Below are positions 1 to 34,120 of a stretch of DNA of 34,120 nt, piece after piece. How positions within the stretch are numbered: position 1 is the first letter of the stretch; each line of letters begins with the position of its first letter. Source of the stretch: a virus; the IMG/VR virus record IMGVR_UViG_3300012925_000012, positions 1 to 34,120 of that record, one strand, 5' to 3'. Position numbers and translations under genes: made by a program. Under the pieces are notes generated by a model. It did no database searches and had not been told where the DNA came from. It saw only the letters and a list, made by a program, of their open reading frames with translations.

Positions 1-171
1 CTTGAAGTTCAAGAGAACGTTACGAGGCCGGAGGGTCTGTTAGATGATATTGAAGATGAGGGCTACGAACTAGTAAGCGCCACGTATGAGCGATTTTTTC
101 AAGGATCATCTTTAAACGGCGTCTACTTGTTCAAGCGAAACCCAGAGAATAAAAGGAGTCCCGGTGTCTAG
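1..171 (+). CDS. 3' end of a small protein resembling DUF4177 (partial)
   Basis: An open frame enters from the left edge and stops at TAG 169-171, giving 56 residues of C-terminus. The pattern of a predicted helix, then GYELVSA, then a glycine-bearing strand ending in VYLFKR resembles the C-terminal half of DUF4177-like small phage proteins (helix, GWELV, hydrophobic strand, KR). That match is by eye only and the function is unknown. The last 8 bases overlap the next gene, so the two are probably translationally coupled. The start lies outside the window. Confidence 0.6.
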   Translation, partial: LEVQENVTRPEGLLDDIEDEGYELVSATYERFFQGSSLNGVYLFKRNPENKRSPGV

Positions 172-397
172 GCCGCGCCGCGACATCCTGTGGGAGGATA
201 TCGACCTAGTCCTCGATAGAGGTCGCAACCCCGGCCACCTGGCAGCCGCCTACAACGTGTCTGTACACGCTTTGGCAAGGAAAGCTTACAGAGAGGACAG
301 GCCGGACATCGCTCGCAGGTTGCAGCCATCGCTACGCCTCCCCGCACACTGGAGCGATACCCGAGGCGTCGCTCACCGAGATTCGCGGAGGCCCTGA
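164..397 (+). CDS. Small basic protein with possible helix-turn-helix
   Basis: 77 residues, GTG start, preceded by AAAAGGAG at 151-158 with good spacing. The start overlaps the previous stop by 8 nt. Residues 22-44 (GHLAAAYNVSVHALARKAYR) have the spacing of a helix-turn-helix: a helix, a short turn at NVS, and a second helix with basic residues. The C-terminal 25 residues are Arg-rich and probably disordered. A DNA-binding role is inferred from this short pattern alone; no family is recognised. Confidence 0.6.
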   Translation: MSRPRRDILWEDIDLVLDRGRNPGHLAAAYNVSVHALARKAYREDRPDIARRLQPSLRLPAHWSDTRGVAHRDSRRP

Positions 398-588
398 TGT
401 TGTGGCTTCTTATTATGATCCCGGCCTTGATTACGCTGTTTGTCGGCTTGTGGGCTTGGGGACAACGTTCGATCCATCACGAGATCAAGCGTCTTATCAA
501 AGCAGAGCGAGAGACACTGGCTCGGTTGGAGCTGGAAATCGCCGAGGAGTTTCCTGGTCTAGAAAAGTATTGGAGGAACCTAGAGTGA
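397..588 (+). CDS. Single-pass membrane protein with cytoplasmic-type helix
   Basis: 63 residues. The ATG shares its A with the TGA of the upstream gene, and GGAGG lies at 387-391. Residues 1-22 form one hydrophobic segment (LWLLIMIPALITLFVGLWAW). The remainder is a charged, probably coiled-coil helix rich in Glu, Lys and Arg. It is the first of three consecutive mini membrane proteins. No family is recognised; the shape would suit a membrane effector or a small subunit of an envelope complex, but that is speculation. Confidence 0.65.
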   Translation: MLWLLIMIPALITLFVGLWAWGQRSIHHEIKRLIKAERETLARLELEIAEEFPGLEKYWRNLE

Positions 589-770
589 CAACGCTGTATA
601 CGTTCGCCGCTATTCTGTTCGGCGTGGGTTCGTTGCTCGCAGCCGGCTATTTCACCACGTGGCTGGGTGAGAAGTGGTTCGCTTACTACGAGCTGACCAA
701 GATGCACACACGCTCCGTGGAAATGAAACGGCGACTATCAGAAAGGTATGACGACGATGACGGTTCTTGA
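585..770 (+). CDS. Single-pass membrane protein
   Basis: 61 residues. The start is the GTG at 585-587, overlapping the upstream TGA in a GTGA arrangement, with TGGAGG at 571-576. A longer frame reaching back to 402 overlaps the whole previous gene and has no good ribosome site, so it was not used. Residues 4-28 are a hydrophobic membrane segment. The tail is charged and ends in a run of Asp (YDDDDGS). Function is unknown. Adjacency and overlap suggest co-expression with the membrane proteins on either side. Confidence 0.6.
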   Translation: MTTLYTFAAILFGVGSLLAAGYFTTWLGEKWFAYYELTKMHTRSVEMKRRLSERYDDDDGS

Positions 771-873
771 AATAATAGGCGTTAATGTCGCAGCTGTGTT
801 TGCCACATTGCTGTTTCTAGCGGCTACGTATCGTGTCCAATATGGCCCTAGGTGGTGGAGCAAGCATGAGTGA
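748..873 (+). CDS. Mini membrane protein, 41 aa
   Basis: 41 residues from ATG 748 to TGA 871-873, overlapping the upstream gene by 23 nt, with GAAAGG at 741-746 as a close, weak SD. Residues 5-28 (VLEIIGVNVAAVFATLLFLA) form a membrane helix, followed by an Arg/Trp-rich tail ending in RWWSKHE. The frame fills an otherwise unexplained gap between two well-supported genes, and it ends in an 8-nt overlap with the next start, which supports it being real. Function is unknown. Confidence 0.55.
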   Translation: MTTMTVLEIIGVNVAAVFATLLFLAATYRVQYGPRWWSKHE

Positions 874-1063
874 CGATGACAACGACGGTTTTGACATCGA
901 CAAAGAGCTGAAAAAGATGCTTGCCGGCGGTAAAGCCACGATGAAGAAGAACTGCGAAGACCTGTTTGAGGCGTACAGCGAGTTGAAGGAGGCCGGTTTC
1001 GGCGATCCTCAAGCGATGTACCTCCTCAGCGTCCTGATGGGTGGAGGCTCTTACAGTGGCTAG
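866..1063 (+). CDS. Small acidic soluble protein
   Basis: 65 residues. I chose ATG 866 (MSDDDND) because GGTGGTGGAG lies just upstream at 851-860 and because it gives an 8-nt overlap with the previous stop. An in-frame GTG at 833 has poorer context. The N-terminus is very acidic, followed by a helical region (KELKKML, CEDLFEAYSELKEAGF) that is probably a helical hairpin. It resembles many small actinophage proteins of unknown role. No motif identifies a function. Confidence 0.6.
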   Translation: MSDDDNDGFDIDKELKKMLAGGKATMKKNCEDLFEAYSELKEAGFGDPQAMYLLSVLMGGGSYSG

Positions 1064-1298
1064 GGCCCCGTACGTATCGCCCTATGCGCACCGACCCTAT
1101 ACGTACAGCGAGGACTCGCTTAAATTGTTCGCGCAGGATGATCAAGTCATGATCGAAGCACTGACGTCTAGTTTCACAGCTTGCCAGGCTATCCTCGATA
1201 GCTTCGAGATCCCCGGAGGTACTCTAGAGGAGCGCATACGGTTTGTATGTGAATCACTTTCGTTTTGGGACCCTAAACACAAAGAGTTGACTGCATGA
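1056..1298 (+). CDS. Hypothetical protein, 80 aa
   Basis: 80 residues from GTG 1056, with GGTGGAGG at 1040-1047. The start overlaps the upstream TAG by 8 nt (GTGGCTAG), the same geometry as at 164. The N-terminus is Tyr/Pro-rich (YVSPYAHRPYTYSED). The rest is predicted helical with two Cys (TACQAIL, FVCESL) that are too far apart and too isolated to argue for a metal site. Not recognised. Confidence 0.6.
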   Translation: MARAPYVSPYAHRPYTYSEDSLKLFAQDDQVMIEALTSSFTACQAILDSFEIPGGTLEERIRFVCESLSFWDPKHKELTA

Positions 1299-1597
1299 AG
1301 AAGAAAACAGCGGACTCCTTTACCGAGCCCACCGACGATTACGATCCTCGGGAGTGGGAAATTAATTACGGCATGCGGCACGACACCTCAGCTAGGATCG
1401 TTGGTCCAGCGTGGAAAGCTGTTCGACCTTTCAACGTGTACGTGGTTACGAGGGTTTACGAAGAAATGCCGAGCGATGTGCTGGCGGTATTCGATCATGA
1501 TAAAGCCGCCGAGGATTACGTCAAGGCATACAAACTAGTTCACAGACTAGAAAATTGGGAAGCAGCAATCGAACAATTCGAGCTGCGTAACAACTAA
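1295..1597 (+). CDS. Hypothetical protein, 100 aa
   Basis: 100 residues, ATG 1295 overlapping the previous TGA by 4 nt (ATGA). The N-terminus is charged and probably disordered (KKKTADSFTEPTDDYDPREWE). Residues 45-95 alternate strand and helix (VYVVTRVYEE, LAVFDHDKAAEDYVKAYKLV), which looks like a small alpha/beta fold. Strong coupling to its neighbours suggests shared expression. Function is not recognised. Confidence 0.6.
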   Translation: MKKKTADSFTEPTDDYDPREWEINYGMRHDTSARIVGPAWKAVRPFNVYVVTRVYEEMPSDVLAVFDHDKAAEDYVKAYKLVHRLENWEAAIEQFELRNN

Positions 1598-1612
1598 TAA
1601 GGAGACAACAGC

Positions 1613-1822
1613 ATGAGTATCAACACTCTGTTTGCGCAGTACACCGGCAAGCCCGGTGAGAAGAACCACCAAAGCAAGCTGAGCGCTGCCGAGGTGCTGG
1701 CCATCCTGCGCCTGGACAACGCAGGCGTCGCTCACACCGCTATCGCGGAGGGCTTCGATGTCGCCCGTGGCACGGTTTGGGACGTTACGTCCGGTCGTAG
1801 CTGGGCACACTTGACAAGCTAA
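1613..1822 (+). CDS. Small helix-turn-helix protein
   Basis: 69 residues, ATG 1613 preceded by a strong AAGGAG at 1599-1604. Residues 25-60 read as two helices and a recognition helix: LSAAEVLAILRL, then GVAHTAIAEGF, then DVARGTVWDVTSGRSW. This matches the general layout of small resolvase- or HNH-associated helix-turn-helix domains (Lxxx, GxSxxxIAxxFxVSxxTVxxIxxGxxW). The protein is too short for a catalytic domain. It is likely a DNA-binding accessory or regulatory protein; the target is unknown. Confidence 0.7.
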   Translation: MSINTLFAQYTGKPGEKNHQSKLSAAEVLAILRLDNAGVAHTAIAEGFDVARGTVWDVTSGRSWAHLTS

Positions 1823-1845
1823 GAAACTAGAGTAAGGTGGGGTGT

Positions 1846-2037
1846 ATGACGAAAGACTGGTTCGAGACAACCGCCCGGGAAGCGTGGCTGACCGGTTGGA
1901 ACGGAGCCCACGCTGTGCACCCGCCTCATCTCTACTTCGACAACCCGTATCTCAGCGGCTCAGAGACATGGGTGCTGTGGCGCGAGGGCTATCTTGCAGG
2001 GCGACTGGATTGGAACGACGGTGAAGAGGATCTTTAG
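1846..2037 (+). CDS. RMF/CrpP-like small protein (putative)
   Basis: 63 residues, ATG 1846 with AAGGTGGGG at 1834-1842. The order AWLTGWNGA, then NPY, then W followed by WREGYLAGR is like the ribosome modulation factor family, where AxxxGYxAG is followed by CPY and then WxxGWRE. In bacteria RMF binds 30S subunits and promotes 100S dimers in stationary phase. Here Asn replaces the Cys before ProTyr. The resemblance is a short motif read by eye, so the assignment is tentative. The gene's end overlaps the zinc-ribbon gene downstream by 17 nt. Confidence 0.6.
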   Translation: MTKDWFETTAREAWLTGWNGAHAVHPPHLYFDNPYLSGSETWVLWREGYLAGRLDWNDGEEDL

Positions 2038-2146
2038 GCGCAAAGCAAAGCAAGAGTTCTTCTGTCGTTGGTGCGGCGCAAAGCTTGACAGCTTTCGCCT
2101 AGAGCTGCTGTGCCCAACGTGCGAATACAAGTCGGAGGCAAAGTAA
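2021..2146 (+). CDS. Mini zinc-ribbon protein, 41 aa
   Basis: 41 residues from GTG 2021 to TAA 2144-2146. It has two CxxC knuckles 17-18 residues apart (CRWCG and CPTCE), the hallmark of a small zinc ribbon, with a basic N-terminus (MKRIFRRKAKQ). There is only a weak ribosome site, but the gene overlaps the previous one and leads directly into the next. Zinc binding is inferred from the four Cys. Such ribbons bind nucleic acid or protein; the partner is unknown. Confidence 0.6.
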   Translation: MKRIFRRKAKQEFFCRWCGAKLDSFRLELLCPTCEYKSEAK

Positions 2147-2147
2147 G

Positions 2148-2312
2148 ATGAGCTACGCTGAGCAGACATTTCTTAACTGGGTGAACGCGCCGCGACAGGC
2201 TGCCGAACCTGGCAAATGCGACACATGTCACCAAACCGTGACATCGGTTGTTCTTCACCCAACCGCGTACAAGATCCACACTCGCCGGGTCTGTGGGTGT
2301 TCGCATGGCTGA
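2148..2312 (+). CDS. Cysteine-rich mini protein, 54 aa, likely zinc-binding
   Basis: 54 residues from ATG 2148, with GGAGG at 2134-2138. It contains CDTC near residue 24 and CGCSH near the C-terminus, so four Cys plus two His could hold one zinc ion. Between them are two short strands (QTVTSVVLHP, YKIHTRRV). It is the second of three cysteine-rich mini proteins here, and it overlaps the next gene by 8 nt. No family is recognised. Confidence 0.6.
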   Translation: MSYAEQTFLNWVNAPRQAAEPGKCDTCHQTVTSVVLHPTAYKIHTRRVCGCSHG

Positions 2313-2484
2313 CTTCACAGCCGCCATCGTCTCGCAGCGTTACCAACACGGTTTCGAGGACGGCTACGCTGCTGCGCTGCGCTACGTCCGATCGTTTGTG
2401 TCAGACCTGCGAGAGTCCGAGGAAGGTCGCCAGTACATCGAAGACTGGCTTACTCAGGAGATCATCGATGAACAAAGTCACTAA
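2305..2484 (+). CDS. Hypothetical helical protein, 59 aa
   Basis: 59 residues. ATG 2305 overlaps the upstream TGA by 8 nt (ATGGCTGA) with a weak GGGTG before it. An in-frame GTG further upstream would overlap the preceding gene by much more. The protein looks like two amphipathic helices separated by acidic residues (SQRYQHGFEDGYAAALRYV, YIEDWLTQEIIDEQ). Function is not recognised. Confidence 0.55.
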   Translation: MADFTAAIVSQRYQHGFEDGYAAALRYVRSFVSDLRESEEGRQYIEDWLTQEIIDEQSH

Positions 2485-2620
2485 AGAGAAGAACACCCCA
2501 AGCGACGATGATCGCTACTACCGCGACCAACGGCGTCAGCTTGCAGAAGAGGACCCCGACTGGACTAGGTTCGTTTTCGATGGTTACTACGATGATGACT
2601 ATGACTACGAAGAGCGATAA
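2468..2620 (+). CDS. Small acidic, Tyr/Asp-rich protein
   Basis: 50 residues, ATG 2468 preceded by GGAG at 2457-2460. It is strongly charged: a Lys-rich start, then DDDRYYRDQRRQLAEEDPDW, and a C-terminus almost entirely Asp, Tyr and Glu (GYYDDDYDYEER). It overlaps the upstream gene by 17 nt. The acidic tail could mimic nucleic acid, as some phage anti-defence proteins do, but nothing beyond charge supports that. Confidence 0.5.
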   Translation: MNKVTKEKNTPSDDDRYYRDQRRQLAEEDPDWTRFVFDGYYDDDYDYEER

Positions 2621-2621
2621 G

Positions 2622-2792
2622 ATGTCGTCGGTCAGGGCAGCTCGCTACACCCCAGACCGCTACGACTACTATGCCTGCACTATCTGTGGCCCTGTCGGAA
2701 CTATCGGATTTCTCAAAGACGTCCCTGTCCGCGTCGGTTGCGGCGGACATCCTGACAAACCTCATCGATTTGTGGAGCTGAAGAAAGCATGA
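2622..2792 (+). CDS. Cysteine-rich mini protein, 56 aa
   Basis: 56 residues if it starts at ATG 2622, one base after the upstream TAA, with a weak AAGAG at 2609-2613. In-frame ATGs at 2592, 2595 and 2601 have no better site and overlap the previous gene. CTIC at residues 17-20, then CGGHPDKPH near the C-terminus, give three Cys and two His, a possible zinc site. It is the third cysteine-rich mini protein in 800 bases. Not recognised. Confidence 0.5.
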   Translation: MSSVRAARYTPDRYDYYACTICGPVGTIGFLKDVPVRVGCGGHPDKPHRFVELKKA

Positions 2793-2965
2793 CCGGGTAC
2801 GAGCACGGTAAGCAAGACTTCGACCTTAACCGCGGCTACACCGAGGATGAACCAGACAAACAGGGCGAAGAAGTCTTACAGTACCTTTTAGACTATTCGC
2901 GAGGCTGGTTCGATGAAGTAAAAAAGTGGAAGCATGTTGTTGACAAACCTGGCAAGACTGTGTAA
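2789..2965 (+). CDS. Hypothetical protein, 58 aa
   Basis: 58 residues, ATG 2789 overlapping the upstream TGA as ATGA, ending at TAA 2963-2965. The composition is acidic and hydrophilic with one likely helix (EEVLQYLLDYSRGWFDEVKKW). It is coupled to the preceding cysteine-rich protein. No recognisable domain. Confidence 0.5.
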   Translation: MTGYEHGKQDFDLNRGYTEDEPDKQGEEVLQYLLDYSRGWFDEVKKWKHVVDKPGKTV

Positions 2966-2999
2966 AGTTGGTTTCACCAAACCGACCAAGGAGAACACA

Positions 3000-3383
3000 G
3001 TGTCGATCAAGATGCCGTTCGGAGCCCATGTCAAGGTTGAAGACGGACAGCTTAAGTACGGTACGCGTACGAAGACAGTGTCGCTGAATCCTGGATTTCA
3101 CGCCGAAGCTCAGTGTGGCGGCTCGTTTAATAAATTCGGCATGATCACCGTAACAGGGCCTGGTGGGTTTTTGTTGACTCGCCGCTTTGATGGAAAAAGT
3201 GTTCTAGCAACCCGAGCAGCTCAGCGGTTTGTAGTCGAGTTTAACGCGTATGTCGCGACATTGTTGCCCACATCGGAAGTGCCCCCGCCTGCCGCTGGTT
3301 GGTTCGAGCACAACGGCGAGTTGACTTACTACGACGGCACAGCCTGGACCTCTGTCACCGCTTCTAACTACGCAAAAGGATGA
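3000..3383 (+). CDS. DUF2510-motif protein
   Basis: 127 residues from GTG 3000 with a strong AAGGAG at 2988-2993; a longer frame from 2934 lacks a ribosome site. Residues 98-117 match the DUF2510 core: AAGWF, then YYDGTAWT, the short actinobacterial motif usually written PAGWYxDPxGxxxxRYWDGxxWT. DUF2510 usually sits at the N-terminus of membrane proteins; here it is C-terminal and no membrane segment follows. The first 90 residues alternate short strands, like a PH-type beta-barrel domain, but that is only an impression. The motif supports an actinobacterial link. Function is unknown. Confidence 0.7.
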   Translation: MSIKMPFGAHVKVEDGQLKYGTRTKTVSLNPGFHAEAQCGGSFNKFGMITVTGPGGFLLTRRFDGKSVLATRAAQRFVVEFNAYVATLLPTSEVPPPAAGWFEHNGELTYYDGTAWTSVTASNYAKG

Positions 3384-3386
3384 GCT

Positions 3387-3755
3387 ATGTTCGCTAAGCT
3401 AGTCGCTGCTGCTGCGTTTGCCGGTATCGCTGTTACGAGCGTAGCCGCCAACGCTTCTACGAAGCCGCATCATCTGGGCTATTACCGCTCCATCGATGAG
3501 CTGACCTACGGGATCAAGCTAGTCGGCTGGGCGCCCGGCACCGAAGTCACGTTGTTCAAGGGTACTGGCGGGCCGTTCCAGCAAGTCCCCGGTGTCCGCG
3601 TCTTCAGTGGCTCAACCGTCTTCCATGTAGGTATCCGCGAGGGCACCTCGTTGCAGGTCGATATCTGGAACGGTCGTCAGCACATGTACCGAATCGATCT
3701 TACCGCCGCGTTCATCACAGACGGCTACGACCCAGCGTTCGTTAATCCTGACTAG
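3387..3755 (+). CDS. Secreted small protein with signal peptide
   Basis: 122 residues, ATG 3387, AAAGGA at 3376-3381. Residues 1-24 form a classical signal peptide: Lys at position 4, a hydrophobic core (LVAAAAFAGIAVTSVAA) and a likely cleavage after ANA. The mature 98 residues have no further membrane segment and appear beta-rich (YGIKLVGWAPGTEVTLFKG, TSLQVDIWNGRQHMYRIDL), like a small Ig-type or beta-sandwich domain. Export from the infected cell suggests an envelope role such as superinfection exclusion, but there is no direct evidence. It is the last substantial rightward gene. Confidence 0.7.
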   Translation: MFAKLVAAAAFAGIAVTSVAANASTKPHHLGYYRSIDELTYGIKLVGWAPGTEVTLFKGTGGPFQQVPGVRVFSGSTVFHVGIREGTSLQVDIWNGRQHMYRIDLTAAFITDGYDPAFVNPD

Positions 3756-3765
3756 GAGGTGCCAC

Positions 3766-3807
3766 ATGCGAGGAGTTACTTGGAAAGAAGGAACTAGTTG
3801 GCTGTAG
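3766..3807 (+). CDS. 13-codon micro-ORF with near-consensus ribosome site
   Basis: ATG 3766 to TAG 3805-3807 encodes MRGVTWKEGTSWL. It is preceded by TAGGAGGT at 3753-3760, one of the best SD sequences in this window, at good spacing. It could be a genuine micropeptide, a regulatory leader, or the remnant start of a gene truncated when the terminator region was acquired. The sequence between it and the terminator shows no further open frame. Confidence 0.35.
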   Translation: MRGVTWKEGTSWL

Positions 3808-3850
3808 TAGCTCGCCCGTAGAGAGCCGAGAACTTTACGGTCGATAAACG

Positions 3851-3905
3851 AAAAAAGGCAGGTCACAATCCTTGGTGGGAGGAGCCAAAGGATTGTGACC
3901 TGCCT
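3851..3905 (-). terminator. Strong intrinsic terminator between converging transcription units
   Basis: AGGCAGGTCACAATCCTT (3856-3873) and its exact reverse complement (3888-3905) form an 18-bp perfect stem around a 14-nt loop. Read leftward, the stem is followed by six U (3856-3851, an A-run on the plus strand), a complete rho-independent terminator 8 nt after the stop of the last late gene. Read rightward, the tail is only GCUGUGUUU, so termination of the small-gene array would be weaker, although the stem could still act. Confidence 0.9.
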
Positions 3906-3913
3906 AGCTGTGT

Positions 3914-4345
3914 TTAAAGCGGAGGAGCTTCGAGATTATCCTCGGGCGGAGGCTTCAAGCCGTCCGATGCGCCGAAGAGCACGTCTTGCGCCTTGGCTTC
4001 GTACTCGGCAAACTTTTTGTTCAGTTCGGCAGAGACAGCCGCCGAGACATCAGCCGCTACTTTGGTGGAGTCAACAGCGTGCTCGACCCGGCCGAGCAGC
4101 ACGCCGACGTCGGTCGAGAGAGCCGGCTCCCAGCGGCTCAGGTAGCCGAAGATGAGATGTCCGAGCGTAGTAGCGCCGAACACCACCGCGGCGTAGATGA
4201 CGCTCTGATAGGCGTCTGGGACGGTGACGACGCTCGAAATCTGGCTGAGGATGAAGTCAGCGAGAACACCGACGACACCACCGGCGCCGGCACCGAGCAA
4301 GCCACCTTTGAGTTTCGGATGAAGTTCAGAATGTAGCTGAGCCAT
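3914..4345 (-). CDS. Putative holin (two membrane segments)
   Basis: 143 residues, ATG 4345 with AGGTAGGTG just upstream, one base overlapping the peptidase stop. Residues about 15-40 (Gly/Ala-rich) and 47-69 are membrane segments, followed by a charged helical tail (residues 75-125) and a Pro-rich end. Two helices plus a charged C-terminus, directly downstream of two endolysin genes, is a typical holin arrangement: the holin forms membrane lesions that release or activate the lysins. No sequence family is recognised, so the call rests on topology and position. It is the last gene before the terminator. Confidence 0.7.
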   Translation of the reverse strand: MAQLHSELHPKLKGGLLGAGAGGVVGVLADFILSQISSVVTVPDAYQSVIYAAVVFGATTLGHLIFGYLSRWEPALSTDVGVLLGRVEHAVDSTKVAADVSAAVSAELNKKFAEYEAKAQDVLFGASDGLKPPPEDNLEAPPL

Positions 4346-5214
4346 TAGGCACCTACCTTCGCTTTGATTGCAGCTAAGACTTTTGCCAAGTCTTCGACAG
4401 CGGTTTTGACAGCATCCAACTCAGCGTGAACCACGCGCAGCTCATCGTGCGTGCTTTCCACGCGGGCTGAGTTAGCGGTTAAGTGGTTTCCGAGCCCAAC
4501 AAGGCCGCCCGGGCCGCGGACCCAACTCGTAATCCTGTGTGCGTATCCTTCTCGCGCTGCCCCGATCGCGGCCTTTACGTCTGCCACGCTCGCTAGACCT
4601 TTTTCTGTTACTACCTGTGCGACTAGCGCTTTCACCGTCGCGGCGTTGTCAGCCATCCATGCTCCCAAGCTTAGTTGATTTTCTGTGTATAAAACGTAGG
4701 CCGCTAAAGCGTTGACCGCGTCTTGCGGTGTGCCCATGAATTCGTAGTGCATCGAGTCTTGCTGGTCGGTGTAATCGCCGCCCCACGCGAACCCGTACAT
4801 CGCCATCAAGTTTGGTAGCCACTGAGGCATATCGGTAACCCGCGGCGTTGTGTAAGGGTTGTCTGGTGCGTTGAGATCGATCGCTAGACCCCAACTATGA
4901 TTCGACGGTATGTTCGTCCCGGAGATAGGGCGATTTCCGTAGCCCCAACACCAACCTGCTACCAGCGGGTACCCGCGAGCCTGCACCTCATCGAGCAAGC
5001 GATGTACTAGCTCAGAGACACCTTTATGCAAGACGAAGTTCTGTGCCCCTGGGGTTTTCGTTTTATGGTCGCCGGCCGTGTTGCCGATCCACTGAGTAGC
5101 GACGCTAAACGACGTCATGTCGCTGGTGCGGTCTACAGGCCAGCCCGGGCCCCAGCCACGATCCTGTGCGATCTTGGCGTAATCGACTACGGCGTGGCGG
5201 TAAATCCTAGCCAC
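4345..5214 (-). CDS. Endolysin, M15 peptidase (L-Ala-D-Glu or D-Ala-D-Ala type)
   Basis: 289 residues from GTG 5214; the GTGGCTAG overlap with the upstream stop repeats an 8-nt geometry seen elsewhere here. TTG 5229, five codons earlier, is an alternative. The zinc site of family M15 is visible: SNHSWGLAIDLN supplies His106 and Asp113, and DSMHYEF supplies catalytic Asp153 and His156. This enzyme class cuts peptidoglycan stem peptides. Residues after about 185 form a helical, coiled-coil-like tail (ELRVVHAELDAVKTAVEDL) that may bind the wall or oligomerise; no known wall-binding domain is seen. It sits between the glycosidase lysin and the holin. Confidence 0.88.
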   Translation of the reverse strand: MARIYRHAVVDYAKIAQDRGWGPGWPVDRTSDMTSFSVATQWIGNTAGDHKTKTPGAQNFVLHKGVSELVHRLLDEVQARGYPLVAGWCWGYGNRPISGTNIPSNHSWGLAIDLNAPDNPYTTPRVTDMPQWLPNLMAMYGFAWGGDYTDQQDSMHYEFMGTPQDAVNALAAYVLYTENQLSLGAWMADNAATVKALVAQVVTEKGLASVADVKAAIGAAREGYAHRITSWVRGPGGLVGLGNHLTANSARVESTHDELRVVHAELDAVKTAVEDLAKVLAAIKAKVGA

Positions 5215-5857
5215 TGAAACCAGCAGCAACAGCCGCCTTGAACTCGGTGGAATGCGTCGCAGACCACGTCAACAGATCCGTCGGCGGCTTCGTGGCGTAC
5301 CACTGGCCCCATACGTCTTTCAACGAACGAACGCGATCGACGTTAGCGCCGAACAGAGAGATGTTGTTCTCGTACTGGTAGAGATGCGCCCCGGGCGCTG
5401 GCCCCGAACCGCCGGCCCAAGCATAGGTTGACCACGCGAACGGCACCGAGCCCGGCCGCCCTGCCAGCACTCTGTGGTTGCCATAGGCCCCGGCTATGTA
5501 TGTACAAGCCTGAGCGCAGGCGATTAGATACGCCTGGATCGTCGGAATCTGACTAGCCGTAGCATCGAAGTCAACGGTGAAGTAGATAACGACGTCTTTG
5601 GGCGCTCCGAGAGCCTCCGCGAACCGAGTGGCCGCCGCGCCGCTCCTCAAGCCAGCGTTGCGACCCCCTAGAGCGTCGCCTGCCGCCCCTTCGTACACGA
5701 GGCCTACGTCTATACCCGCGGCGTGCAGATCGTTCTTCTCAGCGACGCTCAGGCCCTTATCACTGCCGCTCAGGTACCTCACGGCGAAGCCGATGCCCGC
5801 CGCCTTCATCGCTGGGACGCTTGGGCGGCCGTATGAGTAGTCAAGCCCTTCCGCCAT
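5207..5857 (-). CDS. Endolysin, glycoside-hydrolase-like (DUF1906/Rv2525c-like)
   Basis: 216 residues, ATG 5857 with GGGAGGAAACC before it. It begins with GLDYSYGRPS and contains GFAVRYLS, GIDVGLVYEG and VIYFTVDFDA, then HLYQYENN: the alternating strands of a TIM-barrel with acidic residues at strand ends (Asp6, Glu56, Asp96, Asp98). This is the DUF1906 glycoside-hydrolase-like family found in actinobacteria and in actinophage lysins, related to GH25. It probably cleaves the glycan strands. Unlike many actinophage lysins, it is a separate gene from the peptidase immediately downstream, so the two domains of a typical fused lysin are split here. Confidence 0.88.
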   Translation of the reverse strand: MAEGLDYSYGRPSVPAMKAAGIGFAVRYLSGSDKGLSVAEKNDLHAAGIDVGLVYEGAAGDALGGRNAGLRSGAAATRFAEALGAPKDVVIYFTVDFDATASQIPTIQAYLIACAQACTYIAGAYGNHRVLAGRPGSVPFAWSTYAWAGGSGPAPGAHLYQYENNISLFGANVDRVRSLKDVWGQWYATKPPTDLLTWSATHSTEFKAAVAAGFSG

Positions 5858-6173
5858 GGTTTCCTCCCGATATTTTGTGTTTCAGTTGAACGTCTATCAA
5901 GCTGTTAAACATCCACATAACTTGGATAGCGCAAAACGTACCCAAGGTGACTACAGGCACATCGATGCCAAAGAACAACGCGTTGGTCCCGATGAAGATA
6001 TACAAAACAGCAGCCGCCACTCGGCAGCCGGCTGTTCGTATCAGGCTATGATAAACGGGTTGATTAGAGTTGCCGAGAGGGTGCTTGATGATACGAAGCA
6101 GCGACACCATCTGTGTCGTGAAGCCTATGTATGACACTATCAAAAACACAGCGGCTATCAGTTCTGGGCTCAT
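5841..6173 (-). CDS. Three-pass membrane protein of the lysis cassette
   Basis: 110 residues, ATG 6173 overlapping the upstream TGA as ATGA. Membrane segments lie at about 5-25, 50-70 and 72-92. The tail is Lys/His/Arg-rich (KHKISGGNHGGRA). The first segment, with short hydrophilic links, recalls SemiSWEET or PQ-loop-like small membrane proteins (VSYIGFTTQ, then a Pro), a family seen in phages, but this is a tentative reading. Position directly before the lysins suggests a holin or lysis-timing role. Confidence 0.6.
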   Translation of the reverse strand: MSPELIAAVFLIVSYIGFTTQMVSLLRIIKHPLGNSNQPVYHSLIRTAGCRVAAAVLYIFIGTNALFFGIDVPVVTLGTFCAIQVMWMFNSLIDVQLKHKISGGNHGGRA

Positions 6174-6634
6174 GGCTCGGCACGTGGACCGCCACTTGTT
6201 TTGCCTCCCGCTTCTGTGCGCGCCAACAAAGCGGATAGAGACATGATCTGTTTTTGTAGATCCTGTATCTGAGAGTTGGCTTTGGCTAGCAACCCGTCAT
6301 ACTTTTCTGCCTGTTTAGCGAGTAAGCTGTCGTACTTCGCTTTCATTTTGGTTAGTTCATCATCGTTCTTCATTTTGGCCTGCTCAACCTGGTTATAGTA
6401 CTTCGCTTCGCTTTCGGTTAAACGATCACGGAGACTATCTCGCTCACGCGATATAGCTAGGTTGATAGCCTGCCAAGATATAACATCGGTGCTGTGTTCT
6501 GATGCTTTGTCTTCAGCAGCTTGTTTTAGAGCTTCTTTTCTGGCGGTGTGTCGTGCTAGGGCTAGAGGGATAAGAATAGATCCGATAAGAGCTATAAGAG
6601 CGCCTACCAAAGCGGTAATGTCTTGCGGACTCAC
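6170..6634 (-). CDS. Membrane-anchored coiled-coil protein of the lysis cassette
   Basis: 154 residues from GTG 6634, with GGAG at 6646-6643; the GTG overlaps the upstream TGA as GTGA. A longer frame with no ribosome site extends further upstream and was not used. Residues 7-27 are one membrane segment, and residues 40-145 form a long charged coiled coil, with a repeated element (KYDSLLAKQAEKYDGLLAKA). The tail is Gly/Pro-rich. One anchor plus a rod suits a spanin-like or lysis-regulating role, but Gram-positive phages usually lack spanins, so the role is open. Confidence 0.65.
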   Translation of the reverse strand: MSPQDITALVGALIALIGSILIPLALARHTARKEALKQAAEDKASEHSTDVISWQAINLAISRERDSLRDRLTESEAKYYNQVEQAKMKNDDELTKMKAKYDSLLAKQAEKYDGLLAKANSQIQDLQKQIMSLSALLARTEAGGKTSGGPRAEP

Positions 6635-7083
6635 TCTGTTAACTCCGTTCCGTATACCGCTTCGTCTACGTGCAGCGCGGACACCGTAAGCAGCAGCGTA
6701 AACACAGACCAACTAACCACGTTAACGATAGTCGTACCCGAGTCTGTTGCGTATCGGATGACAAAAGCCAATAACCACACCGTACTAAGAACGCCGGCAA
6801 CCGTGTGAGCTACGACAGGTAGCCACATGTCGCTCAGCTTTACTTCTCGCTTAGTCACGGTAGTGCGTTTATATCGTACAAGGTACGCCCACAACAAAAC
6901 AGAAGCGAGAACGTATAAACTGCCCCACCACGGCAAACCGACTAACTTAATGAGATTTGCGTAAGAAGGCGTGTTGTGGTATCTCTCCGGCTGCAGCAGC
7001 ATAGTGACGCCGAACGCCAAGAAAGCTAAAGCGATAACTGCTGTTGGGCCAAGAATCCACGAATCTTTCCAAGCCTTTTTCAT
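6631..7083 (-). CDS. Four-pass membrane protein opening the lysis cassette
   Basis: 150 residues, ATG 7083 with a near-perfect AGGAGGTG at 7093-7086. Membrane segments lie at about 10-30, 50-70, 87-109 and 117-137, with a basic loop between the second and third (RYKRTTVTKREVK). No family is recognised. Four-segment proteins adjacent to lysins in actinophages are often provisional holins; here it is one of four membrane proteins in the cassette, so which one is the holin cannot be decided from sequence. Confidence 0.65.
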   Translation of the reverse strand: MKKAWKDSWILGPTAVIALAFLAFGVTMLLQPERYHNTPSYANLIKLVGLPWWGSLYVLASVLLWAYLVRYKRTTVTKREVKLSDMWLPVVAHTVAGVLSTVWLLAFVIRYATDSGTTIVNVVSWSVFTLLLTVSALHVDEAVYGTELTE

Positions 7084-7123
7084 AACACCTCCTCGATTAT
7101 CTCAACCCCCAAGTCGGCCTTTT

Positions 7124-7474
7124 CTACGGGTAGAGTATGTAGTTGACTGTGACAGAAACAGCGTTAGTAACAACGCCGGTAATAGTACAAACCTGAATTG
7201 TGATATTAGGGTTGCCGTTGGTAAGCATCGCGCCCACGTACGTGGTGGCCGCCGCACCACCGGAGTTCATCGAAAACGACCAGCACGTAGGCGTCGAGCC
7301 GAGGCTGTGTGCGAACGTCAAACGACCAGCCGCGGACGTGGTGCCCGTGGCCTGGCCGTGTACTGGCAAGCCAGCAGTCGTTGATGACGTGGTCGATTCA
7401 AGAACCGTTACACGGTCATCCAATGCCTGCATAATAGCAGCGGTCAGCGTTTGACCTGGAGTATAAGTAGCCAT
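7124..7474 (-). CDS. Small tail-tip or fibre-associated protein
   Basis: 116 residues, ATG 7474 immediately after the large minor tail gene. The N-terminus (YTPGQTLTAAIMQALDDRVTVLES) is a heptad-like helix typical of trimerising phage fibre bases. The rest is Ser/Thr/Gly/Ala-rich beta structure without charge clusters. Placed last in the tail module, it is probably a minor tail or fibre component. Confidence 0.65.
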   Translation of the reverse strand: MATYTPGQTLTAAIMQALDDRVTVLESTTSSTTAGLPVHGQATGTTSAAGRLTFAHSLGSTPTCWSFSMNSGGAAATTYVGAMLTNGNPNITIQVCTITGVVTNAVSVTVNYILYP

Positions 7475-7476
7475 AC

Positions 7477-10014
7477 TTAGAACGTCCCATTCAGTACATA
7501 GGTTGAGTTCAACGCGCCGCGTACAGCGTCATCGAGAATAAACGAGTTCGGCCCGTTAGCAGACCTAAGCGTCAACGACTGCGTGTAGCCCGCTGTCGGA
7601 TCAACCGAGGATGAGATGCCTACGATAAAGAAATCGTCAGCAATCAAAGCCCCTGTTGGGTCGTTCAACGTGATACGATCACCTATTTGCAAACCCGGTA
7701 TAGCCGATATAGTGACGTTGCTTAATACCGGATACGGATAAGCTAGGGTGTCTAGCATATCGGATACGGTGCTTTGCAAAGACAGAGTATCTTGCAGATA
7801 GTTCGATGTCGGAACGTCGTATTTCTGTTCGCCGTACAACGCGATAGAGTGAGCATCGCTCACATCGAATACAGTGGCCGTGCTTGTAGATGTTCCCGTA
7901 GCGCCCGCGCTAGATATCGTTGAAGCCGTATCTTGCGTTATCGACTGCCCCCAGATCCACAGAAAAGGCACACCTACGTTATTAGATGGAAACGGATTGC
8001 CCGCTGAATCATTAGCTGGGCCAACCATATACACAGGAAAGTTGTTAGGGTTGCTAATAAATACTGATGCTGATTGCGTGTAGGCAGCAGTAATAGTAAC
8101 GACCATGTTTGAGACTTGCGCGCCGGAGCCGTCTGGTGTCCTACACGCCCTATAATAGTTAGCCCCAGACGCGCCGCCAAGGGGCATAAATGAAGCGCTG
8201 CCTACAGGAACGTTTATAGCGGGGTTCGCAAAATTCGCTGTAAATTCATACGAAGTATTAGAGTGCAAGCCTATTTTATTACCTAGCTGATAAACCCACC
8301 CTGCCGGCTGTATCTGAGGAGGACTAGACGTTAACACAATGTGATTAGAAACAGCGTCTACCGCTTCTGTAGAAGTCAAAGATTCTAGGTTGCGTGTGGA
8401 CGTAACCGAAGAAACAGGAGTTCCTACGCCGCTAGCTCCCGAGGCAAACCTAAAATGGTTTCTATTCCAAAAATTCAGAATACCTGCTTCATCAAAGAAC
8501 AGCGTACCGAACTCCGCTCCAGTTATTTCTTGAGACACAGACCACGAGTCTTGTGTTTCTGCCGTAAACGGAACAAGGACTAGGTTATTGAGCGACGGCT
8601 CTATTTTAGCTTCGGGTACAAAACCGAAGTTAGTAGCAGCGATCGCTGTACCTGATGACTCGGTGGTTAGCTGTAGGCCCTCCCACCGTGCCCTAGCTCC
8701 AGGGCCGCCGCCCGAACCCTCGAAGGAGCCTATTACAGCACTGCTGATAGTCCACGTATGGCCTGCGGTATACGTAGCTGCCGAGGAAATAATCCTACCG
8801 TTGCCTGTCGTCGGCGCTGTGCCATTAAGAAGGAACGTAGCAGACGCGGCAGTCGCTGTGGTGAATATGCTGATAAGCGAATAGAGCCAGGTTTTGGTTC
8901 CTGACGGGGCTGTGCCGTAAACAGGTGTTCCAGCCGACGCGCCGGTGCCTATCTTGATAAAAGGTCTACCATCTCCAGCAAAACCCACTACAATATCTTT
9001 GGAGGGACTTGCGACTCCTCCGTCGTAAACGGGGGTTTTTACGGCCCACAAAGGAGATCCTGAAGCCACGCCTAGCGGATTAGACAGATCTACCCAAGCT
9101 TCTATGCTTAACCAGCTGTTGCTGTTGGCCGCTATTGTTATGTCTGCGCCTGTGATGTTCCACATAGCGTGAACGCCCTTTTGGGGGTCGGCGCACTGGC
9201 CAAATTTGAACTTGGTTTTGCCTGTCCTGCCGTCGTTACCTGTATCTTGTATATATGAAATAACAGAAGTGGCGCCTGAAGCTTTAGTGTAGTCTTCGCT
9301 CGCTGCATCCCACGCTTCTACAAGAGTGCCGTGACCGTCGGTTCCTGGTGCAAAATAGTCTGTGTTCATAGACCCATGACCTGGAACTGATATAAAAGCA
9401 CCTTGAGCCCGGGGCCGCGGTGTGGAGTACTTTCCGTTAGCACGGAACAGGTAATCAAGAACCCAGGCGCTAGTCAACCCTTGACTCTGCGGAGTGTTGG
9501 TTAGCGTGTTTGTTTGATCGGCGACGAACATAGGAATAGCGACCTGTGAACGCATACGATCCGAGCCATCTAGCCCGGTGATCGACGCTGTTCCGCCTGC
9601 TGAGTCTACATCGATAGAGCGAATGTAGCCGTTAAAAACGTCTACCGTCTCCACAGAGCCCGTGGCGTTCGTCATGCCGGCTTTAACTTTGATCGGAGTT
9701 TCGATGCGGCCAGATGCCCCAGAGAGCGGCCTACCCGATGCTGTGTTGTACGGAGACCAAGCGTACGGAGCGTCTTTAGCGTTGTCCGTCGGATCGCCGT
9801 TGGCTTGCAACGACAACTGGCTAACGGCGTAGCCGGTAACCTGTCTGGCTGCCGTGGGAACATCTGTCGTCAACGACCTGTCGATAGTGAACGCCGAGCA
9901 GTAAGCGGTGATGTCGGTGTAAGAGCCGTTACGGAGTTTATCGACGCTAACAGTCGCGGCGATCTGTCGTGCAGCGCCAGAGGCGGCCTGGGTGAGGGAC
10001 GGACTGCCCTGCAT
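7477..10014 (-). CDS. Large minor tail protein with LamG/concanavalin-like domain
   Basis: 845 residues, ATG 10014 with GGAGGT close upstream. The N-terminal region (VSVDKLRNGSYTDITAYCSAFTI) resembles the tail-tip domain of many actinophage minor tail proteins. Residues about 270-450 look like a LamG/concanavalin A-like jelly roll, a glycan- or surface-binding fold (SWLSIEAWVDLS, then FIKIGTG, then WLYSLISIFTT). The C-terminal third has strands and ends in a hub-like region (LQIGDRITLNDPTG). It is likely the tail hub/host-contact protein. The domain assignment is by pattern only. Confidence 0.75.
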   Translation of the reverse strand: MQGSPSLTQAASGAARQIAATVSVDKLRNGSYTDITAYCSAFTIDRSLTTDVPTAARQVTGYAVSQLSLQANGDPTDNAKDAPYAWSPYNTASGRPLSGASGRIETPIKVKAGMTNATGSVETVDVFNGYIRSIDVDSAGGTASITGLDGSDRMRSQVAIPMFVADQTNTLTNTPQSQGLTSAWVLDYLFRANGKYSTPRPRAQGAFISVPGHGSMNTDYFAPGTDGHGTLVEAWDAASEDYTKASGATSVISYIQDTGNDGRTGKTKFKFGQCADPQKGVHAMWNITGADITIAANSNSWLSIEAWVDLSNPLGVASGSPLWAVKTPVYDGGVASPSKDIVVGFAGDGRPFIKIGTGASAGTPVYGTAPSGTKTWLYSLISIFTTATAASATFLLNGTAPTTGNGRIISSAATYTAGHTWTISSAVIGSFEGSGGGPGARARWEGLQLTTESSGTAIAATNFGFVPEAKIEPSLNNLVLVPFTAETQDSWSVSQEITGAEFGTLFFDEAGILNFWNRNHFRFASGASGVGTPVSSVTSTRNLESLTSTEAVDAVSNHIVLTSSPPQIQPAGWVYQLGNKIGLHSNTSYEFTANFANPAINVPVGSASFMPLGGASGANYYRACRTPDGSGAQVSNMVVTITAAYTQSASVFISNPNNFPVYMVGPANDSAGNPFPSNNVGVPFLWIWGQSITQDTASTISSAGATGTSTSTATVFDVSDAHSIALYGEQKYDVPTSNYLQDTLSLQSTVSDMLDTLAYPYPVLSNVTISAIPGLQIGDRITLNDPTGALIADDFFIVGISSSVDPTAGYTQSLTLRSANGPNSFILDDAVRGALNSTYVLNGTF

Positions 10015-10016
10015 AT

Positions 10017-10430
10017 CTAGACCTCCTGCAGCGTCATCACAACGGAATGATTATTTCTCACGTTTGTTGCATCGGTAACGCTTAAGATATTCACCGTTGC
10101 TTGGTAAGGCAGCAAGGGGTCGTTCAAGGTGAACGGGCCTATTCCTCTGTAAGAAATAGCGCCCGCTGTCACCGTAGAAGGGTCCCAGTACTGAAGGATT
10201 GTTTTATACAATGTCTGCCCAGCGGTGCCTTGGTTTAATACAGACCACCCAAGCGTCCATCCACGCTTAAACGCGAATACGTCGCTGGTCTGTGACCCCG
10301 CTATAGAGGTGTGCTGGCCGCCGATCTTGACTAGTGTCCTGTCTATGCTTCCTGCGTCAGGCTCAGGAAGCGTCACGAACGAGCCGGATGCCGGCGTGCC
10401 TAGTTGCCACACCAGAGTATTTACAGCCAT
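10017..10430 (-). CDS. Minor tail protein (distal tail-like)
   Basis: 137 residues, ATG 10430 with GGGAGG at good spacing, directly downstream of the tape measure gene. It has a beta-rich pattern (VNTLVWQLGTPASGSFVTL, FKRGWTLGWSVLN) with a mixed alpha/beta end (NNHSVVMTLQEV). Position after the tape measure is where distal tail proteins are encoded in siphoviruses; the length is short for that family (usually above 200 residues), so it may be a tail-tip adaptor instead. Confidence 0.65.
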   Translation of the reverse strand: MAVNTLVWQLGTPASGSFVTLPEPDAGSIDRTLVKIGGQHTSIAGSQTSDVFAFKRGWTLGWSVLNQGTAGQTLYKTILQYWDPSTVTAGAISYRGIGPFTLNDPLLPYQATVNILSVTDATNVRNNHSVVMTLQEV

Positions 10431-10445
10431 TCGTGATGCCTCCCT

Positions 10446-13400
10446 CTACCTGCGCACGTTGCGCTTTTGACCATCTGTTACTATCTTGATGAACCCAGCA
10501 GGGTCGACCCTCAACGTGCCGCCTTCTAGAGCAGCGGCAACAGCCTCGCCTATGTCGTCAGCGGATAGCGATCTGACACCAGCAAAGGCGCTAGAAGAGC
10601 CAACAACCCCGCCGCCAGCGAAATGCTGGACAACATTCTTGGGTATGACTACTTCGCCGGGCGTTAACATAGCCGGCACGCTGTCTCTGTTTCCGAATCC
10701 GGGAACAAGACCGCCTCTGGCGTAGCCTTGATAGGCGCCGGAGCCAGTATGGCGACCTCCGCCCATCAACATGCCGATTCCGTAGTTAGCGATAGCGTAG
10801 CGAACACCAGCGGTGATATTAGCCACAGGGTCGTAAATAGAGCGCCCTCGAAGAGCTGGCCACACATACGCCGCGAATGTCGTGGGAATGGTCTGCATCA
10901 GACCCTTAGACGGATGTCCCGCTTTGGCGTTAGAGTCCCACAGGTTGATGGCGTTAGGGTTGCCGCCAGACTCCGAGGAGATCAAGCGACCTATGCCGGC
11001 GATCAAAGCAGGATTTCGACTCATACCCATAACCTGCAACGCTTTGACAATCCAAGCGTACACGCTACCGGTGCCGGTGAACTTAGCGCTACCTACGCCG
11101 CCAACAGCCCCCGTCTTAGACACGCCTTTGAGCTTGCTAGCGTCGTGCCCGCCACCTATTTTGATAGCGTCAGCGACCTGCGTGACTATGGCGTTACCTA
11201 GATCACGGGTAAACCCGCCAGGTAACTGATTAGCGACCTTGTGCGCGGCCCCCGCAGCCACACCGACAACGCTGTTGATCGTCTTTTCGACAATCATCTT
11301 AGCAGCGTGGGCGGTGATTTCTGCGCCGGCCTTGACCTTGCCGCCGACAAATTTACCGGCTTTGCCAAAGTCCTTGATAACGCCGCCAAAGAAGAATTTC
11401 CTTTGGGACAAACCCATGGCTTTAGCGGTTGGAAGAGTAGCTGCGATAGCCCCGCCAGCACCGCCCAGTCGTGCAGCGTCGTTCATCCGCTTCACAGCAG
11501 GAGCGCCGCCAACGGCTCTAGTCCATTCAGGACGCATAACAGCTTCTCCGCCGGACAGCGACAAAGAGCCGCCTGTGGGCGAGTAGAATTGATGTACGTC
11601 GCGTCCTGGGGTGTACCCAGGCGTAACGCCGCCATCCGCAAAGTGAAGAACAGCCCCGTTCTTAGCGCCTATGTGCGAAGGCACGTTGGGGATATTGACG
11701 CCGATTTTGCCCAGGCCTGAGTTAACCATGTTAATAAAGTGGTGCAGCAAGCCTAGAATAGCGTTAAGCGGGCTTTCTATCCAGCTTACTGCGTTAGAAG
11801 CAGCGCTCTTAATGCCGTCGCCTAGGCCGTTGATGATGTCGCGGCCATGCGACACAAGCCAGTTTTTAGCCCCGCGGAAATAGCCACGGATTCTCTCAGA
11901 GAACCCAGAGAACCAGCGGTCAAGCGCAGAGAAACTATTTACTACGCTGTGATATGCCGTTACGAAATATCCTGGGAAGGTGTGAGAGAAGAAGTACCCC
12001 ACACTACGTCCCGTGCGTGTAATGGCGTTAAACACATTAGTGAAGAAGCCTTTAATAGGGCTTATGTATTTCCAGACAAGAACGGGGAATACTGCTAGCG
12101 GCAGAAGTATGATCTGTAAAATGCCGCGCCAATGCTGGCGCACGTAGTTGAAAACCCCGTCTATTGTTGTTCTGAATATCTTGACATGCTTATAGGCGTA
12201 TATCACGCCCAGAGTAAAAGCCGCCAACGCTGTTACCACCAGTAGCAACGGGTTCGCAGACAAAACAGCGTTAAGCAATAGCTGCGCAGCAGCAAACAGT
12301 TTGACCGCTACGACCAAAGCAATGACATAAGGCGCTACCTGTAACAAAACTTTGCCGAACGCTAAAAACGCTTTCTGGTTATCCCTAAGAAAGCCTATTA
12401 CCGCTTTGAGAATAGCTATCACTGGATCCATGGCTGTGTGAATAAGCGAGGATATCTGAGGCCAGTTCGATTGAATGAATACAACAAAACGGCTAAACGC
12501 CGGGAGTAGCGTATTTGTAGTGAAGTTGGCTAGCTTGCCTAGTTGAGGCAACAGCACCAAACCAACTTGCTCTTGCAAAGCGTGCCACGCTGTGCGCATT
12601 TTATCAGCAGGCGTAGCTACCGCAGCAGCCGACCCGCCGAATTCGCTCTGCACCTCGTGCAGAATAACGCCTTGCGCTTTGGCTGTCTGGCCTAGTTTGA
12701 CGTAGTTCTTGATTTGTTCTTTTTGGCCATCGGTGAAAGTAACGCCGACACGCTGCAACCTAGTTACGCCCTTGATAGGGTCGTTTAACGCTTTGCCCAG
12801 CTGCAAAGCAGCTTGCCGGCCACCTATCTTCATAGCAGTAGCCATGTCTAGTGCTGCGGCCGTAGTCTGATCGAATACTTTGTCTGTCTTGGTATTCTTG
12901 ATGCCTTTGAACGTCAACAGCATGTTCTGAATAGCTTGGACATCGTCATCAGCTACGCCAGCCTGCAAAGACAGCTTGTTAGATAAGTCTGCTACGTGTT
13001 TGGCTGTTACTCCGGCCGCTTGGCCTGTAGACTTGATGACAGCCTCTGTCTGCTTGTTCAGTTTAAGTTGATCGGTGCCTTCGGCTATAGAGTTCTTGAA
13101 GAAAGAGATAGCCGAACTGGCCGCGAAAACTCCAGCAAAGGCGCCAGCGAACATGCTGGTAAGACTGTGCACATGCTTCTTAGCACCTTCGCTGACAGCC
13201 CTGCCAGCCCTATCTCCAGCCTTACGCGCTGCTTTCTCGTCTACCTTGACTTCTGCTGTGGCGTGCACCTTAATCCAGTTGGCGCGGTTGTGTTGCATCC
13301 GTACCATGTACTTTTCTATCTCGGTGCTTACTTCTTTACCAGCCTGCTGGCCGGCTTTCTTAGCATCGGGCACAACAGTCTTCTGCAACGTGTTGAAGAA

Positions 13401-13454
13401 CCCTTTAGCCGACGGAAACACGGGGATAACTACGCCTTGAGTTTCTATAGCCAC
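10446..13454 (-). CDS. Tape measure protein with lytic transglycosylase domain
   Basis: 1002 residues from GTG 13454, AAGGTGG just upstream, 1 nt after the chaperone stop. The N-terminal region is helical and rich in Lys and Ala. Hydrophobic helices at about 98-120 and 376-420 are typical of tape measures. Residues about 800-905 match a transglycosylase SLT domain: SSESGGNPNAIN supplies catalytic Glu828, followed by GLMQTIPTTF. It then ends with the usual Gly-rich region and TPGEVVIP. The length sets tail length: at about 0.15 nm per residue the tail would be near 150 nm. The enzyme domain would help the tip pass the cell wall. Confidence 0.95.
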   Translation of the reverse strand: MAIETQGVVIPVFPSAKGFFNTLQKTVVPDAKKAGQQAGKEVSTEIEKYMVRMQHNRANWIKVHATAEVKVDEKAARKAGDRAGRAVSEGAKKHVHSLTSMFAGAFAGVFAASSAISFFKNSIAEGTDQLKLNKQTEAVIKSTGQAAGVTAKHVADLSNKLSLQAGVADDDVQAIQNMLLTFKGIKNTKTDKVFDQTTAAALDMATAMKIGGRQAALQLGKALNDPIKGVTRLQRVGVTFTDGQKEQIKNYVKLGQTAKAQGVILHEVQSEFGGSAAAVATPADKMRTAWHALQEQVGLVLLPQLGKLANFTTNTLLPAFSRFVVFIQSNWPQISSLIHTAMDPVIAILKAVIGFLRDNQKAFLAFGKVLLQVAPYVIALVVAVKLFAAAQLLLNAVLSANPLLLVVTALAAFTLGVIYAYKHVKIFRTTIDGVFNYVRQHWRGILQIILLPLAVFPVLVWKYISPIKGFFTNVFNAITRTGRSVGYFFSHTFPGYFVTAYHSVVNSFSALDRWFSGFSERIRGYFRGAKNWLVSHGRDIINGLGDGIKSAASNAVSWIESPLNAILGLLHHFINMVNSGLGKIGVNIPNVPSHIGAKNGAVLHFADGGVTPGYTPGRDVHQFYSPTGGSLSLSGGEAVMRPEWTRAVGGAPAVKRMNDAARLGGAGGAIAATLPTAKAMGLSQRKFFFGGVIKDFGKAGKFVGGKVKAGAEITAHAAKMIVEKTINSVVGVAAGAAHKVANQLPGGFTRDLGNAIVTQVADAIKIGGGHDASKLKGVSKTGAVGGVGSAKFTGTGSVYAWIVKALQVMGMSRNPALIAGIGRLISSESGGNPNAINLWDSNAKAGHPSKGLMQTIPTTFAAYVWPALRGRSIYDPVANITAGVRYAIANYGIGMLMGGGRHTGSGAYQGYARGGLVPGFGNRDSVPAMLTPGEVVIPKNVVQHFAGGGVVGSSSAFAGVRSLSADDIGEAVAAALEGGTLRVDPAGFIKIVTDGQKRNVRR

Positions 13455-14167
13455 TTAGGCCACCTTCCCGCGCTCTCGCATTTCTTTGAACATCTGGTAA
13501 ACCTCGGCCGCTTGATTGTCTTCTTCTGACGTCTTCTGACCAGGTATCTCGGTAGGCTCAAACTTACCTAGCTTGGCTTCTGTGACACCGTTGGTCATGG
13601 CAAATTCGCGTCTGAATATTCTGAATTCATCTATGAACCGCCTGAAAAGATGTTCAGCTGAGCCCCAATCGTTGCCTATCTCCGCCGTAACAACAGCGGA
13701 GCCTAGGGGAAGATGTGCTATCAAAACGCGGAGCTGGCGAAGAGACATCTCCCCTCGCCAATACTCCGCGATAGCGTCTTTATTATAATACCTTATGAGA
13801 TCTGCTTCTATTTCCTCGGGATGTTCTCCCAGCAGTTCTCTTATCGTGTAGGGCGGCCGTCAGCCAACTTATCTTCGCTCTCGTGCTGCATAAGAGCCCA
13901 CGCTAGCGATACATCAGAAGAACGTCCACCCGCGGCGAGGAACTTAGCGTGCTCCTCTTCACCTAAAACAGCGGCAGCAATCTCTACTGCGTTAGTCGCC
14001 TTCTCGACCTCTTCGCTTACGCGGTCGTCTGCGAACAGCGGATGCGGAATAAACACAACCACACCGTCTTCTAGCTCAATCTCGTAGCCGGGGTCGGTCT
14101 TCAAAGCTTCGGCAGCCTGCTGCCGCATTTCATCTAGCTTAAAACGTCGTTTGTTTGGCTTGGTCAT
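13455..14167 (-). CDS. Tail assembly chaperone, frameshifted long form (G-T type)
   Basis: The second reading frame is open from 13859 down to the TAA at 13457-13455 and lies in the -1 frame relative to the first chaperone. Its sequence (IRELLGEHPEEIEADLIRYY, then YWRGEMSLRQLRVLIAHLP) is a typical actinophage chaperone C-terminus, and it directly precedes the tape measure gene. A -1 shift within the 16 nt between 13859 and 13844 joins the frames, giving about 237 residues. The frame has no well-placed start of its own: the first ATG, at 13748, falls inside the conserved region. The long form is expected to bind the tape measure during tail assembly. Confidence 0.85.
13841..14167 (-). CDS. Tail assembly chaperone, short form (G type)
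   Basis: 108 residues from ATG 14167 (MTKPNKRRF) with GGAGGAAACAG upstream. An in-frame extension to 14194 would run into the terminator stem and was not used. The N-terminus is basic; the body is acidic and helical (EEVEKATNAVEIAAAVLGEEEH). It lies between the major tail and tape measure genes, the invariant place for these chaperones in siphoviruses. It stops at TAA 13843-13841, shortly after the point where a -1 slip would give the long form. Confidence 0.85.
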   Translation of the reverse strand: MTKPNKRRFKLDEMRQQAAEALKTDPGYEIELEDGVVVFIPHPLFADDRVSEEVEKATNAVEIAAAVLGEEEHAKFLAAGGRSSDVSLAWALMQHESEDKLADGRPTR

Positions 14168-14189
14168 TTCTGTTTCCTCCCAGAGGTAA

Positions 14190-14219
14190 AACACCCTCGC
14201 CGGTTTAGTCCGGCGAGGG
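14190..14219 (-). terminator. Intrinsic terminator after the major tail protein gene
   Basis: CCCTCGCCGG (14194-14203) and CCGGCGAGGG (14210-14219) form a perfect 10-bp, GC-rich stem with a 6-nt loop. Read leftward it is followed by UGUUUU (14193-14188), giving a standard rho-independent terminator 13 nt after the major tail protein stop. Partial read-through would allow many major tail proteins per chaperone and tape measure. Confidence 0.88.
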
Positions 14220-14232
14220 CCTAGCTACTCTA

Positions 14233-14919
14233 TTATGGGTTAGTGGTTGAGCCAGCACGCCAGCCCGGACCATCGAACCAAACTCGGCAATCAGACAGCA
14301 TATACTGATCGACGAACGCGGTCATAGTGAACGGATAATTAGTCTCGGTTCCAGCGTTAAAGTCAACTTCGCCGACATCAGTAACAGCGCAGTAAGGCAG
14401 CATAACAGCGCAGTAGTTAGCCTGTGTGCCCGTGCCATCTGCACCGTAGAAAATAGCGGTACGATAGACGGTCTGAGCCGCCGGCCTCGTGATGTTGATG
14501 CCTGCTGAGGCGGTCAGCGAGGCGTTCGCCGAGAATAGGTTGTTGTAATACAGCGACAACACCGACGGCTTGGTCTCAAGCTGCGTAAACGCAACCGTCA
14601 GGACATCCGAAGTAACGTCATGGCGGAGCACAAAACGGCTCTGCCAACCAAGGACGTCATCGCCGGAGACAGCCCTAGAGAACTTGGCGCCGTCCGCTGA
14701 CGTATAACCAAGATCAAACCAGCTGCCCGGGGCGCCAGAGACGCCAGGCGAACCGGTAGCGAAGGAGCCATCTGAAGCTCCGAATGGGGTATAACCAGTA
14801 GCGGCGTAAGCAGAAGCAGCCGAAGCTTGGTAATCCTGCAAAACGACGCTGCCGAAGAGCATTTTTCTGATGCGCGTACTGTTCTCGTTATTGAATAACG
14901 CGCTCTGCCAAGTAGACAA
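14233..14919 (-). CDS. Major tail protein
   Basis: 228 residues from TTG 14919, which has AAAGGG 9 nt upstream and an in-frame stop just before it, leaving no ATG or GTG choice. The sequence is beta-rich with few charges and repeated Ala/Ser/Gly/Thr, and it lies between the tail terminator and the chaperones, as in other siphoviruses. Stretches such as SRFVLRHDVTSDVLTVAFTQ and VGEVDFNAGTETNYPFTMTA fit the tube-protein fold common to tail tubes. It is followed by a terminator, as expected for an abundant product. Confidence 0.85.
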   Translation of the reverse strand: MSTWQSALFNNENSTRIRKMLFGSVVLQDYQASAASAYAATGYTPFGASDGSFATGSPGVSGAPGSWFDLGYTSADGAKFSRAVSGDDVLGWQSRFVLRHDVTSDVLTVAFTQLETKPSVLSLYYNNLFSANASLTASAGINITRPAAQTVYRTAIFYGADGTGTQANYCAVMLPYCAVTDVGEVDFNAGTETNYPFTMTAFVDQYMLSDCRVWFDGPGWRAGSTTNP

Positions 14920-14935
14920 AGTGATTCACCCTTTC

Positions 14936-15322
14936 CTAGGCGAGTCTCGAAGTAATTGTATAAGTGGCCACGTAGCGTTGTACTAGCTCATTTTGATAAT
15001 CGCGCCAGGACGGAGCTACTGTGGTTTCTACATGATCTATTGTGCGACCGGAGAAATCATGGCCACTCATTCCGATCATCGCCTGGCGCACGTTATCTGA
15101 GTACTGCCAAGCGGCTAATTCTGTTGAAGCGAACACATCTATGTCCACGCGGGCATCGTCGTTAAACCAGTCATCCGATCCGCCTATACGTTGCACGCGG
15201 ACAAACGGCATGCCGCTAGCCACCAAGGTGCCTGTTTTCGTAGAGACTGCTGCAATGCCGGTTAGCGTAGCTAGATACGTAACTAAGATGGCTTGAATAT
15301 TAGCGAAGGTTTTAACCGGCAT
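14936..15322 (-). CDS. Tail terminator
   Basis: 128 residues, ATG 15322 with GAGGT before it, overlapping the upstream gene by 11 nt. The pattern (VKTFANIQAILVTYLATLTG, then GMPFVRVQRIGGSDDW, then RVDIDVFAS) matches siphovirus tail terminators (gpU or gp17-like), which cap the tube and fix its length. Position between the HK97 gp10-like connector and the major tail protein agrees. Confidence 0.8.
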   Translation of the reverse strand: MPVKTFANIQAILVTYLATLTGIAAVSTKTGTLVASGMPFVRVQRIGGSDDWFNDDARVDIDVFASTELAAWQYSDNVRQAMIGMSGHDFSGRTIDHVETTVAPSWRDYQNELVQRYVATYTITSRLA

Positions 15323-15623
15323 TGTGACCTCGCAAATAATCCTCGGTGCGGCCTAGAGTTCTGTCTTTCGGCAGATTCTCTGTACCGTACTCGATCCACT
15401 GGGATTTGCGATCTGATGCCACGATCCACCACGTCACGCGGTCATTTTCTTCATGTCGCTCAGCATGAATAGATTCGGCGTAGGCACCGGTATCCCGACG
15501 GGCTATCGACTTTGCGTAATCTACACCAGCTGCAGCTACTCGTTCACATGCTCTATCAACGATAGGAGATTTAAGCAGTTTTCTAAACCAAGCATCGCTT
15601 GGCTTCGTGAATAGTTCGCTCAT
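15312..15623 (-). CDS. HK97 gp10-like head-tail joining protein
   Basis: 103 residues from ATG 15623, overlapping the upstream TGA as ATGA; GGTGG lies 5 nt upstream. A GTG three codons earlier is less likely. The series VDYAKSIARRDTGAYAESIHAERHE, with the RDTGAYAxSI core, is the signature of the gp10-type minor tail/neck family, followed by WWIVASDRKSQWIEYGTEN and ending in a short basic region. It probably connects head and tail. Confidence 0.8.
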   Translation of the reverse strand: MSELFTKPSDAWFRKLLKSPIVDRACERVAAAGVDYAKSIARRDTGAYAESIHAERHEENDRVTWWIVASDRKSQWIEYGTENLPKDRTLGRTEDYLRGHNAG

Positions 15624-15964
15624 CCCTGCCACCGTTTCGCCAGCGCCTCAACGTGCCCATCGTCGTCATCCGGCCACAGCAGCGGATCGCCTTGGATTTC
15701 TAGATGACCAACAGCAGCGATGAAGTAATCATAAACAGTGAGATCAAATGAACCCGGAGCAAATAAACGCCATGTGGCCGAGATTTCGTCGCCCCCGGCT
15801 ATCAGCTCATCGGTGGTTAGCGGCTGCACAGAACAACCGGGAATAGACGCCGAAGACGTGGTAACCGCAGGAATACCGAAAGCGTCTTTAGCTCCCGGCA
15901 CGCGCTTTACTCCTATAATCGTCTCGTACATAATAAACTGAGTTAGGCTAGTTGACGTTCTCAT
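15620..15964 (-). CDS. Head-tail stopper-like protein
   Basis: 114 residues, ATG 15964 without a clear SD; an in-frame ATG at 15931 is an alternative. Beta-rich (ISATWRLFAPGSFDLTVYDYFIAAVGHLEIQGDP), with a late helix. A strand order with a loop ending in HLEIxGDP is seen in siphovirus head-tail connector II (stopper) proteins, and the place in the gene order fits. Confidence rests mainly on position. Confidence 0.7.
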   Translation of the reverse strand: MRTSTSLTQFIMYETIIGVKRVPGAKDAFGIPAVTTSSASIPGCSVQPLTTDELIAGGDEISATWRLFAPGSFDLTVYDYFIAAVGHLEIQGDPLLWPDDDDGHVEALAKRWQG

Positions 15965-15969
15965 AGCTA

Positions 15970-16614
15970 CTAATTCAATCTCTGAGGCAGCGCGTAACGT
16001 GCAAGAATATACTTCTCGGTATCAGCGATACCAAAACCAGCGATATCGAAGTACCTAGCAGATTCTGTACGCCCACCTGCTGTAGAGATTTCTTGCTGCG
16101 TACCAGGAGGCACAGTCAACGCTCTGGCTACCATAGAACAAGCAGCTAAGACGATATCCGGCGGGACGACAGGATAACCTGAGTCGTACACCACGGTGTA
16201 CGCCCCAAAACCGCTATGCCATCTAGTCTGGCTAACACCAGAGCCGCCCCACGTGGGATCACTGCCCCAATAAAGCCAACTCCAGCCATTATCCCAGCAA
16301 GATCTAAACCAGCCCCAAAGCTCGGGGCCCATGTGTAACATGCCTTTTTCAGACCAGGTATAACCAGAGGCTACGGTCGTGTTGCCGGAGGCATCGGTGA
16401 TAGAAGTAACGCTGTTCAGTCTGAGTGTTCGCAGAAACAGCGTGCTCCCACCGGCGGTATCTACCCGTTCGGTGACGGTGCCGGATGCGACATCCCAACC
16501 TAAGTATTGCTGGATTAGCGAAGAGGCGCCCGCCAGCATCATTTCGGCGTTAGCGGTATCAACTGCCTTGCGCATATACGTGGCCAAATCACTTGGCGTT
16601 GCGTAAACGGTCAT
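15970..16614 (-). CDS. Head-tail adaptor
   Basis: 214 residues from ATG 16614, AAGGAG 5 nt upstream; a longer frame to 16644 overlaps the upstream hairpin. The N-terminus (YATPSDLATYMRKAVDTANAEMMLAGASSLIQQYLG) is the helical start of head-tail connector I (gp6-like) proteins. An unusual Trp-rich insertion follows (LWGWFRSCWDNGWSWLYWGS). The C-terminus returns to a helix plus a strand. It is the first gene after the capsid gene. Confidence 0.78.
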   Translation of the reverse strand: MTVYATPSDLATYMRKAVDTANAEMMLAGASSLIQQYLGWDVASGTVTERVDTAGGSTLFLRTLRLNSVTSITDASGNTTVASGYTWSEKGMLHMGPELWGWFRSCWDNGWSWLYWGSDPTWGGSGVSQTRWHSGFGAYTVVYDSGYPVVPPDIVLAACSMVARALTVPPGTQQEISTAGGRTESARYFDIAGFGIADTEKYILARYALPQRLN

Positions 16615-16634
16615 GTAAGCTCCTTGTAATAAGA

Positions 16635-16673
16635 GTGGCGCCAACGTAGGTTTGTGGCCGACGCTGGCGCCAC
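16635..16673 (-). terminator. Hairpin downstream of the capsid gene (possible attenuator)
   Basis: GTGGCGCCA (16635-16643) pairs with TGGCGCCAC (16665-16673), extended by three more pairs across one mismatch. The loop is 13 nt. It starts 7 nt after the capsid stop. Read leftward it is followed by UCUUAUU, a weak U-tract, so it may be an inefficient terminator or a 3'-end stabiliser that raises capsid expression relative to the connector genes. Confidence 0.55.
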
Positions 16674-16680
16674 AAGGAGA

Positions 16681-17964
16681 TTACGAAAGAGAGATCTTGA
16701 CAAACGCTGCGGGGTACTCAACCTGCAGCAGCAGACGCTCTTCAGCCCGGATCTTCACCCGGTTATTAATGAAGTCGTCCTGATCCAGGTTCGTCGAGTC
16801 GACGCGAACGCCGCCCGCCCGCCACACAGCCGCACCGGTGGAGAAATTACCCACCAGGATGGTGTTGTCTGAGATAGCGGTCGTAACCACGGTGTTCCAC
16901 GTCCACAGACCCGGAGCGTGGTTGAATCCGCCCTCTGGACCACCAACGCCGTAGGCGCCGGTGAAGGGGCCTCCGCCGAAGTACTGGTTGTTCAGGTCCT
17001 TAGCCAGACGCAGTTTCTCGTAGGTGTTCGGCGAGATAACAATGCCATCAGGCTGGAAGAACACAGCGGTTTGAATCTGCGTGGACGCGTGATAAATAGC
17101 GTCCAACGTGGTCAGGGCGCCGGAAGCCGCGGAGGCGCCGGTCCCCGTCTGCACGCCGGTGCGGTTCAGAAGACCGGTGATGCCGGTTCCGCCAGAAGCA
17201 CCGTTTAGCAGCTGCTGCTCTTCGGCCAGAGCCAAGCGCAGAAGAAGCTGGTTGTTGATGACCGAGGTCATATACGGGGTGTCAGTCAGCGCCTCGTCAG
17301 AGACCTGAGTCCAGCCCGCGATCTTGCGGAGAGACTCCACAACCGGAGCGAACGAGAATCCGAGTTCCGGCTTCAAGCCACCTTCAGCGGTGATGCCGGG
17401 GAAGGAGCTAGCACCGGTGGCCATAGCACCCTGAACCCAGTAGGTCAGGGTCTTGTTATCCAGCTGACCGTTGGGCATAAGGTCAGCGATGGTGGGGCGC
17501 TGCAGGTTGGTCGGAACGACCCGCCCATACTGCGTCTCAACCAAGCCAGCGGTATTAGAGGTGAAGAACGGGGCAGCTTTCTGCCCGCCCTCAAACTCGG
17601 TAGCCGACACGTTGACCTGCTCGTTAGCAACCCGCTCACGGGCGACTTCGTAGGCCCGGCTGGTGACGAAGTGCTCGCCCAGCGACTTGGCCTGCGGACG
17701 CTCGGTAACCTTGGCAACCAGCGGTGCAGCAGTCTTGGTCTCGACGATCTCTTCAGACTCGCCCAGCGCGCCAAGCTCCTTCATAAGGGTCTCGTGCTCA
17801 CCGGCCTTCGCCAGCTTGACATCGAGGGACTTAACCTCTTCTTTGTACTCGTTAATCTTGGCGTACTCTTCGTCACTAAGCTCAGTGCGTCCAGCAGCCT
17901 TAGCGCCGGCCATAATAGCGCCTGCGTTCTTGAGAGCCTCAGCCCTCTGTTCCTTGAGGTTCAT
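16681..17964 (-). CDS. Major capsid protein, HK97 fold
   Basis: 427 residues, ATG 17964 with AAAGGA 6 nt upstream. The first 70 residues are a charged coiled coil (delta domain; EYAKINEYKEEVKSLDVKLA). Then comes a Lys/Glu linker and SLGEHFVTSRAY, the usual start of the mature HK97-type chain near residue 93. The core (NLQRPTIADLMPNGQL, then VSDEALTDTPYM, then LVGNFSTGAAVWRAGGVRV) is typical. The delta domain would act as an internal scaffold and be removed by the protease encoded upstream. The Trp/Gly-rich end fits the E-loop and axial regions. Confidence 0.93.
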   Translation of the reverse strand: MNLKEQRAEALKNAGAIMAGAKAAGRTELSDEEYAKINEYKEEVKSLDVKLAKAGEHETLMKELGALGESEEIVETKTAAPLVAKVTERPQAKSLGEHFVTSRAYEVARERVANEQVNVSATEFEGGQKAAPFFTSNTAGLVETQYGRVVPTNLQRPTIADLMPNGQLDNKTLTYWVQGAMATGASSFPGITAEGGLKPELGFSFAPVVESLRKIAGWTQVSDEALTDTPYMTSVINNQLLLRLALAEEQQLLNGASGGTGITGLLNRTGVQTGTGASAASGALTTLDAIYHASTQIQTAVFFQPDGIVISPNTYEKLRLAKDLNNQYFGGGPFTGAYGVGGPEGGFNHAPGLWTWNTVVTTAISDNTILVGNFSTGAAVWRAGGVRVDSTNLDQDDFINNRVKIRAEERLLLQVEYPAAFVKISLS

Positions 17965-17973
17965 ACTTTTCCT

Positions 17974-18846
17974 TTACGGTAGTTCCAATGCGAACAATTC
18001 AGCTTCGATTGTTCGGAGTGCCGGTACAGAACGGACGGACTCTTCGTGGGACTTGGTCTTCGGTTCATCGGCTTCCGCCTTGACTTCTGACTCCTCGTCT
18101 ACGTTCGTCGGCTGGTTCTCTTGGGACTTTCCGCTGTTCGAGCTTGGTGCATCATCGGAGTCATTTACTCCGAGGACTGTTTCTAGCGTCTCCAAAGCAT
18201 CTTGGATACTTTGCAAAGCCGCTTGAATCTTTGAAGCCGTTGCACCTGAAATGGTGCGGCCAGCTTTCGTCTCGACATCTTCTGGAGATGTCTGCTTTTC
18301 GACAGCCTCGGCTGCCAAATCATCGTGAACGCCTGGCCTATCTGCGTCCTTAACATCGACAAAATGAGTGGCGCGGTTCATGCCCAAGGCACAAACTGTA
18401 ACCTCATGAAGGTCCAGATCTTTCAGCAACACCTGTGCGCCATCGTATTGGTTGTCTTTCTGATCGCCTACGTACTCTTGGTCTTTGACCGAGTACATAA
18501 ACGACAGCTCACCAACACGGCCGCCCTTTACCAGTTTATGAACCTGGATAGCTTTAGGATTGTCGCCGGACAAGTCAAACTTGCCTTTGACGTTGAGGCC
18601 TTTATCCGTCTCTTTAATATCGGTAATATCCCCGATAAACGAAAACGGATCTTTAATATCGTGAGTCCATAGAAGCGGCGGGTTCTTTCCTTTAGCCGCC
18701 CACTCAGACAGAGTACGCTGGAAAGCGCCAGGCACGACTTTATCGCCGCCTGTGTCCGTGTCGTAAGTCGACGCATAAGCTTCGAACGTACCTTCTGCAG
18801 GATCACCCACCGTTTTGATCTTGGCAGTGAATTCTTTAGTCTGCAT
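17974..18846 (-). CDS. Prohead protease (HK97 family, U35/S78)
   Basis: 290 residues from ATG 18846, GGAGGT 9 nt upstream; an upstream in-frame TTG lacks a site. FEAYASTYDTDTGGDKVVPG and WTHDI match the herpes-like prohead protease fold, with His62 and Ser115 (VGELSFMYSV) as probable catalytic residues. The C-terminal 100 residues (helical, then Asn/Ser/Glu-rich) resemble a scaffold or linker region. It cleaves the capsid delta domain and is encoded between portal and capsid as usual. Confidence 0.9.
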   Translation of the reverse strand: MQTKEFTAKIKTVGDPAEGTFEAYASTYDTDTGGDKVVPGAFQRTLSEWAAKGKNPPLLWTHDIKDPFSFIGDITDIKETDKGLNVKGKFDLSGDNPKAIQVHKLVKGGRVGELSFMYSVKDQEYVGDQKDNQYDGAQVLLKDLDLHEVTVCALGMNRATHFVDVKDADRPGVHDDLAAEAVEKQTSPEDVETKAGRTISGATASKIQAALQSIQDALETLETVLGVNDSDDAPSSNSGKSQENQPTNVDEESEVKAEADEPKTKSHEESVRSVPALRTIEAELFALELP

Positions 18847-18880
18847 GCTTAATAACCTCCGTTGGCGGCGTTCAGCATGC
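18843..18880 (-). promoter_or_regulatory. Inverted repeat around the protease start codon
   Basis: GCATGCT (18843-18849) and AGCATGC (18874-18880) are exact inverted repeats 24 nt apart. On the leftward message the second copy contains the ATG of the protease gene and the loop contains its SD. Pairing could hold the start codon, so the element might restrain protease translation. A 7-bp match could be chance. Confidence 0.3.
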
Positions 18881-18886
18881 CGCAAA

Positions 18887-20848
18887 TTAGTTCCATGTTA
18901 ACTCGCAATTACAATTTGCATCTTCGGGTCCGCCGTTAACAGCGTCACCTGGCCATCTTTGCCCATTACCAAAAGACTCATCTACGTTGACAGTCTGGCC
19001 GTCTAGCGATGCGTGAGTAGGACGAGCATTAGGTCCGGCTACCCACGTTTTCGTAGCGAGACCAGAAGCCTGCGCGGCGTCTTGTGCTCCGAAACCAGCA
19101 GCGTCTGACTCGATTGCCAGAGCTTCCGGGGAACCGGAGCGTTCACCGACTCGTTTTACCGCTGTTTTCCAGTCGGTAGTTTCCAGGGCTGTCGCGTAGC
19201 TGTCTTTAATGCTCGCGTTGATGGCTACAGCTTTACCTTGAGCTAGAGCATCGATATAAGGGTCTTGGACTTTCTCCGACCACCCAGAATGATCCGGGTT
19301 ATGCTTAGTCAAGATCGCCAATGACGCTGCAAGCGCAGCACGCTTAGCAGCGGGAGCGATGATGGCCGTAAGCTCGGTGTCCCAACGTTCGGTGTCCCAA
19401 GCTTGATCGATAGAACGCTTTTCTAACCCACCCAACTTCGATGCAACCGAAGAATACTGGCGACCAAAGAAAGCGTGCAGGTCATCTACGAGCTTGGAAG
19501 GCTCATCGTTAGCTTTGATCTGCATCGCTTTAGGCTGTTGCTCAGGCTGAGATGTTCCCGGTCCTGTCCTATCTACAACAGCAGGAGCGGTGTCCTGAGG
19601 ACTGGCTAGGTTTCCGCCTGCTCTTACCACGTTAAGCGGAGTAATCAGCTCATCGTACAGTGGGCCTAGGCTAGGTCTGTTGATCAAGGCACGAGCCTCG
19701 TTAACAACCAACCACGGACCGCCGACAGCCTGAGACATAGCATTAGCTTGGTCCTCAAAGTCGCCCTGAAGCTTCTCTTCTACGTTGAATTCAACGAAAT
19801 TGCCTTTGGGCTCTTCGATCATAGGCAAAACAAAGGTGTTAATCCTGTCTTCGATCTGAGCGAACAAAGGCCCAAGCGTGTCTGTATAGAGCATAGTGCG
19901 GAATTCTTTGATGCTAGAGTAGCTTTGTCCGTCGGCGTCGCCGACCATAGCCGGATTGATGTGGTAGACAGAGCACACTGTCTTGAATGCCAAGGTAGCC
20001 GATTCAACATACTGATTCTCTTGTGCGGTGTTTCCGACTTCGTTAAACTTCATACCATCTTGTAGCAAAGGTGTTCCGCCAGCGGCAGGGCCATCGCTTC
20101 TAAATTGGCTGTTCCATTCCTGCATAAACCGTTGCTGTGCGCTAAGATCCCACGGTGGCGCGTCTACGGGCCGCTCTAGTGTGCCAGCGATCTGCGGACC
20201 TTTTGTCCAAAGCTTATTTCGGTAGTCTTGGCCGGCTAGCTGCTCTGCTAGAAGCGCTTTAAGCGAAGAAACAGCGGAGTAGCCCAATCGCGGGTCCGTT
20301 GGATTCCAGCCGTGAAAGTGAATCATATTCTCTGCAGGAATCTCGATAACCGCGATGTTGTTGTAGAGCCGAGGCTGCACCTGCCAGGTTTTAGGCGTCC
20401 ACAGGTCTTTGTACTTGGCACCTACAACCCACTCCGGCGGTATAGGATTGATCGAATACCCAGACGGGGTAGTAGCATCTACTCCGATAACCCAGTAAGC
20501 ATCGTCGAACAGCGCTAGGTCTGATACCAGCGTAGATATCAACTCAAACTTGGTCATTCTTGAATTGGGGTGTTCGAGCAACTGCGTTATCGGGGATTGC
20601 GTGGCTCGCTTGCGCGACATGTCGCTTTGTTTTGTGAAAGTCTGTAGGCTGCACTGAGCCGCGTTGCGGGCCAAGAAAGAAACCACAGTGCGCAGGTTAG
20701 GCTGAGTTTTGTAAAGATAAGCAGCTGTCCAGTCTAGCACGTTCGTGTAGTTCATGTACATGATAGGCGGCTGTGTCGTGTTAAGCTGGGCTAAAGGTGC
20801 TGCTGTTTTTTGCTCTGCACCTCCAAACACCTTTTTAAAGATGCCCAT
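18887..20848 (-). CDS. Portal protein fused to MuF-like minor head domain
   Basis: 653 residues, ATG 20848 with AGGAGA 8 nt upstream. Residues 1-420 match an HK97-type portal: TVVSFLARNAAQCSLQTF, AYWVIGVDA, IHFHGWNPTDPRLGYSAVSS, then ADGQSYSSIKEFRTMLYTDT. A Gln/Pro-rich linker (about 425-450) leads to a helical section and then the Mu gpF/SPP1 gp7-type C-terminal motif: KTWVAGPNARPTHASLDGQT, WPGD and ANCNCELTW. In most phages these are two genes. The fused MuF domain would lie inside the capsid. Confidence 0.88.
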   Translation of the reverse strand: MGIFKKVFGGAEQKTAAPLAQLNTTQPPIMYMNYTNVLDWTAAYLYKTQPNLRTVVSFLARNAAQCSLQTFTKQSDMSRKRATQSPITQLLEHPNSRMTKFELISTLVSDLALFDDAYWVIGVDATTPSGYSINPIPPEWVVGAKYKDLWTPKTWQVQPRLYNNIAVIEIPAENMIHFHGWNPTDPRLGYSAVSSLKALLAEQLAGQDYRNKLWTKGPQIAGTLERPVDAPPWDLSAQQRFMQEWNSQFRSDGPAAGGTPLLQDGMKFNEVGNTAQENQYVESATLAFKTVCSVYHINPAMVGDADGQSYSSIKEFRTMLYTDTLGPLFAQIEDRINTFVLPMIEEPKGNFVEFNVEEKLQGDFEDQANAMSQAVGGPWLVVNEARALINRPSLGPLYDELITPLNVVRAGGNLASPQDTAPAVVDRTGPGTSQPEQQPKAMQIKANDEPSKLVDDLHAFFGRQYSSVASKLGGLEKRSIDQAWDTERWDTELTAIIAPAAKRAALAASLAILTKHNPDHSGWSEKVQDPYIDALAQGKAVAINASIKDSYATALETTDWKTAVKRVGERSGSPEALAIESDAAGFGAQDAAQASGLATKTWVAGPNARPTHASLDGQTVNVDESFGNGQRWPGDAVNGGPEDANCNCELTWN

Positions 20849-20864
20849 ATGCTGAGTCTCCTAT

Positions 20865-22547
20865 CTATGCGAACATCACGAAATCGTCATCCGCATAAGC
20901 GCTACGGCGAACCGGTTTGCGGTTCATGGCTCTGTCGAGCGCCATAATAAGCGCCACAATAGAATCTATCTTATCGCCGGCTTTGTCTTTCGCCGGCTTA
21001 ACATTAGCCGCTGCATCTGTATCGACAGCGAGGTTATCCATTTGCCAACGCACACATGGATTACCTCCGTGGCGTATAAGCGGCGTTTCAGCGGTGCCCT
21101 TAGAGCTTAGTCTAGCTAGCTCTTTAGTCGGTCCGGTAAAGCTTTTCATGCCTTGTACAAACTGTACGAGAATATCTTCTTTTAGTTCTTTGTTCAGCTC
21201 GTTAACTAACATCTGAGCATTCCATTTGTCATACCCTATTTCGCGTACGTCAAATGTGTTGCAGTCCTCTAGGATTTGCTTAGCTACGTAGTCGTAGTCA
21301 CAGACATCACCAGGCGTGGTTTGGATAATGCCTTGATTAGCCCACACCGACGCCATTCCATGCGTTCTGGTATCTAGGCTAGGAATAGCGCCTTCAGGTG
21401 CCCAGATACGAAACAGGCAGTCATAGCCTCCGCTGTTATCGGGAAACACCAGGCTAAATGCGGTGAGGTCCGATACGCTAGCGAGGTCCAGACCGCCGTA
21501 AGCTTCTTTGCCTTTTAGCCTGTGTTCGTCCACTATAGAAGCGTTGCGATTCCAGTGTTCCATGCGGATAAATTTCGTAGTCTGCTTGGTGCGAATACCA
21601 AGATGCAGGCGCTGGAAGCTAGCGAGGTCCGTAGGATTCTCTAGTGCCTTAGCGGCAGCAGTTTCCATATACGAGCGAGGAACGGATATGCCGTAGCCCG
21701 GATTAGCTTGTTTCCATACTTCGGGGTCGTCTATCTTGGCGTCTTTATCAGCAGCCCACACACAGCCGTACAGCGTTGGCATCTTCACCGAACCGTTAGC
21801 CACGCTCTCGAACATCTTGCGCTGCTGCGCGTACACTGACTCTTGGCGGCCGTCATCCGCGGTCGTGATGATGATTAGCAGAGGCTGAGTCCGCGATACT
21901 GTGCCGGTTTCGACAGCTTCTAAAAGCTTGCCATCTTTATGGATATGTAGCTCATCGACAATAGCGCCGTGCACATTTTTGCCATGCAAGAAGTCGCCCA
22001 CAGAGCCGAACGCAGAAAACCACGAACCATCAGGTTTGATAATCTTGCCCGCGCCTGCTCTTATTCCGGCTTTCTTAAATGCTGGACTAGCAGCGGCTAC
22101 CGCTCTTGCTGGCTCATACGCAGCGCCTGCTTGATCCTTGGTGCCGGCGACAGCCAGTACCTGGGCGGCTGGCTCTTTATCGCCGAAAGCTAGATACAGT
22201 GCCAAGCCAGCACCCAATGTAGTCTTCCCGTTTTTACGGGGAACGTCGATATACAGCTTGCGGATAATCCTAACAAGATCGCCGTCATCATCAGGTGACA
22301 CCCAACCGAATACCGGCGCTAGGATAAAAGCTACCTGCCACGGGTCAGGCTCAAAAGCACGGCCGGCCCACTTGCCTTGCGTATGTACCAGCAGCCGCAA
22401 GAACGCGATAACACGATCAACCCGAGCACCGTCAAATCGAGCACCTTGAATATTACGAGGCTCTGGCGTTTGCAAAGCGGGGGCCGGAAGATCGTCTACG
22501 GCGTATCCGTGCTTGATAAGGTAGTCTTTAACTTCTGGGCTGAGCAT
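20865..22547 (-). CDS. Terminase large subunit
   Basis: 560 residues, ATG 22547 with AAAGGGG close upstream. Residues 103-110 (PRKNGKTT) are the Walker A motif and 194-200 (GAIVDEL) the Walker B motif with catalytic Glu199; the nuclease half follows, with GGLDLASVSDLTAF and the C-terminal KIDSIVALIMALDRA. It is the ATPase/nuclease that packages DNA through the portal encoded just downstream. No small subunit is visible upstream. Confidence 0.95.
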   Translation of the reverse strand: MLSPEVKDYLIKHGYAVDDLPAPALQTPEPRNIQGARFDGARVDRVIAFLRLLVHTQGKWAGRAFEPDPWQVAFILAPVFGWVSPDDDGDLVRIIRKLYIDVPRKNGKTTLGAGLALYLAFGDKEPAAQVLAVAGTKDQAGAAYEPARAVAAASPAFKKAGIRAGAGKIIKPDGSWFSAFGSVGDFLHGKNVHGAIVDELHIHKDGKLLEAVETGTVSRTQPLLIIITTADDGRQESVYAQQRKMFESVANGSVKMPTLYGCVWAADKDAKIDDPEVWKQANPGYGISVPRSYMETAAAKALENPTDLASFQRLHLGIRTKQTTKFIRMEHWNRNASIVDEHRLKGKEAYGGLDLASVSDLTAFSLVFPDNSGGYDCLFRIWAPEGAIPSLDTRTHGMASVWANQGIIQTTPGDVCDYDYVAKQILEDCNTFDVREIGYDKWNAQMLVNELNKELKEDILVQFVQGMKSFTGPTKELARLSSKGTAETPLIRHGGNPCVRWQMDNLAVDTDAAANVKPAKDKAGDKIDSIVALIMALDRAMNRKPVRRSAYADDDFVMFA

Positions 22548-22562
22548 ATCCAGCCCCTTTCG

Positions 22563-22850
22563 TTAAGGCATCCAAGCCCATACTTGAATATAACCTTCCG
22601 GCGTAACCGTGGTGTGGTAGAACCACATAGCCGACAGCACACCAAGAAGCGGCAGAGAAGGCTTGAAATCGTTGTGACCGCCATCAACATAGAACCCGTT
22701 AACTTGGTCTGTTACGGTGTTATCGGTGCCGATGTAGCCGGCCGTACCGAACATAAATCGAAGCTCGCCGAAAGAAGATAACCCAGCGATAGACGGGTAA
22801 ATCAACGTAGCTATATACGGCGGTACATTCGTCGTGCGTGGTTTAGCCAT
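22563..22850 (-). CDS. Small uncharacterised protein between tailspike and terminase
   Basis: 95 residues, ATG 22850 sharing bases with the upstream stop (TAATG). No helix-turn-helix and few basic clusters, so it does not look like a small terminase subunit despite its position. Gly/Tyr/Phe-rich with short strands (GELRFMFGTAGYIGTDN, YFQVWAWMP-like end), so it may be a small fibre-associated or tail protein belonging to the cassette upstream. Not recognised. Confidence 0.6.
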   Translation of the reverse strand: MAKPRTTNVPPYIATLIYPSIAGLSSFGELRFMFGTAGYIGTDNTVTDQVNGFYVDGGHNDFKPSLPLLGVLSAMWFYHTTVTPEGYIQVWAWMP

Positions 22851-24646
22851 TACATCGCCTCAATTGCTCCCGCTCTCACGGTGAAAGTCCCGACTGAACA
22901 CGTACACGCCACGTCGAGGAACCACGCTGCTGTGGTAGGGGCATTGGCGATTACTTCGGCTGCTGTGGGTTGCCCCAGCACCAGTCCTGTTGCTATAGCA
23001 AACCCGTGCGCTGCGACGTTACCGGTAGCGCCTAGAGCGACGACAGTAGCGAGGCACTCAAACATAGCGTAGCTACTCGCGGCCTGTGCCACCGACGTAG
23101 CGGTAACGACAACCTGTGTATCGCCAGCTACGGTGCCCGCTGCACCAGCTCTGAGACTAAATATCAGCGTTCCGGTAGAAGACGATTGCCCCCACACGGT
23201 AATTTTGAACGTCGTACCAACAGCAACCGCGTTAGCGGGTATTCTGGCGTTGAACAGCAACGTCTCCGTAGTGCCGGACGTAACACCGCCACGATTTGTA
23301 GCAACGGCACCCACAAGACGCTGACCTAGGTTGTTGTTTACGACCTTAAGGTCGGTCGTCGCTACGGATCCTGCATCGGTGATATTAGCAGTCGTGTTGC
23401 CCATGACGTTATTATTGTTGATCATGTAGGCGCCGTACGTACCCGCGACTATGTTAATACCTGTAGCGTTACCTGAGAAGTTTTCTGTTGGCCCTATCGT
23501 GTTGCCGCTGACGATCAATTTCGTTATAGAGCCCGTTGATGCGTTGGCTTCTATGCCTCGCTGAAAACCGGAGATTCGGCAAGACTGTATATTGATATCC
23601 TGACAACCGTTTATCAGAATGCCCGCGTTAGTTGGTGAACCAAACGTGTTGTAGATGTCAACTCCGATAACATCGATACCGCCGGGTAGCGTACCGCCGG
23701 TTCCGTTGATTTCCAAGCCATGAGTACCTAGCGTGCCGGAGGTGATGCCGCCGGATATAAACGAGATACGACTCGATGCGCTAGTACCCATAATCTTGAC
23801 AGTAGAACCTCCGCCTTGATCAAAGAACGTGTTAGTAACTTTGACGGCGCTTACCGTGGCGGTTGCGTTAATCCTTAGCGAGTTCACCCCGCCGATAACA
23901 TCGCACGTGTCAATCTGTACGGCGCCGCACTGGTTAATCTCGATACACTGCCCAGTGCCGCCCGCGTTGGGAACATGGTTCAACGTGCAGTTGAGAATAG
24001 TCATGTTGATACTAGAGCCGTTGATAATAATGCCTTGGCCGTTTGTGGCCGGCGTATTAAACTGGCAATCAGAGATAGTACCCAGGTTAGCGGCGATAGC
24101 GCCAGTAAGCTGCACTCCCGCAAAATACTTCTGCATCTCGCAGCCGGTAACGTTCAGATACGCGTTGTTGTTGCTAGCCAGAATAAAGGCTCCAGCTGTC
24201 TTAGTCAAAGAGGCTGTAAAGCCTAGCTCCTCGAATGACGCGTAGTAACCTGCTACCGAGATGTTGAACATATGAGCTGTGGCGTGCGTAGTCTGCAAGA
24301 TCGAACGTCCGCGACCACAGCCTAGAAAGCGAAAACGCTTGTCGTTGTTAATAGCGATTTCACCAGAGAAGTTGTACGTCCCTGCAGGGAAGAACAGCGT
24401 AGACTCTAGCGGAGCGGTGGTTTGAATCAATGTGTTCAGCGCGGCTAGGTTATCAAAGCTTCCATCGCCTTTAAGGCCATACGCTGTAACATCAAACCAC
24501 GTGCTCAGGCCACCCATAGAGTGGACGACACCGCTTGAGTCTACGTATTTAGGATTACCGGTGCCGACGTTATCAAAATAGAAGCCATCATACCCGGCAG
24601 ACGGAGTCAGCGGGGATGCTGTCTGCGACAAATCGATTTGAGCCAT
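22850..24646 (-). CDS. Tailspike-like protein with pectate-lyase beta-helix
   Basis: 598 residues, ATG 24646 with AAGGGAG 4 nt upstream. A short adaptor (residues 1-45) precedes FDVTAYGLKGDGSFDNLAAL and LFFPAGTYNF, the pectate_lyase_3/tailspike opening. Roughly residues 85-420 are beta-helix coils rich in Asn and Gly (YLNVTGCEMQKYF, MTILNCTLNHV, VKVTNTFFDQ). Residues about 475-598 form a distal Ala/Thr/Val-rich beta domain. This architecture is that of depolymerase tailspikes that bind or degrade surface glycans; the substrate is unknown. Confidence 0.85.
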   Translation of the reverse strand: MAQIDLSQTASPLTPSAGYDGFYFDNVGTGNPKYVDSSGVVHSMGGLSTWFDVTAYGLKGDGSFDNLAALNTLIQTTAPLESTLFFPAGTYNFSGEIAINNDKRFRFLGCGRGRSILQTTHATAHMFNISVAGYYASFEELGFTASLTKTAGAFILASNNNAYLNVTGCEMQKYFAGVQLTGAIAANLGTISDCQFNTPATNGQGIIINGSSINMTILNCTLNHVPNAGGTGQCIEINQCGAVQIDTCDVIGGVNSLRINATATVSAVKVTNTFFDQGGGSTVKIMGTSASSRISFISGGITSGTLGTHGLEINGTGGTLPGGIDVIGVDIYNTFGSPTNAGILINGCQDINIQSCRISGFQRGIEANASTGSITKLIVSGNTIGPTENFSGNATGINIVAGTYGAYMINNNNVMGNTTANITDAGSVATTDLKVVNNNLGQRLVGAVATNRGGVTSGTTETLLFNARIPANAVAVGTTFKITVWGQSSSTGTLIFSLRAGAAGTVAGDTQVVVTATSVAQAASSYAMFECLATVVALGATGNVAAHGFAIATGLVLGQPTAAEVIANAPTTAAWFLDVACTCSVGTFTVRAGAIEAM

Positions 24647-24654
24647 GTTACTCC

Positions 24655-24678
24655 CTTAGCTAGGCATAGCTAGCTAAG
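24655..24678 (-). promoter_or_regulatory. Perfect 9-bp hairpin touching the tailspike ribosome site
   Basis: CTTAGCTAG (24655-24663) and CTAGCTAAG (24670-24678) with a 6-nt loop. On the leftward message the hairpin spans the stop of the 24660 gene and its 3' arm ends in CTAAG, the first bases of the AAGGGAG ribosome site for the 24646 start. It could couple or damp tailspike translation. There is no U-run, so it is not a terminator. Confidence 0.4.
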
Positions 24679-24908
24679 ATACCGTCTAGCGTAACTCGGC
24701 CGTCTATCTTGGTTTGACGTTGGATCATGCACAGTCGGTTTATAGGGACAATCACAGTCTCGGTGCTGGAGACAAAATAGAACCCATACACCGACGAGTG
24801 CGTGTCTACGTAATTCTTCGTGGCTGCATCTTGGGCTGCTGTAGGATCGAGAAGGTTAGTGATCTTCTGAGTATTCTGCAGATTAAGCCCGTTAGTTACT
24901 TTAGGCAT
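24660..24908 (-). CDS. Short fibre-base protein, paralogous to the start of the next fibre gene
   Basis: 82 residues, ATG 24908 sharing a base with the upstream stop. Residues 1-36 (VTNGLNLQNTQKITNLLDPT, then AAQDAATKNYVD) are nearly the same as residues 1-35 of the 24908-25828 product, a motif common at the base of phage fibres. The rest is a short beta domain (GFYFVSSTETVIVPINRL). It may be a separate small fibre or chaperone, or arose from a partial duplication of the larger gene's start. Confidence 0.75.
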   Translation of the reverse strand: MPKVTNGLNLQNTQKITNLLDPTAAQDAATKNYVDTHSSVYGFYFVSSTETVIVPINRLCMIQRQTKIDGRVTLDGILASYA

Positions 24909-25828
24909 TAGCCGATTACTACGATGTAGTAGAAACTGGAGCCTTGTGTGGTAGCAACAGTTACGGTTAGGCTGTTAGCATCGATCAACGTGATATCCGC
25001 AATAACTTGATCCGCGTTGTTTCCTGCGTTATACAAGTACAGCTGTGCTGTTACGTATTTGTTATTAAGGTTGTGGGTCACCGTGAGGGGCGTGCCGCCT
25101 GTAATCGCACCTAACGTAGACGTGTACTTCCTCGCCACAACAGCGGGGTCTACTCGTGTGCTCGTACCATCAGCGAGGATACCGTTACCGGCGTTAACCG
25201 CCAGAGCAACCGCGCCGCCGCCTGTGAGGCCGTTTCCGGCCGCTGAGGTCGAGACTCGGATACCAGCAGCCTGTACCTGGATAGAGCCCGGAGTCGGGTC
25301 AGCAAGGACAGAGAATGTGGTGGTCGAAGACACAGCAGACGACGTTAGACCGTTGCCGGCTGTGTAGAGCGTCCCTCCGCCTACCTTAGCCCACGCTGTG
25401 GCTGTGGTGTCTACGGTGATGGTGCCGTCGGTAGTCAGCGACCACGCGGAGTCGGCGGAGGTGCCTTCTGTGACGAAGAACGTCGCCGCGCTCTTGGTCA
25501 GCACAGCACCGGCTGCGTAGTCGGTGGGGCGAGTCATCGGAGAGCCCGATGCCACGAAAACCCACGGTCCGTTCTGTGACGTGGTCGTCTGGGCTGTCAG
25601 CAGGAAACGGTCATTCGCAGCGGCCGTAACACCGTCCACTGTGGTACCGGGTGCTGATATAGTGACGTTGGCCAGCGAAGCTGCGCGGACATGTAGATGC
25701 CAGTCTAGGCCGGTGGCCACGCTGTCAACGTAGTTCTTGCTGGCCGCATCCTGCGCGGCTGTTGGGTTAGCCAGGTTTATTATCTTTTGGCTTTGTAAGT
25801 CTAAGCCATTAGCTACTTTAGTTGCCAT
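24908..25828 (-). CDS. Tail fibre protein
   Basis: 306 residues, ATG 25828 overlapping the upstream stop by one base. Starts with the fibre-base motif (LQSQKIINLANPTAAQDAAS, then KNYVDSVATGLDWH). Then comes the widespread phage fibre segment with AANDRFLLTAQTTTSQNGPW and SADSAWSLTTDGTITVDTT, followed by Gly/Asn/Ala-rich strands, AGNGLTxxG repeats and a C-terminal VTHNLNNKYVTAQLYLYN domain. This is the common fibre architecture of actinophages and others, a receptor-binding or linker component. Confidence 0.85.
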   Translation of the reverse strand: MATKVANGLDLQSQKIINLANPTAAQDAASKNYVDSVATGLDWHLHVRAASLANVTISAPGTTVDGVTAAANDRFLLTAQTTTSQNGPWVFVASGSPMTRPTDYAAGAVLTKSAATFFVTEGTSADSAWSLTTDGTITVDTTATAWAKVGGGTLYTAGNGLTSSAVSSTTTFSVLADPTPGSIQVQAAGIRVSTSAAGNGLTGGGAVALAVNAGNGILADGTSTRVDPAVVARKYTSTLGAITGGTPLTVTHNLNNKYVTAQLYLYNAGNNADQVIADITLIDANSLTVTVATTQGSSFYYIVVIG

Positions 25829-26208
25829 CAGCTACATACCAGCTTTCCTGTTGTGGGCGCAGGAAATACTGCGTGCACGGTGTTAACGTCTATGTGATTA
25901 GCGTCGGCTATTTCGATATAGCCAGCGGGGTCAACATACGACACATTAACCAACCGGCCTATGTTGTGTACTACATACCACTCAGAAGAGGGCGATGTTT
26001 GCTCGTAGACGAAAGCGTCTGACGGCCCTGGTGGGCCTTGCGGCCCTGCTGCGGTAATCTGTATTGTGTTATCCGCCTGCTGTACCACAAGAGTCTGCGT
26101 AGTTTGTGATACCTGCGCTGTGTTGGTCGTTTGGTTGACAGACAGAGAAGCCGCGTCGTTGATGATAGTGACGGTGTTGGTTTGTTCAACAACCGTCAAA
26201 TCGGTCAT
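25828..26208 (-). CDS. Fibre protein with short collagen-like motif
   Basis: 126 residues, ATG 26208 overlapping the upstream gene as ATGA. N-terminal 45 residues are a Thr/Gln/Val beta repeat (VVEQTNTVTIINDAASLSV, VSQTTQTLVVQQADNTIQIT), then GPQGPPGP, a minimal collagen-like trimer element, and a C-terminal domain (WYVVHNIGRLVNVSYVDP) like the tip domains of phage fibres. It is probably a trimeric fibre tip or connector. Confidence 0.78.
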   Translation of the reverse strand: MTDLTVVEQTNTVTIINDAASLSVNQTTNTAQVSQTTQTLVVQQADNTIQITAAGPQGPPGPSDAFVYEQTSPSSEWYVVHNIGRLVNVSYVDPAGYIEIADANHIDVNTVHAVFPAPTTGKLVCS

Positions 26209-26570
26209 CGCGTTACTGCCGGTCTCAGGACAACTTCGCCCTCTAGCAAACGATCTACGATGTCCCCAGGGCGCTCAACTAGCATATCCCACAGCACCGC
26301 GCCGCTAAAAGTGAAAGTCGCGGTGATATCATCGTCTAACGTAAAGTTAATAACACCCGTTGAGTTCAACGCTCCGATACTCTGCCCTGCTGTCAGGGCT
26401 GAGGAATCAAACGAGAAGAACGGAGCAGTGTCGGTTACTTTGTGGCGAAACTGAAACTTGACTACAGCGCCTGTTATGTTTATTGGCACTCCGTTTGGGT
26501 CTACCCACGTAATTACTCTGTTAAAGGTAGTGCCCTGTTCTATGACTAGGTTGTACTTAGCTGCAGCCAC
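26205..26570 (-). CDS. Small beta-sandwich tail/fibre protein
   Basis: 121 residues, GTG 26570 with AAGGAG 6 nt upstream. YNLVIEQGTTFNRVITWVDP followed by VVKFQFRHKV and then a region INFTLDDDITATFTF is the pattern of small BppU-like or structural beta-sandwich proteins often found beside fibre genes. Charge is moderate; no membrane or catalytic motif. The start of this gene defines the beginning of the fibre-connector subset of the cassette. Confidence 0.7.
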   Translation of the reverse strand: MAAAKYNLVIEQGTTFNRVITWVDPNGVPINITGAVVKFQFRHKVTDTAPFFSFDSSALTAGQSIGALNSTGVINFTLDDDITATFTFSGAVLWDMLVERPGDIVDRLLEGEVVLRPAVTR

Positions 26571-26580
26571 GGGACACTCC

Positions 26581-26691
26581 TTATTTCTGTCTAGGCGGGG
26601 TTGTGTCTGTCGAGACCGGAGACGTTGTGTCCGTGCTTAGCGGTGAAGTGGTGCCGTCATCTAGTGGCGGCGTTTTGCCAGTATCCGACAT
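26581..26691 (-). CDS. Thr/Ser/Pro-rich mini protein, 36 aa
   Basis: ATG 26691 to TAA 26583-26581, with AAGGA 8-9 nt upstream, fills the only gap between two fibre-cassette genes. The product is low complexity: MSDTGKTPPLDDGTTSPLST, then TDTTSPVSTDTTPPRQK. The repeated TSPxSTDTT element suggests an extended flexible linker. It might be a small tail decoration or an eroded gene. Reading-frame support comes only from the ribosome site and tight fit. Confidence 0.45.
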   Translation of the reverse strand: MSDTGKTPPLDDGTTSPLSTDTTSPVSTDTTPPRQK

Positions 26692-26702
26692 GGCTCACAT
26701 CC

Positions 26703-28262
26703 TTACGGAGTTATCTGTGCGCCTGTGTCGGCCCACGTGTTGTTCGACCAGACGTTGCCGTTGCCGGAACCCCAGCCAGTCTCGGGGCCGTAGATGCCGC
26801 ACTGTGCATAAAACAGGCGTCCGTAAACGTTGTTTTCCCAGATGATGTGGTCTGCTACCGGGTACTTCTTCGGCAGCGTTCCTCCGTATGTGCAATAGGA
26901 GCCACCGTTGAACAGGTTGTTGTCGACAACCCAGTCCGAGACAACGGCGAAATCGCCGTACAAGCTCATGGCAGCCGAGCAACCAGACACAGCGCATTCT
27001 AGGTTGTTGTGCCTGACGACCGCGTTGCCTCCGCCGCCATTAGTACTAAGCGCCGTTTTATGGACGCCCGAAGCGGGGCCCAGCCCGTGAACGTAGTTAT
27101 CGTGCACGTTGACATTCGCCGGGACTGCGTTAATCATCACGCCGGTGTCCCACCCGGAGATGTCCGAGTACGAGAGCGTAAACCCACCTCCGTAACCGCC
27201 ACCGACCGCGTAGTCGTTATTTACGGTTGAGCCTTTACCTTGCCCATCGACGGTAAGATGGTCGAGCACGATGCCAGAGATTTCTAAGGTATCGGTGTTG
27301 TCCCAGATCGTAAGCTGGGTGCCAAGGAGTTTCACATTCCGCAGGGTGACGTTGCTCGCCTGGATTCTCAGCGATCCGTGATCGGTCGAGATTACCTGAT
27401 TCTCGATAGCCGTTCCCGGAGTCGTGATCGTCATCGGCCCCATGTACGGAGTCAGCGTAACGTTCGGATCTATGCCTGTGTTCGAAGCATCCGGCCAGCC
27501 CGAAGGCGGCGGCGGAGACGTCGGAGGCACTGTAGTCGGGGGAGGAGTGGTTCCAGACTGCTTAAACACAGCCTGGATGGCGACGTAGCGATGCGGCGCG
27601 GAGAATGTCCATTTCGCAACCGGTGAAGCAGTAGCCGTCGGGATCTTATCTTCTACGTTCAGGTTGGTACCGACATTCTGTCGCGAGGTAAACCCGGTGC
27701 CCGGCTTGATCGTGTTACCGCTAGAGGTGTCCATGACAGCGCCAACAGAGATGCCCCCCGCCGCGGCTGAGGCGGCCGTAGACGAGACAACGTCCTTGCC
27801 CGTGGTAGCTGTAGCCAGGTTGGACGAAACACCGTCTAGAGTATTTACGCCCGAGTATTCGCTGATAGCGAGAAAGCGGTATGTTACCGAAGTCCCGAAT
27901 GTCACGGTAACAGTGTCGCTACCGCCCGAAGTACTAGCGTAGAACAGCCCTAAACCCTGTTGTCCAGGAGCGTCGTTAATGAAGCGGGCCTGAGACCACG
28001 AGCTACCCAGCGTGTCGGCCACGCTGGCCACCAGAGTATTAGACGTGTCATAAGATACGGCCACTACTAGCAAGTTACCTGACGATGTCGTCATCCCTTT
28101 AGCGATAGAGGTGCTACCAACGGTGCTCGATGTTGACACCGACTGCACAAATAGGGGGGCAGGGCCTGCCGCGCTAGGCCTGATTGCTAGAAAGCCAAGC
28201 GCGGCAAGCAAGCCTGCTACTGCGGTAGAAATAGCAATAACTAAACGACGTCTAGCAAACAC
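26703..28262 (-). CDS. Secreted beta-helix protein with signal peptide
   Basis: 519 residues, GTG 28262 with AGGAGA 8 nt upstream. Residues 1-33 are a clear signal peptide or anchor: three Arg, then LVIAISTAVAGLLAALGFLA, then AAGPA. Residues 35-237 look like a secreted beta-sandwich (SGNLLVVAVSYD, FGTSVTYRFLAISEYSGVNT). A Pro-rich linker (TTPPPTTVPPTSPPPPSG) leads to a right-handed beta-helix (residues 257-519; GSLRIQASNVTLRNVKLLG, VNVHDNYVHGL). Bacterial-style export signals are not expected on virion tail proteins, so it is likely delivered to the host surface or medium. Function and substrate are unknown. Confidence 0.8.
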   Translation of the reverse strand: MFARRRLVIAISTAVAGLLAALGFLAIRPSAAGPAPLFVQSVSTSSTVGSTSIAKGMTTSSGNLLVVAVSYDTSNTLVASVADTLGSSWSQARFINDAPGQQGLGLFYASTSGGSDTVTVTFGTSVTYRFLAISEYSGVNTLDGVSSNLATATTGKDVVSSTAASAAAGGISVGAVMDTSSGNTIKPGTGFTSRQNVGTNLNVEDKIPTATASPVAKWTFSAPHRYVAIQAVFKQSGTTPPPTTVPPTSPPPPSGWPDASNTGIDPNVTLTPYMGPMTITTPGTAIENQVISTDHGSLRIQASNVTLRNVKLLGTQLTIWDNTDTLEISGIVLDHLTVDGQGKGSTVNNDYAVGGGYGGGFTLSYSDISGWDTGVMINAVPANVNVHDNYVHGLGPASGVHKTALSTNGGGGNAVVRHNNLECAVSGCSAAMSLYGDFAVVSDWVVDNNLFNGGSYCTYGGTLPKKYPVADHIIWENNVYGRLFYAQCGIYGPETGWGSGNGNVWSNNTWADTGAQITP

Positions 28263-28272
28263 CGGCTATCTC

Positions 28273-30771
28273 CTAGTTTTGTATAGCGATGATATCGACT
28301 TGTACGTTCGCTGTTGAGCTGGTGATAGTTGATTGAACAGCCGCGGTAAGCGACTTCACGTAGTGCCCGTCTTTTACGATAGCCAAATACGTGGTAGTAG
28401 AGAACAGCGCCGTGACGTTGGTGGTAATAGATCCTTGACCAACAGTGGACGTGGTATTGTCATCGAATGTCGCCACGAACGTAACCGATAGCGTCTCGCT
28501 GACAACACTAGCTGGGACAATGCGCCCCAGCACAATGAAGTATCCTTGCTGAGTGCCTGTCGGTAGCATAGTAGCCGCCGTACCTAGCGTGTTCGCAGCC
28601 GACGCCGGGGTCAATGTTCCCGAGTTCCATTTACGCCCTGCAGCCGCGTACTTCAAGACGCCGTTTATCGTCTCTGCGCCATCTACTAGTGTCACCAACG
28701 GAGATGAACTGGCCCCGCTAGCTATGCCTGGGTTAGTTCCCCACGTACCGCCGGTAATAGACGAACCACCAGCGTACAAGTTAGCGCCAGTTAGGTTGCC
28801 GGTCAAGTTGTTCGCTTGTACCGTAGCAGAGGCCAACGATCCTGAAGCCGTGAGATACAGGCCATATGTCTGCGTCTTAGAACCTTGGTTATCCCAGCAC
28901 CTGTTACCGATGATAGTAGACCCGATAATCACCGCGTTGAGCGACATGGCTGACCGTAAGTCTGTAGCAGCCCCGGAAGCCGTGCCGTTGTTGCGGATTC
29001 GGTTACCAGAGATGGTGCCATCGGATTGCTGCACATCAATGCGGATGCCGGCGTTAGCGTTACTATAGATGTCGTTGTTATAGACAGAGATTTCTTTGCT
29101 AGTCGAAGCGTTGCCCGGGCTGCCGCCCAGATGTACACCGTGCTGCGTGTTGCTAGAAATCCTGTTATTGGCGATCTGGTAGCCGAACGTGCCGTCGCCC
29201 ATTAGCACACCATCGAGGTTACCCGAGATGACGTTGTTAGCCAGCACCCCATTACGGCCGACGATACCGACGACGCCGTTAGCGGAGATATCAAAACCGG
29301 CTACGGTGTTGTTGATGATCGTATTGCCGCTCACCACGAGCCCGTCGGCGCCCCAGTCTGAGATGCCGTAACGGTTACCCTCAACGTGGTTACCGATGAT
29401 TCTGACGCCCACCGTCTTGGTTGTAAAAGCACCGTTCTGGTGTTCCACAAAGATGCCGTGGGTAGCGTTGTTTTTCGTCGTACACCCAGCGATTATCAGC
29501 GGCTGAACAGGAGAGTAAGAAGTACCAATTCCGATGCCAGCGCCGCCAAACTGGGTGCCGTCGTTACCGCGTCCGCAGTTGTTTACAACACAGTTAACGA
29601 TCACCGAGTCGATTAGTTGATCGCAGCCTATACCAGTCGCTAGAGTATCGTGAATATACAGGTTTTCGAATCGAGCGCGTAGCATGAACAGGATGTTTAT
29701 ACCTTTAGATCCGACATCATAGCTGCTGGTGGTGACCAATAGCCCATCGATTTCGAAGTCAGCAAAGGTGCAGTCCGTTAGCGGCGTCGAGGTCGAGCCA
29801 TCGGTGATGTTGTAGATCGGAGCGAACCCAGATGCTGGGCCCGAGTTGTTGGCTTTAAGAATGGTCTTACCTGCACCAGCGCCGACAAGGCTGATGCCAG
29901 ACTTCCATTTCACGCCTGAGCGGAGCAGATAAGTACCTGCTGGAAGAAAGATTACCGAGCCAACAGGCAGCGCATTGACAATCGTTTGAAGTGCTGCCTG
30001 ATCATCGGTTGTTCCGTTACCGACAACGCCGTGATCTTTGGCGTTGTACCGAATAGTGTCTTTAGAAACCAGACCTGTTATATCTGGTATAGTGGGTTTA
30101 CCTGTAAGATCGCTGTATACACCAGTCGTTGCCACCGTGGCCAAAGAAGGCTTACCGGTGAGGTCATTGTATAGTCCAGAAGTCGCAACTGTGGCAAACG
30201 TAGGCTTACTGGTAAGATCGTTGTACAATCCAGACGTGGCAACCGTCGCGAACGTAGGCTTACCCGTTACCTGGTTCCACGTAGGTGACCCGGCGCTAGC
30301 TGCTGCTGCAATCCACAGACTGCCCGATGCGGTCAAGACATTACCGTCTACTGCGCCAGACACGTTAACGTCATTCAGCCCGCGCAACACGTATGGCCTA
30401 AGTACACCTTCTGATGCTGCGCCGCCCACAAAGTCAGAAAGATCCATAGTAGGTTTGCCCGAAGAGCCAACAGGCGAGCTTATCGGTACGCTTATGTTGA
30501 ATCTGTCTGTGAACGATGGTCCCGATATGTAAACACTATAGGTCCAGCCAGTTGGGTCTATGTCGGGATCATCGGACCCCAGCAACTCAATAGAGCCGCG
30601 GCCCGTAGCATCAAGTTTTAGCGTGCGAGATTGCGGATACACTACCGTGGTACCATCTACGCCTCGCAAGAAATTAGGCGAGAACGTAACGAAGTTTGCA
30701 GGAAATCCGTTAGCGTCTGTAATAGGGCCAACGTTAACAATAACCGTTGTTAGATTACCGGGTAAAGTCAT
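28273..30771 (-). CDS. Large tailspike with repeat stalk and beta-helix
   Basis: 832 residues, ATG 30771 with AGGTGA 5 nt upstream. Residues 1-100 are a fibre-base-like beta domain. Residues 171-224 are three 18-residue repeats (KPTFATVATSGLYNDLT type), a common trimeric stalk element. Then NAKDHGVVGNGTTDDQAALQ and IFLPAGTYLLRSG open a pectate-lyase beta-helix of some 340 residues with many Asn-rich coils. The C-terminal 150 residues form a distal beta domain. This is probably the main receptor-binding spike; it is longer than its neighbours. Confidence 0.85.
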   Translation of the reverse strand: MTLPGNLTTVIVNVGPITDANGFPANFVTFSPNFLRGVDGTTVVYPQSRTLKLDATGRGSIELLGSDDPDIDPTGWTYSVYISGPSFTDRFNISVPISSPVGSSGKPTMDLSDFVGGAASEGVLRPYVLRGLNDVNVSGAVDGNVLTASGSLWIAAAASAGSPTWNQVTGKPTFATVATSGLYNDLTSKPTFATVATSGLYNDLTGKPSLATVATTGVYSDLTGKPTIPDITGLVSKDTIRYNAKDHGVVGNGTTDDQAALQTIVNALPVGSVIFLPAGTYLLRSGVKWKSGISLVGAGAGKTILKANNSGPASGFAPIYNITDGSTSTPLTDCTFADFEIDGLLVTTSSYDVGSKGINILFMLRARFENLYIHDTLATGIGCDQLIDSVIVNCVVNNCGRGNDGTQFGGAGIGIGTSYSPVQPLIIAGCTTKNNATHGIFVEHQNGAFTTKTVGVRIIGNHVEGNRYGISDWGADGLVVSGNTIINNTVAGFDISANGVVGIVGRNGVLANNVISGNLDGVLMGDGTFGYQIANNRISSNTQHGVHLGGSPGNASTSKEISVYNNDIYSNANAGIRIDVQQSDGTISGNRIRNNGTASGAATDLRSAMSLNAVIIGSTIIGNRCWDNQGSKTQTYGLYLTASGSLASATVQANNLTGNLTGANLYAGGSSITGGTWGTNPGIASGASSSPLVTLVDGAETINGVLKYAAAGRKWNSGTLTPASAANTLGTAATMLPTGTQQGYFIVLGRIVPASVVSETLSVTFVATFDDNTTSTVGQGSITTNVTALFSTTTYLAIVKDGHYVKSLTAAVQSTITSSTANVQVDIIAIQN
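30100..30261 (-). repeat. Three tandem 54-bp repeats (stalk of large tailspike)
   Basis: Three in-frame units of 54 bp (18 residues, KPTFATVATSGLYNDLTS and close variants) lie at residues 171-224 of the large spike, followed by a partial fourth unit. The DNA copies differ by scattered changes, mostly synonymous, so they are not a recent expansion. Confidence 0.85.
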
Positions 30772-30775
30772 GCGA

Positions 30776-31846
30776 TCACCTAACTACGATGTTTACGGGT
30801 ACATCGTGTTTGACGATGCTGTTTATTGCGTTGTTCTTTCCGTGGCAATTATCATACACCATCTGCAGCGGGGCAGCGCTATGCACGCCATGCCAACCGC
30901 CGAGAGCACAGTCACGATACGACACCCGAGCCGCCCCACGATAGCTGTGTGTCTCATAGTCACCCCAGCTTTTATTGCTATTAGCGGTATCGTCGAGCGC
31001 GGTAAACGTGATGTGCCCTGATCCGCCCCAACCAGAGTCTATGAGCTTAGATTGCGTTCCTCGAAGCTCGGCACGGATGCGGTTGGCAGAAAGGACACAG
31101 ACAGAATCGTTATGGGGTCCTTTAGATAAACGTAGCATGACGCCAGAAGGTACACCGTTGTTGGATTGACCAGTGTGTAGCCAGCTGTTGAAGCCGTCAA
31201 CGGTAACAGATCCTCCGTAGTCGAGTCGGATGTAGTCGCCATGAGACCCCTCTAGCTTCGTATCGCGGAACGAGTAGTTAAGGAACTGGTCTTCTTGGCT
31301 GTGTCCAGGCGTCATGCCTGACCAGAACCAAGCGCTCTTGAAGCTCGCATCGTTCCCTAGCGCTACTTGGTCGAACACAATCTCTGAGTTTAGGTTGGCG
31401 TTTGCTGAGCCGTTTAAACCTATTCCGTAGTCCCAAGAACCTAGCCACTCCACTCGATGAAACACACCGTCTTGATTAGGAGCGTTTGCGTTAGACAAGA
31501 AATAGAAGCCAGACGCATTCGGCGTCATCGACTTGACAGTGAAATTTCTGAATTGGAAATTCCGGAGTTGTCCTTTTGCCGAAACTAACGGTCCCGTGCC
31601 AGCCCACGCCAACACCGTGGATCGTTTTGCTACGCCTTCCCACCACACCCCTTGAAGCTGGCCAGTGTCAGCCGGGAGCAGCGGGGTACGTACCGTCGCT
31701 GTTCCCGTGAAACCAAACATCAAACGAGTGCGGGGGAAGGGGCCGTATCGATCCGCAAGCCATTGTGTTACGCCGGCTTGCACGGCTTGTTCGGTTGGTT
31801 CGTTGATGACGGTGTAAGGGAGACCTACATAGCCGACAGCCGCCAT
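30776..31846 (-). CDS. Minor tail/spike protein with beta-helix (tailspike-like)
   Basis: 356 residues from ATG 31846 with GAGGAG 6 nt upstream; a GTG two codons earlier sits too close to that site. The N-terminal 90 residues (VINEPTEQAVQAGVTQWLAD, FPRTRLMFGFTGTATVRTPLL) lead to a run of short Asn/Asp/Gly-rich strands (FKSAWFWSGM, FRDTKLEGSHGDYIRLDYGG) consistent with a beta-helix spike. It opens the fibre cassette and has no membrane segment. No enzymatic motif is certain. Confidence 0.75.
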   Translation of the reverse strand: MAAVGYVGLPYTVINEPTEQAVQAGVTQWLADRYGPFPRTRLMFGFTGTATVRTPLLPADTGQLQGVWWEGVAKRSTVLAWAGTGPLVSAKGQLRNFQFRNFTVKSMTPNASGFYFLSNANAPNQDGVFHRVEWLGSWDYGIGLNGSANANLNSEIVFDQVALGNDASFKSAWFWSGMTPGHSQEDQFLNYSFRDTKLEGSHGDYIRLDYGGSVTVDGFNSWLHTGQSNNGVPSGVMLRLSKGPHNDSVCVLSANRIRAELRGTQSKLIDSGWGGSGHITFTALDDTANSNKSWGDYETHSYRGAARVSYRDCALGGWHGVHSAAPLQMVYDNCHGKNNAINSIVKHDVPVNIVVR

Positions 31847-31855
31847 CTTCACTCC

Positions 31856-32008
31856 TCACAAGTCTTGTATGACAGTCACCACAGAATCAGCTCCGCGATG
31901 TAGTTCATGCATAGTGCTCTTCAAAGCTTTAGATACTTGCTCCGGTGCTGTAACGATCCAGAAGACTAGAAAGCCGATCATTAACCAGGTTAACGCTCGT
32001 TTAAGCAT
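31856..32008 (-). CDS. Single-pass membrane protein, 50 aa
   Basis: 50 residues, ATG 32008 overlapping the stop of the hydrolase by 8 nt, GGGGG 7 nt before it. Residues 4-21 are a membrane segment (RALTWLMIGFLVFWIV) and residues 22-50 a short charged helix (KALKSTMHELHRGADSVVTV). It ends at TGA 31858-31856, 10 nt before the ATG of the next gene. Function is unknown; linkage to the hydrolase suggests a membrane role. Confidence 0.6.
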   Translation of the reverse strand: MLKRALTWLMIGFLVFWIVTAPEQVSKALKSTMHELHRGADSVVTVIQDL

Positions 32009-32558
32009 ACCCTAACCCCCAAGCAACCAATCCGACATGCATCAAAAAAAGTGCGCATATGCTTACTATCATAAGGGGTCGGATAAAAAGGTTCTCGAAT
32101 TGTCCGCCAGCCTTGAACCGAAGTGGCATCCTGATGTCTCGCCAGCCTTGATACGGCCACAACAACGGCAAGCCACGAATGGTTCCGATATCACCAGCGA
32201 GATGGGTTAGGTAGCCGAGAGAAATAGCCAGCGCAATCCACCAAAACGGCGATGTCATACCTACTAGCAAGGTTACTAGAATAGAAACCGCCAACCACGC
32301 CGCTACAGTGTGCGTCAAACCTCGATGTGCGTTGCCGCCTAATCGAACACTGGCCCATCGCAAACCGAAACACACGGGGTGTCCTAGCGGGCCTAGACAC
32401 TTGGTCGCAATGGAGTTGTAGCTATCAAGGTCGGGCAGCAAAGCGGCAACAGCGGTAAGCAGCGTGAACGGCACGAGCACCGGCCACGATAATCCAGCAA
32501 CAACACCGACGCCGAAGCCTGCGAGGACTCCGGATGTGCGGTGATTCCTGCCTAGCAT
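32001..32558 (-). CDS. Membrane-bound metal-dependent hydrolase (YdjM/DUF457-like)
   Basis: 185 residues, ATG 32558 overlapping the FtsK stop by 7 nt. Four or five membrane segments carry the family's conserved polar residues: NHRTSG (4-10), ALLPDLDSY (39-47), HRGLTHT (78-84) and GYLTHLAGD (115-123). In bacteria this family is annotated as membrane-bound putative metal-dependent hydrolases; YdjM is LexA-regulated. It also occurs in phages, where the role is unclear. The pairing with an FtsK-like gene and a mini membrane protein is noted below. Confidence 0.85.
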   Translation of the reverse strand: MLGRNHRTSGVLAGFGVGVVAGLSWPVLVPFTLLTAVAALLPDLDSYNSIATKCLGPLGHPVCFGLRWASVRLGGNAHRGLTHTVAAWLAVSILVTLLVGMTSPFWWIALAISLGYLTHLAGDIGTIRGLPLLWPYQGWRDIRMPLRFKAGGQFENLFIRPLMIVSICALFLMHVGLVAWGLGYA

Positions 32559-34120
32559 TTCAACGCTACATTCCGCTTGATTTGCTCTTCAGTATACCAA
32601 ATCTTCGAGCCCCGAGGGGTACCTAACCACGTTCCGTTAGCAGCGTCACGCCACCGTCGCAGAGTTTGATACTTGACATCGACTAAGCCGATGCCACCAT
32701 CGCTGCTGCACTGCTTAAGCTCATACAACGTCTCCTGTTGAGCAGGCTCAACAGGTACAAAGGATTGTTGCACCGCTGCCTCGGGAGCTGCTAAGGCTTC
32801 CTCGCGGGCTTCGTCCATCTTGATATAGATATTCTGATAGACATCGGTGGAACGATCCCGCATCGTATACAACACACATCGACCTACTATGTCTTTCATC
32901 TTCGGGATATCGGCCTCTGAGAAGCCGGTTATCGATTCCCACGCCTCGTGTGTGAAGCGAGAAAAGACTACTACGCCATACTGTCCGCGGGCAGCAGCGC
33001 CGCCCGTAGAACCCCGGCCGCTTGAAACACCGGCAACCGATGCGTGCTGCGACACCCGGATGATGTTGATGCCGAGTGAGCGACCCTGCATCAGCATGCT
33101 TTCTAGTTGCTGATGTGCAGGTGCCTTAGCTTTATCGGTGCGCTCTTTGATATCCTGCCAGTACTCATCGATCATCACGTTAAAGGAGTTGCCCTCTTCG
33201 ATGACCAACCAAATACGCGGGAACCTCGTCGGCTCACCAAACGAGTTATCGTCGTGCTTCTTGCGCTCCTCGGCGATATCGAAGACGTGTTTAATAATCT
33301 GCGTCATCTCCGCTGCGCTGCGAGCGATGGTTACGCGGCTGATGCCATTAAAGCAGTTCAACGACTGGCGCTTAGGGTCTAACGCATAGATGTGTTCGAC
33401 ATTCTTATGTAACCCCTGAGCGATGAACCCCGCCAACATAGTTGACTTGGTTCCTCCGGTGCCTACCGACATCAGGATGTGCGGTGCCTCGGTATCAAGA
33501 TCGTTGATTACCGGTTCACCTTTGCCGTTGATACCCAGCAGCAGCTGCGAGTCACTGAGCCTCGCCGCTATCGGCTTAGCTTGCGCCCACGAGAACGTCT
33601 CCGGTGGCTCTGGCAGACGTCGCCACGTTACCGTCGGTGGGTGATCACTGAAGTGCCATGTAGCTTCGAAGTCCCATTTAAAATGACGCTCTAGAATCGA
33701 TGTGATATTTGCCTGTTTATTGGGCGCTGCATCGAATTTATCGGGCAACCGTAGATGCATCTTCTCCCCGGACACATCGTACTCGTAGTAGCCACGACTA
33801 AGATTAGGGATCACCTCCGCCAGCTTGTCAAACAAAGCATCGGATTTGATATCGTGTTCTTCATACATTTTATTTTGTACGAAAGCTATGATATACCACG
33901 AGGCAAATAAACCACCGAGAGACAGAATCGAGCCTATCGTCAATACCGGGTCCGCTGACAACCCATAAAACGCTGCACCGGCGACTACGCTGCAAAAGAA
34001 ATGGTCAGCGAAGCGTAGATACCCCGGCTTGTAGTCTCGCGGTTTGGCGGTGCCTTTTCTAGAAAGGTCCTTGTTACCGTAACTAAACCACGTTGCGTCG
34101 GTTTTGTTACTCGGCTTTCC
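32552..34120 (-). CDS. FtsK/SpoIIIE-like DNA translocase (5' end outside window)
   Basis: At least 522 residues; the frame is open to the right edge with no stop, so an internal TTG at 33961 is not the start. Residues 44-56 and 61-83 of the visible part are two membrane segments (HFFCSVVAGAAFYGL; TIGSILSLGGLFASWYIIAF). The ATPase follows: GTGGTKST (Walker A, 220-227), RIWLVIEE (Walker B, 302-309) and SLGINIIRVSQHAS, the FtsK-type sensor. The C-terminus (KYQTLRRWRD, about 482-522) has a helix-turn-helix. FtsK family proteins pump double-stranded DNA. The role in a phage is open. Confidence 0.85.
   Translation of the reverse strand, partial: GKPSNKTDATWFSYGNKDLSRKGTAKPRDYKPGYLRFADHFFCSVVAGAAFYGLSADPVLTIGSILSLGGLFASWYIIAFVQNKMYEEHDIKSDALFDKLAEVIPNLSRGYYEYDVSGEKMHLRLPDKFDAAPNKQANITSILERHFKWDFEATWHFSDHPPTVTWRRLPEPPETFSWAQAKPIAARLSDSQLLLGINGKGEPVINDLDTEAPHILMSVGTGGTKSTMLAGFIAQGLHKNVEHIYALDPKRQSLNCFNGISRVTIARSAAEMTQIIKHVFDIAEERKKHDDNSFGEPTRFPRIWLVIEEGNSFNVMIDEYWQDIKERTDKAKAPAHQQLESMLMQGRSLGINIIRVSQHASVAGVSSGRGSTGGAAARGQYGVVVFSRFTHEAWESITGFSEADIPKMKDIVGRCVLYTMRDRSTDVYQNIYIKMDEAREEALAAPEAAVQQSFVPVEPAQQETLYELKQCSSDGGIGLVDVKYQTLRRWRDAANGTWLGTPRGSKIWYTEEQIKRNVALKC

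Follow-up and report, generated by a model that had tools for sequence, protein, structure and literature searches.

The minus strand of the window (the whole stretch of DNA analysed here, a 34,120-base viral contig of a soil-type phage) encodes in its tail fibre cassette a 519-residue protein in which a predicted signal peptide is followed by a two-lobed beta-sandwich, a Pro/Thr-rich linker and a right-handed parallel beta-helix. Our preferred reading, tentative and with a probability of about 0.45, is that this protein is a relative of the phage's own tail spikes which the host exports late in infection. It looks like a fibre-type construction that was given a signal peptide, and related signal-bearing proteins found at similar places in many uncultured phages suggest a recurring, unstudied strategy that operates outside the cell.

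A conserved gene inside the fibre cassette

The window encodes an HK97-type portal and capsid, TerL, a tape-measure-like protein with an SLT domain and two lysis-type enzymes. An actinobacterium is the probable host, since the TerL of the window is closest (~50%) to those of actinophages and Mycobacterium abscessus prophages. The relevant part of the fibre cassette contains the following features:

30776-31852, minus strand: 358-aa protein without a family match, in the same cassette and 86% conserved in the related contig L011
28273-30771, minus strand: 832-aa pectate-lyase-like tail fibre or spike (Pfam Beta_helix and Pect-lyase_RHGA_epim), without a signal segment
28270-28274, minus strand: Shine-Dalgarno sequence AGGAG, 7 nt before the GTG start codon and sharing bases with the stop codon of the fibre gene upstream
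26703-28262, minus strand: gene of the predicted exported beta-helix protein (519 aa, GTG start), supported by its open frame, Shine-Dalgarno sequence, dN/dS and synteny
26205-26570, minus strand: downstream neighbour resembling L-shaped tail fibre assembly proteins (phrog_1084, phrog_3304, weak LtfC)

The 519-residue open reading frame of the original prediction was confirmed, though on the minus strand, where it starts with the GTG codon at 28262, is preceded by a ribosome-binding sequence and is under purifying selection; a plus-strand reading of 26703-28262 was ruled out by stops throughout. Because the AGGAG overlaps the stop codon of the 832-aa fibre gene, which ends 10 nt before our gene, the latter is tightly packed behind it. 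With this pectate-lyase-like fibre upstream and the assembly-like gene downstream, the gene sits inside a phage fibre cassette, as had been proposed.

We found a syntenic orthologue, 88% identical in its mature part, in IMGVR_UViG_3300048086_000001 (L011:4930-6537). It stands behind matching FtsK-like, YdjM-like and 356-aa genes and 3.5 kb before TerL, its start codon is preceded by GAGGAG, and the 832-aa fibre gene is absent at the equivalent place. Comparing both orthologues gave a dN/dS of ~0.1 for the whole gene and of ~0.08 for the mature part, a strong purifying selection similar in range to that on TerL and neighbouring genes.

Three further observations concern the surroundings of the gene. 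First, the FtsK/SpoIIIE-like ATPase and the YdjM-like membrane protein (32001-33961) that precede the fibre cassette are conserved in the related phage. Second, the fibre genes between the exported protein and TerL are entirely different in both phages (window 22563-26570, L011:6549-9981), while the genes on both flanks of this region are ~85-90% identical in protein sequence. Third, residues 229-832 of the 832-aa fibre are 82% identical to L008:7701-9812, on a 135-kb viral contig, with differing N-termini that mark a sharp module swap.

An export-type N-terminus kept despite divergence

The protein can be divided into four parts:

28167-28262, minus strand: predicted signal peptide, residues 1-32, called by a hydropathy and charge rule and conserved as a property in the orthologue
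27555-28157, minus strand: two-lobed beta-sandwich, residues 36-236 (model mbcc660484d4b), with signal-less phage relatives in L082, L111 and L133
27501-27554, minus strand: Pro/Thr-rich linker, residues 237-254, defined by sequence and alignment
26706-27500, minus strand: right-handed parallel beta-helix, residues 255-519 (model ma737c1618481, VIA-align, family profile)

Residues 1-32 (MFARRRLVIAISTAVAGLLAALGFLAIRPSAA) comprise an n-region rich in Arg, a hydrophobic core of 20 residues (KD 2.41 over 12 residues) and a candidate cleavage site between S-A-A and G, and AlphaFold2 places a helix at residues 2-25. All elements of the full bacterial signal peptide initially described were thereby recovered by rule. 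No other gene of the fibre cassette has such an N-terminus. Outside the cassette and on the opposite strand, a small 122-aa protein (3387-3755, plus strand) also bears a clear signal peptide; these two are the window genes in which a single N-terminal hydrophobic segment precedes an otherwise soluble protein.

Signal segments were called by a rule combining hydropathy, charge and cleavage site, which calls a signal in 18 of 510 (3.5%) other long viral ORFs and errs both ways, as it misses the L011 orthologue and as L123 and L125 look like false positives. Among non-redundant family members, the rule detected a signal segment in 40 of 57 viral and 49 of 74 bacterial proteins.

The N-terminus was also compared with that of the L011 orthologue. 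The first 33 residues share only 30% amino acid and 44% nucleotide identity (dN 0.93, saturated), against 87-88% amino acid identity for the mature domains, and yet both proteins have a strong hydrophobic core. In neutral simulations run to equal divergence, a core was kept in 275 of 3000 cases (9%), and one as strong as that of L011 in 3 of 3000 (0.1%). Thus, an export-type N-terminus and its start were kept at 30% identity, which is the pattern expected of a functional signal peptide and, in this one orthologue, of a signal maintained by selection. Together with the signal segments found family-wide in phages and bacteria, these data agree with the initial proposal that the product leaves the cytoplasm, and we regard its export as well supported by sequence.

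Behind the core, candidate cleavage sites are found after SAA (before G) in the window protein and after ARA (before S) in the orthologue. We propose a cleavage after SAA; alternatively, the segment might be an uncleaved anchor. The sequence RRRLV resembles a twin-arginine pattern, but Tat export was rejected and Sec is preferred since the orthologue lacks this pattern. Cysteine pairs were likewise dismissed as separate evidence of export: viral copies with and without a signal are equally rich in cysteine, so that cysteine content adds nothing of its own in favour of an oxidising compartment.

A phage-type beta-sandwich in front of a beta-helix

The beta-helix was modelled by AlphaFold2 with a pLDDT mostly above 90 and matched beta-helix lyases, hydrolases, epimerases and tailspikes with VIA-align Z scores of ~19-21.5, which confirms the right-handed beta-helix expected at the outset. 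It displays the start motif P..NTG of its family, the invariant H401 and four cysteines (423, 428, 457 and 488). The best fold matches were alginate lyases and C5-epimerases (6kfn, AlgE4/AlgE6 and the PL6 enzyme BcAlyPL6; Z ~20-21.5), a likeness seen at the level of the fold, and BcAlyPL6 also gave a weak sequence match to the family profile (E 4e-5). The tailspike depolymerases Sf6, CBA120 TSP2 and Dettilon gp208 resemble our protein in fold (Z 19-20.6) and in having fibre genes as neighbours, but they are virion proteins without a signal peptide and share an identity of only 7-13% with it. These matches settle the fold and not the function; many unrelated functions have such a fold.

The protein falls in no Pfam or NCBIfam family, among candidates such as the lyase, epimerase and hydrolase families PL6, PL31, AlgE, GH28 and GH87. 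Within its own family, the His of an HxDG motif (H401) is found in 97% of members and the Asp in 74%, which leaves H401 as the one almost invariant polar candidate for a catalytic residue and the Asp as a possible active-site residue. The window protein and its orthologue carry HKTA instead, keeping the His but replacing the Asp by Thr, and about a quarter of the family likewise lacks the Asp. In this pair, cleavage may therefore be lost and binding alone remain.

Modelled alone, residues 36-236 fold as an all-beta, two-lobed structure (mean pLDDT 73), although this part has low confidence in the full-length model. The predicted beta-sandwich and Pro-rich linker were thus both recovered, the linker being longer in the L011 orthologue. 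The description of the sandwich as extracytoplasmic in type had to be abandoned, since its nearest relatives are signal-less phage proteins, which makes it a phage appendage-type domain. In L082 and L111, these relatives are separate signal-less genes adjoining beta-helix genes, with 20-30% identity; the single-sequence search taken by itself is suggestive only (E 0.015). In L133, the relative forms the start of a 1091-aa protein and was reached by further homology to the L082 copy.

A family common to uncultured phages and soil bacteria

By sequence, the window protein has no match in Pfam, NCBIfam, PHROGs or PDB. Neither the full-length protein nor the helix domain alone found a relative in 50,697 phage records, and neither did three other viral family members and one signal-less helix, whereas a control search with TerL matched 1,890 of these records. 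Hence, with no close library model and no match among deposited phage genomes, annotation misses this gene family. Single-sequence scans of viral and genome contigs found no relatives, and a seven-sequence alignment was too diverged for scanning. The relatives were reached via plasmid-borne rhizobial beta-helix proteins and then with a three-sequence alignment, which revealed 52 bacterial loci and 62 uncultivated viral contigs; a family profile search collected 147 ORFs, with the window protein at E 2.5e-80.

The bacterial members are annotated as uncharacterised "right-handed parallel beta-helix repeat-containing protein" and come from Rhizobium tibeticum, Myxococcus, Nocardioides and Pseudonocardia, among others. 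They align with the helix over its full length (~26-39% identity), carry the signature P..NTG...H.DG and resemble the window protein in their mostly secreted or lipoprotein-type N-termini and almost invariant His. They differ in being chromosomal or plasmid copies, whereas the window copy is a phage gene with a phage-type sandwich in front and HKTA instead of HxDG.

Two other arrangements were observed among viral members. Tandem pairs of family genes occur at L069:6577-8771, L073:3725-5970 and L084:7329-9685, both copies being signal-bearing in L069 and L084. A second architecture (L076, L086, L088, L093, L118, L119 and L124) consists of a signal, a short segment with a cysteine pair, often NCQLL...C and helical in appearance, and a beta-helix.

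We then considered the genes around the viral copies. Of the 13 phages inspected, 9 have the gene behind tail-fibre, phrog_5313 or endolysin genes: its start is overlapped by tail-fibre or spike genes in L068 and L078 and, over 4 nt, by an endolysin gene in L096, and a large phrog_5313 gene lies 2-5 kb upstream in L079, L080, L081, L085, L093 and L095. In L070, L074, L075 and L076, no fibre, phrog_5313 or endolysin match was found ahead of the gene. TerL adjoins the family gene or is one gene away in L074, L096 and L118, and where TerL or a portal gene was mapped, 12 of 16 signal-bearing copies run in the same direction as it; on their own, the Pfam models for terminase and portal left many contigs without a match, and phrog_2 located more. 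This neighbourhood and strand point to a late expression. As a side observation, the TerL frame of the L096 contig (IMGVR_UViG_3300035170_000023:39014-40921) contains five in-frame TGA codons, suggesting a TGA-recoded phage.

A possible role outside the infected cell

We propose that export of a tail-spike relative would work in three steps. First, the signal peptide would very probably direct the protein late in infection to the general secretion pathway of the host, from which it would be released or stay tethered to the envelope. Second, once outside the cytoplasm, the beta-helix would probably bind or cut a host envelope or matrix glycan of the type recognised by the co-encoded fibres, as we infer from its fold and its neighbours. 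Third, and more speculatively, the glycan receptor might be stripped or masked on the infected cell, on its debris or on neighbouring cells, so that progeny might not be lost to re-adsorption and rival phages might be kept out; progeny release might also benefit. Of the roles first suggested, the protein may thus act as a free depolymerase, a receptor modifier or a superinfection block. Two features weigh against this account: the sandwich type occurs in signal-less phage appendage-type genes, which would suit a component of the virion as well, and with HKTA in place of HxDG the protein may no longer cut.

The depolymerase halos that surround plaques are generally ascribed to excess tailspike freed at lysis. 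A wider claim, which we consider doubtful, is that many uncultured phages of soil bacteria put a signal peptide on a beta-helix that is also used in virion-type fibres, and secrete soluble or tethered copies of this tail-spike-type module before lysis ("exported spikes"), thereby clearing or masking receptors on the infected cell, debris and neighbours. If this were true, some phages would devote a gene specifically to an action outside the cell ahead of lysis. Such a gene would be the counterpart, in viruses of bacteria, of receptor-destroying enzymes, and could bear on superinfection, on the spread in soil biofilms and on carbon turnover.

Exported phage proteins acting at surfaces are known; what is new here is a predicted one built from a tailspike-type module in an uncharacterised family. 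The Ltp lipoprotein of phage TP-J34 is exported and acts at the host surface, and its secreted form still blocks phages (PMC3952083), but it is a small lipoprotein of the lysogeny module, without a beta-helix and with a different target. Lys44 is a Sec-exported phage endolysin that acts at the envelope (PMC6116005). ORF22 of phage P1312 shares with our protein an actinophage origin, a predicted signal peptide and a carbohydrate-related domain, and a wall location was proposed for it; it differs by its metallophosphatase and CBM4_9 domains in place of a beta-helix, and its function is only proposed (PMC4569894). XepA of prophage PBSX is an exported lytic-cassette protein known outside the cell and made of beta-sandwich domains, but it has no beta-helix and was rejected as a relative of our sandwich, with a fold match (Z 7.5) within the usual background. 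Our searches of the openly accessible literature turned up no description of a beta-helix protein with a signal peptide among phage fibre genes.

Alternative explanations

The gene could instead be an auxiliary gene of bacterial origin, whose secreted carbohydrate-active product would let the host use or modify environmental polysaccharide, to the benefit of an infected or lysogenic host and with no part in the interplay between phage and receptor. Family members indeed abound in soil and plant-associated actinobacteria, rhizobia and myxobacteria, where they often bear a signal peptide or a lipobox. Copies from viruses and bacteria are intermixed on the tree, where well-supported branches force at least 10 label changes, and the signal state switches at least 8 times among viral rows; both counts are rough because this quick tree is weakly supported in places. 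We nevertheless consider this explanation unlikely, since the window and most of the relatives inspected have the gene in a late tail-fibre or lysis region, co-directional with packaging or portal genes and in some cases coupled to fibre genes, while its sandwich is an appendage-type domain and no integrase was found in the window.

The protein might also belong to the virion, being either exported and joined to tails afterwards, at the cell surface or during lysis, or inserted with its hydrophobic N-terminus buried in the particle. Its location within the fibre cassette and the signal-less phage relatives of its sandwich would fit such a role, and so would the helices of the same family that stand behind signal-less, virion-type N-termini: a beta-rich-looking one in L121, whose gene is close behind the portal gene, collagen-like repeats in L108 and other fibre-like starts in L098 and L107. 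These signal-less relatives indicate that the module moves between virion-type and exported proteins. However, tail fibres usually carry a virion-attachment part at their N-terminus, and instead of this hallmark of fibres and tailspikes assembled in the cytoplasm we found a predicted signal peptide whose diverging sequence is unlike an attachment site. As, to our knowledge, tailed phages have no established route in which export precedes assembly, we hold a virion protein to be quite unlikely.

We give a slim chance to a membrane-anchored superinfection-exclusion factor, in which an uncleaved segment would display the sandwich and the helix and block incoming tails. The 20-residue core is long enough to span a membrane and Ltp offers a phage-encoded, surface-exposed precedent, but plausible cleavage sites lie behind the core in both orthologues, the window protein has no lipobox and its gene occupies a probable late operon, not a lysogeny module as that of Ltp.

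Finally, a misassigned start, with the protein made in the cytoplasm from a later codon, is highly improbable despite the signal-less relatives in the family, since the Shine-Dalgarno sequence and start are kept before the signal in two orthologues, the first ATG is residue 57, within the conserved sandwich, and the few GTG codons after the signal lack any preceding Shine-Dalgarno sequence. Homologues without a signal segment and with a later start had been named as evidence against the original prediction: the signal-less forms do exist (L098, L107, L108 and L121), but the orthologue starts before its signal and no later start is indicated. The comparison of homologues for a conserved signal peptide turned out positive, both in the L011 orthologue and in the 40 signal-bearing viral copies.
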